Below, piece by piece: positions 1-64,000 of a stretch of DNA of 64,000 nucleotides; position 1 is the first letter of the stretch; each line of letters opens with the position of its first letter. The position numbers and the translations under genes are program-made. Under the pieces are notes generated by a model. The model worked only from the letters and a program-made list of their open reading frames with translations, made no database searches and was not told where the DNA came from. The stretch is from Deltaproteobacteria bacterium (lineage in GTDB: Bacteria; Desulfobacterota; DSM-4660; Desulfatiglandales; Desulfatiglandaceae). Location of the stretch: assembly GCA_021737785.1 (NCBI GenBank), contig JAIPDI010000009.1:1-64000 (forward strand), in the 5' to 3' direction.

Positions 1-150
1 ATTCGGAGCCCGGGGGCGGCCGCCGAACGATACGACCGCATTTTATTGCAGCTCTTGAACAGAGACCCCCACGGGCGTCCAGAACGCTTCCGGGACTTGG
101 GTGAAACCTTTTGGTTGCGGCTGTTAGGCCGCCTTAGGGGGGTGTTATCC
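1..150 (-). repeat. Dispersed structured repeat, copy 1
   Basis: This stretch is a near-identical inverted copy of 57672-57818 and is also related to 44684-44778. Shared blocks include AGCTGCAATAAAATGCGG, GTTCTGGACGCC and a GCGGC-N6-GCCGC hairpin next to CGCAACC. Read on the minus strand it begins with the hairpin and ends at the GC-rich block around position 1. It carries no open frame. The family is not one I recognise; it may be a structured RNA or a non-autonomous element. Confidence 0.8.
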
Positions 151-283
151 GACATGCCCATCTGTCTTCCATGAAAAAGAGTACCTTTCAAAACAGCGGG
201 AAAAAATTGAACAGGGATTGGACAAGCTGGAGAAACAGGAGACCTCTCTCCCCCCTGATGCCCGGAAGGAAGCCCTTCCCTGA
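149..283 (+). pseudogene. Possible C-terminal remnant of a coding sequence
   Basis: One plus-strand frame has no start codon but reads as a charged, coiled-coil-like tail (HEKEYLSKQREKIEQG, then LDKLEKQE and PPDARKEALP) ending at the TGA at 281-283. It begins directly after the dispersed repeat at 1-150, so the repeat may have cut off the rest of the gene. No family can be named. The evidence is only amino-acid composition and position, so confidence is low. Confidence 0.3.
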
Positions 284-289
284 ATCAGG

Positions 290-586
290 TTAACGCTGGA
301 TGCCGAGCGTCAACTGGTGAATGTCGGAGACGCCTTTCAGCGTCGATAACACTCCCAAAAGGGTATTTCGAAAAAGATCGTTGACGAAATCATTAATCGG
401 GAGGGGATCGCCGTTCAAGACAACGGTTATCCGATCTCCTTCCATGGTGACATCAATTTCCCTGATCTCCATTACCCCTTCGAGAGAAGAGACCATACCC
501 GAGACGGTATGGTCAAGAAAGTTCTGGACAAAATAGTCGATTTCAACCGGGGTGTTGTTCACAGACAGTACGATTTTCCTGGTCAT
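290..586 (-). CDS. Small protein made of two tandem ~45-residue repeats
   Basis: This 98-residue protein starts at the ATG at 586, which has GGAG eight bases upstream; a longer frame to 622 lacks a good site. The sequence is two copies of one unit: residues 3-50 and 51-97 share the pattern V-x-x-N-x-x-P-x-x-I-x-x-F-V, then T-x-x-G-x-x-S-x-L-x-G-V-x-x-I. It has no signal peptide, no membrane segment and no cysteine, so it should be a small soluble cytoplasmic protein. It is followed at 647-841 by a ferredoxin gene on the same strand upstream, and the two may share a transcript. I do not recognise the family and assign no function. Confidence 0.75.
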   Translation of the reverse strand: MTRKIVLSVNNTPVEIDYFVQNFLDHTVSGMVSSLEGVMEIREIDVTMEGDRITVVLNGDPLPINDFVNDLFRNTLLGVLSTLKGVSDIHQLTLGIQR

Positions 587-646
587 ATCATCTTCTCCAT
601 TTTCTTGTGGGGAGGCCCCCATACCTTGCGGATTCGGTCAGACATC

Positions 647-841
647 TCATTCTTCAACAATTATGGCGCCATTCGGGCAAAGCGTTGCAGCCCTTCGACA
701 ACATGCCTGGAGGGACAATGGAATCGGGTCAATTCTGACAGCAGCCCTCTTGCTCCCCTCTTGGAAGCGAAATACGTCCGGGCATTCTTTAACACACAGA
801 CCCACTGTCCGGCACTTCATCTCATCCACCGTAGCCTTCAT
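647..841 (-). CDS. Ferredoxin with an altered cluster motif, probably [3Fe-4S]
   Basis: This is a 64-residue small electron carrier. The start is the ATG at 841, placed five bases after a perfect GGAGG; an upstream TTG is less likely. Cysteines are C10, C16, C20, C47, C48 and C55. Aligned with single-cluster ferredoxins, C10, C16 and C55 are cluster ligands, but the usual second ligand (C-x2-C) is valine 13, giving C-x5-C. That pattern is known from [3Fe-4S] ferredoxins, or would leave an open iron site; C20 with C47/C48 could form the structural disulfide seen in some monocluster ferredoxins. It lies upstream of the two-repeat gene at 290. A candidate 21-bp element sits at 911-931. Partner enzymes could include KorAB or the hydrogenase, which is inference. 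Confidence 0.85.
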   Translation of the reverse strand: MKATVDEMKCRTVGLCVKECPDVFRFQEGSKRAAVRIDPIPLSLQACCRRAATLCPNGAIIVEE

Positions 842-910
842 CTCCACCTCCACCAAAGTAAATATGTTTTTGGAAATTCAGCGAAAACACTGGGGCTTGC
901 GATTGAAGTG

Positions 911-931
911 AAAATGCATCAATCCCCCTGT
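911..931. promoter_or_regulatory. Candidate 21-bp dyad element, ferredoxin promoter
   Basis: AAAATGCA-TCAAT-CCCCCTGT follows the 8-5-8 layout of the recurring element. It lies about 70 bp upstream of the ferredoxin start at 841. The right half matches well, the left half only partly. Confidence 0.4.
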
Positions 932-962
932 CGCAGGGAATAACCGCTATTCCAAAAACCGG

Positions 963-1625
963 CTATCCCGTCTTTATCAACTGCACTTTGGACACATACT
1001 TGACCCAGTTGTATCCATAATAGTCTTGGGCAACAATACGAAGCGGAAACCCGTTTTTTACCGGAAGTTCTTTGCCGTTTACACTGTAAGCCAGAAAGAC
1101 CTTGTTTGAGAGCACATCTTTGATAGGAAATTGTTCTACTTTTTCATACGGCCCTGCCGGTCCTGAAAACCGAACATGCGTGACATCGTTCTCCACATTC
1201 GCCCTCTTGAGCAGATCCGGCATGGAGATACCCTTCCAACGGCCATGGTTGGCGAAAAAACCGGGACAAATCAAAAGGACTTCTCTCTCCACAGTCGGAA
1301 GGGCTCGCATTTTTTGGTAGGAAAGTTGAAAGGGCTTCTTGACCTCTCCGATCACTTCCAAATGCCACCTGGCCATATCTTCCTTATAATCCGACAACCC
1401 CATAGTGCCGAAGTCCTCCAACGGAGTGACCTCCAGGTGTCTTGCATCCAGATTCGCCGGATTCTTGTTTATCAGGCTTTTCAGCGGCGTGCCCTTGGGA
1501 AGGAGGACCCTTTTGGCTTCGGCCGAAGCCCACCGAACAGCTGTAAAGAGCGGGGTAAAGAAAAGACCGATGCCTGTTGCCATCCAGCCTACCCCTATTT
1601 TCAAGGCTTCTCTCCGGTTTTTCAT
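963..1625 (-). CDS. Molybdopterin-dependent oxidoreductase, sulfite oxidase/MsrP-like fold
   Basis: This 220-residue protein belongs to the sulfite-oxidase-type molybdopterin family. The N-terminus carries a twin-arginine motif (N-R-R-E-A-L-K at residues 3-9) and a hydrophobic stretch to about 30, suggesting Tat export of the folded cofactor protein. Cys120 in L-L-I-C-P-G-F is at the position of the molybdenum-coordinating cysteine, and the following G-R-W-K-G and late Y-G-Y-N-W-V segments are typical. The length fits single-domain YedY/MsrP-type proteins rather than full sulfite oxidase, since no dimerisation domain follows. It lies 87 bp downstream of korB on the same strand and could be read from the kor promoter. 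No MsrQ-like haem membrane partner is adjacent, so the electron donor and substrate are unknown. Confidence 0.85.
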   Translation of the reverse strand: MKNRREALKIGVGWMATGIGLFFTPLFTAVRWASAEAKRVLLPKGTPLKSLINKNPANLDARHLEVTPLEDFGTMGLSDYKEDMARWHLEVIGEVKKPFQLSYQKMRALPTVEREVLLICPGFFANHGRWKGISMPDLLKRANVENDVTHVRFSGPAGPYEKVEQFPIKDVLSNKVFLAYSVNGKELPVKNGFPLRIVAQDYYGYNWVKYVSKVQLIKTG

Positions 1626-1712
1626 ACGGTTCCGCCTCCCGGACCGATCACCTGCGATTGAGGATTACCCCTACTCCACCGGGTCGTTAATCGGACATCA
1701 TATCCTGAAGGA

Positions 1713-2576
1713 TCACGGAATATACCTGGAAAGGATGTCCTTCAGTTGATCCGCTTCCATAGCCGGCATCTCCGCCAACGGACCCTCCGTGACCTCCGAC
1801 CGATACCGATGGGCAAAGGCGGATCTCGGCTCGGTTCGGTAAAGGATGCCGATGGGTATGGTATCATCGGTTATCAGCGCCTTTTCCAATGCCGCCTTCT
1901 TGTCCCCTGAATCATGATCCTCTCCCAGTTCCTGCACGCGTTCCTCATACCACGCGACCGGCCGCGTCCCCCAAGTGATGCATGGCTGGATCACATCCAC
2001 ATAGGAAAGCCCCGGATGTTTGACCGCTTCCACCAGAATCGTTTTCAGGTGATCGATTTTGCGGGCAAATCCCCGGGCGACGAATGTACAGTTATTTGTG
2101 ATGGCAATCATCGGCATGTTGAGCGGTTCAATATCCACCCCCTTGACTTGGAGGGAACGCTTTTCTCCAAGAGGCGTCGTGGGTGAGGCCTGCCCTTTGG
2201 TCAGGGCATAAATTTCATTGTTGTGAACCATCACCGTTATATTGGGGTTTCTCCGAATAGCGTGGATGAAATGATTCCCCCCTTCCCCATAGCAATCCCC
2301 GTCCCCGGTAACCACGAGGGTGGTCAGATTCGGGTTGGCGACCTGAATTCCCGATGCCACCGGGATGGCGCGGCCGTGAAGACCGTTAAACAGATTGCAT
2401 CTGAGATAATGAGGGAGTTTCGCCGCCTGGCCGATCCCGGAAACCAGGCATATCTGATCCGGCTTTTTGTCCAAATCCACGAAAGCCTTCTTAACCGCCT
2501 GGAGGATGCCGAAATTCGGGCATCCCGGACACCACTGGTTTTCCGCGTTGCTGTTATACGTTTCTATGCTGGGCAT
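1713..2576 (-). CDS. korB: 2-oxoacid:ferredoxin oxidoreductase, beta subunit
   Basis: This 287-residue subunit carries the thiamine diphosphate site of a 2-oxoacid:ferredoxin oxidoreductase, which decarboxylates a 2-oxoacid to the acyl-CoA and reduces ferredoxin in the cytoplasm. GDGD at 91-94 followed by N101 and the N-N-E-I-Y segment near 119-123 form the ThDP/Mg site. C16-P-G-C19 and C43/C60 are candidates for the single Fe-S cluster of this subunit type. The ATG at 2576 has AAGGAGT seven bases upstream and overlaps the end of the alpha gene by 23 bp, indicating translational coupling. The pattern fits 2-oxoglutarate-type enzymes best, but pyruvate or branched-chain substrates cannot be excluded. 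Confidence 0.93.
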   Translation of the reverse strand: MPSIETYNSNAENQWCPGCPNFGILQAVKKAFVDLDKKPDQICLVSGIGQAAKLPHYLRCNLFNGLHGRAIPVASGIQVANPNLTTLVVTGDGDCYGEGGNHFIHAIRRNPNITVMVHNNEIYALTKGQASPTTPLGEKRSLQVKGVDIEPLNMPMIAITNNCTFVARGFARKIDHLKTILVEAVKHPGLSYVDVIQPCITWGTRPVAWYEERVQELGEDHDSGDKKAALEKALITDDTIPIGILYRTEPRSAFAHRYRSEVTEGPLAEMPAMEADQLKDILSRYIP

Positions 2577-4236
2577 GAATCTGACTCCTTATGTATTCGC
2601 CGGTTAAAGGTAGACCGTCATAACGATGGAGGGTGCCCTCAAAAGAGAGTCCGAATTCCGAGCGCAACAGCCGGGCCAACTGGCCGGTGGCATTGTTTTC
2701 AACAGTCCACAAGGCAACTCCTTCTGGAAAATGGTATTCAGGCAGAGGCCACAGCTCCGTAAAATGGATCATCCCTGCCCGAATGTCTTCCTGCTTCAAC
2801 AATTCGATGCCTTCCAGAATGGCCGGCCTGGAGGAGCCCCACCCCACCAGGATGAACTCAACATCTTCTGAGTAGACCTCCTCCGGGGGGTTCACCTCGC
2901 TTCTGAGTTTTTGGAATTTCGCGAGTCGCTTTTCAACCATAGCCTGCACAATTCCGGAAAGATCTTCGGTAATGTGGCCCTCCTCATCGTGTTCATCACT
3001 GTCCACGCAAACCAGATGGCCGCTCTGCCCCGGATAAAGTCTGGGGGATATGCCATCGGGACTGAGCTGATAGCGCTTGTATTCCTCTATTTGCGAGGGA
3101 TCAGCCAAGTGATAGACGGGATTATCGAAATTTTCAAAATCACGAAAGGAATAATGGGCATCCGCCAGGAGTTGATCTGTAAGCAGAATCACCGGAATCT
3201 GGTATTTATCGGCCATATTAAAGGCACGCACCGTCTTTTGAAAGGCGTCCTTCGGATCAGAGGCGGCCAATACCATTTTGGGGAATTCCCCATGTCCGGC
3301 ATTAATGGCGAAAAGGAGGTCCCCCTGGGCGGTTCTGGTGGGAAGCCCGGTAGCCGGTCCCGGCCGTTGGCCAAGGACGATCACCAATGGCGTTTCGGTC
3401 ATGCCTGCCAGGCTGATCCCTTCCACCATCAGGGCAAATCCCCCTCCGGAGGTGGCGGTCATCGCCCTCGCCCCCCCATAACCGGCACCCAGGGCCATAT
3501 TGATCGCAGCAATCTCATCCTCCGCCTGTTCGGCAAACACCCCAAACCTCTCCTGCGCTTTCGCCAGGGCGGTAATGATCCCAGTCGACGGCGTCATCGG
3601 ATAGGCGGAAATAAAGCGGCATCCGGCGTAGGCTGCGGCGATGGGGATCGCCTCATTACCCGAGATAAAGGCATGTCGGGTATCCCTGGGCGGCAATGTC
3701 CAGGGGCACCTGTCCCCGCAGTCTCGTTCTGCGCGTTCAAAGCCTTTTTCTGCCGCCTTGTAGTTGGCTTTCAGGACCTCTTCGCCTTTTTCTGAAAACG
3801 TACGTTCCAGCACCGCGTTCAGGGTTTCAAGATCCACCCCCAAAACATTTATCAAGGCCCCGACAGCCACTGTATTGGCATAGATCCCCCCCCCGACTTC
3901 CTCTTTTGCGATTTCGTCAAAAGGGATGGCAATCATGCCGTCGGTGCCCTTGTTTTGTGAAATCAGGACACCTTCTTCCTTGAGAAGACCCTCGTACTTC
4001 TTTGCAGCGCCTTCATTCAATGCCAGAAGAATGTCTGCAGAGAGCAACGGCGCATTGTTGGGTTCTTCCCCCACCCGAATCGAGTAGCTATTCTGCCCTC
4101 CCCGAATCCGTGATTCATACTCTTGCCATGCGAATACCGAATACCCCTGTCGGCAAAGGGTATGAGAAAGGATTTCTCCGATCGTTTGAATCCCTTCGCC
4201 GGCGGATCCTGCGATTACCACATTCAAATCTTTCAT
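2554..4236 (-). CDS. korA: 2-oxoacid:ferredoxin oxidoreductase, fused gamma-alpha subunit
   Basis: The 560 residues contain a gamma domain at about 1-185 (opening with V-I-A-G-S-A-G-E-G-I and E-S-R-I-R-G-G-Q) followed by the alpha (pyrimidine-binding) domain with G-N-E-A-I and the S-A-Y-P-M-T-P-S-T-G segment near 215. Gamma-alpha fusion is usual for KorA-type enzymes of anaerobes. With KorB it forms the catalytic core; no delta (2x4Fe-4S) gene is linked, so a free ferredoxin is the likely acceptor, and two ferredoxin genes lie within 4 kb. The gene is first in its operon. A candidate 21-bp element at 4439-4459 lies about 200 bp upstream. Confidence 0.93.
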   Translation of the reverse strand: MKDLNVVIAGSAGEGIQTIGEILSHTLCRQGYSVFAWQEYESRIRGGQNSYSIRVGEEPNNAPLLSADILLALNEGAAKKYEGLLKEEGVLISQNKGTDGMIAIPFDEIAKEEVGGGIYANTVAVGALINVLGVDLETLNAVLERTFSEKGEEVLKANYKAAEKGFERAERDCGDRCPWTLPPRDTRHAFISGNEAIPIAAAYAGCRFISAYPMTPSTGIITALAKAQERFGVFAEQAEDEIAAINMALGAGYGGARAMTATSGGGFALMVEGISLAGMTETPLVIVLGQRPGPATGLPTRTAQGDLLFAINAGHGEFPKMVLAASDPKDAFQKTVRAFNMADKYQIPVILLTDQLLADAHYSFRDFENFDNPVYHLADPSQIEEYKRYQLSPDGISPRLYPGQSGHLVCVDSDEHDEEGHITEDLSGIVQAMVEKRLAKFQKLRSEVNPPEEVYSEDVEFILVGWGSSRPAILEGIELLKQEDIRAGMIHFTELWPLPEYHFPEGVALWTVENNATGQLARLLRSEFGLSFEGTLHRYDGLPLTGEYIRSQIHAQHRNV

Positions 4237-4438
4237 TGATATAACCCCGTCCTAAATCGTGTTTCCGCTGTATTGGCTGGTTGGCTGCAGGGAATTGAGA
4301 TATCTCCATGCAACAGCCTGATATATTGTCCAGGGCATAAAGGCCGGTGTTCATCCCTGTCGACAAGGAGAGCCTGCCCGGGAACACCCCAATAACATGG
4401 TACTTAGGATAAGCATATTCCAATGCCCTTTTAAAAAT

Positions 4439-4459
4439 AAATGGAGTGAATCATGTATT
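4439..4459. promoter_or_regulatory. 21-bp dyad element upstream of korA
   Basis: AAATGGAG-TGAAT-CATGTATT fits the recurring 8-5-8 element with both outer AAAT and TATT conserved. It is the only strong copy between korA and the gene at 5138. Confidence 0.6.
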
Positions 4460-5130
4460 TCCAAATCAAAACAGCGGTAGGCGTAATAAGAGTTTACGAT
4501 TGGAGGAATCTCTCCCGGAGACGCCGGCATCTCAAAAACAACTCTCCGCATTTACGATTTCGCCGTTGCGGACACTGAAATGACAGAGCGTTAATGAGGT
4601 GAATCGATGAAGGGACGCCTGCCGGACAACCCTGGAGACCTTTGGGGTAAGGGATCTCTTTGTGCACAGAAAGAACAGAGATGACGAGAGAGAAAAAAAG
4701 GATATTAACGGAGGTTTCGTCGGATGCCCTGATAGGGGGCGATTCACAAAATAGAAGGATTATGCCCCAGACCTTGGGCAAAAATAGTATGGTCCAATGG
4801 ATGCTCAAATTGGGATCAAATTCGCCGGCTGCGGTTGATCCGCTTTCCGCCAGGAATCGAAGAGATGCAAAAACGGGAAATCATTTTTATGCGAAACCCG
4901 CAGATCCGGTCGTGTTTAGGCCTTCCCGATCCCAAAAGAAGGGGCCTCGGGACTTTTCGCGGAGGCCGCGGCATTCAAGAGGGCGGCTCGCAAAGCCCAA
5001 CACCCTCTCCGAAATGTGCTCCTTGCCTTGTACAGGCGGCAACGCTAACACCGGTAGGCCGTATTCGCCCCATTTTTAATAATAACGATGCCCCTTAAGG
5101 CCGCCCGGCCGCAGACCAGGATATGGCGAG
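4460..5130. other. Intergenic stretch without a convincing gene
   Basis: Several frames of up to about 140 codons cross this stretch on both strands, but none has family-like sequence. The best-looking start is an ATG at 4606 with GAGGTG six bases before it, opening a 25-codon frame whose TGA at 4681-4683 overlaps the ATG of a 132-codon frame. The latter is basic and low-complexity after residue 60. It may be decayed DNA. A fragment near 5095 resembles the GCGGCC/GCCGC hairpin of the dispersed repeat. Confidence 0.3.
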
Positions 5131-5137
5131 AGGCGGC

Positions 5138-5401
5138 TTATCCCACCTGCATCTCTCTCTCAAGATCCTTTATATATTGGGAAATTAGAACTCCCAGGTA
5201 GATGCATGCGTTTCCGGTCATACATGCATCGGCATCCTTCTGGTCCAGAAAGGCATGGCGTTGGTGTTCCCCTTTTTTAAAGGTAACCACCCACGCATCT
5301 TTTTGATTGTCAAAGATGAGGCTCATGGAAAGCCCGTACCGGTCGATCTCGGGGTACATTTCCAAAAGTTTGTCTCTCAATTCATTTGGTGAATAGGCCA
5401 T
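5138..5401 (-). CDS. Conserved-looking small soluble protein, unknown
   Basis: The 87-residue product starts at an ATG at 5401 with AGGAGGA upstream. It is soluble, without signal peptide or membrane segment. The first 25 residues form a likely helix (N-E-L-R-D-K-L-L-E-M-Y-P-E-I), followed by beta-rich sequence around W38-V-V-T-F-K-K, and a cysteine pair at about C60 and C66 in A-C-M-T-G-N-A-C-I-Y-L-G. I do not recognise the family. It stands alone between kor and a MITE. A weak copy of the 21-bp element may lie near 5611. Its size and setting match several other small unknown proteins in this island. Confidence 0.7.
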   Translation of the reverse strand: MAYSPNELRDKLLEMYPEIDRYGLSMSLIFDNQKDAWVVTFKKGEHQRHAFLDQKDADACMTGNACIYLGVLISQYIKDLEREMQVG

Positions 5402-5720
5402 CTGATCCTCCTTATTTCTGGTCCTGTTTCCTGTTTGTCCGCGGTTTGTAAAGCTACCCCGTTCAAGGGAAGTTCCGCCTGCACTCGCGATGGTGAAATA
5501 CAGGCTTCCTTCAGAGGCTTTTTAATTTCAGAACAGTTGATATAGTATCACAGCTGAATAGAAATGTGCAACAAAACCGAAACCCTCATTTCACTTTTTT
5601 TACTTGGTGGAAAATGTGTTAACCCACCTTAATGCTGGTGTCCTTTTACTTGCATCCCCGCTGTTTCCCCCGGTCGATACCTCTGGGCTCCACCCAAAAA
5701 AAAAGCGGCTGCATGGTTCT

Positions 5721-5844
5721 TATTAACCGTCTCGAAATAGTACCGACATCTTTGTCATGCCGGACTCGATCCCCGCAAGTACGGGAAATGGCTTCCGGCC
5801 TTCGCCGGAATGACGGTGTAAAGACAATTATGAGACGGTTAATA
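5721..5844. mobile_element. MITE-like element, family A, long copy
   Basis: The 124-bp element is bounded by perfect 13-bp inverted repeats (TATTAACCGTCTC and GAGACGGTTAATA). Its middle holds a CCGG-rich REP-like hairpin with CATGCCGG and GGAATGACGG. It has no coding capacity. A shortened copy of the same element is at 24016-24094, sharing CTCGAAATAGTACC and GGTGTAAAGACAA blocks. Confidence 0.8.
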
Positions 5845-5927
5845 CTTTGCGCTTTCTCTAAAGAAGATTACTCCTGAAAATAAAACAGCCCCCGGTATTT
5901 TTTCCCGGAATGACCCCCCTGTCTCGG

Positions 5928-6002
5928 AAATACCGGCTAGACCCCATTACCATATGCCCACGATTTAAAGCACTATCTCATAGCATATGGACATACTTTA
6001 TC
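5928..6002. promoter_or_regulatory. Two 21-bp dyad elements upstream of ferredoxin
   Basis: The first copy is AAATACCG-GCTAG-ACCCCATT at 5928-5948. A second, weaker one is AGCATATG-GACAT-ACTTTATC at 5982-6002, whose right half matches the copy at 57367. They lie 47-121 bp upstream of the ferredoxin ATG at 6049. Confidence 0.55.
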
Positions 6003-6048
6003 AAATCTATACGGTGTGGTTATTTCCGGAAAATAGGGAGGGTTTATC

Positions 6049-6246
6049 ATGGGAAAAGTGGTTGTGATTGATACTGAAGAGTGTATCGGATGTGAAAGTT
6101 GTGTAGAGCTCTGCCCGGAGGTGTTCGAATTTGATGAAGCCGCTGAGAAAGCCCGCGTCAAGCTCCCGGAGGGCGGCGATGAAGAATGCATTGAAGAGGC
6201 CATTTCCACATGCCCGGTAGAATGCATTCATTGGGAAAGCTCTTAG
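6049..6246 (+). CDS. Single-cluster [4Fe-4S] ferredoxin
   Basis: A 65-residue low-potential electron carrier of the Desulfovibrio type. Cluster ligands are C12, C15, C18 (C-I-G-C-E-S-C) and C55 (S-T-C-P); C22 and C47 are placed to form the structural disulfide of single-cluster ferredoxins. The protein is very acidic, as usual. The ATG has AGGGAGG nine bases upstream. Two candidate dyad elements precede it. It differs from the ferredoxin at 647, which lacks the second ligand. It is monocistronic as far as can be seen and may serve KorAB, the hydrogenase or other soluble reductases. Confidence 0.95.
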
Positions 6247-6498
6247 AATCGTCAAGACTTCCGGCATCCTGGAATACTTGAGAGAAGCTAATTTTTTTGG
6301 AGAGTGGGGTGGTGTTTGAATTGAGACCGCACCGGTAGATGGGTGCGGATCCGTTGTCCCGAAACCCGCCATTGAAACCCCGGAAACCCTCGACCACTTG
6401 GGAGACTGAGGGCCGCAGGCATTCGTTCCGGGCACTGGATTCCTTTGTCTTGGCTTGATTCAACATGCCAGCATCGCTCTGGAATTTACCTGCAAAAC

Positions 6499-6634
6499 CT
6501 ATTCTGCCGGCACCCAAATTTTCCGGCCTATTCCCTCCTGCGGAATTACCACCCATTTACCATCACCATGGAATCCGCATAAGAATTGCCCCGATGGGTC
6601 AATTATTCTTGCATATACGCCCCCTGTCGCTTAT
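6499..6634 (-). pseudogene. Start-less protein-like fragment
   Basis: On the minus strand, between a TAA and a TAG, about 44 codons read like real protein (Y-A-R-I-I-D-P-S-G-Q-F, then C-G-F-H-G-D-G-K-W-V-V-I-P and K-I-W-V-P-A-E). There is no start codon and no ribosome site, so this is probably a leftover of a lost gene. The rest of the 6247-6754 gap shows no gene; a weak dyad-like sequence, GGGCCGATCCCTTTC, is at about 6671. Confidence 0.3.
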
Positions 6635-6754
6635 ATTGATTTGATTTTGTACTGAATTATTGGGTTTCCGGGCCGATCCCTTTCAGGAGGCCGAAGGTCG
6701 AACTTGGGGAAAGAGGTTAGGTCCCCTTCCATCGCTTACCCTCAGGGGATTGGC

Positions 6755-7186
6755 ATGGCATCCAACTTGAGACAAACCGGCGAGTGTACGATCCTCATCG
6801 CCGAGGATGACCCCGATGACCGTCTGATCATCCAGACGGCTTTTGATGCGGGGGGCCTCTCAAACCCCCTGCATTTCGTAAGCGATGGCGAAGAGCTGAT
6901 GGACTATCTGAAGAAAGATAGGAGTTCCGGTAAGAAATTACCCCCACATATCCTCATCCTCGATCTTAACATGCCCAAAAAGGACGGCCGCAGGGCGCTT
7001 TGGGAAATCCGGAACGACCCGGCCTTGCGCCACTTGCCTGTGGTGGTCCTTACCACCTCCAGTGCAGAGCGGGATTTTAAGTATTGTTCCAGGCTCGGCA
7101 TATCGGATTATGTCACAAAGCCTAATAATTTAGATGAATTTATACGATTCGCAAAGGATGTCAACCAGATTTGTGGAACAGCATAA
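6755..7186 (+). CDS. Receiver-only response regulator, Rcp1-like
   Basis: This protein of 143 residues is a single receiver domain without an output domain. The acidic pocket (E-D-D-P-D-D), the phospho-acceptor aspartate in L-D-L-N-M-P, the T-T-S-S switch segment and the conserved lysine in T-K-P are all present. The ATG at 6755 is preferred because AGGGGAT precedes it; a TTG at 6704 would add 17 residues. Rcp1-type receivers pair with histidine kinases of the phytochrome-like HisKA class, and such a kinase follows at 7402. With no DNA-binding part, it probably acts by protein contact or in a phosphorelay. Confidence 0.92.
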   Translation: MASNLRQTGECTILIAEDDPDDRLIIQTAFDAGGLSNPLHFVSDGEELMDYLKKDRSSGKKLPPHILILDLNMPKKDGRRALWEIRNDPALRHLPVVVLTTSSAERDFKYCSRLGISDYVTKPNNLDEFIRFAKDVNQICGTA

Positions 7187-7401
7187 CCATGTATTCACCC
7201 CCGAACCACGGCCGCTGGATTTCGGGAAGGATACCCCACAGGGTGCTTGAAGTCCGGGCCCGGTGCATGAATTATCAAACATCTCAAGGGATCCCGACAG
7301 CAGGAACATCATCGAGAGCAAAGGTATCGCCGGTCCTATTAAGATACCGCTTCTTTGAATTGTCTTCAAAAATTCATCACAGCGCATCGTAGACCTGTCA
7401 A

Positions 7402-9387
7402 ATGGCTCCCACCATAACCCCAAACATCGGCGTAGAGATCCGGTCCTGGCATCGGATGTTTTTGTTGAGCCTGGTGATCCTCGGGGGACTGTTTATAATC
7501 AGCCGCTATAATTATCTCCTCTTTCATAGCCTGGCGGAAGGTTTCAGCATCGTCATCGCCTGTGCCATTTTTGTTATCGCCTGGAATGCACGGTCGATGC
7601 TCCAAAATAATTATCTGCTTTTTGTCGGGATTGCCTACTTGTTCGTTGGGGGGTTGGATTTTCTTCATACCTTGGCATATCAGGGGATGCAGGTCTTCCC
7701 AGGCCATGACGCCAACTTACCCACGCAACTTTGGGTGGGTGCGAGGTTCATCGAAAGTCTCTCTCTCCTTATTGCCCTTCTATTCATTCACCGACGCCTG
7801 AGAACGGCCGTGGCATTCACAGCCTATGCCGCAGTCATGGTTGTCCTGCTGCTGGCCGTTTTCCGATGGAATATCTTCCCGGATTGTTTTATGGAACAAA
7901 AAGGGTTGACCGCGTTTAAAAAAATCAGCGAATACACGATCTGTGTCATTTTCCTGATTGCCGGTGGTCTCCTGTTTTTCACAGGCAACGCCTTTGACCG
8001 GAACGTACGCCATCTTCTTATGGCATCCGCGCTGGTCAGCATAGGTGTCGAACTCTCCTTTACGCTGTATACCGATGTCTATGGGCTCTTTAACCTGGTC
8101 GGCCATTTTCTTAAGATTGTCTCATTTTACCTCATTTACAGGGCCGTCATCGTCACCGGCATTAAAAAACCGCATGCGGTCTTGTTCAGAGATCTCCAGC
8201 AAAATGAGGCCTTTTTAAACAGCGTGGTCATGTCGTCACTGAGCGGTCTGTACATCTACGATATCAAGGCAAAGATGAATACCTTTATTAACCCCCAGTA
8301 CACAAGACTGACCGGATATACCCTCGATGATATTTCCCAAATGGGAGAATTAAACTTTTTCAATCTTTTTCACCCGAAAGACCGGGCCGGGATTGCCGCA
8401 CATTGGGATATAATGAGGAAGGCCGAAGACGGGGAAATTCATGAAATTGAGTACCGGTTCAAAACCGCAACGGGTCGTTGGATATGGTGCATTTCGCGGG
8501 ATACGGTCTTCAAGCGCACAAAGGACCATTCCGCCCGTCAGTTTATCGGATCATTTCTGGACATTACTGAGTGGAAAGAGGCCGAACGCAAACTCAAACA
8601 GGCACGGGACGAACTGCAACAGCGCGTTCGAGACCGCACCGCTGTTCTGCGCTGGAGGAACCGGGAATTGAGGGAGTTTGCATATGTTGCCTCCCATGAT
8701 TTACAGGAACCCTTGCGAAAAATCCAAACCTTTGGTGAAATGTTGGAACGTGAAGCCTCGGAAAACCTGTCCACGAAATCCAGGGATTACCTGCATCGAA
8801 TGAACAGGGCCGCCTACCATATGCAGACGCTTGTTCAGAACCTCCTCGCCTATTCCCGTCTATCGTCAAACGCCCAACCTTATGTGCCCACGGATTTGCT
8901 GGAGATTGTTCAAAAGGCCCGGGATAACCTGGAACTGAAAATTGAGGAGACAGGGGCTTCCATCACCATCGGAGCCCTTCCAACAATCGACGCCGACCCG
9001 ATTCAGATGATACAGCTTTTCCAAAATCTAATCAGTAATGCCTTGAGTTTTCACCGCGATGATCACCCTCCAAACCTGCATATTTACAGTATATCTGAAC
9101 AGGCAATCGATGACGCCTCCTCCGGATATTTAGAAATACGCGTTCAGGACAACGGAATCGGATTTGACGAAAAATACCTGGAGCAGATCTTTAAGCCCTT
9201 CAAGCGGCTCCATACACGGCAAGCGTACGAAGGAACGGGCATGGGTCTTTCGATTTGCAGAAAAATTGTGGAGCGCCATGGCGGAGACATCACCGCTCGC
9301 AGTACTCCCGGTCAAGGCGCCACCTTCATGGTTCGCTTGCCCTTTGTCCAAAAGAAAGGCGGTCATTTTCCCACGAAAGGACAATAG
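7402..9387 (+). CDS. MASE3-PAS hybrid-free sensor histidine kinase
   Basis: A 661-residue membrane sensor kinase. Residues about 15-250 contain seven or more hydrophobic segments with the G-G-L-D-F-L-H-T-L-A-Y signature typical of the MASE3 sensor domain. A PAS/PAC domain follows at about 265-400, then a short coiled coil, a HisKA domain with the phospho-acceptor in V-A-S-H-D-L-Q-E-P-L-R-K (about 430), and a HATPase with D-N-G-I-G-F and G-T-G-M-G-L-S-I. The kinase core is closely similar to that of the gene at 36013. It follows the receiver gene by 215 bp, in which I see no other gene. The signal is unknown; MASE3 domains sense membrane-linked cues. Confidence 0.93.
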   Translation: MAPTITPNIGVEIRSWHRMFLLSLVILGGLFIISRYNYLLFHSLAEGFSIVIACAIFVIAWNARSMLQNNYLLFVGIAYLFVGGLDFLHTLAYQGMQVFPGHDANLPTQLWVGARFIESLSLLIALLFIHRRLRTAVAFTAYAAVMVVLLLAVFRWNIFPDCFMEQKGLTAFKKISEYTICVIFLIAGGLLFFTGNAFDRNVRHLLMASALVSIGVELSFTLYTDVYGLFNLVGHFLKIVSFYLIYRAVIVTGIKKPHAVLFRDLQQNEAFLNSVVMSSLSGLYIYDIKAKMNTFINPQYTRLTGYTLDDISQMGELNFFNLFHPKDRAGIAAHWDIMRKAEDGEIHEIEYRFKTATGRWIWCISRDTVFKRTKDHSARQFIGSFLDITEWKEAERKLKQARDELQQRVRDRTAVLRWRNRELREFAYVASHDLQEPLRKIQTFGEMLEREASENLSTKSRDYLHRMNRAAYHMQTLVQNLLAYSRLSSNAQPYVPTDLLEIVQKARDNLELKIEETGASITIGALPTIDADPIQMIQLFQNLISNALSFHRDDHPPNLHIYSISEQAIDDASSGYLEIRVQDNGIGFDEKYLEQIFKPFKRLHTRQAYEGTGMGLSICRKIVERHGGDITARSTPGQGATFMVRLPFVQKKGGHFPTKGQ

Positions 9388-9726
9388 CGGCCGTCGCTGT
9401 TCAAAGTCTCATACGGCCCAGGAATATAGTGAGGGGTCACAGGTTCCACCTCCAGGCTTTTGCGTCTTAAACAGCCAGCCCACATACTTTCAATCATGCG
9501 TTTGTAACCAAGAATGGTGAGAAAGGGCGGTGGGTACCAGACACCCAACATTCTTCATCCAACCCTTTATTTCAAAAGCCTCCCGCAAGCATATCCTTGA
9601 AAAAGCCCTTTCGCAGCTTATTTTATTAATATTGTACTGAAAGTGAACATACCACTCGCCCCTCTGGCTGTGAGTTCATCCCCATTTATGGGCGAGAAAC
9701 CCATTATCAAACAGGCGGACCAAAAA
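9388..9726. other. Intergenic stretch before cbbQ
   Basis: No confident gene. A minus-strand frame at 9363-9551 (62 codons) overlaps the end of the kinase and contains P-H-Y-I-P-G-P-Y-E-T-L, but lacks a family match or start signal and may be a remnant. The last 40 bp are AT-rich and probably hold the cbbQ promoter. Confidence 0.3.
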
Positions 9727-10539
9727 ATGTCGATTTACTCAAACCCCATTGAGGCTATCCCCTTGGATGAAGCGCCCTATTATATGGCCACCTCAGACGA
9801 AATAGAGATCTTTACGGAGGCCCATCGGAATCAACTCCCGGTCCTCCTCAAGGGGCCCACGGGCTGCGGCAAGACGCGCTTCATGGAACACATGGCCTGG
9901 CGTCTGGGCCTTCCTCTGATCACGGTGGCGTGTCATGATGACTTGACGTCGGGCGACTTGGTGGGCCGCTATCTGATTAAGGGCGGAGAAACGATCTGGG
10001 TGGATGGCGCCCTCGCAAGAGCAGTAAAGGCAGGAGGGATCTGTTACCTGGATGAGATTGTGGAAGCCAGAAAGGATACCACCGTTGTCATCCATCCCCT
10101 GGCCGATGATCGTCGGATTCTACCCATTGAAAAGCTCGGCGAGGTCTTGTCAGCCCCTCCTGAATTCATGCTGGTAATCTCCTATAACCCTGGATATCAG
10201 AGCGTCTTGAAAGACCTCAAACCAAGCACAAGACAACGGTTTGTGGCCATTGATTTTAACTATCCGGACCAAGAGAAAGAGGCCGATATTATCGCCGGAG
10301 AAGCAAAGGTGGATAAGGAGCTCGCCTCCCGTCTGGTGAAGATCGGGCACATGACCCGTAATTTGGAAGAAAGAGGTCTCGATGAAGGTGCCAGCACACG
10401 GATTTTGATTCATGCGGCCCGGCTTATTAGATCCGGAATTGATGCGGAAAAGGCATGCGAAGTCGCCATTGTGAATACATTGAGCGATGAAGCAGAGATG
10501 CAACGGTCGATCGAAGAGATCGTCCAGGCCGTTTTCTAA
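9727..10539 (+). CDS. cbbQ: MoxR-type AAA+ ATPase, CbbQ/NorQ family
   Basis: This AAA+ ATPase works with a VWA-domain partner to remodel a metal or cofactor enzyme. The Walker A G-P-T-G-C-G-K-T, Walker B I-C-Y-L-D-E-I-V and the sensor-1 S-Y-N-P-G-Y segment are intact. The start at 9727 gives 270 residues and the usual CbbQ opening before E-A-P-Y-Y; a GTG at 9643 would add 28 unusual residues. The gene sits 15 bp before cbbO, so they form an operon. In other bacteria the pair activates Rubisco or nitric oxide reductase; neither is encoded here, so the client is unknown. Confidence 0.9.
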
Positions 10540-10554
10540 AGGGGGAGAATAGAG

Positions 10555-12876
10555 GTGACACCCGAAAACGAAAAGAAGCCCCCTTTGGAAGCCGAGGTGC
10601 TCTCTCTCTTTCCGATTCCGTTTTACACGGGCCGGGGAATCTACTTCGAGGAAGATCTGAAAGATGCCGGTCTGACCCGTGCCTTGGAGCAGGCCTCTTT
10701 TGAAACAGGGCAGATGATTTTTAAGAGCGCTGAGATGCTGGCCTCCATCAAGCCGGAATTGGCGTTCCATTTTCTGCTCCAGGCCCCCGAACTTCTTAAC
10801 TCGATTGATCCGGAGGAACTCAGGGGATGGACCCGGACATGTCTGGAGATCTATGATGCCGAAGGCCTTATCCCCGCAAGGGAGTTCATTGTCGAGCACA
10901 AAGACCATCCGGCGTTTCAGTTTCACCGAAACAGCGTGTCCTTTGAAAAGGTGTCGGGTATCCTGCAGAATTTCCTTCACAGTCTGGGCGGCAGCGAGAT
11001 CTGTCTTCAGACAAGCGCCGAATCCTATACGGACAGTGAGACTATCTTTGTGCCTGAAACCGTTTCCTTGTTTTCAGACACCAAACAAAATTTTCTCCTG
11101 TATAAGTTGTCCATCGCTCACAAAATGGCTCAACTCGAATTGGGGACGTATCGCTTCGATGATGAAGCGCTGTTTTCTCTCCACACCCCACCAATGGCCC
11201 CGCAGGAACCCCCCGCGGGCTTCAGGTCAAGGCTTTCTTTTTTCTTCCAGCGGTTTACCGAGCCTCACCTGGCAAGGGACCTCTTTTTATTGGCCGATAC
11301 CCTGCGGGCCGAATCCTGGATTCGCCATCATCTCCCCGGACTTTTCCGGAGAATGGTTTCCATTAAAAAGGCGCTATCGGTCATGAGGGCGGACTGCGCG
11401 GATATCCGTACAAAAACAGGGAGGATGGAAGCCCTGATAAAATGGTATCTTTCCGGATGCCCTGACCTCAGGGGCGACCGAGAACTCAGGAAGGTCCTCG
11501 CAGCGGCCCGGGATATGACACTCAATTCCCAGGCAATGGCCGAAATTACCCGGGCGGCCTACGCATGCATGCCTCTTGGATCAGAACCCTATGGGCCGGT
11601 GACGCCGGTGCCTTATGTGGGCGTGCTCAAGCCCGAAGAGGCCGAGACCGGACTTCGGCGTCGTCGCGAGTCCCGGCGATTGAATTTTCAAAAGGAATTG
11701 GCCAAACTTGTGGAGGAGCTGCCGGATCCTGAAGATATTCGACTAGAACTCCCGGAGGCGCCCAAAGAAATGGCAGCCTCCGGAGGTCGCCCTCAGAGGC
11801 AGGAGGTCCCCGATCACCTGATCATCAATGACGGCATGGTCCCTGTTCCTGACGCCATGCACAAGATTATACGGGAAATCTACGAAGACCTCGGTTCCAT
11901 ACCCAGTGCTTATCTTACTGTGGCCGACGATATGACGGGACATTATTTTCACTCTCGCTGTCAAGCACCCGAAGGAACAGGATATTTTTTCTCCGAAACT
12001 GCAGAAGGAATTCATGTGCTGGACGAATGGGACTATCGACGGCAGGGATATCGGAAACGATGGGCCTTGCTGCGGGAAAGCGACGCGGAAGAGGGTGACC
12101 TGGCCTTCATTGAAGAGACCATGGACCGGTATGGGGCCATGGCCCAACAGATTAAACGGCGTTTTGAATGTATTCGGCAGGATCAGACCTTGCTTCGAAG
12201 ACAAAAAGAGGGAGACGAGGTGGACCTGGATGCCGCGGTGGAAGCACTTTCAGATATGAAGGCAGGACAGACCCCTTCGGAGCGGGTTTTTGTTCGGCTG
12301 AACCGCCAACATCGGGATATCGCCACCGCCTTTCTCATCGACCTGAGCGGTTCAACCAGCGGGTGGATTAACGAGACGGAGCGTATGGCCCTCCTGATTC
12401 TGTGCGAGGCCATGGATCAGATTGAGGATCGGTTTTCCATTTATGGCTTTTCAGGACAGACACGAAAACGCTGTGAGCTGTTTCGGATCAAGGGATTTGA
12501 AGAACCCTATGGGGACCGGATCAAGAAGAGAATCGCCAGCATCCGGGCACGTGAATACACCAGGATGGGTCCCCCGATCCGCCGCCTTACGGAAATTCTA
12601 GGGGAGGTGGATGCCCGGTCGAAGTTGCTCCTTACACTGAGTGACGGCAAACCCGACGATTACGACGCCTACAGCGGCGATTACGGCATTGAAGATACCC
12701 GGCAAGCCTTGGCGGAGACCAGGAAACAGGGAATTCATCCTTTTTGCATCACCATCGACAAGGCAGAGCACAGCTATCTTGCACACATGTACGGGCATAC
12801 AGGCTATGTATTTATTGACAATCTGGCCAAATTACCCCTGAAGGTCCCTGAAATATATCGAAAACTCACGACCTAA
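10555..12876 (+). CDS. cbbO: VWA-domain activator protein, CbbO/NorD family
   Basis: The 773-residue partner of CbbQ. The start is a GTG at 10555 with GGGGGAG seven bases before. The first 450 residues are helical and poorly conserved; the C-terminal ~200 residues are a von Willebrand A domain with the MIDAS motif D-L-S-G-S-T-S (about 593), a conserved T in A-R-E-Y-T-R-M and L-S-D-G-K-P-D-D-Y. This architecture binds the client through the metal site while the ATPase ring drives remodelling. CbbO-type length is about 770 residues, matching. It converges on the hydrogenase operon. Whether the client is a local enzyme is not shown. Confidence 0.9.
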   Translation: MTPENEKKPPLEAEVLSLFPIPFYTGRGIYFEEDLKDAGLTRALEQASFETGQMIFKSAEMLASIKPELAFHFLLQAPELLNSIDPEELRGWTRTCLEIYDAEGLIPAREFIVEHKDHPAFQFHRNSVSFEKVSGILQNFLHSLGGSEICLQTSAESYTDSETIFVPETVSLFSDTKQNFLLYKLSIAHKMAQLELGTYRFDDEALFSLHTPPMAPQEPPAGFRSRLSFFFQRFTEPHLARDLFLLADTLRAESWIRHHLPGLFRRMVSIKKALSVMRADCADIRTKTGRMEALIKWYLSGCPDLRGDRELRKVLAAARDMTLNSQAMAEITRAAYACMPLGSEPYGPVTPVPYVGVLKPEEAETGLRRRRESRRLNFQKELAKLVEELPDPEDIRLELPEAPKEMAASGGRPQRQEVPDHLIINDGMVPVPDAMHKIIREIYEDLGSIPSAYLTVADDMTGHYFHSRCQAPEGTGYFFSETAEGIHVLDEWDYRRQGYRKRWALLRESDAEEGDLAFIEETMDRYGAMAQQIKRRFECIRQDQTLLRRQKEGDEVDLDAAVEALSDMKAGQTPSERVFVRLNRQHRDIATAFLIDLSGSTSGWINETERMALLILCEAMDQIEDRFSIYGFSGQTRKRCELFRIKGFEEPYGDRIKKRIASIRAREYTRMGPPIRRLTEILGEVDARSKLLLTLSDGKPDDYDAYSGDYGIEDTRQALAETRKQGIHPFCITIDKAEHSYLAHMYGHTGYVFIDNLAKLPLKVPEIYRKLTT

Positions 12877-12916
12877 GGCGGCCTGCCAGCCGCAACCGAA
12901 AAAATATTGGCGCCAC
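12877..12916 (+). repeat. Partial copy of dispersed repeat hairpin
   Basis: GGCGGCCTGCCAGCCGCAACC directly follows the cbbO stop, split here as GGCGGC-CTGCCA-GCCGC plus AACC. It matches only the hairpin end of the long repeat. Standing between convergent genes, it could also act in transcription termination. Confidence 0.55.
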
Positions 12917-13019
12917 TCCCCTCATAACCCTACCCGAGCTTGACGATGGATATTTCACCCGCCAACGACTTGATCCATGCATGGTTCAGGGTGCCTTTAT
13001 TGTGAAGGAGCGGGATCCA

Positions 13020-14306
13020 TCACTCCAGCCTCACCACATGGGTGGAACAGGAAATACAGGGATCATACGCACGGACCAGCATCTCGAGCGCATGGGCAAT
13101 GGCGCCCTCCTCTTGGTGGAGGACTCCGGGGGTGAAGGCCCGCATGTCCGCTTCCAGGTTCCCCAGATTCTGGGCAGTGGGAATCACCAGGTTTGCAGAG
13201 AGGCATTTGCCTTTTTCATCATATTCATATTCATGAAACAGGATGCCGCGAGGCGCTTCTACAGCGCCCACTCCCCCTCCGGCGCAGGGCCGTATTTCCG
13301 TCTGCTCATCTTCAACGCAAATGCCGGTCTCAAGCAGCCGGTCGATGATCTGAACGCTGTCTTCCAGACAGTGGGCACATTCCACAATCTGGGCCGTGGT
13401 ATTCATGAATGGATTGAAACACGGAACTGTCAGCCCTGCCAGATCAGCGATCTCCCTGGCGAACGGGCTCAGCTGTCCGAAGTTGTTATTGACTCGGGCC
13501 AGGGCCCCCACCATGTACTCGGGGCGATTAGCGCGGGCGTACTTGGCCGTAGAGTACGGAACAATGTATTCATGGATAATGTCCCTATATTGCCGGGGCG
13601 GAATCTTGGTGCCCTCGCTGGAGACGATATCCCCGTCATAAATGGCGTATTGGTCCGGGTGGCTCAGCGAAATGTATTCTGTATCCCGTTCAAAGGTCGG
13701 GATGGAAAAGGAGTTGAACAGGGAAACCGTATCCCGGATATCCGCCATACTGGCAACCAGCGCCTCCCTTAGGGGGGCCAGCTGTCTGGTATTGTGGACA
13801 AAAGGAAAGCCTCCCACGTTCATGGCCACGGGATGGGTGTGCCGGCCGATCACCCATTTGCAGAGATCGTAGGCCGTCTGTTTCAACCGCATGGCCCGAA
13901 GTACCGTATCCCGATCCCTCTTTGCCCAGTGCAAGAGACTGGGGACCCCGAGGTAATCCGGGGCGGCCAGAAAATAAATATGGAGCACATGACTGCTCAA
14001 AATTTCTCCATGAAAGGCCAATCGCCTGAGGAGGAGGGACTGATCCGAAATCTCCGAGTCAAAGGCCGATTCAGTGGCCTTGAGTGCTGCACCTCTATGG
14101 CTTACCGCGCATATGCCGCAAATCCGGGAAGCCAGATGGGTCACTTCATTGTAATCTCTATCTCGAAGAAAGGCCTCGAAGAACCGGGGGGCTTCCACCA
14201 CAGAGAATCGTACTTCCTCCAGGGAGCCGTTCCGAATCCTGACAGTGATATCCCCGTGACCCTCCACGCGGGTGAGATGGTGAATGTGGATGCAGGTATC
14301 GGTCAT
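13020..14306 (-). CDS. hydA: [NiFe] hydrogenase large (catalytic) subunit, group 3b-like
   Basis: The 428-residue subunit holds the NiFe site. The L1 motif R-I-C63-G-I-C66-A-V-S-H70 and the L2 motif D-P-C417-I-S-C420-S-T-H423 supply the four cysteine ligands. Five residues (V-V-R-L-E) follow H423, so a maturation endopeptidase must trim the tail; no such protease gene is in the window. It is the last gene of a five-gene operon, overlapping the small subunit by 4 bp. With the diaphorase-like HydG/HydB subunits it forms a soluble, bidirectional NAD(P)-linked hydrogenase or sulfhydrogenase. Confidence 0.93.
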   Translation of the reverse strand: MTDTCIHIHHLTRVEGHGDITVRIRNGSLEEVRFSVVEAPRFFEAFLRDRDYNEVTHLASRICGICAVSHRGAALKATESAFDSEISDQSLLLRRLAFHGEILSSHVLHIYFLAAPDYLGVPSLLHWAKRDRDTVLRAMRLKQTAYDLCKWVIGRHTHPVAMNVGGFPFVHNTRQLAPLREALVASMADIRDTVSLFNSFSIPTFERDTEYISLSHPDQYAIYDGDIVSSEGTKIPPRQYRDIIHEYIVPYSTAKYARANRPEYMVGALARVNNNFGQLSPFAREIADLAGLTVPCFNPFMNTTAQIVECAHCLEDSVQIIDRLLETGICVEDEQTEIRPCAGGGVGAVEAPRGILFHEYEYDEKGKCLSANLVIPTAQNLGNLEADMRAFTPGVLHQEEGAIAHALEMLVRAYDPCISCSTHVVRLE

Positions 14307-15112
14307 TTGGCTTCAGGCTCCTTTTCCATACGTAATTCCGGACCGTTGTACAGGGTGAACCAGGAACGGATTTCCTCCCGGCTCGCTCCATACCGGCGGG
14401 CGACTGCATCCATGATGGGATGGCGCTGTTCAGCAGTGAGGACCTTGACCGCCGCCATCAGGTTCGCCCCATCCATGAGCCCCCGGCACCCATGGCAGGC
14501 GTCCCCGTAAGCCGTGCAAATGGCGTTGCAGCCACACCGGGTGACCGGGCCGAGACATACCTCCCCCTTCTCAAATACACACAGAGTATCGTTCAGTTTG
14601 CACTCCACGCAGACAGGCTGATTGGGAAGGGGATATTTCTGCCCGGTCAGGATGCACTTGATAACCCGATCGATTTCAGGAAGGCTCGCAGGGCATCCCA
14701 GGATTTGATAGTCCGTCTTTACCACTGAGGCAATGGGACGGGCGGGAATGGTGTTGAAATGGACGGACCCGTTCCCGTAAACCACATTTCGCACTTCTTC
14801 CATGGACCAACGGTTTTTGAGGGCATTGTGACACCCGATGGCGGCACAACTTCCAAGCGCTACCAGGGTTCCCGCGGTCTCCCGGATCTTCTTGACCCGA
14901 TCCACATCCTCCTCCCGGGTGATGCTCCCCTCACAAAAGGCAATGTCATACGAATCCGCCTGTCCACTCATGGCTTCCCGCCATTCAACCACTTCCACGT
15001 GGCGCAATAACTCCAGCAGCTTATCTTCCAGTTGCAGCACGGTCAGCTGACAGCCTTCGCAACAGGCAAAATCAAAAAAGGCGACGCGCGGTTTTTGATG
15101 CTTATTCGTCAT
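14303..15112 (-). CDS. hydD: [NiFe] hydrogenase small subunit, group 3b-like
   Basis: This 269-residue subunit carries Fe-S clusters that link the NiFe site to the flavin module. The proximal cluster begins with C17-C18-E-G-C21, followed by G-S-C-A-A-I-G and G-C-P; the C-terminal third has many cysteines (C-V-E-C-K, C-L-G-P-V-T-R-C-G-C, C-H-G-C) for medial and distal clusters. The ATG at 15112, with AGGGAAG upstream, is used because the longer frame to 15271 opens with unrelated residues overlapping hydG. There is no Tat signal, in agreement with a cytoplasmic group 3 enzyme. Confidence 0.92.
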   Translation of the reverse strand: MTNKHQKPRVAFFDFACCEGCQLTVLQLEDKLLELLRHVEVVEWREAMSGQADSYDIAFCEGSITREEDVDRVKKIRETAGTLVALGSCAAIGCHNALKNRWSMEEVRNVVYGNGSVHFNTIPARPIASVVKTDYQILGCPASLPEIDRVIKCILTGQKYPLPNQPVCVECKLNDTLCVFEKGEVCLGPVTRCGCNAICTAYGDACHGCRGLMDGANLMAAVKVLTAEQRHPIMDAVARRYGASREEIRSWFTLYNGPELRMEKEPEAK

Positions 15113-15179
15113 GAGTCTTCCCTGGTACAGAATTTCATAGGGCCGTTCACCTGGTTCCAGGTTCCTGACCCGTGGAACC

Positions 15180-16052
15180 TTATTCCGGTGCCCATGCTTC
15201 CACGGCTTCTGACAGACCCACCAGATCGGAATACCGGAAAACAGGTCCGTCCTGGCACACGTAAATCCCATTCAGTTGACAATGGCCGCACTTTCCGATC
15301 CCGCACTTGAAATGCCGCTCCAGGGAAAAGTAGATCTTCCGTTTACTCATCCCCTTTGCCAGGAGTTCCGCGGCCACAAACCGGTACATCACCGGCGGTC
15401 CCACTACCGCGGCCATGGTTTGAACAGGGCTGATCTCGATTTCCTCCTTGATGGGTCCGGTGAGAACCCCGGTCCGGCCGGTCCAGGATTCATCCGCCTC
15501 ATCCACGGTCACATACATCTCCATGCTTGGGTCCCGGCACCAGGTATCCACATCCTCCTTGAACAGAATCAGAGAGGGATTTCTGGCGCCATACACCAGA
15601 ATGATCCGTCCGTACGCCTCCCGATGATCCCTAAGATACTGGACCAGTGATCGCAGAGGGGCCAATCCGATCCCCCCGGCTGCAAGGAGGATGTCCCTCC
15701 CTTCCATGATCTCGACGGGAAATCCGCGGCCGAAAGGCCCCCGGATCCCCACCCAATCCCCTTCGGCGGCTTCATGAAGGGCCTTGCTCACGCGGCCCAC
15801 GGGACGGACACACAGCTTGAATCTTTCTGCCCGACCGGGCGGGGAGCAGACCGAGATGGGGATCTCGCCGTATCCGAACATGGATACCTGGACGAATTGG
15901 CCCGGCATGTGCCCCAGGGGCCTGCCCCCGGCCATCTCCAGTTCGATCACCGCATCCATGACCTCCTGTTTGATCCGGACGATTCTCGCCAAATCCGGAA
16001 AATAGGAGGGATAATACGGGGGTTTTTGTTCCGCTGATTTAATTTCAGGCAT
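15180..16052 (-). CDS. hydG: Hydrogenase FAD/NAD(P)-binding gamma subunit
   Basis: The 290-residue protein is a ferredoxin-NADP-reductase-like module. Residues about 20-110 form the FAD-binding barrel with the P-I-S-V-C-S segment; about 120-235 is the nucleotide domain beginning L-L-A-A-G-G-I-G-L-A-P-L. Near the end, C250, C255, C258 and C266 (C-G-I-G-K-C-G-H-C) bind a [2Fe-2S] cluster. It passes electrons between NAD(P)H and the Fe-S chain. The gene overlaps hydB by 8 bp and ends 67 bp before the small-subunit start. Homologues act in sulfhydrogenases and in dihydroorotate dehydrogenase, but the neighbours fix the role. Confidence 0.92.
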   Translation of the reverse strand: MPEIKSAEQKPPYYPSYFPDLARIVRIKQEVMDAVIELEMAGGRPLGHMPGQFVQVSMFGYGEIPISVCSPPGRAERFKLCVRPVGRVSKALHEAAEGDWVGIRGPFGRGFPVEIMEGRDILLAAGGIGLAPLRSLVQYLRDHREAYGRIILVYGARNPSLILFKEDVDTWCRDPSMEMYVTVDEADESWTGRTGVLTGPIKEEIEISPVQTMAAVVGPPVMYRFVAAELLAKGMSKRKIYFSLERHFKCGIGKCGHCQLNGIYVCQDGPVFRYSDLVGLSEAVEAWAPE

Positions 16053-17112
16053 TTCCGGTCCCTTTCCTGAAGGCCGAGATTATACGGTTAGTCTCATCGG
16101 CGATATTGATATCGGCCGTACAGGCCCGGCTGCACCGGCCACACCCGGTACAATAGGATCGACCGAACTTTCTATAGAGGTAAAGGAACTTTCGATGCCA
16201 TCGGTGCCTGACCCGGTCCCGCCGTTCCCCCCGGAAATTATGCTCCCCTGCCACTATTGCGAAATCCACCAACTGGCAGGAATCCCAGGTCCGTCGTCTC
16301 ACACCGCTGTTCAGGGTCCAATCAAAATCGTCCTCCATGTTGAAGCAAAAACATGCGGGACAGGTGGTGTTGCACGACCCGCAGCTATAACAGCGTGAGG
16401 CAATATCCTCCCAGATCTCTGAAAAATCACCCATCTCCAGGATGTTCGCCAACTCGTCCGCATTTGCGTCCAGACGGGTCGTGAACCGTCCCCTTTTTTT
16501 CTGGTGCCAGTCGAGAACATCCCGGAAGTCCCTTGGCCCGGCCTCGGAGCATTCCCCCTGATTCAGCATCTGTTCTCCCGAAGGAGAATAAATTTCCACA
16601 AAATACCCTCTGCGAATGGGGGTCAGAAAAAGATCGCAGGGCCTTCGGGCTTGGGAAATTCCCAAGGATTCGCAAAAACAATACGAATCCGGCAAACAGT
16701 CTACCCCTATGATGGTAGCGCGTTTGCGATTGTGCTGCCACCGCCGGTCCGGCGGGGGATATGCATAGGCCCGATCCAATGCCTCGATTGCAGACAGGTC
16801 ACAGGGGTGTACGCCCACCAGCACAAAAGGGTCTTCCAGCCAGCTTTCCGACACCTTGGGAGGATTTCCAAGGGTGAACGTCAAGAGGGTCTCGGTGGGC
16901 GGGAAAAAGGCCTTTTTGGGGGGAAGGGTCGTGGTGGTGTAGTCCATGGTCAGCGCTTCGGGATCGTCCACCCAATCGAAATAATGAAACCCCGGCTGAT
17001 CCGGTCGGCCCCGTGGACCCATTACGCGCTTTTCTTTCATAAGACGCCCCATGAGGTCCAGAAAGGCCTTCCTTGAAATCACCTGGTACGGTTTTTTTGT
17101 TCCGGTTTCCAT
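16045..17112 (-). CDS. hydB: Hydrogenase [4Fe-4S] beta subunit
   Basis: The 355-residue protein matches the beta subunit of group 3b hydrogenases and the related anaerobic sulfite reductase A family. Two C-terminal [4Fe-4S] motifs are visible: C-Y-S-C-G-S-C-N-T-T-C-P near residue 244 and C-T-G-C-G-R-C-S-R-A-C near 322. The second lacks the usual proline after the fourth cysteine. The N-terminal part contains V-G-V-H-P-C-D-L and V-D-C-L-P-D, typical of the family. It probably relays electrons to an external acceptor or the flavin subunit. The start at 17112 lies 23 bp after the rubrerythrin gene, which makes one transcription unit. Confidence 0.9.
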   Translation of the reverse strand: METGTKKPYQVISRKAFLDLMGRLMKEKRVMGPRGRPDQPGFHYFDWVDDPEALTMDYTTTTLPPKKAFFPPTETLLTFTLGNPPKVSESWLEDPFVLVGVHPCDLSAIEALDRAYAYPPPDRRWQHNRKRATIIGVDCLPDSYCFCESLGISQARRPCDLFLTPIRRGYFVEIYSPSGEQMLNQGECSEAGPRDFRDVLDWHQKKRGRFTTRLDANADELANILEMGDFSEIWEDIASRCYSCGSCNTTCPACFCFNMEDDFDWTLNSGVRRRTWDSCQLVDFAIVAGEHNFRGERRDRVRHRWHRKFLYLYRKFGRSYCTGCGRCSRACTADINIADETNRIISAFRKGTGNA

Positions 17113-17135
17113 CAGAGCAAACTCATGTCCTCTGC

Positions 17136-17627
17136 TCAGGCTTCCATCTTTTTTCGAAGGGACAACAGCCGTTTGACATGCTGCTGCTCTTCGGCGATTA
17201 TTCTATCCACATTCCGGACCTCAGAGGCCCTCACATACTGTTTCATCCCCGAATAGAACAAAATGGACGCCTTTTCGATTTCCAGCCCGAAATCAACGGC
17301 CTCCACGGGATCTTTCATTTCGCTCCCCTTTTCACCGGCCTGGCCAGGGTCTTCGAACACCTCCCCCTTGACAAAGGCATCCAGATAATTTCGCATCTCC
17401 CCGGGGTAACTCTCAGGCAGTGTATAGTCCTCCCGAAGTTCCTCCCTCATATGGGAGAACACTCGGGCGTGCGCTTTTTCCTGATCCATTAGATATTTGA
17501 ATACCTCCTTCACCTCGGGGTCTGCCTGGGAAGCCTGGCACGCCTCGTAGAACTTCAATCCCTGGTGCTCGATTCGAACGGCCATGTCCAGCATTTCGCT
17601 GGCCCTAAACAGGGCATCCTTGGTCAT
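17136..17627 (-). CDS. Rubrerythrin-like ferritin-family protein
   Basis: A 163-residue four-helix-bundle di-iron protein. Pairs of metal ligands are visible as E-H (about 19-20, I-E-H-Q-G), E-K-A-H (about 50-53), E-I-E-K (about 114) and E-E-Q-Q-H (about 148-152). It lacks the C-terminal rubredoxin domain of classical rubrerythrin, so it needs an outside electron donor. It is the first gene of the hydrogenase operon, with GAGAGGAAC before the ATG. Likely role: peroxide reduction protecting the oxygen-sensitive hydrogenase, possibly using its reducing power; this is inference. The 150 bp upstream has no strong dyad element, only a weak match near 17685. Confidence 0.85.
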   Translation of the reverse strand: MTKDALFRASEMLDMAVRIEHQGLKFYEACQASQADPEVKEVFKYLMDQEKAHARVFSHMREELREDYTLPESYPGEMRNYLDAFVKGEVFEDPGQAGEKGSEMKDPVEAVDFGLEIEKASILFYSGMKQYVRASEVRNVDRIIAEEQQHVKRLLSLRKKMEA

Positions 17628-17777
17628 AAGTTCCTCTCAGATCGTTTTCCGGCATCTCGTATGCCGACCGCCCCCGCGGTATTCACTGATGATTCCTTAT
17701 ATCCCCTGTAACTGCTCCGGGTCCGCTGTCCGTCAGGAGGTGGATTGCCAGGTGAAGCTTGATCCCAGGGATCCGGC

Positions 17778-18560
17778 TTACTGACGGTGGGCCTGGGAAC
17801 CTCCCTTTTCCGGCTTCTTCATTTTCGCGTCCGGTATTGGAGATCCGGTTCCGGGATCTTTGAAGCGTGGTCCCGGGGTCATGTCTTTCCAGGGAGGCGG
17901 AAAAGGACTGCCGATGATCTCTTCGATCTTTTCCCGCTGGGCACTGGTCAAAATGCCGAGCACCTCCTCATAGAGCCTGATTCCCTCCATCAGAAGCGCG
18001 AATTCCTGATCGGTCAACTTCCGCACCAGATTCTCAATGGATTGGAGATCCAGGGGGTCTTTTCTTAAAGCGTGCTTCAGGCTTATCCCAAGGGCCCGCG
18101 CTTCGGCCCGGAACCGGATGGCAGCCATAAGATGGCGGGTAAGGGCATCATCCATAGCCCCCTTCTGTTCGGGTGACAGATCCAACACCTCCCACCTGGA
18201 CATCAGACATCCCATCCACCGATGAAAGGGCTCCATGAGCGCATGCTCACCGATACCCCTTTTCCCGCCGTGCATGAGCCTTCCATCCTTTTCGGACATT
18301 TTTTTCTGCAGCATTTCCGCCATTATGCCGTCCATCCTTTTTTCCAACCGCTTGTCGATCATGTCGCCCATCATCTGATGCATCTTCATTTTGTCACCCT
18401 TCATCGACGACATCATGCCCTCACTCTCCCGGGCCTCAGTATCAGAAGCAGTGGATGAAGAGGCGTGGTCGGAATCCCGCGGTTCAGCACACCAGACTGT
18501 GGACGCCCATATGATGGTAACAATCATCGAGATAATGCCTGTAAGACCTCTTCTTTTCAT
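17778..18560 (-). CDS. Exported Spy/CpxP-like protein, Met/His-rich
   Basis: The 260-residue protein has an N-terminal signal peptide (basic M-K-R-R, hydrophobic core, likely cleavage after W-C-A). Residues about 25-75 are rich in Ser, Asp, Met and His, then a helical domain carries two L-T/S-x-x-Q motifs (L-S-P-E-Q-K about 149 and L-T-S-A-Q-R about 218), the hallmark of the Spy/CpxP/LTXXQ fold. Such proteins are periplasmic chaperones or metal-stress proteins. Its Met- and His-rich linker suggests copper or silver binding, and a copper ATPase lies 3 kb away. The C-terminus is proline-rich and then basic. The family assignment is moderate. Confidence 0.7.
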   Translation of the reverse strand: MKRRGLTGIISMIVTIIWASTVWCAEPRDSDHASSSTASDTEARESEGMMSSMKGDKMKMHQMMGDMIDKRLEKRMDGIMAEMLQKKMSEKDGRLMHGGKRGIGEHALMEPFHRWMGCLMSRWEVLDLSPEQKGAMDDALTRHLMAAIRFRAEARALGISLKHALRKDPLDLQSIENLVRKLTDQEFALLMEGIRLYEEVLGILTSAQREKIEEIIGSPFPPPWKDMTPGPRFKDPGTGSPIPDAKMKKPEKGGSQAHRQ

Positions 18561-18681
18561 ACCTATCCTCCATCCTATCGTCTTAATCCGATGTATGGGT
18601 TCTCCCCTGGTTTACATTCCAATGACTGTTTCAATGGCATGATTTGGTTCTCTTCTATTTGACAGACAATTCATGAAAATG

Positions 18682-18702
18682 AAATACCGTATCCCTTGTA
18701 TT
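18682..18702. promoter_or_regulatory. 21-bp dyad element, Spy-like gene side
   Basis: AAATACCG-TATCC-CTTGTATT lies 122 bp upstream of the minus-strand Spy-like gene. A weaker match is at about 18593-18613. Confidence 0.45.
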
Positions 18703-18902
18703 CTGTCATCACAAAAACAGTATGCCCGCGATTTTGCAGGTGTCTCCTGTTCAAAAGTCCGGAAAATAAGGAAACCTTGAAAGGTGACCATATCGCCCGA
18801 CTGGAAACATGGGCGGGGATCCGGCAGGCCCGGCATCCAGGGGGCGATCAGCAGACAAAGCGCTCCCTGCGAGTCCCGGAGCACAGCGGCGGATGCATCC
18901 GG

Positions 18903-18954
18903 TTTATGCTTTCATACTGTCCGGATGCAGGCACAATACATGTTGGACCCTATT
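18903..18954. promoter_or_regulatory. Pair of candidate dyad elements, uspA side
   Basis: CAATACAT-GTTGG-ACCCTATT is at 18934-18954 and a weaker TTTATGCT-TTCAT-ACTGTCCG is at 18903-18923. They lie in the 798-bp gap between divergent genes, about 400 bp before uspA. The rest of the gap holds a MITE-like element and a hairpin, but no gene. Confidence 0.4.
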
Positions 18955-19121
18955 CCCATGATCTTTACATTTTTACTATAGATAAACCCGCGATGAATGA
19001 AAACAATGTATATGGTACCCGAACGGAATCCTGGAAAATCAAGGAACAGTGAAATATGAGAAGAGGTTCTGTTAATGTAAAATTTGCTCCACCAATTTTC
19101 ACTTTTCAATTCTTGATGGTC

Positions 19122-19240
19122 TCGTAAAAAGTCAGGAAATGTCATTTTTCGTCATTCCGGCGAAAGCCGGAATCCAGTATATTCAATCAGTTACAAAACC
19201 TCTGGACCCCGTTTTTCAACGGGGTGACGACTTTTTACGA
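19122..19240. mobile_element. MITE-like element, family B, with REP core
   Basis: Inverted ends TCGTAAAAAGTC (19122-19133) and GACTTTTTACGA (19229-19240) bound a 119-bp element containing a REP-like hairpin (GTCATTCCGGCG-AAAGCCGGAATCCAG, 19151-19177) and a CCCCGTTTTTCAACGGGG hairpin. The sequence CAATTCTTGA occurs on both sides (19108 and 19248), perhaps a duplicated target. Confidence 0.7.
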
Positions 19241-19265
19241 ATGCATCAATTCTTGAATTTTCAAT

Positions 19266-19302
19266 AGTGCCTGAACGGGGTTTTCGTTCAGGCACTATAT
19301 AG
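19266..19302. repeat. Perfect hairpin related to MITE family C ends
   Basis: TAGTGCCTGAACG and CGTTCAGGCACTA pair perfectly around a GGGTTTT loop. The arms are nearly the same as the ends of the element at 48828-48984, so this may be an internally deleted copy. It lies about 60 bp before uspA. Confidence 0.65.
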
Positions 19303-19358
19303 CATGTGACATTCCACCTTCTTGGCAAATACACTCATATTTTTAAGGAGGAAAACTG

Positions 19359-19808
19359 ATGAAAGTACAGAAGATCCTGTGGCCTACCGATTTATCCGGA
19401 AATGCCGAGAAAGCATTGCCCCTGGTGACCGGCCTGAGCCAGCAATTTCAAAGCGAGGTTCATCTCCTCTATGTCATTGAAGAACTCGCTATTCATGAAC
19501 CCTGGTACGGGGTGTTTGACGCGTCTCATATCGAAAAGATCCACGAGTGGGAACGGCAAAAGGCTGAAGAAAGATTAAACTGGATCTGCAACGAGTACCT
19601 TGAAAGTTGCCCACTCTATATCAAACACATCGCCATTGGGGATCCGGCCGATGAGATATTGAAGTTGATCCGGGAAGAGGGCATCGATATGGTGGTGATG
19701 GCAAAACGGGGGCGGAAAGGGACGTTTGCCTTTGGAAGTGTCACAGAGAAGGTGGTAAAAAATGCACCCGTACCCGTAAGCGTTGTTCCGACAGAAGAAA
19801 GCGCATAA
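19359..19808 (+). CDS. uspA: Universal stress protein, UspA family
   Basis: The 149-residue protein is one Usp domain. It begins with the K-I-L-W-P-T-D-L-S strand and ends with the nucleotide-binding pattern V-M-A-K-R-G-R-K-G-x7-S-V-T-E-K-V-V, fitting the ATP-binding G-x2-G-x9-G(S/T) motif with one G-to-K change. AAGGAGG precedes the ATG. Usp proteins help survival under starvation, oxidative or respiratory stress. A hairpin and a MITE lie directly upstream, and candidate dyad elements further up. It is a single-gene unit, convergent with the DsbA-like gene. Confidence 0.93.
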   Translation: MKVQKILWPTDLSGNAEKALPLVTGLSQQFQSEVHLLYVIEELAIHEPWYGVFDASHIEKIHEWERQKAEERLNWICNEYLESCPLYIKHIAIGDPADEILKLIREEGIDMVVMAKRGRKGTFAFGSVTEKVVKNAPVPVSVVPTEESA

Positions 19809-19827
19809 TCCCTTATTGCGATTAACG

Positions 19828-19864
19828 TATACCCCCGAGCCGCCAATTGCCCGGGGCTTGGGGT
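19828..19864. terminator. Hairpin between convergent uspA and DsbA-like genes
   Basis: ACCCCCGAGCC pairs with GGGCTTGGGGTT across a short loop. There is no long T run, so it is a candidate bidirectional terminator only. Confidence 0.45.
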
Positions 19865-19913
19865 TAAAGTCTGCTAAGAGATCAGGATTCCATATTCTTT
19901 TCAGGGCGTTCTA

Positions 19914-20777
19914 TTAGTCGTTTTCCTTGCCCCTTTTCTCCAGTGCCTTGTCTATGGCCGTCTGAAATCCCTCCAGGCTGGTATTCCGCAGGAGGAGCCC
20001 GTTCACGAACATCGTCGGAGTCCCTCTCACCCCGGCCTTTGCGCCATCCTGCATATCCCGGTTGATCATCTGCAGGATTTGCGGGTCATTCATGTCTTTC
20101 TCAAACTTCGGCATATCGAGCCCGAGTTGTTGGGCCTGTTCCTGAATGACCTGATGATTCAGCCGGTCGTAGTTCTGAAAGAGACGGTCGTGATACTCCC
20201 AGAATTTTCCCTGCTTGCCGGCCGCGAGCGCTGCAGCAGCCGCTTCTCGGGCGAACTGATGCGATCTCAGGGGGAAATTCTTGAAGACCAGTTTGACCCG
20301 GTCCTTGTTTTTTCCCACCACGTGATCGAGCAGAGGTGAAATCTTCGCGCAGTAGGCGCATTGGAAGTCGGTGAAAAGGGCGATGGTTACCGGTGCATCC
20401 GCTGCCCCTTTGAAAGGCGAACCGGTCACATCGATTTCCTGCACAAAGTCGAGAATCACAACTTGAACGGTTTTCTCCTTGCTGTTCACAAGAACAAGGA
20501 TTTCTTCCCTGGGACCGGCCTTGATGGCGTCTACGGATTTGTCAACCGGTATGACGTCACTCAATTTTCCGTCCGGGCCGTAGACCAGCACGTTTCCCTT
20601 GTCTGTGAGAACAAAGATATATTTGCCGTGGGTTGATATTACAATGTCCAGCGGCGTCTCTTCCAGGTTCAAGGTGCTGTGGATGGTCACTTCCACTGCG
20701 CCATGGCTTGGACATGGGATGAACACCCCCAATCCTAATAAGGATAGGTATAAGAAAACAGCATGCTTCACTTTCAT
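19914..20777 (-). CDS. Exported DsbA/DsbG-like thiol oxidoreductase with beta-repeat N-domain
   Basis: The 287-residue protein has a signal peptide (about 1-26) and GGAGG before the ATG at 20777. Residues 28-112 are beta-rich with an N-H-L-like repeat look (I-V-I-S-T-H-G-K-Y-I-F-V-L and D-A-I-K-A-G-P-R-E-E-I-L). The C-terminal ~170 residues are a thioredoxin fold with the catalytic C140-A-Y-C143 and the cis-proline loop R-G-T-P-T near 256, preceded by the F-K-N-F-P-L segment of the DsbA/BdbD family. It should act on protein disulfides in the periplasm. The N-domain is unusual for DsbA and may be a binding module. A palindrome at 20861 lies in its promoter region. Confidence 0.85.
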   Translation of the reverse strand: MKVKHAVFLYLSLLGLGVFIPCPSHGAVEVTIHSTLNLEETPLDIVISTHGKYIFVLTDKGNVLVYGPDGKLSDVIPVDKSVDAIKAGPREEILVLVNSKEKTVQVVILDFVQEIDVTGSPFKGAADAPVTIALFTDFQCAYCAKISPLLDHVVGKNKDRVKLVFKNFPLRSHQFAREAAAAALAAGKQGKFWEYHDRLFQNYDRLNHQVIQEQAQQLGLDMPKFEKDMNDPQILQMINRDMQDGAKAGVRGTPTMFVNGLLLRNTSLEGFQTAIDKALEKRGKEND

Positions 20778-20860
20778 TCAAACTCCTCCCTTCGTCCCTA
20801 ATGCGGCATAACTGGAGCCAAGAGTATCTCACACAAATACACAAAGGCAAGGATGTTTCG

Positions 20861-20879
20861 TATCACTTTATTTGTGATA
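20861..20879. promoter_or_regulatory. Perfect 19-bp palindrome upstream of DsbA-like gene
   Basis: TATCAC-TTTATTT-GTGATA is a 6-7-6 inverted repeat 84 bp upstream of the ATG at 20777. It does not match FNR (TTGAT-N4-ATCAA), CRP or Rex consensus orientation. A dimeric regulator site or a small terminator-like hairpin are both possible. Confidence 0.4.
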
Positions 20880-21047
20880 AAGCATAGAGCTTCACTCAAT
20901 CGGGGTCTCCCCAGTTACCTCTGCAATAAAGCGACCATCGGACGTGGGGTTCGGCAGGGGGTCTCATTCAAAGCGCTGAAAAACCCCAAGGCGGGCTGGC
21001 ATGAAAAATACGAACTGGTGCGTGGGCAATGTCCGGTGGCGACTATC

Positions 21048-21398
21048 TCAGGTCAGCAGGTCTTTTTTCTTTTCTTCAAATTCCTTCCTGTCTATTTCTC
21101 CTCGGGCATACCGTTCCTTGAGAATATCCAGTGCGCGGGAGGCGTTTCCGGCCGTATCTTTTGATGCGGTTCTTGAGCTATCCACCAGCCACTTGATGAG
21201 ATACACCACTCCTATGATAATCAGAGCGGAAAGTATCACCATAAAAATGCCTCCGAACCAACCCATGCCCCAGCCCCCCATCATCCTGGAGCCGATGTGC
21301 CAGTCGTCAGATCCTCTGACTTGTGCAAGAGAAGGTCCCCGGAAAATCATGCCCCACATCACTGCCGAAGCGATTAAGGGCAGCTTCTTCAAACCCAT
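21048..21398 (-). CDS. Membrane-anchored SHOCT-domain protein
   Basis: The start at 21398 has GAGGAGG seven bases before, giving 116 residues; a longer frame to 21500 has no such site and overlaps copB. A hydrophobic N-terminus (about 3-25), a glycine/methionine/tryptophan-rich stretch (R-M-M-G-G-W-G-M-G-W-F-G-G), a second membrane helix (about 52-75) and a C-terminal SHOCT motif (A-L-D-I-L-K-E-R-Y-A-R-G-E-I-D-x-x-E-F-E) are seen. Small proteins of this type are common next to copper-handling genes. It follows copB by about 105 bp on the same strand, and the Met-rich segment could bind copper; that is inference. Confidence 0.8.
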   Translation of the reverse strand: MGLKKLPLIASAVMWGMIFRGPSLAQVRGSDDWHIGSRMMGGWGMGWFGGIFMVILSALIIIGVVYLIKWLVDSSRTASKDTAGNASRALDILKERYARGEIDRKEFEEKKKDLLT

Positions 21399-21503
21399 GA
21401 CTTGCCTCCTCATCCCGCAATAGAACACCGATGGCGGGCGCTTGTGTCCAATGGATCCTGTCCATCCGGTCTGCTTATTCACAGGCATTTCGGTCACCAA
21501 GCA

Positions 21504-23630
21504 CTATGTCTCGGCCTTCAGCGATGTCTGTTCGGGAATTTTCAAGAATTTGGCATTAATGGCCACAATCACCGTGCTGAGCGACATCAGAACGGCCCCC
21601 ACGGCCGGGGACAGGAGAACCCCGTAGGAATACAGCACCCCTGCTGCAAGAGGGATGGCAATGGCATTGTACCCGGTGGCCCAGGCCAGGTTCTGGATCA
21701 TCTTCCGATAGGTCGCCCGGGAGAGATCCAAGATGGCCACCGCATCCAGGGGATTGCTCCTCACCAGAATAACATCCGCGGTCTGAACGGCCACGTCCGT
21801 ACCGGCGCCGATGGCGATGCCCACATCCGCCTGGGCCAAGGCCGGGGCATCGTTGACGCCGTCGCCGGTCATGGCCACCACCAGGCCCCTGGACTGGATC
21901 TCCTTGACCTTATCTGCTTTATCCTTGGGCAGAACTTCAGCAAAATATTCATCCAGGCCGATTTGATCCGCGACCCACTTGGCCACCAGTTCATTATCTC
22001 CGGTGAGCATCATACATCGAATGTCCATCTCCTTGAGCCTGGAGATGGCCTTCTTGGATTCCTCGCGGATGATATCCGCAAGCGCAACGGCCCCTCTGAG
22101 ATCCCCGTCTATAATTACAAAAACCACTGTCTTTCCCTGGGAGTGGAATTTCTTTATCCTTTCGTCTTCCATTTTAATGTCGTTCTCTTCCAAATATCCG
22201 GGGCTGACAACCTTTACCTCCTTTCCGTCCACCTTGCCCTGGGCACCTCTTCCCGGAATGGACGTGAAGTCTTCCACCTTCTGAGCCTGCTCCACCGAAG
22301 CTGCGATTCCTTTGGCAATGGGATGTTCCGAGTGTCTCTCAACGGCGGCGGCATATTGAAGCAGCGCCTCTTCATCCATGTCTTCCGGGAAGGAGACCGT
22401 ATCGGTTACCCCGAATTCCCCTTTGGTCAGGGTTCCGGTCTTGTCAAATATAATGGCCTGGATGTTTCTCCCCCGTTCAAATGCGGCCCGGTTCCGTATC
22501 AGAAGACCGTTTTTGGCCGACAAGGCCGTGGAAACGGCCACTACCAGGGGAACTGCCAGTCCCAATGCATGGGGGCAGGTGATGACCATCACGGTAACGG
22601 TGCGCTCCAGGGAGAAGGCAAAATCCCGATGAACCACGGCCAGCCATATTATCAGGGTGATGGCGCCACTGCTCAATGCGATGATGGTCAACCACAGGGC
22701 AGCGCGATCGGCCAGATTCTGGCTCCTGGACTTACTCTGTTGCGCCTGCTCCACCAGGTCGATCATCTGGGAAAGAAATGAATCCTTCCCCGTTTTCCTG
22801 ACTTCCGCAGTCAGAGAGCCTTCCCCGTTGATGGACCCTCCAATGAGCCGGGCACCCACGCCCTTTTCCACCGGTTTGGATTCCCCGGTAAGCATGGCCT
22901 CATTGACCGAGCTTTCACCCTCTACCACTTCCCCGTCTACCGGCACCTTTTCTCCCGGTTTTATGAGCACCTTATTTCCGGGCTCCAGTTCCCGGATGGG
23001 AACATCCTCAATGTTTCCATCCGGCATGACCTTGTGGGCGTCGGAGGGCATGAGATTGGCGAGTTCCTCCAGGGCGCGGGAAGCCCCCATGACGGATCTC
23101 ATCTCGATCCAGTGGCCCAAAAGCATGATGTCGATCAGGGTGGCCAGTTCCCAGAAAAAGACCTTTCCCCTCAAGCCGAATACCACCACGCTGCTGTAGC
23201 CGTAAGCAACGGCAATGGCAACGGCGATGAGGGTCATCATTCCGGGCTGATTTTTTCCCAGTTCATCAAAGAGGCCTTTGAGAAACGGCCAGCCGCCGTA
23301 AAAAAAGACAAACGAGGAAAGACCCCACAATACATAGACGTCACCCGGAAATCCAACCGCCTCTTTGAAACCCAAAAAGGACTGAATCATGGGCGACAAC
23401 ACCAAAATGGGGAGGGAAACCCCCAGAGAAATCCAGAACCGTCTTCTGAACTCGGCTACCATGTGGGCATGGTGATCGCCGTCCTTATGGCCGTCATGAC
23501 CAGTACTCGATTTCCCGTCATTGTGGGGAGTCCCGTTATGGCGCTTGTGCATTTTATGGTTTTCAGATTGTGCAGGCCCACGGGACGAACCTTGTTTTCC
23601 GTGTTTATCGGTCTGTTGATGTTCTGTCAT
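21504..23630 (-). CDS. copB: Copper-exporting P1B-type ATPase, CopB-like
   Basis: A 708-residue heavy-metal P-type ATPase. The first 56 residues are His-rich (D-G-H-K-D-G-D-H-H-A-H) instead of a CxxC domain. Eight membrane helices, the T-G-E-S actuator loop, the C-P-H motif in the sixth helix (I-T-C-P-H-A-L-G), the phosphorylation site D-K-T-G-T and G-D-G-V-N-D-A-P are intact. The CPH motif and His-rich tail place it in the P1B-3 (CopB) group that exports copper or silver. SHOCT-domain gene downstream, small dimeric barrel gene upstream. Regulation is not evident. Confidence 0.93.
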   Translation of the reverse strand: MTEHQQTDKHGKQGSSRGPAQSENHKMHKRHNGTPHNDGKSSTGHDGHKDGDHHAHMVAEFRRRFWISLGVSLPILVLSPMIQSFLGFKEAVGFPGDVYVLWGLSSFVFFYGGWPFLKGLFDELGKNQPGMMTLIAVAIAVAYGYSSVVVFGLRGKVFFWELATLIDIMLLGHWIEMRSVMGASRALEELANLMPSDAHKVMPDGNIEDVPIRELEPGNKVLIKPGEKVPVDGEVVEGESSVNEAMLTGESKPVEKGVGARLIGGSINGEGSLTAEVRKTGKDSFLSQMIDLVEQAQQSKSRSQNLADRAALWLTIIALSSGAITLIIWLAVVHRDFAFSLERTVTVMVITCPHALGLAVPLVVAVSTALSAKNGLLIRNRAAFERGRNIQAIIFDKTGTLTKGEFGVTDTVSFPEDMDEEALLQYAAAVERHSEHPIAKGIAASVEQAQKVEDFTSIPGRGAQGKVDGKEVKVVSPGYLEENDIKMEDERIKKFHSQGKTVVFVIIDGDLRGAVALADIIREESKKAISRLKEMDIRCMMLTGDNELVAKWVADQIGLDEYFAEVLPKDKADKVKEIQSRGLVVAMTGDGVNDAPALAQADVGIAIGAGTDVAVQTADVILVRSNPLDAVAILDLSRATYRKMIQNLAWATGYNAIAIPLAAGVLYSYGVLLSPAVGAVLMSLSTVIVAINAKFLKIPEQTSLKAET

Positions 23631-23673
23631 GATTCCGCCCTTTGTTTAGATGGCAGTCGTGCGCCCCTTTCCG

Positions 23674-23961
23674 CTAACCGGCCACATAATAAATCCTGAT
23701 ATCCGGTTCTGCCTCCAGTAAGGGCTTTAATGCTTCCACCACATCCTCGGTAAAGAGATCGCTCTCCAGATAGGCCTGTGCATCCTCTGTCTTCTCAAAC
23801 CCGTGCAGAACCTGAACGTCTTCGTCCCTGACAAGGAGATGCTTTGTCCGGGCCCCTTTAATCCGGGTCAGGAAAGGCTCTCTGTATTTGCCATAGATCT
23901 CCGCGGCCGCGGAACGATTCTTGGACCGAATGTTGAGGGTGATTTGCAGATAAGCGGTCAT
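23674..23961 (-). CDS. Small protein of dimeric alpha-beta-barrel type
   Basis: The 95-residue protein has beta-alpha-beta layout (Y-L-Q-I-T-L-N-I, helix about 15-28, T-K-H-L-L-V, D-V-Q-V-L-H-G-F, helix A-Q-A-Y-L-E, then I-R-I-Y-Y-V) resembling antibiotic-biosynthesis-monooxygenase and stress-responsive A/B barrel folds. No catalytic residues are obvious. It lies 43 bp upstream of copB and may be co-transcribed; AAAGGAGT precedes the ATG. The fold guess rests on pattern only. Confidence 0.65.
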   Translation of the reverse strand: MTAYLQITLNIRSKNRSAAAEIYGKYREPFLTRIKGARTKHLLVRDEDVQVLHGFEKTEDAQAYLESDLFTEDVVEALKPLLEAEPDIRIYYVAG

Positions 23962-24015
23962 CTGATGACTCCTTTCTTTGGCGTTTTTCCCCTAAAATTA
24001 TGGTTGATCTGGGCT

Positions 24016-24094
24016 TATTAACTGCCTCGAAATAGTACCCACGTCTTCGTCATGCCGGAATGACGGTGTAAAGACAAATATGAGACGGTTAATA
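24016..24094. mobile_element. MITE-like element, family A, short copy
   Basis: A 79-bp deleted version of the element at 5721-5844. Ends are TATTAACTGCCTC and GAGACGGTTAATA, with one substitution and shift at the left arm; the internal CCGG hairpin is reduced to CATGCCGGAATGACGG. The gap 23962-24214 contains nothing else. Confidence 0.75.
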
Positions 24095-24214
24095 ATTGGA
24101 ACGTGAGAGACGGCCCGAAGAAGCACTGATTTGTGGGATATCATTAAGGGGGTTACCGGGCAGCAGGGCAAAACCATGGCTGCAGAGGGAAGCGAAAGGC
24201 CGCTTGAAAGAGGG

Positions 24215-25132
24215 TTATCCGGTTTTTCCGCTCGCAAGCTTCCTGGCATAGGGCGCTGCTTCCAGTCCGGCCACACAGCCTTCACCCACCGCCTTGGCCA
24301 CCTGCCACGGCGGACCGCAAATATCGCCGGCCGCATATATTCCGGGGATATTCGTCTCCTGCTTCTTATTGGTGGTAATATACCGCAGGGTTTCAGTGTC
24401 CAGCGACACGCCCAAATTTGCCAGGAGTGTCGTCGCCCCTTTGGCCCCCTGTTCTATGAACACGCCGCTCACATTGAGCTTGGTCCCGTCATCAAATAAG
24501 ATTGCGCTTACCGTGTCATTGCCCTCGATCTCCACTACTTTTACATTTTCATGGATGGTAATGGTGCTTTCCTTCAATCTTTCATTCAGATAGTCGGCCA
24601 CATCCAGTTCATCGCATACCAGGTGCACCTCACGGGCATAGAAAATAAGGGTCAGGGCCCCGCTCACCGCTGCACTCCCGCAGCCCACCACCGCAACATC
24701 CGCTTCCCTGTAGAATCCCGCATCGCAATCTACGCAATAGCTGACCCCCTTTCCCAGCAACTCCTTTTCCCCTCTTACACCCAGCTTGTTCCGGGAAACG
24801 CCCATGGCAAGGATGAGGGCCCTGGCTCTGAAGGTTCTGCCGCTTTCCACCCGCACTGAGAACTCTCCGTCCGACCGGGCCAGTTCCATCACATCCTCCT
24901 CCAGAAGAGCGGCACCGGATTCCGCGGCTTTGGTACTGGCCTGTTTCAACAGGTCTCCTCCGGCTTCTCCTCCTATGCAGATGTAATTCTCAATATGGGC
25001 GGTGAAAGCGCTGCTCTTGTGGACACGACCCAGAACCAATACCGATGCTTTTCTGCGGGCCGCGTGGATGGCCGCTTGAAGTCCTGCCGGGCCCGAACCC
25101 AATATGATGACGTCGAAGTCGGAATCTTCCAT
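24215..25132 (-). CDS. trxB: Thioredoxin reductase-like flavoprotein
   Basis: The 305-residue protein has the two-nucleotide-domain layout of low-molecular-weight thioredoxin reductase. The FAD motif is I-L-G-S-G-P-A-G-L-Q-A-A at 11-22, the redox pair is C-V-D-C (about 133-136, S-Y-C-V-D-C-D), the NAD(P)H motif is V-V-G-C-G-S-A-A, and the late FAD motif A-A-G-D-I-C-G-P is present. C-V-D-C replaces the usual C-A-T-C, and C-G-S-A-A replaces G-G-x-S-A, so the partner or nucleotide may differ. It follows the transaldolase gene by 19 bp in the hsp20 operon. No thioredoxin gene is in the window. Confidence 0.88.
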   Translation of the reverse strand: MEDSDFDVIILGSGPAGLQAAIHAARRKASVLVLGRVHKSSAFTAHIENYICIGGEAGGDLLKQASTKAAESGAALLEEDVMELARSDGEFSVRVESGRTFRARALILAMGVSRNKLGVRGEKELLGKGVSYCVDCDAGFYREADVAVVGCGSAAVSGALTLIFYAREVHLVCDELDVADYLNERLKESTITIHENVKVVEIEGNDTVSAILFDDGTKLNVSGVFIEQGAKGATTLLANLGVSLDTETLRYITTNKKQETNIPGIYAAGDICGPPWQVAKAVGEGCVAGLEAAPYARKLASGKTG

Positions 25133-25151
25133 GAAAATCTTTTCTTTCTGC

Positions 25152-26015
25152 TCAGATAATCAGTTGGTCCCAATCCTCTGAGAACATCTCCATCCCTTTG
25201 GTGGTGAGCTCGTGATCGATCTCATAGAGGTGCCAGGCCTGACCCAGATCAATTTGTTCATATGGAATAGGCCCCAATCCAGCCGGAGCATATCGGTAGT
25301 CCGGACCTGGCAGGGTCAGACCGTTTTTTCCCCATTCATTCAGTATCTTGTAAGGGGCCGTGATAATGTCACACCCCAGATGAATTCCGTAAAGGAGGTG
25401 GTCCAGGGACCGGACGCTGGCACCCAGCACTTCCACATGTCCATCCCCGTTTCGATACATCCGAAGGATATTTTCCACCAGGGCCATACCGTTTTGGTCT
25501 CGATCATCCAGACGTCCCACAAACGGGGAAACGTACACATCGCCTCTATTTGCGCCCCGCGTCGCCGCATACACTGCTGCGGCCTGTTCCTGGCTGAAGC
25601 AGAGGGTCATGTTCACCCGGATACCCTGAGCCACGGCCTGTTGGGCTGCCTTGAGACCCTCGTGAGAGCAGGGAAACTTGATCTGTGCGTTGGGAATCCA
25701 GGAAAACATCTTCCTTGCCTGATCCAGCATGCGGTCTGCGGGCGTATCGGGTCTTGCATACACTTCCACCGATATGGAGCCTTCGGGCATCCTCCGGGCG
25801 ATGTCTTGAACCACTTGACAATAGAAATCAAGAAGCTCTTCTTCTGCAAATCCCTTCCCCCGGTCCATCCGCAGCCTGGCATCGGGGTTCTTTGAGATCA
25901 GTGTAGGATTGGTAGTCTGTCCATCCAAGAAACCCATCAGACGTATCAACCTCTCGCTTTCTTCCGGGTCACCGCCATCAAGAAATATCCTCGTCTTAAG
26001 ATTGCCGGGACGCAC
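25152..26015 (-). CDS. Transaldolase family protein, TalC/fructose-6-P aldolase-like
   Basis: A 287-residue TIM-barrel aldolase. The GTG at 26015, five bases after AAGGAGG, is chosen; an ATG at 26156 would add 47 residues that run into the superoxide reductase gene. The Schiff-base region is A-Q-I-K-F-P-C-S (lysine about 124), with F-L-D-G-Q-T-T-N-P-T at 24-33, I-R-V-N-M-T-L-C-F-S and S-P-F-V-G-R-L-D-D typical of transaldolases. It would link fructose-6-P, erythrose-4-P and sedoheptulose-7-P, together with the transketolase at 32346. It sits in the hsp20-sor operon, so it appears to be a stress-linked pentose-phosphate enzyme. Confidence 0.9.
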   Translation of the reverse strand: MRPGNLKTRIFLDGGDPEESERLIRLMGFLDGQTTNPTLISKNPDARLRMDRGKGFAEEELLDFYCQVVQDIARRMPEGSISVEVYARPDTPADRMLDQARKMFSWIPNAQIKFPCSHEGLKAAQQAVAQGIRVNMTLCFSQEQAAAVYAATRGANRGDVYVSPFVGRLDDRDQNGMALVENILRMYRNGDGHVEVLGASVRSLDHLLYGIHLGCDIITAPYKILNEWGKNGLTLPGPDYRYAPAGLGPIPYEQIDLGQAWHLYEIDHELTTKGMEMFSEDWDQLII

Positions 26016-26104
26016 CTGCACCTCCTTTTCATGGTTCGGGGTTTCTGAAAATTGAGAGGAATGACTGTCATCCGGTGCAGGAAGGCCCCTGCACCGAATA
26101 CCGC

Positions 26105-26500
26105 TTACATCAACTTGACTTCCTTTACGTTTTCCCAGAGCCCATGGATATTGCACAGAGAGGTGGCAATAAGCGTTCCAGGTTTCTTTATCTTCAAGGC
26201 CGATGTCACCGAATGATGGGTATAGACAGGACCTTTATCCGGCCCCTCCACCGATTCCCCATGGGCGGTAAACTCAAAGTTCCCTACCTGATACGGAGCC
26301 TTATCCCCATCGCCGTGAAAATAAAGCTGTATCCAGCGGATATGATGTTCCGTGGTATTGGGATGGGCAACCTCCTTGCCCAGTGTAACTTTGACTTCAA
26401 ACATCTCGTCCCCCCGGACACTATCCGGACATTCGATCACCGGGACATGTTTTTCGGTTTTCCAATCATCACTCTGATACAATTCCTCTATCCTTTTCAT
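26105..26500 (-). CDS. Superoxide reductase, neelaredoxin type
   Basis: The 131-residue enzyme reduces superoxide to peroxide without making oxygen. The active-site ligand set is visible: E16-K17-H18-V-P (conserved Glu-Lys and His), H46 and H52/H53 in H-P-N-T-T-E-H-H-I, and C116-N-I-H119-G for the Fe(His4Cys) centre. It lacks the N-terminal desulforedoxin domain, so it is class II. It lies 17 bp after hsp20 in the same operon. The electron donor would be a rubredoxin or ferredoxin, not encoded nearby except for the two ferredoxins in the first 6 kb. Confidence 0.93.
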   Translation of the reverse strand: MKRIEELYQSDDWKTEKHVPVIECPDSVRGDEMFEVKVTLGKEVAHPNTTEHHIRWIQLYFHGDGDKAPYQVGNFEFTAHGESVEGPDKGPVYTHHSVTSALKIKKPGTLIATSLCNIHGLWENVKEVKLM

Positions 26501-26517
26501 TTGAATACTCCTTATCG

Positions 26518-26964
26518 CTATACCTTAATTTCGATTTTACGACTCTTCTCCGTCTGCTTGGTGGGCAGCTCCAGTTTCAGGACCCCATCTTTAAATCGCG
26601 CATCGACCTTGGCTTCATCCACCTTTTCCGGCAGTCGAAAAGATCTGGAAAATGAACCTTGTCTTGATTCGCTGAAATAGTAGTTGGCGCCCTTCTCTTC
26701 CTTCTCAGACACCTTCTTGCCGCTGAGGGTCACCACATCGCCTTCAACCGTGACGGAGATATCGTCTTTTTGGACTCCCGGCAATTCCGCCGTTAAATGG
26801 TATTTGCCATCTTTTTCATACAAATCCATGCTGGGGTGATATTCTTCGCCCCATTGTCTGGGCACTTCCGGCCATAACCGGTCGGACCATATGTCTCCCA
26901 TCGGCTCCCTGCCATAGCTCGTCATCCACCAGGGTCTCCTTGAACTGCTCAGTGATCGTTCCAT
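26518..26964 (-). CDS. hsp20: Small heat-shock protein, Hsp20
   Basis: The 148-residue chaperone has a short N-terminal arm, the alpha-crystallin domain from about 45 to 135 (Y-H-L-T-A-E-L-P-G-V, then A-R-F-K-D-G-V-L-K-L-E-L-P) and a short C-terminal tail ending I-E-I-K-V in place of a full I-x-I anchor. It holds unfolded proteins in the cytoplasm. It is first in the operon hsp20-sor-transaldolase-trxB. A clear dyad element lies at 27051-27071, 87 bp upstream. A remnant of a second hsp20 is at 52000. Confidence 0.95.
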   Translation of the reverse strand: MERSLSSSRRPWWMTSYGREPMGDIWSDRLWPEVPRQWGEEYHPSMDLYEKDGKYHLTAELPGVQKDDISVTVEGDVVTLSGKKVSEKEEKGANYYFSESRQGSFSRSFRLPEKVDEAKVDARFKDGVLKLELPTKQTEKSRKIEIKV

Positions 26965-27050
26965 GGTCTTCTCCTCCTTTTTTGAATTTTCATGTGTATC
27001 GCCGTACCGGCCCTATCTGCAAAGACCATAATCCGGTGATGCATCGTCGT

Positions 27051-27071
27051 AAATGGGGTCTACGCCGTATG
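27051..27071. promoter_or_regulatory. 21-bp dyad element upstream of hsp20
   Basis: AAATGGGG-TCTAC-GCCGTATG. It is 87 bp before the hsp20 ATG. The preceding eight bases (GTCGT then AAATGG) are similar to those at 57363-57371. Confidence 0.65.
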
Positions 27072-27169
27072 TTGAAGCCCATGTCCTGTAGCCGAAAACC
27101 CGGATGGAAATATTTTTCAATTCAGACCCCCTTAGCTCATCATTCGAGGATTCCCAAGAGTCGTCCTCA

Positions 27170-27709
27170 TCACGCCGGTTGGTCCAGATGTCCTTGACGG
27201 ATAACCCGGGCAGAGCCGGTTTCCGTATTCAGGGCATAGATATTGAAGTTTGTTCGAACGTCGAAACCGTCGTAATGGACCGCGAAATTGATGGAAGCCG
27301 ACCCGGCCTGTTCGTCGCTTTTGATGCGATGGAAAACCCGGCGAGGCCAGCCAAGCATAACCGGTCCCTCAAACAAGACGTTTCCCCCTTGCTGGATCCG
27401 GTTCGCCTCCAGGCTGAACACCTCGACCTTGCCGTAATCAGGGGTGTAAAGTTCCACTTGCCGTGTTCCATGAAGCACGACCAGGTTGTCGTCTTGCTGG
27501 GGATGCATATACCAGGGGGCGGCCTCTTGATCCACCGGACCAGGGGATCGCGCGCCTTTGTCATGGATAACCCGGTCCACTGCATCAATCCGAGGGATCA
27601 GATCCAGCGGCACCGTATCAAAGAAAACCCCCGGGGTCCGACGGAGCACATTCATGGCCATAATCCGGTACAGTCCTGCAATCTCTTGAACAACGCCGCC
27701 GGTCTTCAT
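27170..27709 (-). CDS. Cupin-like soluble protein, unknown
   Basis: The 179-residue product begins at an ATG with AAGGAGG. The middle part reads like a cupin or RmlC-type barrel: W-Y-M-H-P-Q-Q-D-D-N-L-V-V-L-H-G-T-R-Q-V-E-L-Y (about 66-88), then E-G-P-V-M-L and W-P-R-R-V-F-H-R-I-K-S. H68, D72/D73 and H79 could bind a metal, but the standard G-x5-H-x-H motif is not exact. It lacks membrane segments. It follows the membrane-protein gene at 27808 by about 100 bp and precedes the hsp20 operon. Function unknown. Confidence 0.7.
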   Translation of the reverse strand: MKTGGVVQEIAGLYRIMAMNVLRRTPGVFFDTVPLDLIPRIDAVDRVIHDKGARSPGPVDQEAAPWYMHPQQDDNLVVLHGTRQVELYTPDYGKVEVFSLEANRIQQGGNVLFEGPVMLGWPRRVFHRIKSDEQAGSASINFAVHYDGFDVRTNFNIYALNTETGSARVIRQGHLDQPA

Positions 27710-27807
27710 ACATATCCTCCTTCTCAGTTCGCGCTTGTCTTGTTCTTCCGCAGCCTGGGACCTGCGTGACGGGTCTTGACCGTAGGCCGGTGCCTCCCTT
27801 CAGGTCA

Positions 27808-28182
27808 TTAACCCGCGGTGTGGCTTTGGGTTTCCTGAATCGGCCTGGCCAGGAGGGTGATCCCCACGACCACAAGGAGAAGGATAGACGCAATAGACAG
27901 GACGTTTCCCTGAAAAAGGGAGGGCACCAACAAGGCCCCGAACACCAGCGACGCCACGCCCAATATCTTCCGGGGGAGGATTTTTACGGTGAATCCGGCA
28001 AGAAGGGCTCCGATCCCTCCGATCAACCCCAGGATCATGATGGTCTCTCGTGTGCCCGGGGACATGCCCTCTTCCCCCATCCGGACCGCTCCCAGTCCAG
28101 ATCCGGTATTGCTCCACAATGCTGCAACGATTCCCAGTATCCCTCCTAATATAAGGAGTGCGACCATACTTTTGGTTCTCAT
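27808..28182 (-). CDS. Four-helix inner-membrane protein, unknown
   Basis: The 124-residue protein has hydrophobic segments at about 5-22, 46-65, 70-88 and 93-111, separated by a short polar loop (R-M-G-E-E-G-M-S-P-G-T-R-E). GGGAGG precedes the ATG. No family signature is recognised. It shares a divergent promoter region, with a tandem pair of dyad elements, with the AhpF-like reductase at 28500, so a role in the same stress response is plausible. Confidence 0.75.
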   Translation of the reverse strand: MRTKSMVALLILGGILGIVAALWSNTGSGLGAVRMGEEGMSPGTRETIMILGLIGGIGALLAGFTVKILPRKILGVASLVFGALLVPSLFQGNVLSIASILLLVVVGITLLARPIQETQSHTAG

Positions 28183-28350
28183 TTGATTACCTCCCTTTTA
28201 AAGATGTCAAAAAGATTGATCCTGTTTGATGGCTGCGCCGTAATCCGCGTATCTGGCCCGATATGATAATTGAAAATAGACGATTGCGCCTCCTCCGGAG
28301 GCTGCAACCGCGGGCTGATTGGAGTGTTCCTTTTAATTTTCTTTCTTATA

Positions 28351-28396
28351 AAATAGGGAGATAGCCCCTTCAAAGGAATAGGGCCGATCCTGTATT
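28351..28396. promoter_or_regulatory. Tandem 21-bp dyad elements, divergent promoter
   Basis: AAATAGGG-AGATA-GCCCCTTC at 28351-28371 and GAATAGGG-CCGAT-CCTGTATT at 28376-28396 are 25 bp apart. They lie between the divergent genes at 28182 and 28500, 104 bp before the latter. The rest of the 317-bp gap has no gene. Confidence 0.65.
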
Positions 28397-28499
28397 CATC
28401 GGCTGAGGAGACCTCATCTATTGACCCGAACCGCGGTGGCGTCTATATTTTAGACACAGTGAACGGAAACCCGCGGGCGCAGATCAAAGGGGGAACGCT

Positions 28500-30140
28500 A
28501 TGACAAAACAGACACAGACAGAAAAAGACACGCAGAATGTCCTAGAGGAACAGGCCCATACCCAACTCATCGAGGTTTTCAGAAAAATGCCGCACGAAGT
28601 GCCCTTGGTCCTGTTTACACAGAGATCTCGTAACGACATTTTCGGTGACGCGGTAAGACACCTGATCCGCTCGATCCGGGAAATTACCCCCAAGATCAGC
28701 CTGCTGGAATTCGACCTGAAACATAAGCTGGCCAAAAAGTACGCTATCACACATGCTCCGACCCTTCTCTTTGATCCGGAGCATTATCGGGTGCGATGGC
28801 TGGGGGCGCCTGTTGGTGAGGAGGCGAGGACCTTCATAGAGGCCCTCATCATGATGGGCTATCGGGATACCATGCTTACAGAGGACTCCCGGCAGGTGCT
28901 GGAAAAGATTGATACGCCCAGGGATATGAAGATTTTTGTGAGTTCTTCCTGCCCTTACTGCCCCCAGCAGGCGGTCAATGGTTTAAAAGCGGCAATTGAG
29001 AAGCCCGGCCTGATCTCTCTTGAAATTATCGACATCCAGGTAAACCCGGAATTGGCGGATCAGTATGCGGCATTCAGTGTACCGCAGGTTTTCGCAAACG
29101 ACATCTTGATCGCCCCGGGGACGCAGCCCGAAGAGCTCTTTATGCTGTCGCTCCAAAGGTTGGAGCAACAGACTGTTTTCATTCCAGAGAGCGATGCCGA
29201 AGAGGTTCAAACTGAAGTCGTGATTGTGGGCGGCGGTCCGGCAGGGTTAACCGCAGGAATCTATACGGCCCGAAGCGGTCTTCAATCAGTGATTATCGAG
29301 CGGGAAGCCCTGGGCGGTCAGGTGGCCACCACGCCGATAATCGAGAATTATCCGGGATTCAACCAGGTGGGCGGGAAAACACTGGTGGATATCATGGTCA
29401 ACCACGCCCTCGAGTATGTGAATATCTTTCCTAACGAAGAGGTGGTGGATATCCGTCCCGGAGATCCGATGGAGGTCCTCACCACCCGAAGGCGCTTTAC
29501 CGCCAAGGCCCTGCTGCTTGCCACCGGCGCCGTCCACCGCCACCTGAACGTGACCGGAGAGTCAAGGCTCTCCGGACGGGGGGTAAGCTATTGCAGTACC
29601 TGCGACGGCCCTCTATTTAAAGGAAAGAAGGCGATCATCCTCGGCGGGGGCAATAGCGCGGTAACCGAGGCGTTGAACCTCCATCACATCGGTGTAGATG
29701 TGACATTGATTCATCGACGAGGCACCTTGCGGGCGCAAGAACACCTCGTCAAGAGTCTCTATGCGGATAACATCCCGGTAATTTTCGATACTGAAGTGAA
29801 GGAGATCCGGGGAAAGGCCAAGGTTCGGGAGGTGGTACTCTTCAATACCCTTACCCGGAAGACGGAGATCATGCCCGTGGATGGGGTCTTTGTTGCTATC
29901 GGGTACGAACCAGCCGTGGAACTCGCAAAAAAAATCGGCGTTGAGCTGACGCCCGAGGGCTATATCAAACATGATGAGAGACACCGCACCAGTATCCCCG
30001 GCATTTACGCGGCCGGCGATGTTGAAGGCGGTTACAAACAGATCGTCACTGCGGCCGGACAGGGATCAGAGGCGGCCATCGCCATTTTTGAAGACCTGAC
30101 GAATCCCTACTGGAAGCGAAAGGCCGCAGTGGATGGATAG
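28500..30140 (+). CDS. AhpF-like thioredoxin reductase with N-terminal glutaredoxin-fold domains
   Basis: The 546-residue protein fuses two thioredoxin-fold domains (about 20-120 and 140-225) to a full thioredoxin reductase. The second has an active C151-P-Y-C154; the first has lost its cysteines, as in AhpF. The flavoprotein part shows V-G-G-G-P-A-G-L at 243-250, the redox pair C365-S-T-C368, and A-A-G-D-V-E-G-G-Y near the end. The ATG has AAAGGGGG upstream. This layout reduces a thiol peroxidase or glutaredoxin-like partner; no ahpC is linked. A tandem pair of dyad elements precedes it. Confidence 0.93.
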   Translation: MTKQTQTEKDTQNVLEEQAHTQLIEVFRKMPHEVPLVLFTQRSRNDIFGDAVRHLIRSIREITPKISLLEFDLKHKLAKKYAITHAPTLLFDPEHYRVRWLGAPVGEEARTFIEALIMMGYRDTMLTEDSRQVLEKIDTPRDMKIFVSSSCPYCPQQAVNGLKAAIEKPGLISLEIIDIQVNPELADQYAAFSVPQVFANDILIAPGTQPEELFMLSLQRLEQQTVFIPESDAEEVQTEVVIVGGGPAGLTAGIYTARSGLQSVIIEREALGGQVATTPIIENYPGFNQVGGKTLVDIMVNHALEYVNIFPNEEVVDIRPGDPMEVLTTRRRFTAKALLLATGAVHRHLNVTGESRLSGRGVSYCSTCDGPLFKGKKAIILGGGNSAVTEALNLHHIGVDVTLIHRRGTLRAQEHLVKSLYADNIPVIFDTEVKEIRGKAKVREVVLFNTLTRKTEIMPVDGVFVAIGYEPAVELAKKIGVELTPEGYIKHDERHRTSIPGIYAAGDVEGGYKQIVTAAGQGSEAAIAIFEDLTNPYWKRKAAVDG

Positions 30141-30175
30141 CGTTCTCCCGATCCCAAGGATCTTCTTGAAACAGG

Positions 30176-30391
30176 CTAGGCCAGTCCGAAGCCCTGGGAA
30201 GCATATTCCCGTATCCGTACTTTGGCTTCCTCAACTGTCTTGCCGAGGGGCCAGGGTTCCATAAACCCCTCCAGAAAAATCTTCCATCCATCTTCATCCC
30301 TGAAGATATCGGCCTCTTCGCAAGATATCCCACATCCTTCTTCGCCGATGGCATCGGCCAATGTCTTCAAAATCTCTTCCTTTTCCTTCAT
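30176..30391 (-). CDS. Small soluble protein, unknown
   Basis: The ATG at 30391 has AGGAG eight bases before and gives 71 residues; an upstream ATG at 30409 lacks a site. The protein is acidic, with a helix at 2-20 (E-K-E-E-I-L-K-T-L-A-D-A-I), C19/C23 in G-C-G-I-S-C, a beta segment W35-K-I-F-L and a helix T-V-E-E-A-K-V-R-I-R-E. It converges with the AphF-like reductase gene. No family is recognised. It resembles in size other small unknown proteins in this island. Confidence 0.65.
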   Translation of the reverse strand: MKEKEEILKTLADAIGEEGCGISCEEADIFRDEDGWKIFLEGFMEPWPLGKTVEEAKVRIREYASQGFGLA

Positions 30392-30518
30392 GCGGTTTCT
30401 CCTGCTCATGTTTCAGAGAAATAAAGTGCCTGTCCCGGCAGAAATCATGCAAGAAAACAGGCCGACTGCAAAAATGGAAATGCCGGACCTGCTGCTTGCC
30501 GGATGAAAGCGGGAGCTG

Positions 30519-31466
30519 TTACAGGAAGTCCTGAAGTGATGCGATCGCCTCCCGAATAATCCCGGTGCTGTGCCTGAGCGCATCGGTTTCCCGATTGTCC
30601 AGTGGAGGATTCAGCGTATACAGGACGCCTTGGCCGCCTACCACCCGAGGGAGAGAGATGGAGACATCGGAAATTCCTTCTGATCCGGCGCAGGGCGTGG
30701 AGACGGTCAATAGGGATCGCTGATCGTGAAGGATCACGTCTGCAATTTTTGCCAGGGCGCTTCCCACACCATAGTAGGTCGCGCCTTTCCCCTCGATGAT
30801 GGTGTAGGCGGCGTTTCGCACATCATCAGTGATTCTTCCCCTTATTTCGTCGTCGACTCGCAGGCCTTGCTGCCGGCAGAACTCATCCAGATGCATGGAA
30901 CCCACCGTCACCAGGGACCAGGTAAGCACCTCAGAATCTCCGTGCTCGCCGATGACATAGCCGTGGATGTGATGGGCATCCACCCCTACATGTCTCCCAA
31001 GGAGGGACCGGAACCGGGCCGTATCCAACATCGTCCCCGAACCGAGTACCCGGCTGGCCGGCACGCCATTTTCAGAGGCGAAGTAAGCGGCCAAATAGGT
31101 CATAATGTCCAGCGGATTGGTGGCAACAACGATGATTGCCTCGGGTGCGTTTGTCACCACTGCAGGAATCACCTGCCGGAACACCTCCGCATTTCTTTTG
31201 AGAAGGTCGAGACGACTCTCTCCAGGCTTTTGGGAAACACCGGCCGCCACAATGACCACCCGGCTGTCCTGAAGATCCTCGTACCCTCCGTCGTGCACCG
31301 TCAAGGGGTGAGCAAAGGGCACGGCATGACGAAGGTCATTGGCCTCTGCATGGGCCCGCTTGGGGTCCTTGTCCACCAGGACAATCTCCCTTCCAATGCC
31401 TGCAACAATCAAGGCATATGCCGCGGTCGATCCCACAAATCCACTTCCCACGATGCCGATCTTCAT
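30519..31466 (-). CDS. ldh: L-lactate dehydrogenase
   Basis: The 315-residue NAD-dependent enzyme interconverts pyruvate and L-lactate. The Rossmann motif G-S-G-F-V-G-S at 7-13 with D32 points to NAD. Q79 in V-S-Q-K-P-G-E-S-R is the lactate-type specificity residue (malate dehydrogenases have arginine), R85, D-T-A-R-F and the catalytic H in G-E-H-G-D (about 175) are present. GGAGG precedes the ATG at 31466. It lies 200 bp after the SDR gene on the same strand; in that gap is a partial copy of the dispersed-repeat hairpin. Confidence 0.93.
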   Translation of the reverse strand: MKIGIVGSGFVGSTAAYALIVAGIGREIVLVDKDPKRAHAEANDLRHAVPFAHPLTVHDGGYEDLQDSRVVIVAAGVSQKPGESRLDLLKRNAEVFRQVIPAVVTNAPEAIIVVATNPLDIMTYLAAYFASENGVPASRVLGSGTMLDTARFRSLLGRHVGVDAHHIHGYVIGEHGDSEVLTWSLVTVGSMHLDEFCRQQGLRVDDEIRGRITDDVRNAAYTIIEGKGATYYGVGSALAKIADVILHDQRSLLTVSTPCAGSEGISDVSISLPRVVGGQGVLYTLNPPLDNRETDALRHSTGIIREAIASLQDFL

Positions 31467-31526
31467 CAGGTCCTCCTTTCCTCAGCCAAAGCACCGTCCT
31501 GGGCAGACAGACGCATCGGTTATCTC

Positions 31527-31560
31527 TCCCGAGGCGGCCTGACAGCCGCAACCCAAAAGG
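31527..31560 (+). repeat. Partial copy of dispersed repeat
   Basis: GAGGCGGCCTGACAGCCGC followed by AACCCAAAAGGTATT matches the hairpin end of the repeats at 44684 and 57672; the rest is missing. It separates the SDR and lactate dehydrogenase genes. Confidence 0.6.
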
Positions 31561-31665
31561 TATTGGTGAAAACCATGGCAATTTTTGAGCGCTTACCGAT
31601 ATGGCGCCAACCTCTCCGCAGGATGCAGAGAAGTCACCATCAAAGATTCTGATATGTCGGACCCA

Positions 31666-32361
31666 TCACCAGGGCATGGGGGTCAGGTCATACTTGACAA
31701 ACCGGCCGGTGCCCTCTTCCAAACGGAATCCCTCTACAATGCGGCGCATCCCGGTTACGCTTTCTTCGGCCGATATACCGAAGGGAGGACCCATCCGGGT
31801 CTTTACCCCGCCGGGATGGAGCAGGAGCACGCCGATGCCCCGGGGTTTCAATTTGACGGCGAGCCCCTGCATGGCAGCGTTGAGCGCCGCTTTGCTGGAG
31901 CGGTAGTAGTAGCTCCCCGGATCCTGGATATCGGCGATGCTCCCCATATGACTGCTCACGGCCACAATGAGGCGTCTCTGGCTTCGGGCGATGTTTTCTA
32001 TGAAAAGCTCAGCCACCCGGATGGTCCCCATGGTATTGATTTCCAGGGTGCGTATCCAGTCGTGATAGCAGAGCGATCCGAATTCAGCGATATTTTTATC
32101 CAGGTAGACGCCTGCATTTCCCAGCAGGATGTCCACCGGTTCTTTCTCCAGTTCCCAGAAAAGCCCCCGGATGTCTTCCACCACCGTGACATCCAGACGG
32201 TGAATGCTGAGGCCGGCATATGTTTCCGCCAGTTCGCCGAGGGACTTTGCCTCGCTGGGATGCCGGCAGGTGGCGAACACGCGCCAGCCTTCCCGTGCGT
32301 ACTGACGGGCCCATTCCAGGCCCAGGCCCCGGTTGCTTCCGGTGATCAGGATGCTTGGCAT
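31666..32361 (-). CDS. Short-chain dehydrogenase/reductase
   Basis: A 231-residue classical SDR. The nucleotide motif T-G-S-N-R-G-L-G at 7-14, L-G-N-A-G-V (NNAG variant), catalytic serine in V-S-S-H-M-G and Y-Y-R-S-S-K-A-A (Y-x3-K) are present; R31/H32 after the second strand (T-C-R-H-P) suggests NADP. It overlaps the transketolase end by 16 bp, so they are coupled. The substrate cannot be read from sequence; C-factor-like and carbonyl reductases of this size are the nearest group. Confidence 0.9.
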   Translation of the reverse strand: MPSILITGSNRGLGLEWARQYAREGWRVFATCRHPSEAKSLGELAETYAGLSIHRLDVTVVEDIRGLFWELEKEPVDILLGNAGVYLDKNIAEFGSLCYHDWIRTLEINTMGTIRVAELFIENIARSQRRLIVAVSSHMGSIADIQDPGSYYYRSSKAALNAAMQGLAVKLKPRGIGVLLLHPGGVKTRMGPPFGISAEESVTGMRRIVEGFRLEEGTGRFVKYDLTPMPW

Positions 32362-34187
32362 GACATAATCTCCCTTATTTCGGCTGCAATCGACTTCCGG
32401 GAAATTCCCTGGTCGTCGAGGAGTTCCTCGGGGGTGCCGCTCCGCGGTTTCTTGCGCACCGCCATGATGTGGACCGTGGCATTGGGAAGGACCGCTGCCA
32501 CCGCCTCGCCCAGTCCCCCTGCGGCATAATGATCCTCCACGGTCACGATGGCGGCCGTCTCCTTTTGCGCCCTCAACAAGGTCTCCCTGTCCAGGGGGTG
32601 AACGCTGTACAGATCGATCACCCGGACGGCGATCCCTTCCTTCACAAGATGATCGGCTGCGGCCAGTGCCTCGTGGAGCGTAATCCCGGCGGCCGCCACC
32701 GTTACCGCATCCCGCCCGGTCCGACGGAGGACCTTGCTGCCGCCGATGGGGAAGGTGTCTTCCGAATTATAAAGGATCGGGGTCTTGCTCCGGGTGGTCC
32801 GGAGATAGGCGATTCCCTTGTATTGTGCGGCCGCTTCCACCAGTCGTTCGGTGGAAACCGCATCAGACGGATATAAAACAGCTGCGTCCGGAAGCGTCCG
32901 GAACATGGCCAGATCTTCAAGACCCATCTGGGAGGGGCCATCCGGTCCGATGGACACCCCGGCGTGGGAACCCACGAAAATGATATGGGCGTCGGAATAC
33001 CGGCTCATGCGGATCTGATCGAATGCCCGGGTGAAAAAGGCGGCGAACGTGGATACAAAGGGCATCCTTCCCCTTACGGCCAGTCCGAGGGCCGCGCCCA
33101 CCATATTCTGTTCCGCCACGTACATCTCGAAAAATCGCTTTGAATAGTGTTCCTTGAAGGTGGCCGACATGGTGGAATTGCTCACCTCTCCGTCCAGGCA
33201 TACGATTTCCGGATACCGCGGGTACACCCGTGCCAGGGCATTCCCATAAGCCGCCCTGGTGGCGACGGGCACATCCACAGGGTACTCCAATACCTCGATC
33301 TCCCCGGTCGCCGGAATGTCGGGCACGAGGTCTTCGGGCGGGATGAGCTCACCGCGAACAGATGTATCAACGTCTCCCAACTCCTTCAATGCCAGGTCCA
33401 GATCCTTCTTTTCGAGGGCCTTCCCGTGCCACCCTTCTTTGTCTTCAAGGAAGGAGACGCCTTTTCCCTTAAGGGTCCTGGCGATGAGCATCACCGGTTT
33501 GCCCGAGACCGCCAAAGACGCCTGATACCCCTCCACGATTTCGGAAAATGAGTGTCCGTCGATGGCAATGGTCTCCCAGCCGAACGCGGAGATCCTCTCT
33601 GTGTAGGCCGCCATGTCATGACCGTACAGGGTCTCGCCCCGCTGTCCCAGCCTGTTCACATCCAGGATGCCGATGAGGTTGTCCAGTCCGTAGTGGGCGG
33701 CAATCTGCAGGGCTTCCCACTGGGAGCCTTCGGCCATCTCGCTGTCGCCGATGAGAACGAATGTCCGGTAGGGGAGCCGATCCAGGAACCTGGCGTTCAA
33801 GGCCATCCCCAATCCTATGGACAGACCCTGGCCCAGGGAACCGGTGGCCGCATCCACATGGGGAAAACGGGGAGTGGGATGCCCCTCCAGGAGACTTCCG
33901 AACGCCCGGTAGGTGAGCAACTCCTCTTGGGGCCGCGCCCCTGCGACCACCCACAGGGCGTAGAGAAGAGGAGAAGCATGTCCCTTGGAGAACACCAGCC
34001 GGTCATTATTCGGATGATCGGGTCTGCCGATGTCGTACCGGAAATTCCCTCCGAACATGAGGCCGACCATAAGGTCGGCAGCAGAGAGGCTTGACGTCGG
34101 ATGACCGGAACCGGCGCGGCTCGTGGAGACAAGGATATGGTATCTCACGCTACGGGCAATTTTTTCCAGGACCTCATGCAATCTCAT
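32346..34187 (-). CDS. tkt: Transketolase
   Basis: A 613-residue single-chain transketolase transferring two-carbon units in the pentose phosphate pathway. The ATG at 34187 has AAAGGAG nine bases before; a frame to 34286 adds 33 unlikely residues. The ThDP motif G-D-S-E-M-A-E-G-S-Q-W-E-A (about 150) has G-D-S in place of G-D-G, as in transketolases of the shorter dimeric type; G-H-P-T and S-K-G-H-A at the N-terminus, and the pyrimidine-domain Y-V-A-E-Q-N-M-V-G are visible. It is first of the tkt-sdr-ldh operon. With the transaldolase at 25152 it gives a full sugar-phosphate shuffle. Confidence 0.93.
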   Translation of the reverse strand: MRLHEVLEKIARSVRYHILVSTSRAGSGHPTSSLSAADLMVGLMFGGNFRYDIGRPDHPNNDRLVFSKGHASPLLYALWVVAGARPQEELLTYRAFGSLLEGHPTPRFPHVDAATGSLGQGLSIGLGMALNARFLDRLPYRTFVLIGDSEMAEGSQWEALQIAAHYGLDNLIGILDVNRLGQRGETLYGHDMAAYTERISAFGWETIAIDGHSFSEIVEGYQASLAVSGKPVMLIARTLKGKGVSFLEDKEGWHGKALEKKDLDLALKELGDVDTSVRGELIPPEDLVPDIPATGEIEVLEYPVDVPVATRAAYGNALARVYPRYPEIVCLDGEVSNSTMSATFKEHYSKRFFEMYVAEQNMVGAALGLAVRGRMPFVSTFAAFFTRAFDQIRMSRYSDAHIIFVGSHAGVSIGPDGPSQMGLEDLAMFRTLPDAAVLYPSDAVSTERLVEAAAQYKGIAYLRTTRSKTPILYNSEDTFPIGGSKVLRRTGRDAVTVAAAGITLHEALAAADHLVKEGIAVRVIDLYSVHPLDRETLLRAQKETAAIVTVEDHYAAGGLGEAVAAVLPNATVHIMAVRKKPRSGTPEELLDDQGISRKSIAAEIREIMSCQAS

Positions 34188-34357
34188 GGACTGGACTCCT
34201 TTAACCTTTCCTGTGTTGAAAACATGGGGCGGTCGAGCATCTCTCTCGTCCTTTCGATATTCCGGTCCATAATCCGGGATTCGCACGCCGGATGATTAAG
34301 ACTCATCCGAAACCTTACGCGCGCTGCGTCCGTTTCATATTCTTAACAGCTGCAAAA

Positions 34358-34393
34358 GGAAAGCCCGGCACAGGTATCCGGTGTCGGGCTTTT
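34358..34393. terminator. Rho-independent terminator, probably bidirectional
   Basis: AAAGCCCGGCAC and GTGTCGGGCTTT form a strong stem with a seven-base loop. A run of T follows on the plus strand. On the minus strand it lies 30 bp after the stop of the gene at 34420, with TTTCCTTTT behind, so it probably ends that gene. Confidence 0.8.
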
Positions 34394-34419
34394 TTTGCGC
34401 GGAAAACGGAAAAACCGGA

Positions 34420-34626
34420 CTACGCCGTACTTTCCGATCTGGAGAATTTGATTTTCCCTTCCCCCGGAACACTTTTGGGATTCATCAGCCGCGATGCATC
34501 GTCTACGCATCTGGCCTTTTCCTCTTCACTCACCGAATTCGCATCTCGAAGCGCTCCCAGGCTGCAGAAAAATCGGTTGCCTGCATTGTCCTTTACCCAT
34601 ACCAACGGATCGGTTTCGCCTGCCAT
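34420..34626 (-). CDS. Small soluble protein, unknown
   Basis: The 68-residue protein starts at ATG 34626 with AAAGGAG upstream. It opens with D-P-L-V-W-V-K-D-N-A-G-N-R-F-F-C-S (a beta hairpin with a cysteine), followed by helix-prone E-E-E-K-A-R-C-V-D-D-A-S-R-L and a basic tail. No family is recognised. It ends at a strong terminator and is preceded by two adjoining dyad elements at 34733-34773, so it seems to be an independent unit of the putative regulon. Confidence 0.7.
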   Translation of the reverse strand: MAGETDPLVWVKDNAGNRFFCSLGALRDANSVSEEEKARCVDDASRLMNPKSVPGEGKIKFSRSESTA

Positions 34627-34732
34627 AATAATTCTCCTTTCATTTGTGATTTGGGGCTTTCGCCGTTGTAATGCCCGGATCCGAAACAACAGTCTTCCGG
34701 GGCTTCATTGTGATTTCCGGAATTTAATTAGA

Positions 34733-34773
34733 CCATATGCTCAAAGCCTTTACAATGAGGTCCAGACCCTATT
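34733..34773. promoter_or_regulatory. Adjoining pair of dyad elements
   Basis: CAATGAGG-TCCAG-ACCCTATT at 34753-34773 is strong; CCATATGC-TCAAA-GCCTTTAC at 34733-34753 is weaker and shares one base with it. They are 107-147 bp upstream of the small gene at 34626. Confidence 0.55.
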
Positions 34774-34840
34774 GGTGATGAAAAACTTCCGCATCTTCCT
34801 CCCCTCGCATTTGGGCACCGGATATGCAGAGGCGCTCTCC

Positions 34841-35158
34841 TCAGGTCGCGACCGCCTTTATATTCACCTCGACCCCTTTACCGAAGGAGCCCTTTTCCAT
34901 CACCACATACGCCAGGGGATGGTTTCTCATCTGTTCGGCAATATTCTTTCCCTCCAGGACCGGATAGACCGTCTCCTCCTCCACCATAGCCCGTATCACG
35001 GCCAGAAAGTACGTTTTCCCCACCTTAAATCCGTAAAAAAATTGATTAGGGCGGTCCGGCATCAACCCTTTGATGTCCATGGAGACGATTTCCAGCCCGG
35101 GGAATTCATCGTCCAAATACTCCTTGATCATCTTCAAATTCTGATCTTTTTTTGACAT
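34841..35158 (-). CDS. Small soluble protein, unknown
   Basis: The 105-residue product starts at ATG 35158 with GAGGTG before it; a start at 35170 would add four residues. It shows alpha-beta layout: helix 8-18, E-I-V-S-M-D-I-K, F-F-Y-G-F-K-V-G-K-T-Y-F-L-A-V, helix I-A-E-Q-M-R-N, L-A-Y-V-V-M and V-E-V-N-I. It looks like a compact single-domain protein. No cysteines or metal motifs are seen, and I do not know the family. It is separated from the gene at 34420 by the dyad-element region. Confidence 0.7.
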   Translation of the reverse strand: MSKKDQNLKMIKEYLDDEFPGLEIVSMDIKGLMPDRPNQFFYGFKVGKTYFLAVIRAMVEEETVYPVLEGKNIAEQMRNHPLAYVVMEKGSFGKGVEVNIKAVAT

Positions 35159-35279
35159 GAAACACCTCACTTTGTATCAGTCCGGCGCAATCATCCTCCT
35201 GGCGCCGGATGTATGCATCGGTCTTTATTAGCAGGATCTTTATTCGATAAGTCTCTGTGAACTCTTATATCTCAGTTCC

Positions 35280-35705
35280 TTACCGCTTCCAGTGGAACAT
35301 GACGGTTTTCAGGCCGGTATCCACCTTCACCTCCTGCATCCTGGATTCCTGCTTAAAGGATGCAGTGATCTTGTAAGTGCCTGCGGCAAGGTCCACGTAC
35401 AACCAGGGATCGGAGGTGCTGTATTCAAAAACTTTCTTCCCACCCATATCCGTGATGCACACCTTGATGTCTGCAAGATAGCTCCCGGATGTCGCTGCCA
35501 GCTCGACCTTGAGGCTGTAATTGCCCGCCATCTTTTCCATGGCCTCACGTTCTTCGAGACCGATCCCCCCGGTGGCATAGGCCACGCCGTTGCGCTCCCC
35601 CTGTTCGATGAACAAGGCACCCGATGCCATCGAATACAGGCTCAGGATCAATACGATCACCAAGAGCCCACTTCCAACCCAGCGACACTTTTTATTTTCG
35701 GTCAT
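35280..35705 (-). CDS. Exported protein with a beta-sandwich, unknown
   Basis: The 141-residue protein has a signal peptide or anchor (about 10-30, G-S-G-L-L-V-I-V-L-I-L). GGAGGTG lies five bases before the ATG at 35705. The mature part has a T-G-G-I-G-L-E-E-R segment, then alternating beta strands (Y-S-L-K-V-E-L-A, Y-L-A-D-I-K-V-C-I-T-D, G-T-Y-K-I-T-A-S-F) resembling carboxypeptidase-regulatory-like or transthyretin-like folds. Function unknown; it may sit in the periplasm. It is divergent from the PAS kinase, with a dyad element between. Confidence 0.75.
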   Translation of the reverse strand: MTENKKCRWVGSGLLVIVLILSLYSMASGALFIEQGERNGVAYATGGIGLEEREAMEKMAGNYSLKVELAATSGSYLADIKVCITDMGGKKVFEYSTSDPWLYVDLAAGTYKITASFKQESRMQEVKVDTGLKTVMFHWKR

Positions 35706-35781
35706 ACACACCTCCGCTTTTCTAATTTGTTATCATTATCATATAGATACATTTTTATGATACCCAATGGCGTTAACATAT

Positions 35782-35802
35782 CAATGGGGTGAAGCCCCTA
35801 TT
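35782..35802. promoter_or_regulatory. 21-bp dyad element in divergent promoter
   Basis: CAATGGGG-TGAAG-CCCCTATT, one of the most symmetric copies (AATGGGG against CCCCTATT). It is 77 bp before the exported-protein gene and about 210 bp before the kinase gene. Confidence 0.65.
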
Positions 35803-36012
35803 GTTGAATCGACTTGCACTCATCTTTGATGTAAATGGAGGGAAAGATTTCAACTTTGTAGATATGGAAGGTCTCTTGATTTTTTTATATTCATGAGATA
35901 GAGTTCTGTCGGATCGACCGCAGGCGGCCGTTCCTCTCGAGTCTGTACCATTTGGAAATCGCCGATGGCGCTGGACGGCACAGAAACCGGCTGCTCCCCT
36001 GAGGACCACAGA

Positions 36013-37179
36013 ATGAAAGAATTCCAGACCAAAGAAGCACTTCCCTGTATCAATGATGACATACTTGAAGCTATTTTCACTAATATTCATTTTCTGGTAG
36101 CATATCTGGACCGCGATCTTAATTTCCTGAAAGTGAACAAGGCCTACGCAGATATGTCGGGAAAATCCCCTGAATTCTTTATAGGCAAGAATCACTTTCA
36201 ACTTTATCCCCACAAGGAAAAACAGGATATTTTTCAAAGGGTGGTGGAAACGGGAAAACCCTACCATGCCTTTGCAAAACCTTTTGTATACCGTGACCAG
36301 GCCGATCCAGGCGTTACCTACTGGGATTGGAGTCTCCTCCCCATAAAGGGACCTCAGGATACGGTGACATCCCTCATCCTCACCCTGGTGGATGTGACCG
36401 AACGAAAAGAGGCTGAAGAGAGAATGAACGTCTACATCAAAGAGTTGGAGCGCAGCAATAGGGAACTGGAAGAATTCGCCTATGTCGCCTCTCACGATCT
36501 TCAAGAGCCGCTTCGCAAAATCCAGACCTTTGGCGAACTTCTCAAGAGCCAGCTCACTGACGCCCTCCCTCCCGATGCCGAAGACTCACTCGAACGGATG
36601 GTGAGGGCAGCGACACGGATGAGGACACTCATCGAGTCCCTGCTCACCTATTCACGAATCACCACAAAGGCGCGGCCTTTCCAACGGGTGGATCTGACGG
36701 CAATCACAAAAGACGCCCTTTCCAATCTGGATGCCGTCATCACTCAGAAAAATGCCCGAATAGAGGTAAATGCTCTGCCAGGCATTGAAGCCGATCCTCA
36801 CCAGATGCTCCAACTCATGCAGAATCTCATTTCAAACAGCCTCAAGTTCCAGAAGAAAGAAACCATCCCGGTCATCAGGATATGGGCGCCGACCCCTTTT
36901 ACATCAGGCGCTGATGATGCCAAAGCCCCCTCCCACAATACCCTGTGCGAAATCAGGGTGCAGGACAACGGCATCGGCTTCAGAGAAACCCACCTGGACC
37001 GGATCTTTATCGCCTTTCAGCGCCTGCATGGCCGGAGCGCCTACGACGGCGTGGGGATCGGGCTTGCCATATGCCGTAAGATCGTGGACAGGCACGGGGG
37101 TAATATTACCGCAGAAAGCACACCGGATAAGGGGAGCACCTTTATCGTCAGGCTGCCTTTCCGCCAAAACAGAGAGTAA
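36013..37179 (+). CDS. Soluble PAS-domain histidine kinase
   Basis: The kinase has 388 residues from the ATG at 36013 (GAGG eight bases before); an ATG at 35965 would add 16. A PAS domain covers about 15-135 (F-L-V-A-Y-L-D-R-D-L-N-F, G-K-N-H-F-Q-L-Y-P, then T-Y-W-D-W-S-L). The HisKA part has F-A-Y-V-A-S-H-D-L-Q-E-P-L-R-K-I-Q-T-F-G and the HATPase D-N-G-I-G-F and G-V-G-I-G-L-A-I-C. The core is closely related to that of the membrane kinase at 7402, but there is no membrane part and no linked receiver. It may share the receiver at 6755. Confidence 0.92.
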   Translation: MKEFQTKEALPCINDDILEAIFTNIHFLVAYLDRDLNFLKVNKAYADMSGKSPEFFIGKNHFQLYPHKEKQDIFQRVVETGKPYHAFAKPFVYRDQADPGVTYWDWSLLPIKGPQDTVTSLILTLVDVTERKEAEERMNVYIKELERSNRELEEFAYVASHDLQEPLRKIQTFGELLKSQLTDALPPDAEDSLERMVRAATRMRTLIESLLTYSRITTKARPFQRVDLTAITKDALSNLDAVITQKNARIEVNALPGIEADPHQMLQLMQNLISNSLKFQKKETIPVIRIWAPTPFTSGADDAKAPSHNTLCEIRVQDNGIGFRETHLDRIFIAFQRLHGRSAYDGVGIGLAICRKIVDRHGGNITAESTPDKGSTFIVRLPFRQNRE

Positions 37180-37361
37180 CCGCCTTCCGCCGAAATGTGA
37201 CGGATTCCACTTTCTGAAACCGCTGTGACGCGGCCTATTCGGAGACCTTAAGGGTCAGGAAAAGTGTTCTGTCCTTTCGCTGTATCAAAAAAAGGAATTG
37301 TATCGCCCTTTTTATACTTCCTGATCTTCCTGCGAAGGAAACCCTGTATTCCGACACAATA

Positions 37362-39479
37362 TCAATTCCCTTTTTCCCGCGAGATCCTTTTCTTCGCCCA
37401 CCAGATTCCGATGCCCAGAATAATCGCCAGACCGACGGTCAAGGCGATGTTCCCCCATTCCGGGTCTTTTACCGTATGGATCAAACGATCGGCGAATACG
37501 GAGATGGCGAGGATGCCGGGGGCCATGCCCAGTGCGGTGCCCGCCACATAATCTCTAAAACGGATCCCTGATGCGCCCGCGACCAGGTTTACAACGGTAA
37601 ATGGGGCCACGGGCAGATTGCGCACGATAGCCACGGCAAGCAGACCCTGCTTGCCCAATATCTTGTCCAACCGGTTGATCCTTCGCCCCGCTATTCTGTG
37701 AATGAGTCGCTTTCCAAGGCGGGCGCCGATGGCATATGTCACCACCGCGCTGCAAAGACAGCCTGAGAGGGCGTAAAGACCTGCTTTCAGCGGTGGAAAG
37801 ATCATGGCGGTTGCCCCGACCAAAAGGGTAACAGGCACCATCACGAGGCCCCCCACAATGTAGGCACCCACGATACCCACACCTAAAAAAGCACTTCCTT
37901 TAAGGGATTGGGCCCAGGACGCCATGTTTTGTAAATCGATCCACTCAGAGAGCGGGGTCCAGCGCCAGGCCGCGGCCATTCCCAGGAGGATCACCAATGA
38001 GGCGGCCGCCTTTAACAGGGGGCGTTTTCGGGATTCGGACTTTTCATCATCTACGAATCGATCAATCATCTGATCCATCTGCGCAGGTCTTTCCGGATCG
38101 ATGAGGGATATATCCCGAACCAGGGCGGTCCCGTCAAACGGGATATCCTGGTGCATATCCATCGGTTTCAGCGTACGCCCCTCACCCACCAGCGATTCAA
38201 TCGCCTTTATCAGGGACCTCTCCTTTTTGATCGCTGCGGACACTTTTTCAGAGGTTGTTCCCAGGTGTTCGGCCAGCAGCCGGTTTCGAAGCAGGACGGG
38301 TCCATTTTCTATCTTGTCGCCGCTTGCGACCTCAATGGCCACATCGCATTCCGAATCGAGGCCCATGGATCGATTGCTCAGATTTGCAGAGCCGACCCGC
38401 ACAAATCGATCATCCGAGATCATGACCTTGGCATGAACAAACAGGGGTGTCCGCCCGTCTTCCAGGACAGGGTAAAGGATCCTCATCCTTCCAAAGTGGT
38501 CCGTCTCAGACAATCGTTTTAATATCCTGGCCCGAATGGCGTCCATGGCGCTCTTCTCCAGCCATCCGCTGCTCTCCTTGGGGAGAACGAGCACGATCTC
38601 CGGCCCCTGCTCTTGCTCAAGGCTCCTCACAAAGGCCTCCGCCACAATAGAAGATGTAAGATATTGATTTTCAATGTATATATAGTTTTCAGAGAAATCG
38701 ATGGCGTCTTTGTATAATGTCTCCACCTCCCGGACTTCCTGCCTCCCCTTAAAACCGGGCATGGTTCTGGCGACGGCAACCGAAACATGTGTCATGTCCG
38801 GTTCGATCCCGGAGGGCCAGGGGATGGGGCCTTCAGCTTCAACGTGCGCAAGACGTTTTCCCGTGGCACGCTGCCAGCGATCCCGAAACAGATCTCCCAG
38901 AGTGGCGGCTGCATCCCCGTCCACGATCATCTGTATGTCATGAAAGGGCTCATACGACTTATTGTACGGGCTTGTACGTCGAGGGTCCTTTATGCGGTGT
39001 TCAGGGGTATCCCACCGGTGTCCGGTTAGATCCATGCCCCCGGCAAAAGCCACCTGATCGTCGATGACAACGATCTTCTGATGTTGGGAGGCCCCGGTGG
39101 GATGTTCGTCGTCCATGAAAAAGTGGATACGTCGGTCGGTGTTCCATCCCAGTTTGAACGCAGGCAGCCATTCCCGTTCAAGGGCATAAATCATGGCAAA
39201 ATCCCAGTAGAGGAGGTATGCCTGAAGATGAGGAGTGGATGAGACCTTTCTCTTGATATGCTCTTTCAGGCTGAGTGGACGGTCAGGCGCGTTCTCGCGT
39301 CTCAAAAGAGGAATCCGGCTGTCTATGTCCCACCCGGCAATGTAGATCGTTTTTTCGGCCTGATCCAGGGCGGATGCAAAGGCTTCGAAATACGATGCCC
39401 CGTCCACAAGGAAGGCCGCCCGTCCGGCATTCCGTATACGCCAGCAGTTTTTTCCTTCTTCTAGTATAGGCTTGCCCAT
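37362..39479 (-). CDS. Phospholipase D fused to a VTT-type membrane domain
   Basis: The ATG at 39479 gives 705 residues; a longer frame to 39647 is less credible, though no strong ribosome site is visible. The N-terminal ~480 residues are a phospholipase D with two H-K-D motifs (H-Q-K-I-V-V-I-D-D about 147 and H-A-K-V-M-I-S-D about 360), each followed by G-G/G-S and N-type residues. The C-terminal ~210 residues are a multi-helix VTT/DedA-like domain with V-R-N-L-P-V-A-P-F-T-V-V-N. Fusion of these two is known in cardiolipin-synthase-like proteins; a role in phospholipid turnover at the inner membrane is likely. Two dyad elements lie upstream. Confidence 0.9.
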   Translation of the reverse strand: MGKPILEEGKNCWRIRNAGRAAFLVDGASYFEAFASALDQAEKTIYIAGWDIDSRIPLLRRENAPDRPLSLKEHIKRKVSSTPHLQAYLLYWDFAMIYALEREWLPAFKLGWNTDRRIHFFMDDEHPTGASQHQKIVVIDDQVAFAGGMDLTGHRWDTPEHRIKDPRRTSPYNKSYEPFHDIQMIVDGDAAATLGDLFRDRWQRATGKRLAHVEAEGPIPWPSGIEPDMTHVSVAVARTMPGFKGRQEVREVETLYKDAIDFSENYIYIENQYLTSSIVAEAFVRSLEQEQGPEIVLVLPKESSGWLEKSAMDAIRARILKRLSETDHFGRMRILYPVLEDGRTPLFVHAKVMISDDRFVRVGSANLSNRSMGLDSECDVAIEVASGDKIENGPVLLRNRLLAEHLGTTSEKVSAAIKKERSLIKAIESLVGEGRTLKPMDMHQDIPFDGTALVRDISLIDPERPAQMDQMIDRFVDDEKSESRKRPLLKAAASLVILLGMAAAWRWTPLSEWIDLQNMASWAQSLKGSAFLGVGIVGAYIVGGLVMVPVTLLVGATAMIFPPLKAGLYALSGCLCSAVVTYAIGARLGKRLIHRIAGRRINRLDKILGKQGLLAVAIVRNLPVAPFTVVNLVAGASGIRFRDYVAGTALGMAPGILAISVFADRLIHTVKDPEWGNIALTVGLAIILGIGIWWAKKRISREKGN

Positions 39480-39653
39480 GTTGAGGCCATTCCAAATCCA
39501 GATGAAAATTATAGGGATACTGTAGTCAACACGATCAAGGACGTTTTCACAGGCAAGGATGGTGAATGGGCCATGAGACGGTCCTCTTTCGGCCGTTCCA
39601 ACAAAGACACTGGGCTGTGTCTTCCCTGTGTACCGCAAAGAACTCAAAGAGTT

Positions 39654-39753
39654 CCATAGGGTCGATGATGTATTTGGATTTCAGACCTGCAGTACTCCAA
39701 CCGGCCCTGTACAGGAAAGAGGGATTCCCCATAAATACCTTTATCACCCTATT
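39654..39753. promoter_or_regulatory. Two 21-bp dyad elements, divergent promoter
   Basis: CCATAGGG-TCGAT-GATGTATT at 39654-39674 and AAATACCT-TTATC-ACCCTATT at 39733-39753. They lie between the phospholipase D gene and the phosphoribosyltransferase gene; the second copy matches the one at 41738 closely. The remaining 556-bp gap has no gene. Confidence 0.6.
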
Positions 39754-40035
39754 TCTGAACAGGAGCGATGAATATAGAATGGAAAAAATCTTGTTGAACC
39801 GAGACACGAAAAGGATATTGTTTTGCTTTGATCCTGGAAGAAGGGTCCCGGGAAAAACCCCTTTATGTGTTTTGTCTTTGTTTACCCCGCCTGCCCTGTT
39901 CAATTCCGAAGGACAGCGCAGCGTATTTACACAGGGTAGCTTCGGAAAATGGTACGGGGTGTGAGTCCCGCCTGGCGGGATTGGTTGCGGGTATCCGCGT
40001 TAGAAAATTACTCGGCTGACAAAGGAGGAAAGGAA

Positions 40036-40740
40036 ATGAATGGAGAAATCCATCAACTGGATCAGTTTCGCAACCAGTCGTTCATATTTGCGGATCGTTC
40101 TGAGGCCGGGAGGACCCTTGGCCTGATGCTGCAGCCGGAGTACGAGCATATCGAGGAAGGCATGGTTCTGGCGATTCCTTCCGGAGGCGTCCCGGTGGGG
40201 CTAAGGGTGAAGGAGATATTGGGTCTCCCCTTTGATTTGATGATTGTGCGGAAGTTGCAGATTCCCGGCAATCCCGAGGCCGGTTTCGGTGCGATGATGC
40301 TGAATGGCACGGTCTTCTATAATGAACGGCTTCTGTCGGAACTCCGATTACGCCCGGGGCAGATTGACGCTGAAAAAGAACGGGTGGGCGCAGAGCTCGA
40401 AAAGCGAAACCTCCTGTTCCGAAAAGGACGTCCCTTTCCCGATCTTTCAGGGAAAAGGGTCATCCTGGTAGATGACGGGCTGGCCTCCGGATTTACCATG
40501 CTGGCCTCCATCGCAATGGCAAAAAAAGCAAACCCGCGTGAAACGATTGTGGCGGTGCCCACGGCCCCCCAACGTACCGTAGATCGCATCCGACCGGAAG
40601 TGAATAAGATCTACTGTGCCAATATCAGAACCACGGCCACCTTTGCCGTGGCCGAGGCCTATCAAGATTGGTATGATCTGAGCGAACAAGAGGTCCTGGA
40701 CATGCTGGTTGATCGCGGGTCCCCAAGAGACCCGTCTTGA
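40036..40740 (+). CDS. Phosphoribosyltransferase family protein
   Basis: The 234-residue protein starts at an ATG with GGAGG in front. The fold of type I phosphoribosyltransferases is shown by the PRPP motif V-I-L-V-D-D-G-L-A-S-G-F-T-M (about 140-153) and the early V-L-A-I-P-S-G-G-V-P-V-G loop. It opens with F-R-N-Q-S-F-I-F-A-D-R-S-E-A-G-R, as in stand-alone members that are often found beside stress genes. The substrate base is not evident. Homologues occur in the mycobacterial DosR regulon, next to a class II RNR, and an nrdJ gene is 1.3 kb away here. Confidence 0.9.
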   Translation: MNGEIHQLDQFRNQSFIFADRSEAGRTLGLMLQPEYEHIEEGMVLAIPSGGVPVGLRVKEILGLPFDLMIVRKLQIPGNPEAGFGAMMLNGTVFYNERLLSELRLRPGQIDAEKERVGAELEKRNLLFRKGRPFPDLSGKRVILVDDGLASGFTMLASIAMAKKANPRETIVAVPTAPQRTVDRIRPEVNKIYCANIRTTATFAVAEAYQDWYDLSEQEVLDMLVDRGSPRDPS

Positions 40741-40797
40741 CATGCCAAGAGACCCGGATCGATTATCCCTATCCCGATGGAGGATACCCCTTGGCGC

Positions 40798-41298
40798 TTA
40801 ACCGGGAACATGAGGTATCTGTTCCATAACCGATAGACCCCTCCGCTGCATGATTCGGCTGAGGGTTTCGATATCCTTCTCGAACTTCTGTCTCACCTTT
40901 GGAAACCGCATGGCTGCGGCAGGATGGTAAGTTTCCACGTATTCGATCTTTTCCGACCGTGGGGTGTTCCAGGCCACTCTCCCCATGAGGACCATAATCC
41001 ATGGATCGATTTCCTTGATTTCCCGCACCAGATCGGGCATCCAGCGATTGATTTCATCTGAAGCAGGCTTTCTGTTTTTCGGTGTGGGTTCCTTGACAAC
41101 GCACGTCAGGTATAGTTGCTTCCGATCAATTCCCTTTTCCTTGAGCACGCGATTAAGGTATTTGCCCGCCATTCCCACAAAGGGTCGACCCTGCTTTACC
41201 TCTTCTCTCCCCGGATTCTGTCCCACCAGCATGACCCTGGCATTTTTCGGTCCTTCAGCGAATCGGGATCCATTCAAGGCATGTTTCGAAACTCCCAT
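40798..41298 (-). CDS. Uracil-DNA glycosylase-like protein lacking the Fe-S ligands
   Basis: A 166-residue protein of the family 4 uracil-DNA glycosylase group. Motif A, V-G-Q-N-P-G-R-E-E at 25-33, with G-R-P-F-V-G-M-A-G, and the motif B-like H-P-A-A-A near 125 are in place. Family 4 enzymes carry four cysteines for a [4Fe-4S] cluster; here only C66 exists. The K-C-R-P position is K-E-P (E70) and the later cysteine is replaced near W86-M87, while the N-terminal C-x2-C is absent. The start is fixed by an in-frame TGA just upstream and GGAG. It may be a cluster-free variant or inactive. Confidence 0.82.
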   Translation of the reverse strand: MGVSKHALNGSRFAEGPKNARVMLVGQNPGREEVKQGRPFVGMAGKYLNRVLKEKGIDRKQLYLTCVVKEPTPKNRKPASDEINRWMPDLVREIKEIDPWIMVLMGRVAWNTPRSEKIEYVETYHPAAAMRFPKVRQKFEKDIETLSRIMQRRGLSVMEQIPHVPG

Positions 41299-41359
41299 AT
41301 CTCATTCTCCGGCAGATGATGCCCTCTTCATTGCTATACCAAAACAAGCGAATTATCCT

Positions 41360-41488
41360 TTTCAACTTCTGAGCGGTTACCCCCTTCAACATCTCCGCGC
41401 TGTGTATATCGACGGATCGGATCTTTTTGTGAAGTGCAATGGATGATAGATACTGCTTGAAAATCTCCACATCCGGAAGTTCAGGCAT
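41360..41488 (-). pseudogene. Duplicated 5' fragment of fpg/mutM
   Basis: From the ATG at 41488 the frame reads M-P-E-L-P-D-V-E-I-F-K-Q-Y-L as in the full gene at 44586 and stays nearly identical for about 43 codons, then diverges and runs into unrelated sequence ending at 41255. The homology includes the upstream region to about 41588. Lacking the catalytic core and zinc finger, it cannot be an active glycosylase. Confidence 0.85.
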
Positions 41489-41588
41489 GATGCGTTCTCC
41501 CCTGATTCTCAATCCAATACAGTTCCGGGTTTCAAGATTCACGCTCGATCGATTATTGGGATGAACATGTCCTCCCAAGGCGACTTCA
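41360..41588. repeat. Direct repeat unit shared with 44458-44684
   Basis: About 229 bp covering the fpg promoter-proximal region and first 43 codons are repeated here in the same orientation as at 44458-44684, with roughly 15 differences. In the other copy the dispersed-repeat hairpin follows at once; here the remnant CCCAAGGCGACTTCAAGCC follows. Confidence 0.85.
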
Positions 41589-41654
41589 AGCCTATAATCC
41601 ATCCATTGATTTGCAGCGTATCTCTATATTATAGAAAAACCATCCCGGAATTAT

Positions 41655-41758
41655 CCATGGGGTCAACGTTGTATTTGTATTCCGATCGTTCGGTATATGC
41701 AGGCCCAAATATAAAATGAGGTGATGCTCCCTTGAAAAAATACCTTCAAGGCCCTATT
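41655..41758. promoter_or_regulatory. Three 21-bp dyad elements upstream of nrdJ
   Basis: CCATGGGG-TCAAC-GTTGTATT (41655-41675), AAATGAGG-TGATG-CTCCCTTG (41714-41734) and AAATACCT-TCAAG-GCCCTATT (41738-41758). The last two are 24 bp apart. They lie 239-342 bp before the RNR start. Two very short frames with ribosome sites (41845-41871 and 41868-41894) follow in the leader. Confidence 0.65.
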
Positions 41759-41996
41759 CTCTTAGTGAGTCAGCCTATTGTATAGAATGAAACTGGTCTT
41801 GCTAATGTTCCCCGGTAACACCTATGACCTCGGGAGGGAAAGACATGAATGCAACAGTTACCGAGTCATGAATATGCTGAAAGGGGAAATGTGAGATGGT
41901 GTTCACAGAATACACAGCAGGTCGCATGCTGACATCTCACCTCTGACTCCCGTCCGTATTGATGCTTACAACGGTACTGAGGAGAGGGTCCGAAAG

Positions 41997-43772
41997 ATGA
42001 CACATCTTGAACTGTCAGATAACGCCCAGGCTGTGTTGAGAGCAAGATATCTCATGCGGGATCGGAACTTGAACATCGTCGAAACCCCTGCCGAGCTTTT
42101 CCGTCGAGTTGCCCGCCATATTGCCCAGGCCGAACTTATCATCGGAACCTCCGCTGACGCCGAGCGATGGCAGGAGATCTTTCTCCAGATGCTGACCTCA
42201 CTGGATTTCCTGCCCAACAGCCCCACCCTGATGAACGCGGGCACGTCCATGGGGCAGCTAAGTGCCTGTTTCGTCATTCCGGTGGAGGACACCATGGAAG
42301 GAATATTCAATGCCCTGAAACAGATGGCCCTGGTTCAGCGCAGCGGTGGGGGAGCCGGCTTCTCGTTTTCAAAACTGCGGCCCGCCTCCGATCCCATCGT
42401 TTCAACAGGGGGAGAGGCCTCTGGCCCTGTTTCTTTCATGAAGATATTCGACTGTACGACCACCTATATTAAGCAGGGCGGGAAACGTCGGGGCGCCAAT
42501 ATGGGTGTGTTGCGTGTGGATCATCCGGATATCCTGGATTTCATCCGGGCCAAAGAGGATGGCCAGATTTTGCGGAATTTCAATCTATCCGTGGCAGTGA
42601 CCCATTCGTTTATGAATGCCGTCATGGAAGACGATTCGTATGATCTGGTACATCCAGCCGACGGACATGTGACGGCACGGATAAAGGCTGCCGATGTGTT
42701 TCAAGAGATCGTTCAGGCGGCCTGGCAAACAGGGGACCCAGGTCTCCTGTTTATGGACACGGTCAATCAGGCCAATCCGACACCCCATGTCGGGTACATC
42801 GAGGCCACCAATCCCTGTGGCGAAATACCGCTCCTGGGTTATGAATCATGTAACCTGGGATCTATTAATCTCTCCCACATGCTAAAAGACAACGGCAAAA
42901 GAATTAATATGGACAAACTCCTTTCTACGGTCCGCCAAGGAGTCCGTTTTTTGGATAATGTCATTTCCGTTAATCGCTATCCTGTTCGGGAAATCGAAAC
43001 CGCCACAAAGGGAAACCGAAAAATAGGATTGGGCGTCATGGGTTTCAGCGAAATGCTCATCCGCATGGGGATTTCTTATGCCTCAGAGGAGGCCGAAGAG
43101 ACTGCATCATATATTATGCAACATGTCAATAAAGAAGCGTTGCGGACCTCAAAAGAACTTGCAGCCGAGAGGGGGCATTATCCCAACTGGAAAGGGAGTG
43201 TTCATGACGAAAAGGGGATTTCCGTCCGCAATGCAACTCGTACCGCCATCGCCCCCACCGGCACCATCGGAATTATTGCCGATACCACGCCTAGCATCGA
43301 GCCTCTTTTTGCCCTTGCCTACCGGCGCGTGAATGTTCTGGAAAATGATGATCTCCAAGAAGTCAACCCCCTGTTCAGGAAGTATGCCGACAAAAACCAT
43401 CTGAATACGGAGCACCTGGTGGAACAGATTATGGAAAAGGGAACGCTTAAGGAAGTGAAAGGTGTCCCGGAAGACATGAAACACATTTTCATGACGGCCC
43501 TGGAAATTCCAATTGAACGACATCTGGCAATACAGGCCGCCTTTCAACGCCATGTGGACAACTCCGTCTCCAAAACCGTCAATATACCCGAGGATGCGAC
43601 GCCGTCGGACGTCTCCAATGCGTACCGCAGGGCCTGGATGTTGGGGTTGAAAGGCATAGCTATTTATCGTTACGGCAGCCGATCGGAGCAGGTCCTCCAG
43701 TTGGGGGCGAAGGAACGGACCTACACCTATGCTCATGGTTCCAAGTGCGATCCGGAGGAATGCCGGATTTAA
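41997..43772 (+). CDS. nrdJ: Adenosylcobalamin-dependent (class II) ribonucleotide reductase
   Basis: The 591-residue enzyme makes deoxyribonucleotides without oxygen dependence. The catalytic cysteines are C91 (L-S-A-C-F-V), C274 in N-P-C-G-E (thiyl radical) and C285 in Y-E-S-C-N-L-G-S; the P-T-G-T-I segment binds phosphate. The C-terminus ends with C-D-P-E-E-C, a likely redox pair regenerated by thioredoxin. It is shorter than the ~750-residue NrdJ with zinc-ribbon tail and resembles the short NrdZ/NrdJ form. ATG start with GAGGAGAGG upstream. No other RNR class or cobalamin riboswitch is seen. Three dyad elements precede it. Confidence 0.94.
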   Translation: MTHLELSDNAQAVLRARYLMRDRNLNIVETPAELFRRVARHIAQAELIIGTSADAERWQEIFLQMLTSLDFLPNSPTLMNAGTSMGQLSACFVIPVEDTMEGIFNALKQMALVQRSGGGAGFSFSKLRPASDPIVSTGGEASGPVSFMKIFDCTTTYIKQGGKRRGANMGVLRVDHPDILDFIRAKEDGQILRNFNLSVAVTHSFMNAVMEDDSYDLVHPADGHVTARIKAADVFQEIVQAAWQTGDPGLLFMDTVNQANPTPHVGYIEATNPCGEIPLLGYESCNLGSINLSHMLKDNGKRINMDKLLSTVRQGVRFLDNVISVNRYPVREIETATKGNRKIGLGVMGFSEMLIRMGISYASEEAEETASYIMQHVNKEALRTSKELAAERGHYPNWKGSVHDEKGISVRNATRTAIAPTGTIGIIADTTPSIEPLFALAYRRVNVLENDDLQEVNPLFRKYADKNHLNTEHLVEQIMEKGTLKEVKGVPEDMKHIFMTALEIPIERHLAIQAAFQRHVDNSVSKTVNIPEDATPSDVSNAYRRAWMLGLKGIAIYRYGSRSEQVLQLGAKERTYTYAHGSKCDPEECRI

Positions 43773-43791
43773 AGGAAGAGATGGTAGTGAA

Positions 43792-44586
43792 TCAGCCCTT
43801 CTGGCAGCGTGGACAATAGTAAGCGGTCCGCCCGCCAATTTTGCTGTTTTCGATTTTACCATCGCATTTCGGGCAGGTGCCGTCGCCGTATCGATGGGGT
43901 ATGATGAAGGTGGAGGGGAGGTGATCGGGATCTGCCCGGGCGTCTATGGCAGTCCTGAGGACACGTTTCATCTGCGAGTACAACGTCGTAAGATCATCTT
44001 CATCCAGTTCACTGCTCCGGGTCTCGGGATGTATGCCTGCCTGGAAAAGAATCTCATCAGAATACACATTGCCGATCCCGGCGATGAATTTCTGGTTCAT
44101 CAGGGCGGATTTTATCATTGCACGGGTCTTTTTCAAGGTCTCTTTAAACCGATCCACATTGAAGCCCGGTTCAAGGGCATCCGGCCCTAATTCCTTTTCT
44201 TGGATAAACACTTCCGGGGCATCAGTAAGCGCAATCTCTCCCAGTTTTCTCTGACAGTCATACGCCAGCCGATAGCCGTTGGAAAAATGGATGAGGAGCC
44301 TTTCGTGCGCCGGTTCCCGGGCGGTGTTCTTGAAATACTTGAGAAAGCCTGTCATGCCGAAATGGAGGACCAGCCATTTTTTGCTCTCCGCCATTTCCAC
44401 GAAAAGATACTTGCCGTGTCGTCGGGTCGATATGAAGCGCTCGCCTTTCAGGGTTTTTTTCAACTTCTGAGCGGTTATCCCCTTCAACAGCTCCGCGCTG
44501 TGTATATCGACGGATCGGATCTTTTTGTGAAGTGCAGTGGATGATAGATACTGCTTGAAAATCTCCACATCCGGAAGTTCAGGCAT
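43792..44586 (-). CDS. mutM: Formamidopyrimidine-DNA glycosylase (Fpg)
   Basis: The 264-residue DNA-repair enzyme removes oxidised purines and nicks the abasic site. The mature N-terminus P-E-L-P-D-V-E (catalytic proline and glutamate), the R-R-H-G-K-Y-L lysine loop (about 55-61), the helix-two-turn-helix with K-F-I-A-G-I-G-N-V-Y-S-D-E and the C-terminal zinc finger C-P-K-C...C-P-R-C are all present. The start at 44586 is set by the M-P-E-L motif. The stop lies 20 bp after that of nrdJ, converging. Two dyad elements and a dispersed-repeat copy lie upstream. Confidence 0.95.
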   Translation of the reverse strand: MPELPDVEIFKQYLSSTALHKKIRSVDIHSAELLKGITAQKLKKTLKGERFISTRRHGKYLFVEMAESKKWLVLHFGMTGFLKYFKNTAREPAHERLLIHFSNGYRLAYDCQRKLGEIALTDAPEVFIQEKELGPDALEPGFNVDRFKETLKKTRAMIKSALMNQKFIAGIGNVYSDEILFQAGIHPETRSSELDEDDLTTLYSQMKRVLRTAIDARADPDHLPSTFIIPHRYGDGTCPKCDGKIENSKIGGRTAYYCPRCQKG

Positions 44587-44683
44587 GATGCGTTCTCCCC
44601 TGATTCTCAATCCAATACAGTTCAGGCTTTCAAGATTCACGCGCGATCGATTATTGGGATGGACATCTCCTCCCAAGGCGGCC

Positions 44684-44778
44684 TGACAGCCGCAACCAAA
44701 CAGGTTTTACCTAAGTCCCGGAAGCGTTCTGGACGCCCTGGGGGTCTCTGCCCAAGAGCTGCAATAAAATGCGGACCA
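44684..44778 (+). repeat. Dispersed structured repeat, copy 2 (shortened)
   Basis: It begins with the GGCGGC-CTGACA-GCCGC hairpin and runs through GGAAGCGTTCTGGACGCC to GAGCTGCAATAAAATGCGG, where it diverges from copies 1 and 3. It directly follows the block duplicated at 41360-41588, on the upstream side of fpg. Confidence 0.8.
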
Positions 44779-44791
44779 TCTGTGTTGACCA

Positions 44792-44834
44792 TATTACGGT
44801 GAGATAGCTATTCATATGGGGTGAAAGCCCTATT
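44792..44834. promoter_or_regulatory. Tandem 21-bp dyad elements upstream of fpg
   Basis: TATTACGG-TGAGA-TAGCTATT at 44792-44812 and ATATGGGG-TGAAA-GCCCTATT at 44814-44834, 22 bp apart. The dispersed repeat lies between them and the fpg start 206 bp away. Confidence 0.6.
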
Positions 44835-44938
44835 CCCTCTGTTAACGACGGTAATCGGCTCGCGGACCTGAGACCTGCGATGAACCTCATGAAAATCATG
44901 ACAAAGATGATCTTCTCTCCGGCCGACCGACCTATCAT

Positions 44939-46228
44939 TTATGAGGAAACAGGGTCCTTGCCTGTGAACGCCTGAATGGAGGCGGCAGCCTTCTCGGCGA
45001 TAAGGTCCCACTCGACCTCCAAGCCCCTTAGCACCCGATCCCACGGGATGAGGTCATTGGGTGCGGGATCGGGTTTCGGTTGCGTCTCCAGAGTGGCTTG
45101 GTATAATGTGAGCATTCGTTTCGCCATGACCTCCCGTGAGCAGTCCGACGCCGTCCTAAGGGCGCCTTCTTTCCAGCGACGGGCTGTTCCAGGATGCTCG
45201 AAAAATGCTTCAATAGCCTTGCAAAAGGTCTCCTCCGGGGCATCTCCGGCCAGGAGACGTCCATTGTGCCCGTCCTCAACCACCTCCCGGGACCCCGAGG
45301 CATCCAGGGCGATGACCGGCCGGCCTGCGGCCATGGCTTCCAGCAATACCATGCCCTGGGTCTCGGTTTTGGATGCAAAGACAAAGAGGTCCATGGCGTT
45401 ATAGGCATCACTGAGCGCCTGGCCGGATTGTTTACCCGCCATCACCAGTTTATGCTCCACGCCCTGCTCTCGAAAGGGCCGCCGGATATCTTTCTCACTG
45501 GGCCCCGCCCCGATCACCAGAAATGTGCCTTTGTTTCGACCCAGGTAGTCAGCCACTGCGTTGGCCAGATACCCCAGGTTTTTTTCAGGAGCCAGCCTTC
45601 CCACATGCCCTATGACCGGTTCCTCGACTTCAATGGCATTGTCCGTCAGGAACCTCTCTTTCCTTCCGTTCCTGAAAAAGTCGAGGTCCACACCGGTGGG
45701 GATCTCTTCGATGGGCGTGGTCACCCCGCGCTTCCGCAACAGTTCGGCGATGCTGTGGCTGGGCGCCACGACGCGGGTGCAGAGATTGGCATACTCAGTC
45801 GAGAGGTTGATCACGAATCTCTTCATGGCCTGCGAGTCCATGGGAACGTAATGGGTGTATTTCTCGTAGAGCGTGTGGTGGGTGAAGACCAGGGGAAGAT
45901 TATGACGGCGGGCCGTTCGAAGGGCGGTATCCCCAAGAAGGTAAGGGTGATGGCTGTGAATCACCTCCGGCTGAAACGCCTTGATGCGTTCGGCCAATAC
46001 AAAAGGAACGGCGATCCGGACGGAGAAATCGCTCCCATTGAAGTTCTGGATGGCCGGCACCCGCTGGACCTTTTTCGGGTCTTCTCCTTCCGGCGCCTCG
46101 GGGAATGTAGGCGCAATCACGAACACCCTGTGCCCAAGATTACGGAGATCCTCCGCGAAAAAATCCACCGAGCGGGCGACACCCCCCACATGTGGGAGAT
46201 ACGTGTTTGTAAACATAGAGATATTCAT
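44939..46228 (-). CDS. GT-B glycosyltransferase, family 4
   Basis: The 429-residue enzyme opens with S-M-F-T-N-T-Y-L-P-H-V-G-G-V-A-R-S, typical of diacylglycerol or phosphatidylinositol glycosyltransferases of family GT4. The donor site is visible as G-H-V-G-R-L-A-P-E-K-N (about 225) and the E-x7-E motif T-E-T-Q-G-M-V-L-L-E-A-M-A-A-G-R-P-V (about 308). About 50 C-terminal residues form an extra helical tail. It should transfer a hexose from a nucleotide sugar to a lipid or polyol at the inner membrane. It follows the glycosidase-fold gene by 80 bp and probably shares its transcript. Confidence 0.9.
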   Translation of the reverse strand: MNISMFTNTYLPHVGGVARSVDFFAEDLRNLGHRVFVIAPTFPEAPEGEDPKKVQRVPAIQNFNGSDFSVRIAVPFVLAERIKAFQPEVIHSHHPYLLGDTALRTARRHNLPLVFTHHTLYEKYTHYVPMDSQAMKRFVINLSTEYANLCTRVVAPSHSIAELLRKRGVTTPIEEIPTGVDLDFFRNGRKERFLTDNAIEVEEPVIGHVGRLAPEKNLGYLANAVADYLGRNKGTFLVIGAGPSEKDIRRPFREQGVEHKLVMAGKQSGQALSDAYNAMDLFVFASKTETQGMVLLEAMAAGRPVIALDASGSREVVEDGHNGRLLAGDAPEETFCKAIEAFFEHPGTARRWKEGALRTASDCSREVMAKRMLTLYQATLETQPKPDPAPNDLIPWDRVLRGLEVEWDLIAEKAAASIQAFTGKDPVSS

Positions 46229-46308
46229 GGAAGCCCCCTTTGCAGTCTCACAGGATAACGGCCCTCTTTATCACCAAAACAGAGTGTTCAACAACCGAGA
46301 GAGGAGGC

Positions 46309-48564
46309 TCAGGAGGCGTCCGCAGCAGGCTCGATTTCACAGGGTTGGTCAACAGAATGCCACACCTTGTCTCTGTAGCCGGGAATACGAATCTCCATGC
46401 GGGGGGCGGCCGTCCGCCATTGCGCCTCCCCGTGAAGCACCAGACCATGTTTCTTTTTGGAGATGCGCACGCTGACATCCCCATAGGGTGTCGGCGTCGG
46501 TCCGAAGAACAGGTCTTCCGGGGATCGAAGCCATTCCGGATAGAGACCGGAGCCGAGAATAATTTCTGCTTTCTCCTCTCGGATAAACAAATTCCTGATC
46601 ATTTGCACCCATTCCGCGGCCGCCCATCCATGCTGGCCGTCTCCCATGCAGCCTCCGCCTGTGATGGGATGAACGGCCTCTGGCCATTGCCCCGTGGAAG
46701 AGGCCAGTTCAGCCGCCTTTTGGATCAGGTAACGGTAGCGGAGATCCCCTCTCCTGAGCAGGGTCTGGGCAAGGCCCAGGGTGAGGTAAACATTAATCCC
46801 GGAATGTATCATGTCCTGAAAAAAACCCTTTTCATGAAGACAATGCCTCATGAGAAAATCGGCCGTATTCGTGACCCTCTCGTCATTCTCAGAAGTGATC
46901 TGAAGCGGATAGTCCGCCACCAGAGATCCTATGGCGCCGGAGTCCATTCGCCGGTAGGGTGATGCCGGTATGGCCCCCCGGGTTTCCGGTCTGGTATTCT
47001 TTTCAATGGTATCGAAGATGCTCTTCTCGAAATCTTCTGCCTCAGCTTGAAAGGTCCCCTCCTTTTCTGGATGAAATAACCCGCAGAGGCGTGCGGCCGA
47101 TCTGAGTCCGGCCAGACCCCAAAAATCATCCCAGTAATAAAAATCATTCGGTCCCAAGTGTTCGGCGCTGAAGCCTGCAGGCAGAAGCCCGCCATGACGG
47201 CCTGCGTCCCGGGGGGTACGTTTGCGCCGGATCCAATCGGCCCCCTTGATGATTGACCGAACCCAATGGTCGTTAAGTGGGAGACCGCTCAGTCGCTGGA
47301 AACGGTCCAATATCCAGAGCACCTGCCCATTGGAGTCCCATTCTCCTTCTTGAGATTCAAAATATCCGGAATACTTCTGCCTCGAGGGGAAGGCGTTCAG
47401 CAAACGAGAACACCGATCCGTAAGTCCCAGAGAAAGGAGGGCGTTGATCATAAGACAGGCATCCCGGAACCAGAATCGACGATACGTATTGGGTCCCGGA
47501 AACGGGCCGGTGGCGGATAGGAGCACAAGCGTCCTCTTGGCCGCCTCATAGAGATATTGAAACCGGCTGTCGGGGACCTGAAGCCGGGCGGTCTTCGATA
47601 TGACAGACTCCCAGTCCGCCCCGGAAGAGCCCCGCTTCAAGAATTCTCGTGGGACTTCCTGTTTCAACGAAATCCGAATGTCCACGGCCTTCGGCGTATG
47701 ATTCTCAAGAGGAAAAAGAGCCGCGGACGTGGCCAGACCCACCGGACAGGTCCCGCTGCTTTCCGACTGCGGCGCCATTAACTTATGGATCACGTCCCCA
47801 TCATAATAATTCGAAAAGAGAATCCGATCGGGGGCCTCGCTCAGCCGGATATGGGTGCCGTAATCTACAACCCAGGTCTTGGACCCGGCATCGAAGGCAA
47901 TTTTTTCCATGAACTGTATGCCTTCGGGATTATAAGGTCTCAGGGAAATTGCCAGCCAGCCTTTGCAGGCGGAGCGCCCTTTCACCTCCATTACAAGTTC
48001 CGGTGACGTATCGTGTTTGACGAGGACCCGTGTGGTCAGATCCATCCCCTGTTTCCGGCAAAGGGTTTTGACGGCCAATCCCTGTTCGGGCTCCAGTACC
48101 TGGTGAACATGAGGAAGTTTGGATGGCAAAAGCATCTCCCCCTGATCCGTCAAAATCCAGAAATCGAGGGACCATCCATCATGAAAAGGCGTGACGAGTC
48201 CTCTTGGATCCACAAGGGGGTAGACGGGCAAATCGGGTCTGCCCACGGCCGTCCAGTTTCGTTGCGTCAGATTGACGTGGGTAAGGGAGTAGGCCCTGGG
48301 TAGAAAAGAGGGGTCATTGGGATTGAATTGTTTCTCCACCCAGTAAGGCCATACCCAATCCAGATTGTTCTGGATCACCTTTGTATTTATCAATCCCCGG
48401 GCATGAAACACCACGCCGGCCCTGATGAGCTCCAAAGGCTCCTGGACTTCCGAGGGTTGCGAAAGGCGGCGAAGCCTGGCCATGAAGGTGACAGGATCCA
48501 GGAAGCCGTATGAACGGGCAATACGTTTGAGAATGAATTTCCAAGGCAACCACGATGCCAGCAA
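46309..48564 (-). CDS. Glycosidase-fold (alpha/alpha toroid) protein, glycogen-debranching-like
   Basis: The ~751-residue protein has an N-terminal beta-sandwich region (about 90-330) and a C-terminal alpha/alpha-toroid (about 345-700) of the kind in GH15, GH63 and amylo-1,6-glucosidases. Typical segments are Y-R-R-F-W-F-R-D-A-C-L-M-I-N-A-L (R-D-A with acid) and W-P-E-A-V-H-P near 640. The start is a TTG at 48564 with GAGG ten bases before; an ATG 27 codons in is the alternative. It lies 16 bp after the zinc-ribbon gene and before the glycosyltransferase, so sugar storage or glycolipid handling is plausible. The substrate is unknown. Confidence 0.8.
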   Translation of the reverse strand: MLASWLPWKFILKRIARSYGFLDPVTFMARLRRLSQPSEVQEPLELIRAGVVFHARGLINTKVIQNNLDWVWPYWVEKQFNPNDPSFLPRAYSLTHVNLTQRNWTAVGRPDLPVYPLVDPRGLVTPFHDGWSLDFWILTDQGEMLLPSKLPHVHQVLEPEQGLAVKTLCRKQGMDLTTRVLVKHDTSPELVMEVKGRSACKGWLAISLRPYNPEGIQFMEKIAFDAGSKTWVVDYGTHIRLSEAPDRILFSNYYDGDVIHKLMAPQSESSGTCPVGLATSAALFPLENHTPKAVDIRISLKQEVPREFLKRGSSGADWESVISKTARLQVPDSRFQYLYEAAKRTLVLLSATGPFPGPNTYRRFWFRDACLMINALLSLGLTDRCSRLLNAFPSRQKYSGYFESQEGEWDSNGQVLWILDRFQRLSGLPLNDHWVRSIIKGADWIRRKRTPRDAGRHGGLLPAGFSAEHLGPNDFYYWDDFWGLAGLRSAARLCGLFHPEKEGTFQAEAEDFEKSIFDTIEKNTRPETRGAIPASPYRRMDSGAIGSLVADYPLQITSENDERVTNTADFLMRHCLHEKGFFQDMIHSGINVYLTLGLAQTLLRRGDLRYRYLIQKAAELASSTGQWPEAVHPITGGGCMGDGQHGWAAAEWVQMIRNLFIREEKAEIILGSGLYPEWLRSPEDLFFGPTPTPYGDVSVRISKKKHGLVLHGEAQWRTAAPRMEIRIPGYRDKVWHSVDQPCEIEPAADAS

Positions 48565-48580
48565 TGTCTCAGTTCCTCTG

Positions 48581-48808
48581 CTACATTTCCATCTTGGCTG
48601 CGCCCGGACCCTGTCCCAACCCGGAAGCGTAACCCTGGAGCGCAGGCAATGCCCTTTGATTCAGCGACATCGATTCCAACACGCCCCCGGAAACACCGAC
48701 ATCCATGACAGCACCGCAGAAAAAGCATTTCACAGGTCCTTCGTAATTATGAAAAATTGCATGATCCAGAGACACCTCTTCGCGGCACCACATACAGACG
48801 ATCTTCAT
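48581..48808 (-). CDS. Small zinc-ribbon protein
   Basis: The 75-residue protein has C5-M-W-C8 and C28-F-F-C31, a four-cysteine zinc ribbon, followed by a flexible Gly/Ser/Leu-rich tail. AAGGAGGATCGTTGA lies before the ATG. The pattern resembles rubredoxin-like or ribbon proteins of unknown role. It heads the three-gene unit with the glycosidase-fold protein and the glycosyltransferase. The MITE at 48828 is inserted 20 bp upstream of the start and has probably changed its promoter. Confidence 0.75.
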   Translation of the reverse strand: MKIVCMWCREEVSLDHAIFHNYEGPVKCFFCGAVMDVGVSGGVLESMSLNQRALPALQGYASGLGQGPGAAKMEM

Positions 48809-48827
48809 TCAACGATCCTCCTTGTAA

Positions 48828-48984
48828 TTAGTGTCTGAACGGAAACCCGGAAATCCAAAAAGGGTGGAATTGAAAACTTGGTTTTATTAATTTCAACTCT
48901 ATTCCACCAATTCGGAATTCGCAATTCCTCAATTCGCAATTGTGGCTGAATCACGCCAAGGCGTGATTTTCGTTCAGACACTAA
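48828..48984. mobile_element. MITE-like element, family C
   Basis: The 157-bp element has 18-bp inverted ends (TTAGTGTCTGAACGGAAA and its complement with one mismatch-free pairing in the outer 14). The interior is AT-rich with several AATTC blocks and CACGCC-AAG-GCGTG. The hairpin at 19266-19302 has nearly the same arms. No coding capacity. Confidence 0.75.
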
Positions 48985-49025
48985 CTAGTCTTTTGACATA
49001 TTCTAAGAGAAGCATCCCTCCCGGG

Positions 49026-49175
49026 TAATGGGGTCAATCCCCTATTCGACCGGCCCACCACACGCCCATCTCTCGTTCCTTCCTATTCGGGAAAAAATCA
49101 CCATAAAGATGTCAACGTCCTGCTTCGGCCCTGAAAATACCTTCCGGGTCCCATATATACAGGCTCTACCCTATT
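49026..49175. promoter_or_regulatory. Two 21-bp dyad elements upstream of pcm
   Basis: TAATGGGG-TCAAT-CCCCTATT at 49026-49046 is the most symmetric copy found. ATATACAG-GCTCT-ACCCTATT is at 49155-49175. They are 96-245 bp before pcm, and could also serve the divergent zinc-ribbon operon. Confidence 0.7.
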
Positions 49176-49270
49176 CACCTTCATCTGCCTTTCCAACTAT
49201 TATGAGATAACGTACGGGGTGATGTTGCCTGAGATTCAGGTGATTTTTTTTATGCCAGGAGGTGCATGAC

Positions 49271-49909
49271 ATGCTCACAGATGACAAGGCCAGAGAACGG
49301 ATGGTCTCCGAACAGCTTATTCCTCGCGGGATTAAAGACCCAAGGGTCCTGCACGCCATGGCCCAGGTCCCCAGACACCGCTTCGTGGGGGGGGGAAGGG
49401 TGAGTCAGGCCTATATGGACAGTCCCCTTCCCATAGATGAGGGACAGACCATATCACAGCCTTACATGGTTGCCCTCATGACCGAAGCGCTGGAATTGAA
49501 AGGGGACGAAAAGACCCTGGAAATCGGTACGGGAAGCGGTTATCAAACCGCTATTCTGGCTGAACTCTGCGCCCGGGTCTATACAGTGGAGCGGATATCG
49601 GAACTTCAGATTAAGGCCCGTGAAATCCTGGAATCATTGGGGTACACCAACATCTTTTTCAAAACGGTCAACGGGACTTTGGGATGGGAGGAACAAAAAC
49701 CCTACGATGCCATCATCGTCACCGCGGGCGCCCCCCGGATCCCCACGCCCCTTGTCGATCAACTGGCTGAGGGAGGACGAATGGTCATCCCGATAGGAGA
49801 CAGGGTCTCTCAGGAACTCACAAAAATCCGTAAACACGCCGGCGAAATATCGAGTGAAAGTCTGGGAGGATGCCGCTTTGTGGCGTTGCTGGGGGAATAT
49901 GGCTGGTAG
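49271..49909 (+). CDS. pcm: Protein-L-isoaspartate O-methyltransferase
   Basis: The 212-residue enzyme uses S-adenosylmethionine to start repair of damaged aspartyl residues in aged proteins. The family opening D-D-K-A-R-E-R-M-V-x5-P-R-G-I, the SAM motif T-L-E-I-G-T-G-S-G-Y-Q-T-A (about 77-89), V-Y-T-V-E-R and D-A-I-I-V-T-A-G-A-P are complete. The ATG at 49271 has AGGAGG eight bases before; a GTG at 49262 lies too close to it. A repair enzyme of this type fits a survival regulon, and two dyad elements lie upstream. Confidence 0.95.
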   Translation: MLTDDKARERMVSEQLIPRGIKDPRVLHAMAQVPRHRFVGGGRVSQAYMDSPLPIDEGQTISQPYMVALMTEALELKGDEKTLEIGTGSGYQTAILAELCARVYTVERISELQIKAREILESLGYTNIFFKTVNGTLGWEEQKPYDAIIVTAGAPRIPTPLVDQLAEGGRMVIPIGDRVSQELTKIRKHAGEISSESLGGCRFVALLGEYGW

Positions 49910-49939
49910 GGTTCCGCCTCAGAAGCCTGCATTGTTACG

Positions 49940-50368
49940 CTATTCGAACTGTAAAAAGGGTTCGATCTCCATCTCATCCGGCTCAGGAATTTCAGAGGCA
50001 ACGGCAAATCCTTCTCCGATATTCCGGCCGGTCCCGTTGGGAGGCTCTGGCACCATACCATAAAATTCCGCGTATTCTTCCGATACATCGGGAAGCGAAA
50101 TACTGATGGACGAACTCAGTTCTCCCTTTCTGCTTATCATATGGGCCATGAGTCCTTCCTCGGGAATCGCCTTCACCTTGCTTACGGCATCCAGATAGAC
50201 GGTTGCCGGCACATGGAAGAGGTTCTCCTTGTCCTGCAGTTTTATTAAAAGATTGCTGAATTCGCTCAGCGTCCTATCAACGCCATCCCCTTCCATGATC
50301 ACGGTGAAATACCCATGCCGTATTTCCTTTCCGCTTTCTCTGAATGAAAAGTGACCGATATAAAACAT
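49940..50368 (-). CDS. Small soluble protein, unknown
   Basis: The 142-residue product has AAGGAGG before its ATG. It starts M-F-Y-I-G-H-F-S-F-R-E-S, contains beta strands (H-G-Y-F-T-V-I-M-E, L-F-H-V-P-A-T-V-Y-L-D), helix (L-S-E-F-S-N-L-L-I-K-L-Q), and ends with a very acidic, proline-rich tail (E-I-P-E-P-D-E-M-E-I-E-P). No cysteines or motifs suggest a function. It converges with pcm, 30 bp apart, and is followed upstream by the membrane protein at 50416 on the same strand. Confidence 0.7.
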   Translation of the reverse strand: MFYIGHFSFRESGKEIRHGYFTVIMEGDGVDRTLSEFSNLLIKLQDKENLFHVPATVYLDAVSKVKAIPEEGLMAHMISRKGELSSSISISLPDVSEEYAEFYGMVPEPPNGTGRNIGEGFAVASEIPEPDEMEIEPFLQFE

Positions 50369-50415
50369 CTCTTCCTCCTTTAAAAAATATGGGGTTGGAG
50401 TTGTGAGTAAGACGC

Positions 50416-50802
50416 TTAAATATAGCGGATGACGATAGCCGCTACCAGAGTCGCCATCAATATCCAGAAGAAAATTCCCAGGCCGCTTAATGCTGCCTGA
50501 CGTTCAACCGCCTCTCCCCCTTCTTTAGCCAGGTTCGTTCCAGGTTCCTGTGGCGTGGGGGCCAGCGCAGCCAGGAATAGCGCAATCACTACACCGACCA
50601 GCAGAAAAGGGAGCCAGTACCCGCCCCAGAGCTGAGGACCGAAAGGCGCAAGCCAGGCGCCGCCCGCCCAGGAGAGGAGAAACAAGAGAAGAAAAAATAG
50701 TGCTACGCTTTCTCCCGGTCCCTTTCTGCTGAAGCCAAGGGCGAAAATAGCACTCAGGAGAATTGCAAAAAACAGGGCAAAAATCAAATGTACGAACAGC
50801 AT
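50416..50802 (-). CDS. Inner-membrane protein, unknown
   Basis: The 128-residue protein has hydrophobic segments at about 3-24, 33-52, 60-82 and 108-126, with a polar stretch (P-T-P-Q-E-P-G-T-N-L-A-K-E-G-G-E-A-V-E-R-Q) between the third and fourth. AGGAGG lies before the ATG. It resembles in size and layout the membrane protein at 27808. It is divergent from the PRC-barrel gene, and two dyad elements lie between them. No family is recognised. Confidence 0.75.
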   Translation of the reverse strand: MLFVHLIFALFFAILLSAIFALGFSRKGPGESVALFFLLLFLLSWAGGAWLAPFGPQLWGGYWLPFLLVGVVIALFLAALAPTPQEPGTNLAKEGGEAVERQAALSGLGIFFWILMATLVAAIVIRYI

Positions 50803-50871
50803 TGCATGCCTCCTTCTTTAGATTCTTTAGAGTTCGCTGCTTCTAGGATACAGCGTCGAGAGTGCTCAGGG

Positions 50872-50991
50872 AAATGGGGTCCATCCCTTATCCTGTGATC
50901 ATGATATCAGTAGCCCGGAGGCGCTGCCCATCCGGCGGTTTAGGGCGTCGTTGCGACTCCTTTTCCCATGATATACGGTCTTCACCCTATT
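50872..50991. promoter_or_regulatory. Two 21-bp dyad elements in divergent promoter
   Basis: AAATGGGG-TCCAT-CCCTTATC at 50872-50892 and ATATACGG-TCTTC-ACCCTATT at 50971-50991. One lies 70 bp before the membrane-protein gene, the other 64 bp before the PRC-barrel gene. Confidence 0.7.
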
Positions 50992-51054
50992 CTCACTCGG
51001 CCTGACGTCCGATATCGTTTATGAAAAACCCGCATAAAATATAGGTAATCCGTT

Positions 51055-51873
51055 ATGAAAACCAGCTTTCCGCACAGAAAATCAGGGATAGACAAGAAGT
51101 TGTTGAATGTAATGATCGTTTTTGGGTTGCTGTCAGCCTGGCCGTTCATGTTCATGATCGGTCTCTCGTCCGGCGCTACTGAGAAGGAGCAGAAGACTGT
51201 GCGTTTCATGGCCGGCTGGATGATAGATCGTGATGTCATAACTGAAGATGGAAAAGTCATCGGCGAAATCGCCGACATTATCATCGAACGCAATGGGAAC
51301 GTAAAAGCGGTTATTGTGGAAATGGAAGGAATTCTGGAATTTGGCGATAAACAGGTATCCATGGGACTGGAAAAACTGAAGAAGCGCGGGGATAAACTTG
51401 AGGCGGCAGCTACTCGAAGCGAGGTGGAGAAACGTCCGGAAGTCAGGTATCAGGAAATCGGTCTCCATACCTCCTATTCCGCCTATCTCAAATCAGGAGA
51501 AATCGATGGATCCCGGACTTATTCTCCGGCACGGTATCTCGCTTCTGTAATCATGGGGCGTAACACATACAATCATGACGGACAGTCCCTGGGACAGGTC
51601 GAGGACCTGTTGATTGCCAATGGCGAGGTTGAAGCGCTGATTCTGTCACAAGGAGGACTTGTCCCAAAGGGCCATATTGCTGCACCGTATCAGCCCCTGG
51701 ATATAGGTCGTGACGGATTTATATACGACATTACCCGAAAGGCATTGGAAAACCTCTCTGAATATCCTTATGAGGCGGTTATGGAGGAACCGATGGAAGA
51801 CGGTCCGTTCGGTCCATATTACACCCCGCCAGGGGTTGTGGAAACGGATGAACCGATTTCAATCGGACGCTAG
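51055..51873 (+). CDS. Membrane-anchored protein with two PRC-barrel domains
   Basis: The 272-residue protein has an N-terminal signal or anchor (about 15-40) and two PRC-barrel repeats: about 48-115 (D-V-I-T-E-D-G-K-V-I-G-E-I-A-D-I-I-I) and about 160-225 (N-T-Y-N-H-D-G-Q-S-L-G-Q-V-E-D-L-L-I). The C-terminus has a Pro/Glu/Gly-rich tail. PRC-barrels mediate protein contacts in ribosome maturation, photosynthetic reaction centres and many stress proteins. The role here is unknown; the anchor puts it on the periplasmic side or attached to the membrane. A dyad element lies 64 bp upstream. Confidence 0.85.
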   Translation: MKTSFPHRKSGIDKKLLNVMIVFGLLSAWPFMFMIGLSSGATEKEQKTVRFMAGWMIDRDVITEDGKVIGEIADIIIERNGNVKAVIVEMEGILEFGDKQVSMGLEKLKKRGDKLEAAATRSEVEKRPEVRYQEIGLHTSYSAYLKSGEIDGSRTYSPARYLASVIMGRNTYNHDGQSLGQVEDLLIANGEVEALILSQGGLVPKGHIAAPYQPLDIGRDGFIYDITRKALENLSEYPYEAVMEEPMEDGPFGPYYTPPGVVETDEPISIGR

Positions 51874-51999
51874 GAAACGACATGCCGGTTTATCGAGAGT
51901 GCCGGCTGAACCGCCCATGCCTTGTTTTCCGTCCCGGATCCTGCACCGACAGCCATGACGTTTTGAACACATGAGGAGATGGATGCCCTCCAAGCCAGC

Positions 52000-52113
52000 T
52001 TAACTTGTTTTGATCTCGATTTTCCGTTGTTTACTTTCAGCGGATTTCGGCATGGTGATGTTGAGAACGCCGTTTTTAAATTCGGCATTTACCTCGTCGC
52101 TCTCAGCCTGGAT
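52000..52113 (-). pseudogene. 3' remnant of an hsp20 gene
   Basis: The minus strand reads Q-A-E-S-D-E-V-N-A-E-F-K-N-G-V-L-N-I, then T-M-P-K-S-A-E-S and Q-R-K-I-E-I-K ending in a TAA. This is the last 36 residues of an alpha-crystallin domain with the A-x-x-x-N-G-V-L motif. Upstream an in-frame stop occurs at once and no further homology is seen. It differs clearly from the intact hsp20 at 26518, so it came from a second gene. Confidence 0.85.
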
Positions 52114-52280
52114 CTACAATCGTTTTGGAGGAATCACAGCAGCGGTTACCAAGAACCATAAAACAGAAGGCAGAGGGTGACTTATTCGTCTGTTGAGCCC
52201 GGATCTTAACCTGAAGGCCTCCCCGGTGCTCCGGGCTGTTTGTCATATCATGGCTTGCTGTGTCAAGGCAGGGGATGGGG

Positions 52281-52309
52281 TTTCCGCCTCCATTTTGAGG
52301 AGGCGGAAA
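52281..52309. terminator. Perfect stem-loop after the zinc-ribbon gene
   Basis: TTTCCGCCTCC and GGAGGCGGAAA pair perfectly around ATTTTGA. It is 10 bp after the stop of the minus-strand gene at 52319. It lacks a long T tract, so termination is probable but not certain. Confidence 0.6.
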
Positions 52310-52318
52310 TACCGTTAC

Positions 52319-52534
52319 TCAGCGTGGGGAGACATCCCGCCCGGAAGCTTCAATGCTGCACTTGGTGAAGTCGATAGGCTTGCCACAGCCGGAACATTTA
52401 TGGGCCTTGTTGAATTCATCGGAGAAAATCTCATTCTCTTTGCCGCATTCAGGGCACTTGCAATTAAATGACGTCAGATTGCGCAGTTCTTGAAATCCCG
52501 GGCAATGGGCCGGTGTGGACACGTTTTGTGGCAT
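52319..52534 (-). CDS. Small zinc-ribbon protein
   Basis: The ATG at 52534 has AGGAGGTG before it and gives 71 residues. Two C-x2-C pairs (C-P-E-C about 28-31 and C-S-G-C about 48-51) form a zinc ribbon like those in regulatory or ribosome-associated proteins, with additional cysteines at C12, C26 and C60. It has P-E-C-G-K-E-N-E-I-F and G-C-G-K-P-I-D-F. It stands alone and ends at a strong hairpin. A weak AAATACGA-type sequence at 52576 could be a dyad element. No further function is apparent. Confidence 0.75.
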   Translation of the reverse strand: MPQNVSTPAHCPGFQELRNLTSFNCKCPECGKENEIFSDEFNKAHKCSGCGKPIDFTKCSIEASGRDVSPR

Positions 52535-52681
52535 TTTGCACCTCCTGTTCATATCCTGTGGGTTTCGAAATACGACATCCTCTACACATCGCTACCTATC
52601 CGGGGTTTTTCTAACACATTGGCATAAAAATAGCCAGCGATAAGTATCGGGTGAATGACGATGCCGGGCAGACCGCGACGA

Positions 52682-53674
52682 TCACATCACCATTCGAACG
52701 GCTTCCCTGACCATCTGTGCGCTGTAGCCCCACTCATTGTCGTACCAGCTCATTACCTTAAGCAGATCCCCGTCCACCACCTGGGTCATACTCAGATCCA
52801 CGATGGAGGCCCGGGAGTCCTTGATTATATCCGATGAGACGATCGGATCCTCAGCCACACCCAGCACCCCGCGATACCGGTCGGTTTGGGCCTCCTCACG
52901 AAATATGGTGTTGACCTCTTGTTCGGTGACATCCCGCTTTGTCACGAATACAATGTCGGCGATCGAACCCACCGGAACCGGCCCGCGAATCGCAACACCG
53001 TCGAATTTCCCCTTGATCTCCGGAAGCACCTTGGTGGCCGCTTTGGCGGCCCCGGTGGTGGTCGGCACAAGATTGATGGCTCCCGCCCTCCCCCTTCGCC
53101 ACTTCTTTTTAGGTGCATCCACGATGGACTGGCTCGATGTATAGGCATGGATGGTGGTCATGGTCGCCTTTTTAATACCGATTTTTCTTCCGATGATTTC
53201 AACAACCGGTGAAACACAATTGGTTGTACAGCTTGCGCAGGAAATCAGCTTCGGAGAACCATCCGGTGCGTTGACCCCATGGACCACCATTTCAACCTGA
53301 CCGGTCCCTTCAGGGGCCGACAGGATTACCCGCTGTGCGCCCGCCTTAAGATGTTTTTCCATATCTTCCTTTTTCACGAACAGACCCGTGCACTCGAATA
53401 CGAGATCCACATTGAGTTCTTTCCAGGGAAGCTGTGCAGGGTCCTTTTCGTTATAGAGGCGGTATTCCTTTCCCTCTATGGACAGGCTCTTTTCACCGGC
53501 CGTGACGGTCTTTTCGTACCGGCCGTAAACAGAATCATATTTTAGCAGATAGGCAAGATGGTCAGCCGGCAGGAGATCGTTCATTCCTGCGAGCTCCAAT
53601 TCCGGGGTATCCAGTACTATCTTGAGTACGGCCCGGCCGATCCTTCCCATTCCATTGATTACAACCTTTGCCAT
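52682..53674 (-). CDS. gap: Glyceraldehyde-3-phosphate dehydrogenase, divergent type
   Basis: The 330-residue NAD(P)-dependent enzyme has GGAGG before its ATG. The Rossmann start I-N-G-M-G-R-I-G-R is intact with M10 in place of the usual F; N32-D33 follows. The nucleophile is C149 in S-C-A-S-C-T-T-N-C, where C146 replaces the nearly invariant asparagine; H176 is in T-I-H-A-Y-T-S-S-Q-S, with S-S-Q-S replacing the usual N-D-Q. R-G-R-A-G-A and N-L-V-P-T-T-T-G-A-A-K follow the family. It may be a secondary isozyme for stress or an altered aldehyde substrate. A dyad element lies 257 bp upstream. Confidence 0.9.
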   Translation of the reverse strand: MAKVVINGMGRIGRAVLKIVLDTPELELAGMNDLLPADHLAYLLKYDSVYGRYEKTVTAGEKSLSIEGKEYRLYNEKDPAQLPWKELNVDLVFECTGLFVKKEDMEKHLKAGAQRVILSAPEGTGQVEMVVHGVNAPDGSPKLISCASCTTNCVSPVVEIIGRKIGIKKATMTTIHAYTSSQSIVDAPKKKWRRGRAGAINLVPTTTGAAKAATKVLPEIKGKFDGVAIRGPVPVGSIADIVFVTKRDVTEQEVNTIFREEAQTDRYRGVLGVAEDPIVSSDIIKDSRASIVDLSMTQVVDGDLLKVMSWYDNEWGYSAQMVREAVRMVM

Positions 53675-53930
53675 TTTCGCCTCCTTGTGATTGCATTATT
53701 TTTCAATCCGCAGGCGTCCTCTTGCTCCTGCGGTTCAGGACCTGCCGCCGTCATCGTAAGCTCTGATCCAGGTAATTGCCTTATTTGTGGAAAGTCAGGA
53801 TGATGGAGGTGATCCGCCCGCAAAATGCGGCCCTGCAAATGACCGATCCGGTCCTTTCCGATGTCGCGCCGCCTTTGCAGGGGATTACCGTATCGCCTCT
53901 TTCGAGTTAACGCTTCCATCTCTTCCGAGT

Positions 53931-53951
53931 AAATACGGTCCATCCTGTATT
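53931..53951. promoter_or_regulatory. 21-bp dyad element upstream of gap
   Basis: AAATACGG-TCCAT-CCTGTATT. It lies 257 bp before gap, with a weaker tandem match (TTACCGTATCGCC) near 53885. No gene is seen in the rest of the 445-bp gap. Confidence 0.65.
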
Positions 53952-53952
53952 T

Positions 53953-53983
53953 GAAAGAGGGCGGCGTTTGCCGCCCCTCTTTC
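53953..53983. terminator. Strong hairpin downstream of the acyl-activating gene
   Basis: GAAAGAGGGCGGC pairs with GCCGCCCCTCTTTC across a GTTT loop (one bulge). It adjoins the gap dyad element and is 137 bp beyond the stop of the minus-strand gene at 54120. Without a T tract it is a possible terminator or regulatory structure. Confidence 0.5.
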
Positions 53984-54119
53984 CAAACGTCCGACCCTGT
54001 GCAAGCCTTTCCCCATCCAGCCCTGATTATGGGAAGAGAGTTGTCGGCCCGGCCACAGAAGGCCGCACCATCAAGGACCTCCTGTTGTCAAAGGTCTTAG
54101 GGCGGGAATTTTGGGGTTA

Positions 54120-56819
54120 TTATGGCCGGATATCTCTTCCAAGCCGTCCCACTTCGTTATGGAGCGCCTGTGCGATTCGCTGTTCCTTTTTCCCGGCGAT
54201 TTCCCGGCGTGCCAGATATCCGGCATCCAGAGGGCGGCCGAAGACCACCGTAATATTCCCCCTCCTGGGAACAGCGCTCCCGGGGGGCAAAATCTTGCGG
54301 GTTCCCCGGATAAATGAAGGGATGACCGGGACAGGATGATGCGTCAGCAACACGCCCACCCCTGTTTTGAAGGGTTGGAGCCGACCATCCGAGGAACGCA
54401 TCCCTTCGGGAAACCAGACCAGCCCCTGGCCCCGCTTGAGTATGGCCGCGGCAAAGGCCAGGCTCGAGATCACCCCCTTGTCGGGATCGACCGGCACTGT
54501 TCGAGATAAGCGACTGAAAAATCGGAAAAATGCGTTTTTGAAAGCAATCCCGGTGAAGCCCGCCCAGAACACCCGGCGAAGTCTTTTCCAACCCAGCGCG
54601 GCCGCGATGGCAAACGGGTCCACATAGCTCGCATGATTGGGGGTGATGATAAACGGACCTTCGGCCGGAAGGTTTTCAACACCTTGGACCTTCAGATGGA
54701 AAAATCGCCTGAAGATGAAAACGTCTACGCTGAACAATCCTCGCGCCAGGAATGCTTCGGGAGGACGCAATGGTTTGAGCCAGCGCATCTGAGATCCGGA
54801 CAGGGACTTCTCCGGTTCCTCAAGGGGCGACTCGGGTGACACGTCTTCACCTGAGACGGCCTTTTCCGCGACTCTCTGCAGCAGATCCCGCACTGTGGCG
54901 ATTTCGCTGATCTCCCCTTCCTCCAGTTCAACGCCGGCCTGCCGGCGGATCTCGAGGGTGATGTTCAGCCATTCCATGGAATCGATCCCCAGGTCCAGCT
55001 CCGGACTGGTGTCCGGCGTAATATGCTGATGCGGGTGTTTCTCGGCCATCCAGTCCCAGACAATTCTTGCCGCCCTGTTTTCCAAAAGGTCCCGGTCCTG
55101 AGAAGACATGGCCGATATGGACATCGGTTTGGATTCGGGCCGACCGGGAGAATCCTCTTCTTTTTTTGCCTCTCGGAAGATATCCGGCAAAAGGTGCCGG
55201 CGGAGTTTTCCCAGGCGGGTACGAGGGAGAGGAACGCGGGTCACTGCGAAATCATTGATGCGTTTAAACGATGGAAGCAACTTGGATTGCTCGGCAATGG
55301 CCCGCTGAAGCCCCCTTTCGGGCGCCTTTATGGCCTGGGCGACAATCTCTTTTATCTCCGGCACAATCACCGCTGCAAGCAACCCGTTTTCCAATTGTAA
55401 AACGCCGGCTTCCCGGATCAGTGCGTGGGCTGACAAATGCGCTTCTATTTCATCGGGCTGGATCTTCTCTCCCCCCTCTGTAATGATAAGGGAGGAAACA
55501 CGGCCGGTCACGTGAAGGTATCCTTCTGTATCCACGTACCCGAGATCACCGGTACGAAACCAGCCGTCCCGGGTAAAGGACGCATCGGTTTTCTCCGGCA
55601 ACCTATAATAGCCGGAAAAAACATTGGGGCCTTTAGCCAGGATTTCCCCCTCGGTATAGGCGCGGTCAGGCAAAGAGGGTTCAGGCAGGGCCCCGGGATC
55701 GATACGGATGTGTACCCCGCCTACCGGACGTCCCACGGTTTCATTGTGCGGGTCCCCTGGAAGTTTGAGCGTCAGGAGCGGCGCCGTTTCTGTAAGTCCG
55801 TATCCGATGGCCACCTGCCATCCCAGGGCTTCCAGTTTGGAGGCCAGACCGGGTTCCAAGGGTGCGCCGCCTGAGGCCAGAATTTTCAGATGAGGCGCCA
55901 ATCGTCGGCGTAAAGGAAAATACAGCCATCTGCCCGGGGACACGCCGATGGTTTTCCGAAACAGTGTGTCCAAGTCCAGTCCTTTTTCAAATAATCGTCT
56001 GAAGATATCTGAGGCGGAACGAGAGGTGATACCGGCAAACAATGCATGGTAAAGACGGGGAACCCCGATCAACAGGGTGGCATCACCCTCCCGAAGGGCA
56101 CGCATCATCTGAGGCCCGGTTAGAGAATAGGGGAGGACGATGGTGCCTCCCAGGAAGAGGGGGACCAGCATCCCGATAACAAACGGATACACATGGTGCG
56201 GCGGCAGCGGAAGAAGCACCCGGTCCCCGGCATCCACCAAGCCGGTCCTCTGCACGGTTTGAATCTGGAACAGAAGATTGCGGTGGCTTAAAGACACGCC
56301 CTTGGGAGGACCGGTGGTGCCGGAGGTGTAAAACAGGGCGGCAGCGTGATCGGCTGACAGGACGGGGAGGGTCTGCCGGGTGTTTATAAGGAGTTTTTTC
56401 CAATTTGCGGCGCCATCTCGGCCTGAGCTTCCCAAGACATATGTGGAGAGCCCTGCAGGGGCAGCCTGCCCAAGCTGTTTCAGCCGGTCGGGGGCCGTAA
56501 AAATGCACCAGGGTTCACTGTTCTTGAGAATGCCGGCCAGGGTCTCCGTTTCAAGCTGAAGATCCAGCGGCATCACCACAGCCCCTGCCTGTAAGGCGCC
56601 CACACACACCGCGATCCAGGCAAAATCCAGAGGGGCGAAAAGTCCCACCACATCACCGGGACGTATGCCCTCTTGAATCAGACCCCACGCCGCCTGCCGG
56701 GAGATCCGGGACAGATCCGCATAGGAATAGGTGTGATGACCTTTTTTGCGCAGTACTCTCAGGAACGGTTTCCGGAGGTCATCCGGAAGACGTTCGAGAA
56801 GGTCTTGCAGAGTTTCCAT
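54120..56819 (-). CDS. Acyl-activating enzyme / acyl carrier protein / acyltransferase fusion
   Basis: The ATG at 56819 has GGAGG six to seven bases before and gives 899 residues. Domain order: AMP-binding synthetase (about 1-520; Y-T-S-G-T-T-G-P-P-K-G at 168, then Y-G-L-T-E-T-A and T-G-D-L-G-Y), acyl carrier domain (about 560-640) with the phosphopantetheine serine in G-I-D-S-M, and a PlsC acyltransferase (about 690-890) with N-H-A-S-Y-V-D and F-P-E-G-M-R-S. It would activate a fatty acid, hold it on its own carrier and pass it to lysophospholipid, acting at the membrane. It resembles Aas-type enzymes but with the acyltransferase last and an inbuilt carrier. Confidence 0.92.
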   Translation of the reverse strand: METLQDLLERLPDDLRKPFLRVLRKKGHHTYSYADLSRISRQAAWGLIQEGIRPGDVVGLFAPLDFAWIAVCVGALQAGAVVMPLDLQLETETLAGILKNSEPWCIFTAPDRLKQLGQAAPAGLSTYVLGSSGRDGAANWKKLLINTRQTLPVLSADHAAALFYTSGTTGPPKGVSLSHRNLLFQIQTVQRTGLVDAGDRVLLPLPPHHVYPFVIGMLVPLFLGGTIVLPYSLTGPQMMRALREGDATLLIGVPRLYHALFAGITSRSASDIFRRLFEKGLDLDTLFRKTIGVSPGRWLYFPLRRRLAPHLKILASGGAPLEPGLASKLEALGWQVAIGYGLTETAPLLTLKLPGDPHNETVGRPVGGVHIRIDPGALPEPSLPDRAYTEGEILAKGPNVFSGYYRLPEKTDASFTRDGWFRTGDLGYVDTEGYLHVTGRVSSLIITEGGEKIQPDEIEAHLSAHALIREAGVLQLENGLLAAVIVPEIKEIVAQAIKAPERGLQRAIAEQSKLLPSFKRINDFAVTRVPLPRTRLGKLRRHLLPDIFREAKKEEDSPGRPESKPMSISAMSSQDRDLLENRAARIVWDWMAEKHPHQHITPDTSPELDLGIDSMEWLNITLEIRRQAGVELEEGEISEIATVRDLLQRVAEKAVSGEDVSPESPLEEPEKSLSGSQMRWLKPLRPPEAFLARGLFSVDVFIFRRFFHLKVQGVENLPAEGPFIITPNHASYVDPFAIAAALGWKRLRRVFWAGFTGIAFKNAFFRFFSRLSRTVPVDPDKGVISSLAFAAAILKRGQGLVWFPEGMRSSDGRLQPFKTGVGVLLTHHPVPVIPSFIRGTRKILPPGSAVPRRGNITVVFGRPLDAGYLARREIAGKKEQRIAQALHNEVGRLGRDIRP

Positions 56820-56968
56820 CCGGCCCCTCCGGCTCTCAAGCCGGGATCCCCCTCCCCTCCCTGACTGCGGACACCGGCTGATACCTCCATCATCCTGATG
56901 TAATCGCTTGGTACTGTTTACACCAAGGTGTAAAGAGGCTATGGATCTTGCAGCTTGGCCCGGACGGC

Positions 56969-57241
56969 TTAACACCCGTCGGGAAAATATTCCGGGAGCA
57001 GCATGAATATCTTTTCCCATCCCTGGGGTCCCACAACCAACTTTTTCTCTCCCTGTTGAAAGGAATAGGCTTCACAGTAGCGCAATACCTCGGGATGATC
57101 CGAAGCTAATTTTTTCCACAGATTCTGTGGATAATTCGATTCTGTGACAGCACAAATGGCATCCACCACTGACATCTTGCCGTCTGCTGTTGACTGGATG
57201 GAAACGCCGTTGAATTCCAATTCAAGATCCGGTTCAGTCAT
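56969..57241 (-). CDS. Small BRO-N-like protein
   Basis: The 90-residue protein has beta strands L-E-L-E-F-N-G-V-S-I, then S-V-V-D-A-I-C-A-V-T-E-S-N-Y-P-Q-N-L-W-K-K-L, resembling the Bro-N/antirepressor fold where a D-V-x-x-A-V...W-x-x-L pattern binds DNA. The remaining part is G-P-Q-G-W-E-K-I-F-M-L-L-P-E-Y-F. It is not within any visible phage remnant. It lies 150 bp upstream of the acyl-activating gene and has a dyad element 126 bp before its ATG. DNA binding is a possibility only. Confidence 0.7.
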   Translation of the reverse strand: MTEPDLELEFNGVSIQSTADGKMSVVDAICAVTESNYPQNLWKKLASDHPEVLRYCEAYSFQQGEKKLVVGPQGWEKIFMLLPEYFPDGC

Positions 57242-57366
57242 GGGCTGATCCTCCGGTAGATAGTAGACTCATGTTAATATAGAGTTTTCCGAGGTTTTTC
57301 TGTTTCACGCTGTTTTCGGATTACTCTCTTAATTGCCATCCAGTGTACCGATCGCGGTTTTCGTGT

Positions 57367-57387
57367 AAATGGGGTTCATACTGTATC
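57367..57387. promoter_or_regulatory. 21-bp dyad element upstream of BRO-N-like gene
   Basis: AAATGGGG-TTCAT-ACTGTATC, with the same preceding bases (CGTGT/CGTCGT) as at 27051. It lies 126 bp upstream of the gene at 57241. Confidence 0.65.
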
Positions 57388-57389
57388 CA

Positions 57390-57660
57390 GCCAGAAAGAT
57401 ACCCCATGTGGTACATGGGGCGCCGGTTGAAACGCCCGGTTTATCAGGGGTATTGATTCAAACCCTTATTGATGGGGCACCGAGAATGAAGCGGCGGTAT
57501 TTTCCGCTGTCCCTCACTTGTGCGCCGGAATCGGACAGGCTCCGTAATCAGGACACCCAGGCGTTGGTAAGGGATATGAATTCAAGATTATTGAATATTT
57601 CTCATGAGGCGATCGGTAGCGGCGTTTAGAAAGACATCGGGGGGGAAGTATTCTGCGGGT
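57390..57660. other. Intergenic stretch without a convincing gene
   Basis: An 86-codon frame at 57369-57629 begins inside the dyad element and has no ribosome site or family-like sequence. Nothing else is visible before the dispersed repeat. Confidence 0.3.
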
Positions 57661-57671
57661 TGCAGTGGTAA

Positions 57672-57818
57672 TCCCCAAGACGGCCTAACAACCGCAACCC
57701 AAAAGGTTTCACCTAAGTCTCGGAAGCGTTCTGGACGCCCGTGGGGGTCTCTGCCCAAGAGCTGCAATAAAATGCGGTCGTATCGTTCGGCGGCCGCCCC
57801 CGGGCTCCGAATAATGTT
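57672..57818 (+). repeat. Dispersed structured repeat, copy 3
   Basis: It matches the reverse complement of 1-150 almost base for base, from the GACGGCCTAACAACCGC hairpin region through GGGGGTCTCTGCCC to GCGGCCGCCCCCGGGCTCCG. The block GAGACCCCCACGGGC recurs once more at 57951-57965. No open frame is conserved among copies. Confidence 0.85.
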
Positions 57819-58017
57819 TACGGAAAGGCAGCAAGGACATACCGTCTCATGAAAGGCTGTACTTGGGGCTGGAACAGACTGTATTGTAAAGCCCTGCTGC
57901 CGTCCCCAGGAGCTGTATTCGGTTTTTGTCCCGCCTCCTGGGCGGGAGGCAGAGACCCCCACGGGCAAACTTCTTCGCACGTTGCAGAGAAGTTACAGAC
58001 AAATACTCTAATCTATC

Positions 58018-58446
58018 TTATTTGTGCAACCGAGGGCGGGAATCTATCACCGTGCCGACCCATGTGATAATATCCCTCAGTCTTTGAGGCGCCAGTTCCT
58101 TTAACTCACCATAGGTGAGCCAGCGATATTCATGGTGCTCCGGTCTTCCGATCTCCGGGTTAACGGAAAAGACCACCTGAAGGGTGCGGGTTTCAGCAAC
58201 ATAATATCTGGCGACCTTCTTTCCGCCGGAATAGGGTCTGGTTTCCCGATAAATATATCCCCAGCAGAAGCGCAGATCAGATATCCCGGTCTCTTCCCGG
58301 ACCTCTCTTTTTGCCGCGTCCAGAGGATCTTCGCCCGGCTCCACCACTCCTTTTGGAAAATCCCAGTTTCGAAAAGCCCTGAGAAACAGGTATTTCCATG
58401 TTTTTTCCTGTAGTCTCACCGGTATGATTCCTGCTGAAAGCACCAT
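58018..58446 (-). CDS. NUDIX hydrolase
   Basis: The ATG at 58446 has GGGGAG about nine bases before, giving 142 residues. The Nudix box G-V-V-E-P-G-E-D-P-L-D-A-A-K-R-E-V-R-E-E-T-G-I (about 34-56) is complete, so it should hydrolyse a nucleoside diphosphate derivative with Mg. It resembles diadenosine tetraphosphate hydrolase-like proteins (W-D-F-P-K-G before the box and the E-Y-R-W-L segment late). It stands alone between repeat sequences; the upstream region has a REP-like hairpin. Confidence 0.9.
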   Translation of the reverse strand: MVLSAGIIPVRLQEKTWKYLFLRAFRNWDFPKGVVEPGEDPLDAAKREVREETGISDLRFCWGYIYRETRPYSGGKKVARYYVAETRTLQVVFSVNPEIGRPEHHEYRWLTYGELKELAPQRLRDIITWVGTVIDSRPRLHK

Positions 58447-58561
58447 GCGTCCGGATCTCCCCACTGATATCGAGGTTGGATAATGTTAGTACATTATCGC
58501 CCAGTTTTCTGTCACAAGAAACAAGAAAGTATGGCCATCCTTCCACTGCACGCTTGGCCTT

Positions 58562-58641
58562 CCGTCATTCCGGCACGTTTCCAGCCGGAATCCAGAAATA
58601 CGGCGGAGTGGATTCCGGCTAAGGCCATGCCGGAATGACGG
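58562..58641. repeat. REP-like inverted repeat
   Basis: CCGTCATTCCGGCA and TGCCGGAATGACGG bound an 80-bp unit with an inner GCCGGAATCC/GGATTCCGGC pair. Related units are at 19151-19177, 5745-5818 and 60973-61044. Confidence 0.75.
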
Positions 58642-58705
58642 GACAGCACACAGGCGTTCTGGTCGCGGGTATCCGCTTTATCATCGGAAATGCCTTTCAC
58701 GTCAC

Positions 58706-59236
58706 CTAATTTCCTGGATATTTTTGTAACTCATCAACATTGTTCCGGATTTTCCGGGCTCGCGGCGGCGACATGGAAGACCTCTGGTCAACATTACCAA
58801 AATCTATGAGCCTGGATACACAATCCAGGGCTTGAAAGATCTCTTCACGCTCGGCTTCAGTAAGCATTTTAACCGCCTGAACAATCTTGTGGTGAACCGC
58901 AGGAGGACTGTTCGCGGCCAGGGACCGCCCTTTCTCTGTCAGGGCAATGGTGATGATTCTTCGATCCCCTGCTTCCCTCAGTCTTTCAATAAAGCCCTTT
59001 CGCTCCAAGCGGTCTACAATTCCCGTAACCGTGCTCACGTTCACCATGATATTATCCGCAATATCCGTCATGGACATCTTGCCGTTTCCATGCAGGCATT
59101 GAAGGCACAGCAGTTGAGATACACTTAGATCATAGTTTTTGGCCAATTCCTTGGTATGCAGTGCCCGCAATCGCGCATATCTGCGAATCAGGATACCGAT
59201 CTTTCTGGTTATATCCTCACTGCTGGTTGGTTTCAT
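58706..59236 (-). CDS. MarR-family transcription regulator
   Basis: The ATG at 59236 gives 176 residues. The winged helix is shown by S-V-S-Q-L-L-C-L-Q-C-L (helix), M-S-M-T-D-I-A-D-N-I-M-V-N-V-S-T-V-T-G-I-V-D-R-L-E-R-K-G (recognition helix) and the D-R-R-I-I-T-I wing. About 25 basic residues at the C-terminus exceed the usual length. It is divergent from the TrkA-Usp gene, with 244 bp between, and probably regulates itself and that unit. No clear inverted repeat was found in the gap. Its ligand is unknown. Confidence 0.9.
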   Translation of the reverse strand: MKPTSSEDITRKIGILIRRYARLRALHTKELAKNYDLSVSQLLCLQCLHGNGKMSMTDIADNIMVNVSTVTGIVDRLERKGFIERLREAGDRRIITIALTEKGRSLAANSPPAVHHKIVQAVKMLTEAEREEIFQALDCVSRLIDFGNVDQRSSMSPPRARKIRNNVDELQKYPGN

Positions 59237-59480
59237 AACCTTACTTTCTTGTGTTTTAGGGTAATATGATCTCCCAAACAAAATCTTTTGAACTCAAACT
59301 ATCATAGTAAAAATAATATGTCAAGAAATATGTTTGCTCTTAAAGCAAAGAGGCCCCCATTCGCTGAAACCGCTGCCAATAGCCTGATTGACTTTTCTCA
59401 GAAAGTCTATATTCTTGAAAAACAGCGACAATTCACCTTATGTGCATTTATTCATTGTCGGAAAGGTTCAAGGAATTGAA

Positions 59481-60896
59481 ATGAAAATCATTATTTGCGG
59501 TGCCGGCCGGATTACCGATGAACTGCTCAAGCGGATCGGCGAGAATTGGGAGATTACGCTGATTGAAAAGGAGGCGGCCAAGCTGGACCCGTTTCCGGGC
59601 CGTTTTCCCAGCGTTGTTCGGCTGATGGCCGAAGACGCCTCCAGCCCGGTAGTGCTGCAGGAAGCCGGTTTGGCCGAACAGGACTGCGTACTGGCAATGA
59701 CAGATGACGATCCCGTCAACCTGGCAATTGCGCGATTTGCAAGGGAGGCGGATATCAACAACATTCTGGCCGTGGTACGCGATCCCGAAATGCTCTCCGA
59801 GTTTCAGAAATTGGACATATGGACCCTTTCCCTGGCCTCGGATACGGCACGCAAGATCTACCAGTTCCTCAAGGATCCGCGTATTCGAATTCTCGCCCTA
59901 GGGGAAGGGGATGCGGAATTGATGGAACTCACGGTGAGCAGTCAGAATTTATCGCGTCTACAAGACATGACCTCTCAACGGGATCCGGAATGGCGTGTGG
60001 CAGGTGTGCTGCGAAACAACACCCTCCTCTTTCCCGACCACCCGTCGGATATAGAAGAAGACGACCGGTTGCTCGTTCTCGGAAAATCCGGACTCTACGC
60101 TGTTTTCTCCGACCGCCTTGGAGAGGATCGCCCGCACTTTCCGCGCACCTACGGTCAGCAGATGATCCTGGCCGTCAACGATGGAACGTCCTGTGATGCC
60201 ACAGGCCTGCTGAACGAGGCCTTCTATCTCGCTCAGGGAACGCAGATCGAGCAGATCAAGGCGGTCCATGAAAAATCAGCCTCTGATATTCGGGAGGCCC
60301 TTTCCCGTTGGTCGGAAAGCCTGCGGATCGAGGTTTTGGAAGCTGAAGATGGCCTGAACAAAAGTGTGATATCGATCGCTCATGGAACAGATGCGGGTAT
60401 CGTCGTCCTGCAGTACGCCGGCGGATCGTTCCTTCAATCCATTTTCGGAAATCGACTTGTCAAAATGCGCCAAAAATTGCCCTGTCCGGTTTTGATGGCC
60501 AAATTCACAAATCCTTACGAGCGATTGCTGATTCCATTTGATGGTTCACAGTCCAGCCGGCGCGCCCTCGAAATCGGCATGGATCTGTCCCGGCAACTTC
60601 ATTCAATAATTTCAGTCGTCACAGTTGTCGAACCCCCTTATCTGCATGGTAGATCATCGTCGGATGGTGAGTGGGAACGTTATATATTAAACCAGGTGCG
60701 TGAGCTGTCGCGGGTCCATAACACCAGGGTGGAGGAGCATGTGCGCCACGGCAACCCGGTCAAAGAGATCCTGGCCATTGCCTGCGACTATCAGCTTCTG
60801 GTGATCGGCAGCGGTGAAAAGGAAACCGGTTTGTTTTCCATTGATGTGACGGACATATTGGCTGACAAGGCCCCATGTTCGGTACTGCTGGCATAG
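59481..60896 (+). CDS. TrkA-type NAD-binding regulator fused to two Usp domains
   Basis: The 471-residue protein starts at ATG 59481 (AAGGAATTGAA before). It has an RCK-N domain (about 1-130; I-C-G-A-G-R-I, and D-D-D-P-V-N-L-A), an RCK-C domain (about 150-215), then two Usp-like domains (about 230-345 and 348-471). The last one has L-L-I-P-F-D-G-S-Q-S-S-R-R-A and V-I-G-S-G-E-K. It is cytoplasmic and probably gates the antiporter encoded 283 bp downstream, sensing NAD(H) or adenine nucleotides. The antiporter lacks such a domain itself. Confidence 0.88.
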   Translation: MKIIICGAGRITDELLKRIGENWEITLIEKEAAKLDPFPGRFPSVVRLMAEDASSPVVLQEAGLAEQDCVLAMTDDDPVNLAIARFAREADINNILAVVRDPEMLSEFQKLDIWTLSLASDTARKIYQFLKDPRIRILALGEGDAELMELTVSSQNLSRLQDMTSQRDPEWRVAGVLRNNTLLFPDHPSDIEEDDRLLVLGKSGLYAVFSDRLGEDRPHFPRTYGQQMILAVNDGTSCDATGLLNEAFYLAQGTQIEQIKAVHEKSASDIREALSRWSESLRIEVLEAEDGLNKSVISIAHGTDAGIVVLQYAGGSFLQSIFGNRLVKMRQKLPCPVLMAKFTNPYERLLIPFDGSQSSRRALEIGMDLSRQLHSIISVVTVVEPPYLHGRSSSDGEWERYILNQVRELSRVHNTRVEEHVRHGNPVKEILAIACDYQLLVIGSGEKETGLFSIDVTDILADKAPCSVLLA

Positions 60897-60972
60897 TAAA
60901 ATCATGCAGAAATTCATGCAAGTGTCTCAAATTCGCTAAAGTGTAACATCTCAATAACTGGGGGTAACCCGT

Positions 60973-61044
60973 CTGGATTCCCGCCTTCGTAGGAATGACA
61001 AAACAACCCAACCCCCCGTCATTCCGGCGAAAGCCGGAATCCAG
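60973..61044. repeat. REP-like repeat pair between regulator and antiporter genes
   Basis: CTGGATTCCCGCCTTCGTAG and the arm GTCATTCCGGCG-AAAGCCGG-AATCCAG are inverted relative to each other. Such units often sit at the ends of transcription units. The rest of the 283-bp gap has no gene. Confidence 0.7.
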
Positions 61045-61179
61045 GAAGTCTGTGGAGAAAGTATTCACCCCGTTTTATTGAGAAGATACGCTAACGTCCT
61101 AAAGTCGTAACAAATCAACCAACAACCATGAACAAGAATCGGGCAGCCGGAGCATAATTTCATACGAGGTACACACGTT

Positions 61180-62391
61180 ATGGTCATTTATTCCGCGTGG
61201 GCGCTTGTCCTGGTGTCGTTGGGGGCTGCTTTTTTGCCGAGCATGAGTCGATGGACCCGGATGCCTTCGATAGTGATGGAAATTCTCTTCGGCGTAATAA
61301 TCGGCAAGAGCTTTCTCAACTTTCAATTCGGGGGAGACTGGCTTCCCTTCCTGGCCCATCTCGGGTTTTTGCTTCTGATGTTCCACGCCGGCATGGAAAT
61401 CAACTTCCAGATGCTCAGGAAACTGAGTGTCAAAATGTTCGGCATTCAGATCACCATATTTGCTGCCACCATCATCCTTTCAATGGGGGCCGCTTTCCTA
61501 ATGGGTCAGGGGATATATCTGGGGTTGGTGTTATCCACTACCTCTTTGGGCCTTGTGGTTCCCACCCTGAGGGATACGGATGCTACCCAATCCCCACTGG
61601 GTCAAAACACATTGATCGCCGCCACGCTGGCTGACTTCTTGACCCTTTTCGCCATCACCTTTTATATCTTATGGCACGAGAAGGGGTTTAGCTGGGAATT
61701 TTTAAGACCGCTGCCGCTGTTTATCGGATTCGGCGTCATGCTCAAGCTGATTCAATTCCTGGTGTGGTGGTATCCCGAAAAGGCAGGTCGCCTGCTCGCA
61801 GATCGGGATTCACAGGAGCTGGGTGTGCGCTTCTCGCTGGCCCTGTTGTTCTTGTTTGTAGCGCTTTCCGAACTGGCCCGTCTGGAACCGGTCCTGGGTG
61901 CGTTTCTGGGCGGCACTATGCTGTCGATCGTATTCAGAGAAAAAACACAATTGGAACTCAAACTGTCGGGTTTTGGATACGGTTTCTTGGTGCCGCTCTT
62001 TTTCATTCATGTCGGCATGCAGTTCGATATAGCCAACGTGCTTTCTGTCCAACAGCTTCTGTTTACCGCCAAACTGTTGGGGTTCGCTGCCCTGGTAAAG
62101 TTACTGCCGAGCCTCCTTTTTGTTTTCAGTGGATTGTCTGTGTTCAAATCGCTGACCGTAGGGGTGCTGATGACCTCCCGTCTGAGCCTGATCATCGTGG
62201 CGGCCACCATCGGGCTTGAATTTGGATTTATTACCGAGGCCTTCAAGGATGCCATCATCCTGCTGGCGGTGATTACCTGTCTCCTGGGACCCAGCCTGTT
62301 CAAGGTATTGCATCGGCCCGATAATCAATCAAAAGACAAAGGACCCGGCATCGATAAAGGAAAATTGAACGCCGGGTGGATGAGGCAATAG
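61180..62391 (+). CDS. Cation:proton antiporter, CPA2/KefB-like
   Basis: The 403-residue membrane protein has about twelve hydrophobic segments. Typical CPA2 features are F-H-A-G-M-E-I-N (helix 3), T-S-L-G-L-V-V-P-T-L-R-D and G-Q-N-T-L-I-A-A-T-L-A-D-F (ion-binding aspartate), G-A-F-L-G-G-T-M-L and L-F-F-I-H-V-G-M-Q. It ends shortly after the last helix, without an RCK domain. The regulator is supplied by the preceding gene. It should exchange Na+ or K+ for H+ at the inner membrane. Confidence 0.92.
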   Translation: MVIYSAWALVLVSLGAAFLPSMSRWTRMPSIVMEILFGVIIGKSFLNFQFGGDWLPFLAHLGFLLLMFHAGMEINFQMLRKLSVKMFGIQITIFAATIILSMGAAFLMGQGIYLGLVLSTTSLGLVVPTLRDTDATQSPLGQNTLIAATLADFLTLFAITFYILWHEKGFSWEFLRPLPLFIGFGVMLKLIQFLVWWYPEKAGRLLADRDSQELGVRFSLALLFLFVALSELARLEPVLGAFLGGTMLSIVFREKTQLELKLSGFGYGFLVPLFFIHVGMQFDIANVLSVQQLLFTAKLLGFAALVKLLPSLLFVFSGLSVFKSLTVGVLMTSRLSLIIVAATIGLEFGFITEAFKDAIILLAVITCLLGPSLFKVLHRPDNQSKDKGPGIDKGKLNAGWMRQ

Positions 62392-62425
62392 CGCCGGACG
62401 CCCTATCCAGGCATAAACACATTTA

Positions 62426-62557
62426 TCATTCCACATCCTCCCATTGGGAGAGGTCTTCCGGCCCGGATATATCCATCAGGGTATTCTGGATGCCCATCAA
62501 ATGGGGGATATCCCGTATTTCCGCCTTCAGAAGTCGTACCTTCCGGGGCCGGTCCAT
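62426..62557 (-). CDS. Possible very small protein on the minus strand
   Basis: A 43-codon frame reads M-D-R-P-R-K-V-R-L-L-K-A-E-I-R-D-I-P-H-L and then M-G-I-Q-N-T-L-M-D-I and S-Q-W-E-D-V-E. Amphipathic pattern and GGAGG 11 bases before the ATG support it weakly, but the dyad element at 62499 lies within it, so both cannot be taken as certain. Confidence 0.25.
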   Translation of the reverse strand: MDRPRKVRLLKAEIRDIPHLMGIQNTLMDISGPEDLSQWEDVE

Positions 62558-62689
62558 ACGGGTGACCGGCCTCCAGGTTACAATGCATATCCCCGTGTCG
62601 CAAGGAGGAGAACCGCACCGGCACAAATGCGTAAAGCAGGTGGAAATTCCCTCCCTCTGAATTTTCGAAAATACAGGATTGCGCGTATT
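62499..62689. promoter_or_regulatory. Two 21-bp dyad elements upstream of toroid-fold gene
   Basis: AAATGGGG-GATAT-CCCGTATT at 62499-62519 and AAATACAG-GATTG-CGCGTATT at 62669-62689. They lie 115-305 bp before the gene at 62804. Confidence 0.55.
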
Positions 62690-62803
62690 GAAAGGCCGGA
62701 AAGCACATTGTATGCGTACATGAAAAAAGCAGAATCAACCTCTAGAGAGGACTTAATGGAAATTCCCTCTGATCGGCAATATACAAAAAATTGAGGACGA
62801 CCC

Positions 62804-63988
62804 ATGAATCGGGAGAAAGCCCCTGTAATGGACCCATTATCCGTTGTAAAAGATATCATGACCGAATTTGCCGAGTCCACCGGCCTTTCCAACCCGGAAA
62901 ACCCGCCACGGCGATACTTGTGGACGGATGCGTTCGGGATATGCAATTTTCTGGAGCTTTATCGACAGACAGGGGATGAACACTGGCGGCGATCGGCCCT
63001 GAGTCTGATGAATCAGGTCCACACCATGTTGGGGCATCACCGTCAAGACGACCCGAGGCCCGGATGGATCAGCAATCTCAGTGAGTCCGAAGGCGCCCGG
63101 CACCCTACCCTCGGCGGTTTACGAATCGGCAAATCGATGAATGAACGTAAGCCTGCCGATCCGTATAATGAGAGGGAGGAATGGGACCGAGACGGGCAAT
63201 ACTACCATTATTTGACAAAATGGATGCATGCGCTCAACCGGATGAGCCGGTCCACAGGAGAGTCGACCTTCAATTTATGGGCCATAGAACTGGCCAGAAC
63301 CGCTCATGCAGCGTTTGTCTACACGTTGCCCTCCGGTTATAAACGGATGTACTGGAAGATGAGCATCGATCTTTCCTTTCCACTGGTCGCCTCCATGGGA
63401 CAGCATGATCCTTTGGACGGCTTGATCACTTACAGACAGCTCCAGGCAACCGCACAGGAACTTTCCCCCTTCCCGGAGGCCCGACTCGATTCGGAAATCG
63501 CCGACATGGAATCGCTCTGCCAGGGGCATAACTGGACAACGGCGGATCCCCTGGGGATCGGCGGCATTCTCTCGGATGCATACAGAGTTCTGCAATTGGA
63601 TATGGAGACGGAGTTTACCCGGACCACGTTGTTCAATGAGTTGCTGGAATCTTCCCTGGCGGGTTTAGATGCGTTCACCCAAGGCCCTTTATTGAGGCTT
63701 TCCGCGGATTACCGGCTGGCGTTCAGGGAATTGGGGATGTCCATAGGATTGCATGCAGTGGAAAGGATGAAGCGCATCACTGAAGACCGTCCGGATGTTT
63801 TTCCCAAAAATCATCCGGCACATGGACAGATCAACCGTCTGTATCAGTATCTCCCTTTAGGTCAAACCATAGAAACCTTCTGGCTCGATCCTCGCTGCAG
63901 GGAGTCTCAAACCTGGACCGGGCATCTGGATATAAACCGGGTCATGCTGGCCACCAGCCTCGCCCCGGACGGCTATTTGACATATTAA
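62804..63988 (+). CDS. Alpha/alpha-toroid (six-hairpin glycosidase-like) protein, unknown
   Basis: The 394-residue protein is almost all helical, with W-T-D-A-F-G-I-C-N-F-L-E-L-Y (about 40-53), E-H-W-R-R-S-A-L-S-L-M, D-R-D-G-Q-Y-Y-H-Y-L-T-K-W-M-H-A-L (about 126-142) and W-A-I-E-L-A-R-T-A-H-A-A. This repeating pattern of helix pairs resembles six-hairpin glycosidases, though no catalytic acid pair is evident. No signal peptide, so cytoplasmic. GAGG lies before the ATG. Two dyad elements lie upstream. Its relation to the glycosidase-fold protein at 46309 is structural type only. Stop at 63986-63988, near the window end. Confidence 0.8.
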   Translation: MNREKAPVMDPLSVVKDIMTEFAESTGLSNPENPPRRYLWTDAFGICNFLELYRQTGDEHWRRSALSLMNQVHTMLGHHRQDDPRPGWISNLSESEGARHPTLGGLRIGKSMNERKPADPYNEREEWDRDGQYYHYLTKWMHALNRMSRSTGESTFNLWAIELARTAHAAFVYTLPSGYKRMYWKMSIDLSFPLVASMGQHDPLDGLITYRQLQATAQELSPFPEARLDSEIADMESLCQGHNWTTADPLGIGGILSDAYRVLQLDMETEFTRTTLFNELLESSLAGLDAFTQGPLLRLSADYRLAFRELGMSIGLHAVERMKRITEDRPDVFPKNHPAHGQINRLYQYLPLGQTIETFWLDPRCRESQTWTGHLDINRVMLATSLAPDGYLTY

Positions 63989-64000
63989 ACCGTCTTGCGC

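Follow-up and report, generated by a model that had tools for sequence, protein, structure and literature searches.

What remains of a family 4 uracil-DNA glycosylase (UDG) once every ligand of its Fe-S cluster is gone? The question is raised by an intact 166-aa reading frame that runs from an ATG at 41298 to 40798 on the minus strand of the window, by which we mean the whole 64,000-nucleotide stretch of bacterial DNA analysed here. An in-frame stop lies two codons ahead of the ATG, so the frame is not extendable in the 5' direction, and GGAGA stands 7 nt ahead of the start. The gene is stand-alone, not fused to a DNA polymerase, and its product matches the Pfam UDG family (PF03167) with 98.6 bits at a gathering cut-off of 24.3, which places it within the superfamily and agrees with an earlier sequence-only reading that had recognised a UDG-domain protein in this frame without naming its strand. 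More specific models all score below cut-off: the two NCBIfam models for family 4 (TIGR00758, 113.5 bits against 125.3; NF040953, 123.7 against 250), the UdgX model (TIGR03914, 81.5 against 189.95) and that for E. coli-type MUG (NF007570, 17.2 against 144).

Cluster ligands and the uracil-reading position

We read the ligand positions against the family 4 sequences of Thermus thermophilus (Tth), Sulfolobus tokodaii and T. maritima and 49 other rows. None of the four cluster ligands is present in the 166-aa protein, and the N-terminal segment with its CxxC is missing altogether (Table 1). The sequence-only reading had reported GQNPGREE (26-33), GRPFVG (37-42) and HPAAA (125-129), a single cysteine at C66, E70 at the K-C position and no Cys N-terminal of motif 1, all of which the sequence and the alignment confirm. 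Its remark that Q27 is a replacement also stands, with the addition that the E-A/G doublet is changed at both positions, to Q27-N28. What it missed is the site that C66 occupies: TCVVKE aligns with TNIVKC in Tth, placing the cysteine at the uracil-reading Asn, Tth N80. Judged from this alignment, the sole cysteine marks a second and more consequential loss, that of the uracil-reading Asn itself.

The same pattern recurs in each of the four cluster-free members of our 50-row residue table. Cluster ligands number 0 in each row, Asn80 is gone from all four and replaced by a small residue (C in the window gene, otherwise G, P or A), the third ligand position holds E or V, and motif 1 reads GQNPG throughout. 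Equally invariant in the four are E33, F40, N75 and H125, which correspond to Tth E47, F54, N89 and H155. Set beside what defines family 4, the protein lacks the four-Cys set, the GE(A/G)PG form of motif 1 and the Asn at N80, and falls short of the NCBIfam cut-offs; it has the equivalents of N89, H155, E47 and F54. With these four features lacking, the protein should not be classed with the family 4 UDGa enzymes. Asn80 is also replaced, by S, G or T, in eight rows of the table that retain all four Cys, so its loss is not tied to loss of the cluster. Two family 4 genes from the same phylum (L052, L055), canonical in other respects, have Ser (VVKS) as the third ligand; replacement of a single ligand thus also happens elsewhere.

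Table 1. Positions in the window of the cluster-free gene, its diagnostic residues and the neighbouring features discussed in the text
Feature	Position	Strand	Basis or remark
Cluster-free UDG-fold gene, 166 aa	40798..41298	minus	ORF call and Pfam
Motif 1 GQNPGREE, residues 26-33; QN replaces E-G/A doublet	41200..41223	minus	sequence and residue table
C66, sole Cys, at uracil-reading Asn position (Tth N80)	41101..41103	minus	alignment
E70, third cluster-ligand position	41089..41091	minus	alignment
N75, equivalent of water-positioning Asn Tth N89	41074..41076	minus	alignment
W86, fourth cluster-ligand position; Trp in 4/4 cluster-free members	41041..41043	minus	alignment
H125 of HPAAAMR, equivalent of catalytic Tth H155	40924..40926	minus	alignment
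Phosphoribosyltransferase adjoining UDG gene	39949..40740	plus	homologue on G011 UDG contig, 58%
224-bp duplicate (96%) of fpg leader and first 43 codons; truncated fpg	41359..41582 (source 44457-44680)	minus	Fapy_DNA_glyco 26.8 bits
Intact fpg (Fapy N-terminal, H2TH and zinc-finger domains)	43792..44586	minus	Pfam
Protein-isoaspartate methyltransferase	49262..49909	plus	homologue beside G053 UDG gene, 64%
Orphan 90-aa protein, no Pfam match	56969..57241	minus	homologue on G011 UDG contig, 56%
NUDIX hydrolase	58018..58464	minus	homologue directly after UDG gene in G011, 72%

An AlphaFold2 model built with a 13-row alignment (pLDDT 89.1, pTM 0.83) finds its best solved match in Thermus family 4 UDGa (1UI0/1UI1; Z 20.7, 2.0 A over 149 residues), closely followed by S. 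tokodaii family 4 (4ZBX; Z 20.6). UdgX follows at about 18-19, then Thermus 2d3y (15.6), a phage polymerase domain (14.4) and TDG/MUG at about 13 (MUG of E. coli, 13.5). To family 4 the protein is thus alike in fold, in GRPFVG and in its four catalytic equivalents, and differs in the absent ligands, CxxC segment and Asn80 and in having QN where family 4 has EG or EA. E. coli MUG, of family 2, is the weaker match in both fold and model score, and lacks the motif 2 His that the 166-aa protein carries (PMC5387724).

The six pairwise comparisons of the cluster-free genes give 0.67-0.83 synonymous and 0.24-0.28 non-synonymous differences per site (pN/pS 0.29-0.38); the genes are under purifying selection.

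A compact branch and its scattered members

A tree of 50 rows, comprising 47 hand-thinned distinct matches and three phage polymerase domains, was calculated without the columns of the loop, the ligands, the motif 1 doublet and N80; the matches omitted from it were either canonical family 4 genes or duplicates of a locus already represented. The stretch from G106 to H125 is 20 residues long in 24/24 compact rows and 34-39 in the 26 others, so that the loop of the 166-aa protein is about 15 residues shorter than that of the long-loop rows. All 24 compact rows form one clade (support 98/94; 96/95 after two long phage rows are dropped), and nested within it the four cluster-free rows form another (100/99). 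The tree of cluster-less homologues that the sequence-only reading had proposed as a check therefore returns a real clade. Recent duplication of the family 4 gene in the host itself was also considered as origin and rejected: a clade of the cluster-free and the 13 delta-type canonical rows has an AU p of 0.009.

Ligand states differ within the compact branch, with four Cys in 2 rows, CCHC in 18 and none in 4. The CCHC rows (L036-L038, L040, L041, L043, L044, L076-L086) are Bathyarchaeial except L037, and outside the cluster-free genes the compact lineage is seen mainly in Bathyarchaeia. These archaeal relatives, Bathyarchaeial CCHC and methanoarchaeal four-Cys, share with the 166-aa protein the 20-aa loop, GQNPG and mostly HPxAAMR, and differ in having CxxC, a His or Cys at the third ligand position and Cys at the fourth. 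They differ also at Asn80, which is Asn in 18/18 CCHC rows and Ser in the 2 others; the argument for an altered base choice developed below accordingly concerns the four bacterial genes only. A His at the third position occurs in the UdgX alignment as well, so the CCHC set is not without parallel. Forty residues are invariant across 13 compact rows. Forks within the branch are drawn open, the order of losses having no support in the tree.

How widely is the cluster-free gene distributed? When 60 relatives and the window's own genome were searched, two orthologues (65% and 60%) were returned, with all other matches below 90 bits. Across the window's order it occurs in 3/85 genomes and 3/47 genera, and is absent from the two congeners. 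In a phylum sample 10/395 genomes passed the threshold, two of them (the window's genome, G000, and G011) with the cluster-free gene and eight with long-loop genes. The members are three genera of the window's order and a Desulfonatronospira MAG, around which 2/296 genomes passed (one of them G449, the record of G011) and in whose order 1/150 did. A contig scan of the genome collection confirmed 12 loci among 47 pattern matches: three cluster-free (L033, the gene of G011; L035, the gene of G053; and the additional L034), six Bathyarchaeota by title, one titled only 'bacterium' (L037) and two of methanoarchaeal type (L039, L042). Thresholds were passed by 17/300 genomes in the phylum of one Bathyarchaeon (13 compact, 4 long-loop), 2/115 in the phylum of L039's genome and 1/144 in the class of the 'bacterium' genome. 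IMG/VR yielded no cluster-free relative, its 4 loci from 66 pattern matches all having cluster Cys and long loops.

The orthologues in three other lineages are 55-62% identical to the window's protein and share its losses, which argues that the cluster-free state is not a product of chance. The gene is patchily scattered among Thermodesulfobacteriota, and we infer horizontal transfer. A second UDG-superfamily gene is present in three of the four hosts (the window's genome, G011 and G053), and that in the window's own genome is a four-Cys family 4 gene; no other PF03167 match was found in the Desulfonatronospira MAG, the completeness of which is unstated. Where searched, the CCHC compact UDG is mostly the sole UDG-superfamily match of its genome, and the compact gene is the sole match in 8/9 other compact-type genomes. 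There is precedent for a cluster-free MutY. Literature searches for cluster-free family 4 UDGs and for Bathyarchaeota UDGs returned no report of a cluster-free family 4 UDG at title and abstract level, subscription papers being mostly out of reach.

Gene neighbourhood

The UDG gene is flanked on one side by a phosphoribosyltransferase and on the other by the truncated fpg duplicate, with the intact fpg 2.5 kb further upstream. The duplicate, which lies just upstream of the UDG gene, may supply the promoter. A short ribonucleotide reductase large chain (591 aa, 41997-43772) lies between the UDG and fpg genes. A dispersed repeat of ~103 bp occurs at 44672-44774, 57674-57777 and 36-138 (78-96% identity); 40 places were scored of 165 candidates in the genome, and one copy immediately precedes fpg. 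Rfam gave no match to the window above gathering score, and PADLOC gave 0 matches to defence genes.

On its 7-kb UDG contig, G011 has homologues of the window's phosphoribosyltransferase (58%), NUDIX hydrolase (72%) and 90-aa orphan (56%) besides the UDG itself, and also desulfoferrodoxin, BON and CBS proteins. The 19.9 kb adjoining the UDG gene of G053 hold homologues of a P-type ATPase (77%), a thioredoxin reductase-like protein (about 61%), the isoaspartate methyltransferase (64%) and others that are weaker; none occurs in the 19.9 kb and 6.5 kb that follow on the same contig, and on the L034 contig only the UDG gene is common with the window. In this small comparison of three contigs, the homologues near the G011 and G053 genes point to related stress-type gene islands in these hosts. 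The sequence-only reading had proposed that shedding the cluster was an adaptation to oxidative stress. Against this, the same 64 kb encode a 4Fe-4S dicluster protein, a DHODB-type Fe-S domain and subunits of hydrogenase and pyruvate:ferredoxin oxidoreductase type, so the island does not consistently avoid clusters, and the same genome retains its four-Cys family 4 gene. Loss of the cluster through oxidative stress, though possible, is therefore not supported.

Candidate function and its alternatives

Published mutants bear unequally on the two losses. Cys-to-Ser replacement costs a family 4 enzyme 40% of its activity, and a family 5 enzyme keeps 60% after removal of 46 N-terminal residues, a part that MUG does without (PMC5295032); on the portions of that paper available, the cluster is dispensable for chemistry. 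Tth N80 makes two hydrogen bonds to uracil, at N3/O4, and N80A lowers k2/Km about 44-fold (PMC5387724, Table 1), while UdgX N91A is folded yet inactive and MUG has Lys there (PMC10776899). As far as these excerpts go, the N80 site is not dispensable. The motif 1 doublet is harder to judge: Tth E41Q alone drops 888-fold, E41Q-G42D, a QD doublet, just 5-fold (PMC5387724), and a QN doublet in family 4 does not appear in the available parts of that paper (G42N, 0 occurrences). That the single mutant is nearly dead, with no QN counterpart in those parts, weakens any claim of activity. In MUG the motif 1 Asn binds water (PMC5387724; PMC10776899).

Taken together, these data suggest a glycosylase with weak or context-dependent activity on uracil and possibly other substrates. 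The reading that we favour, by a little over even chances, is a functioning cluster-free DNA glycosylase, derived from family 4 via the compact lineage, with altered base choice. On the aligned residues, uracil reading has probably been lost and damaged-base excision likely remains, with ordinary uracil not the main substrate; base choice would be weakened and probably mismatch-directed or broadened, convergent on MUG. A family 4 ancestor would have lost its CxxC segment, both ligands in the loop (position 70 is now E or V, the other W86) and the Asn that reads uracil, and H125, which would stabilise the leaving base, N75, positioning the water, E33 as C5 gate and F40 for stacking would have been retained. 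The extra motif 1 Asn, N28, would sit where MUG has its water-binding Asn. A flipped base would then stack on F40, with its O2 bound by H125 and by the backbone of motif 1, and water placed by N75 and/or N28 would carry out hydrolysis. Without an N3/O4 reader, uracil excision would be weak and probably depend on which base lies opposite, with G:U far ahead of A:U and of single-stranded DNA, or else the choice of C5-unsubstituted bases would be wider, as in MUG. In three of the four hosts the enzyme would act beside a canonical family 4 gene. Of the sequence-only proposal of a family 4-like UDG without a cluster, the family 4-derived fold and the missing cluster hold; the idea of a UDG simply minus its cluster is not supported, since the N80 reader is lost too (PMC5387724, PMC10776899). 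The protein is a derived, cluster-free branch of the family 4 lineage and most likely acts as a MUG-leaning glycosylase.

A more specific form of this reading, which we put forward tentatively and think rather unlikely, is that a family 4 lineage converged on the MUG design, shedding cluster and uracil-reading Asn and gaining the motif 1 Asn, and so came to act on mismatches or adducts. With its N3/N4 side emptied, the pocket could accommodate exocyclic adducts, for example 3,N4-ethenocytosine, which reference titles in PMC10776899 give as a MUG substrate; E33 would still bar C5-methylated bases, and the CCHC archaeal relatives would represent a half-way state.

The protein might instead be an ordinary uracil glycosylase that dropped a structural cluster, with H125, N75 and the QN doublet compensating for Asn80. 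The catalytic His and water Asn retained in all four members would fit, as would the small cost of cluster removal in cluster-bearing enzymes (PMC5295032), a workable Gln doublet in family 4 (E41Q-G42D, PMC5387724) and the MAG, of unstated completeness, with no other PF03167 match. All four members nevertheless lack the N3/O4 reader, uracil activity drops 44-fold in the equivalent Tth mutant and vanishes in that of UdgX in the published excerpts, and three of the four genomes have a second superfamily gene; we regard this account as unlikely, though deserving real weight. Loss of Asn80 could alternatively mean an inactive protein, and a non-enzymatic or DNA-binding role, like that presumed for the SPO1 polymerase domain, seems improbable to us. 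The N-terminal UDG-like domain of SPO1 gp31 likewise lacks the four ligands and Asn80, and a joint clade with it is not rejected by the AU test (p 0.09). The sequence-only reading had named such clustering as the outcome that would count against an enzyme; the domain stands apart in the tree, is fused to DNA polymerase and has a 34-35 aa loop and QENPF as motif 1, where the cluster-free gene is stand-alone with 20 residues, the loop length being a separation independent of the tree. Invariant catalytic residues and purifying selection also speak against a non-enzymatic role, and the SPO1 domain, its inactivity only presumed, itself retains the motif 2 His. Among 52 matching records of the phage database, three domains were examined: SPO1 (L095) lacks the ligands, and LysYB1 and MW202455 retain Cys. 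With Cys retained in a Lysinibacillus phage relative (L097), the SPO1 loss is apparently a separate one.

An abasic-site cross-linking protein of UdgX type is very improbable. UdgX shares the family 4-like fold, has a motif 1 Gln one position later (GEQPG) and, like the archaeal relatives, has His as its third ligand-position residue (PMC10359453). The R-loop (KRRIH) that bears its cross-linking His (PMC10359453) is nevertheless missing here, as are the cluster ligands, Asn stands in place of that His, and the TIGR03914 score is far below cut-off. A broken gene or frameshift artefact is scarcely credible, even with a truncated fpg copy adjoining the gene, as the losses are common to four lineages with pN/pS well below one. 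Loss of the CxxC segment by frameshift was rejected specifically: the 152 nt ahead of the gene encode no CxxC in whichever frame they are read, and the three other lineages agree.

Why family 4 UDGs carry an Fe-S cluster, for structural support or for DNA-mediated redox signalling, is not settled in the available text of PMC9266487. A natural, selected cluster-free protein, with four-Cys, CCHC and zero-ligand kin on one branch, makes the role of the cluster testable without engineered mutants, and the accompanying loss of the uracil reader offers a direct and cheap test of a change of base choice in the UDG superfamily. If the lineage did converge on MUG, the archaeal Cys3-His relatives would be a natural half-way state in which to study how a cluster is lost.
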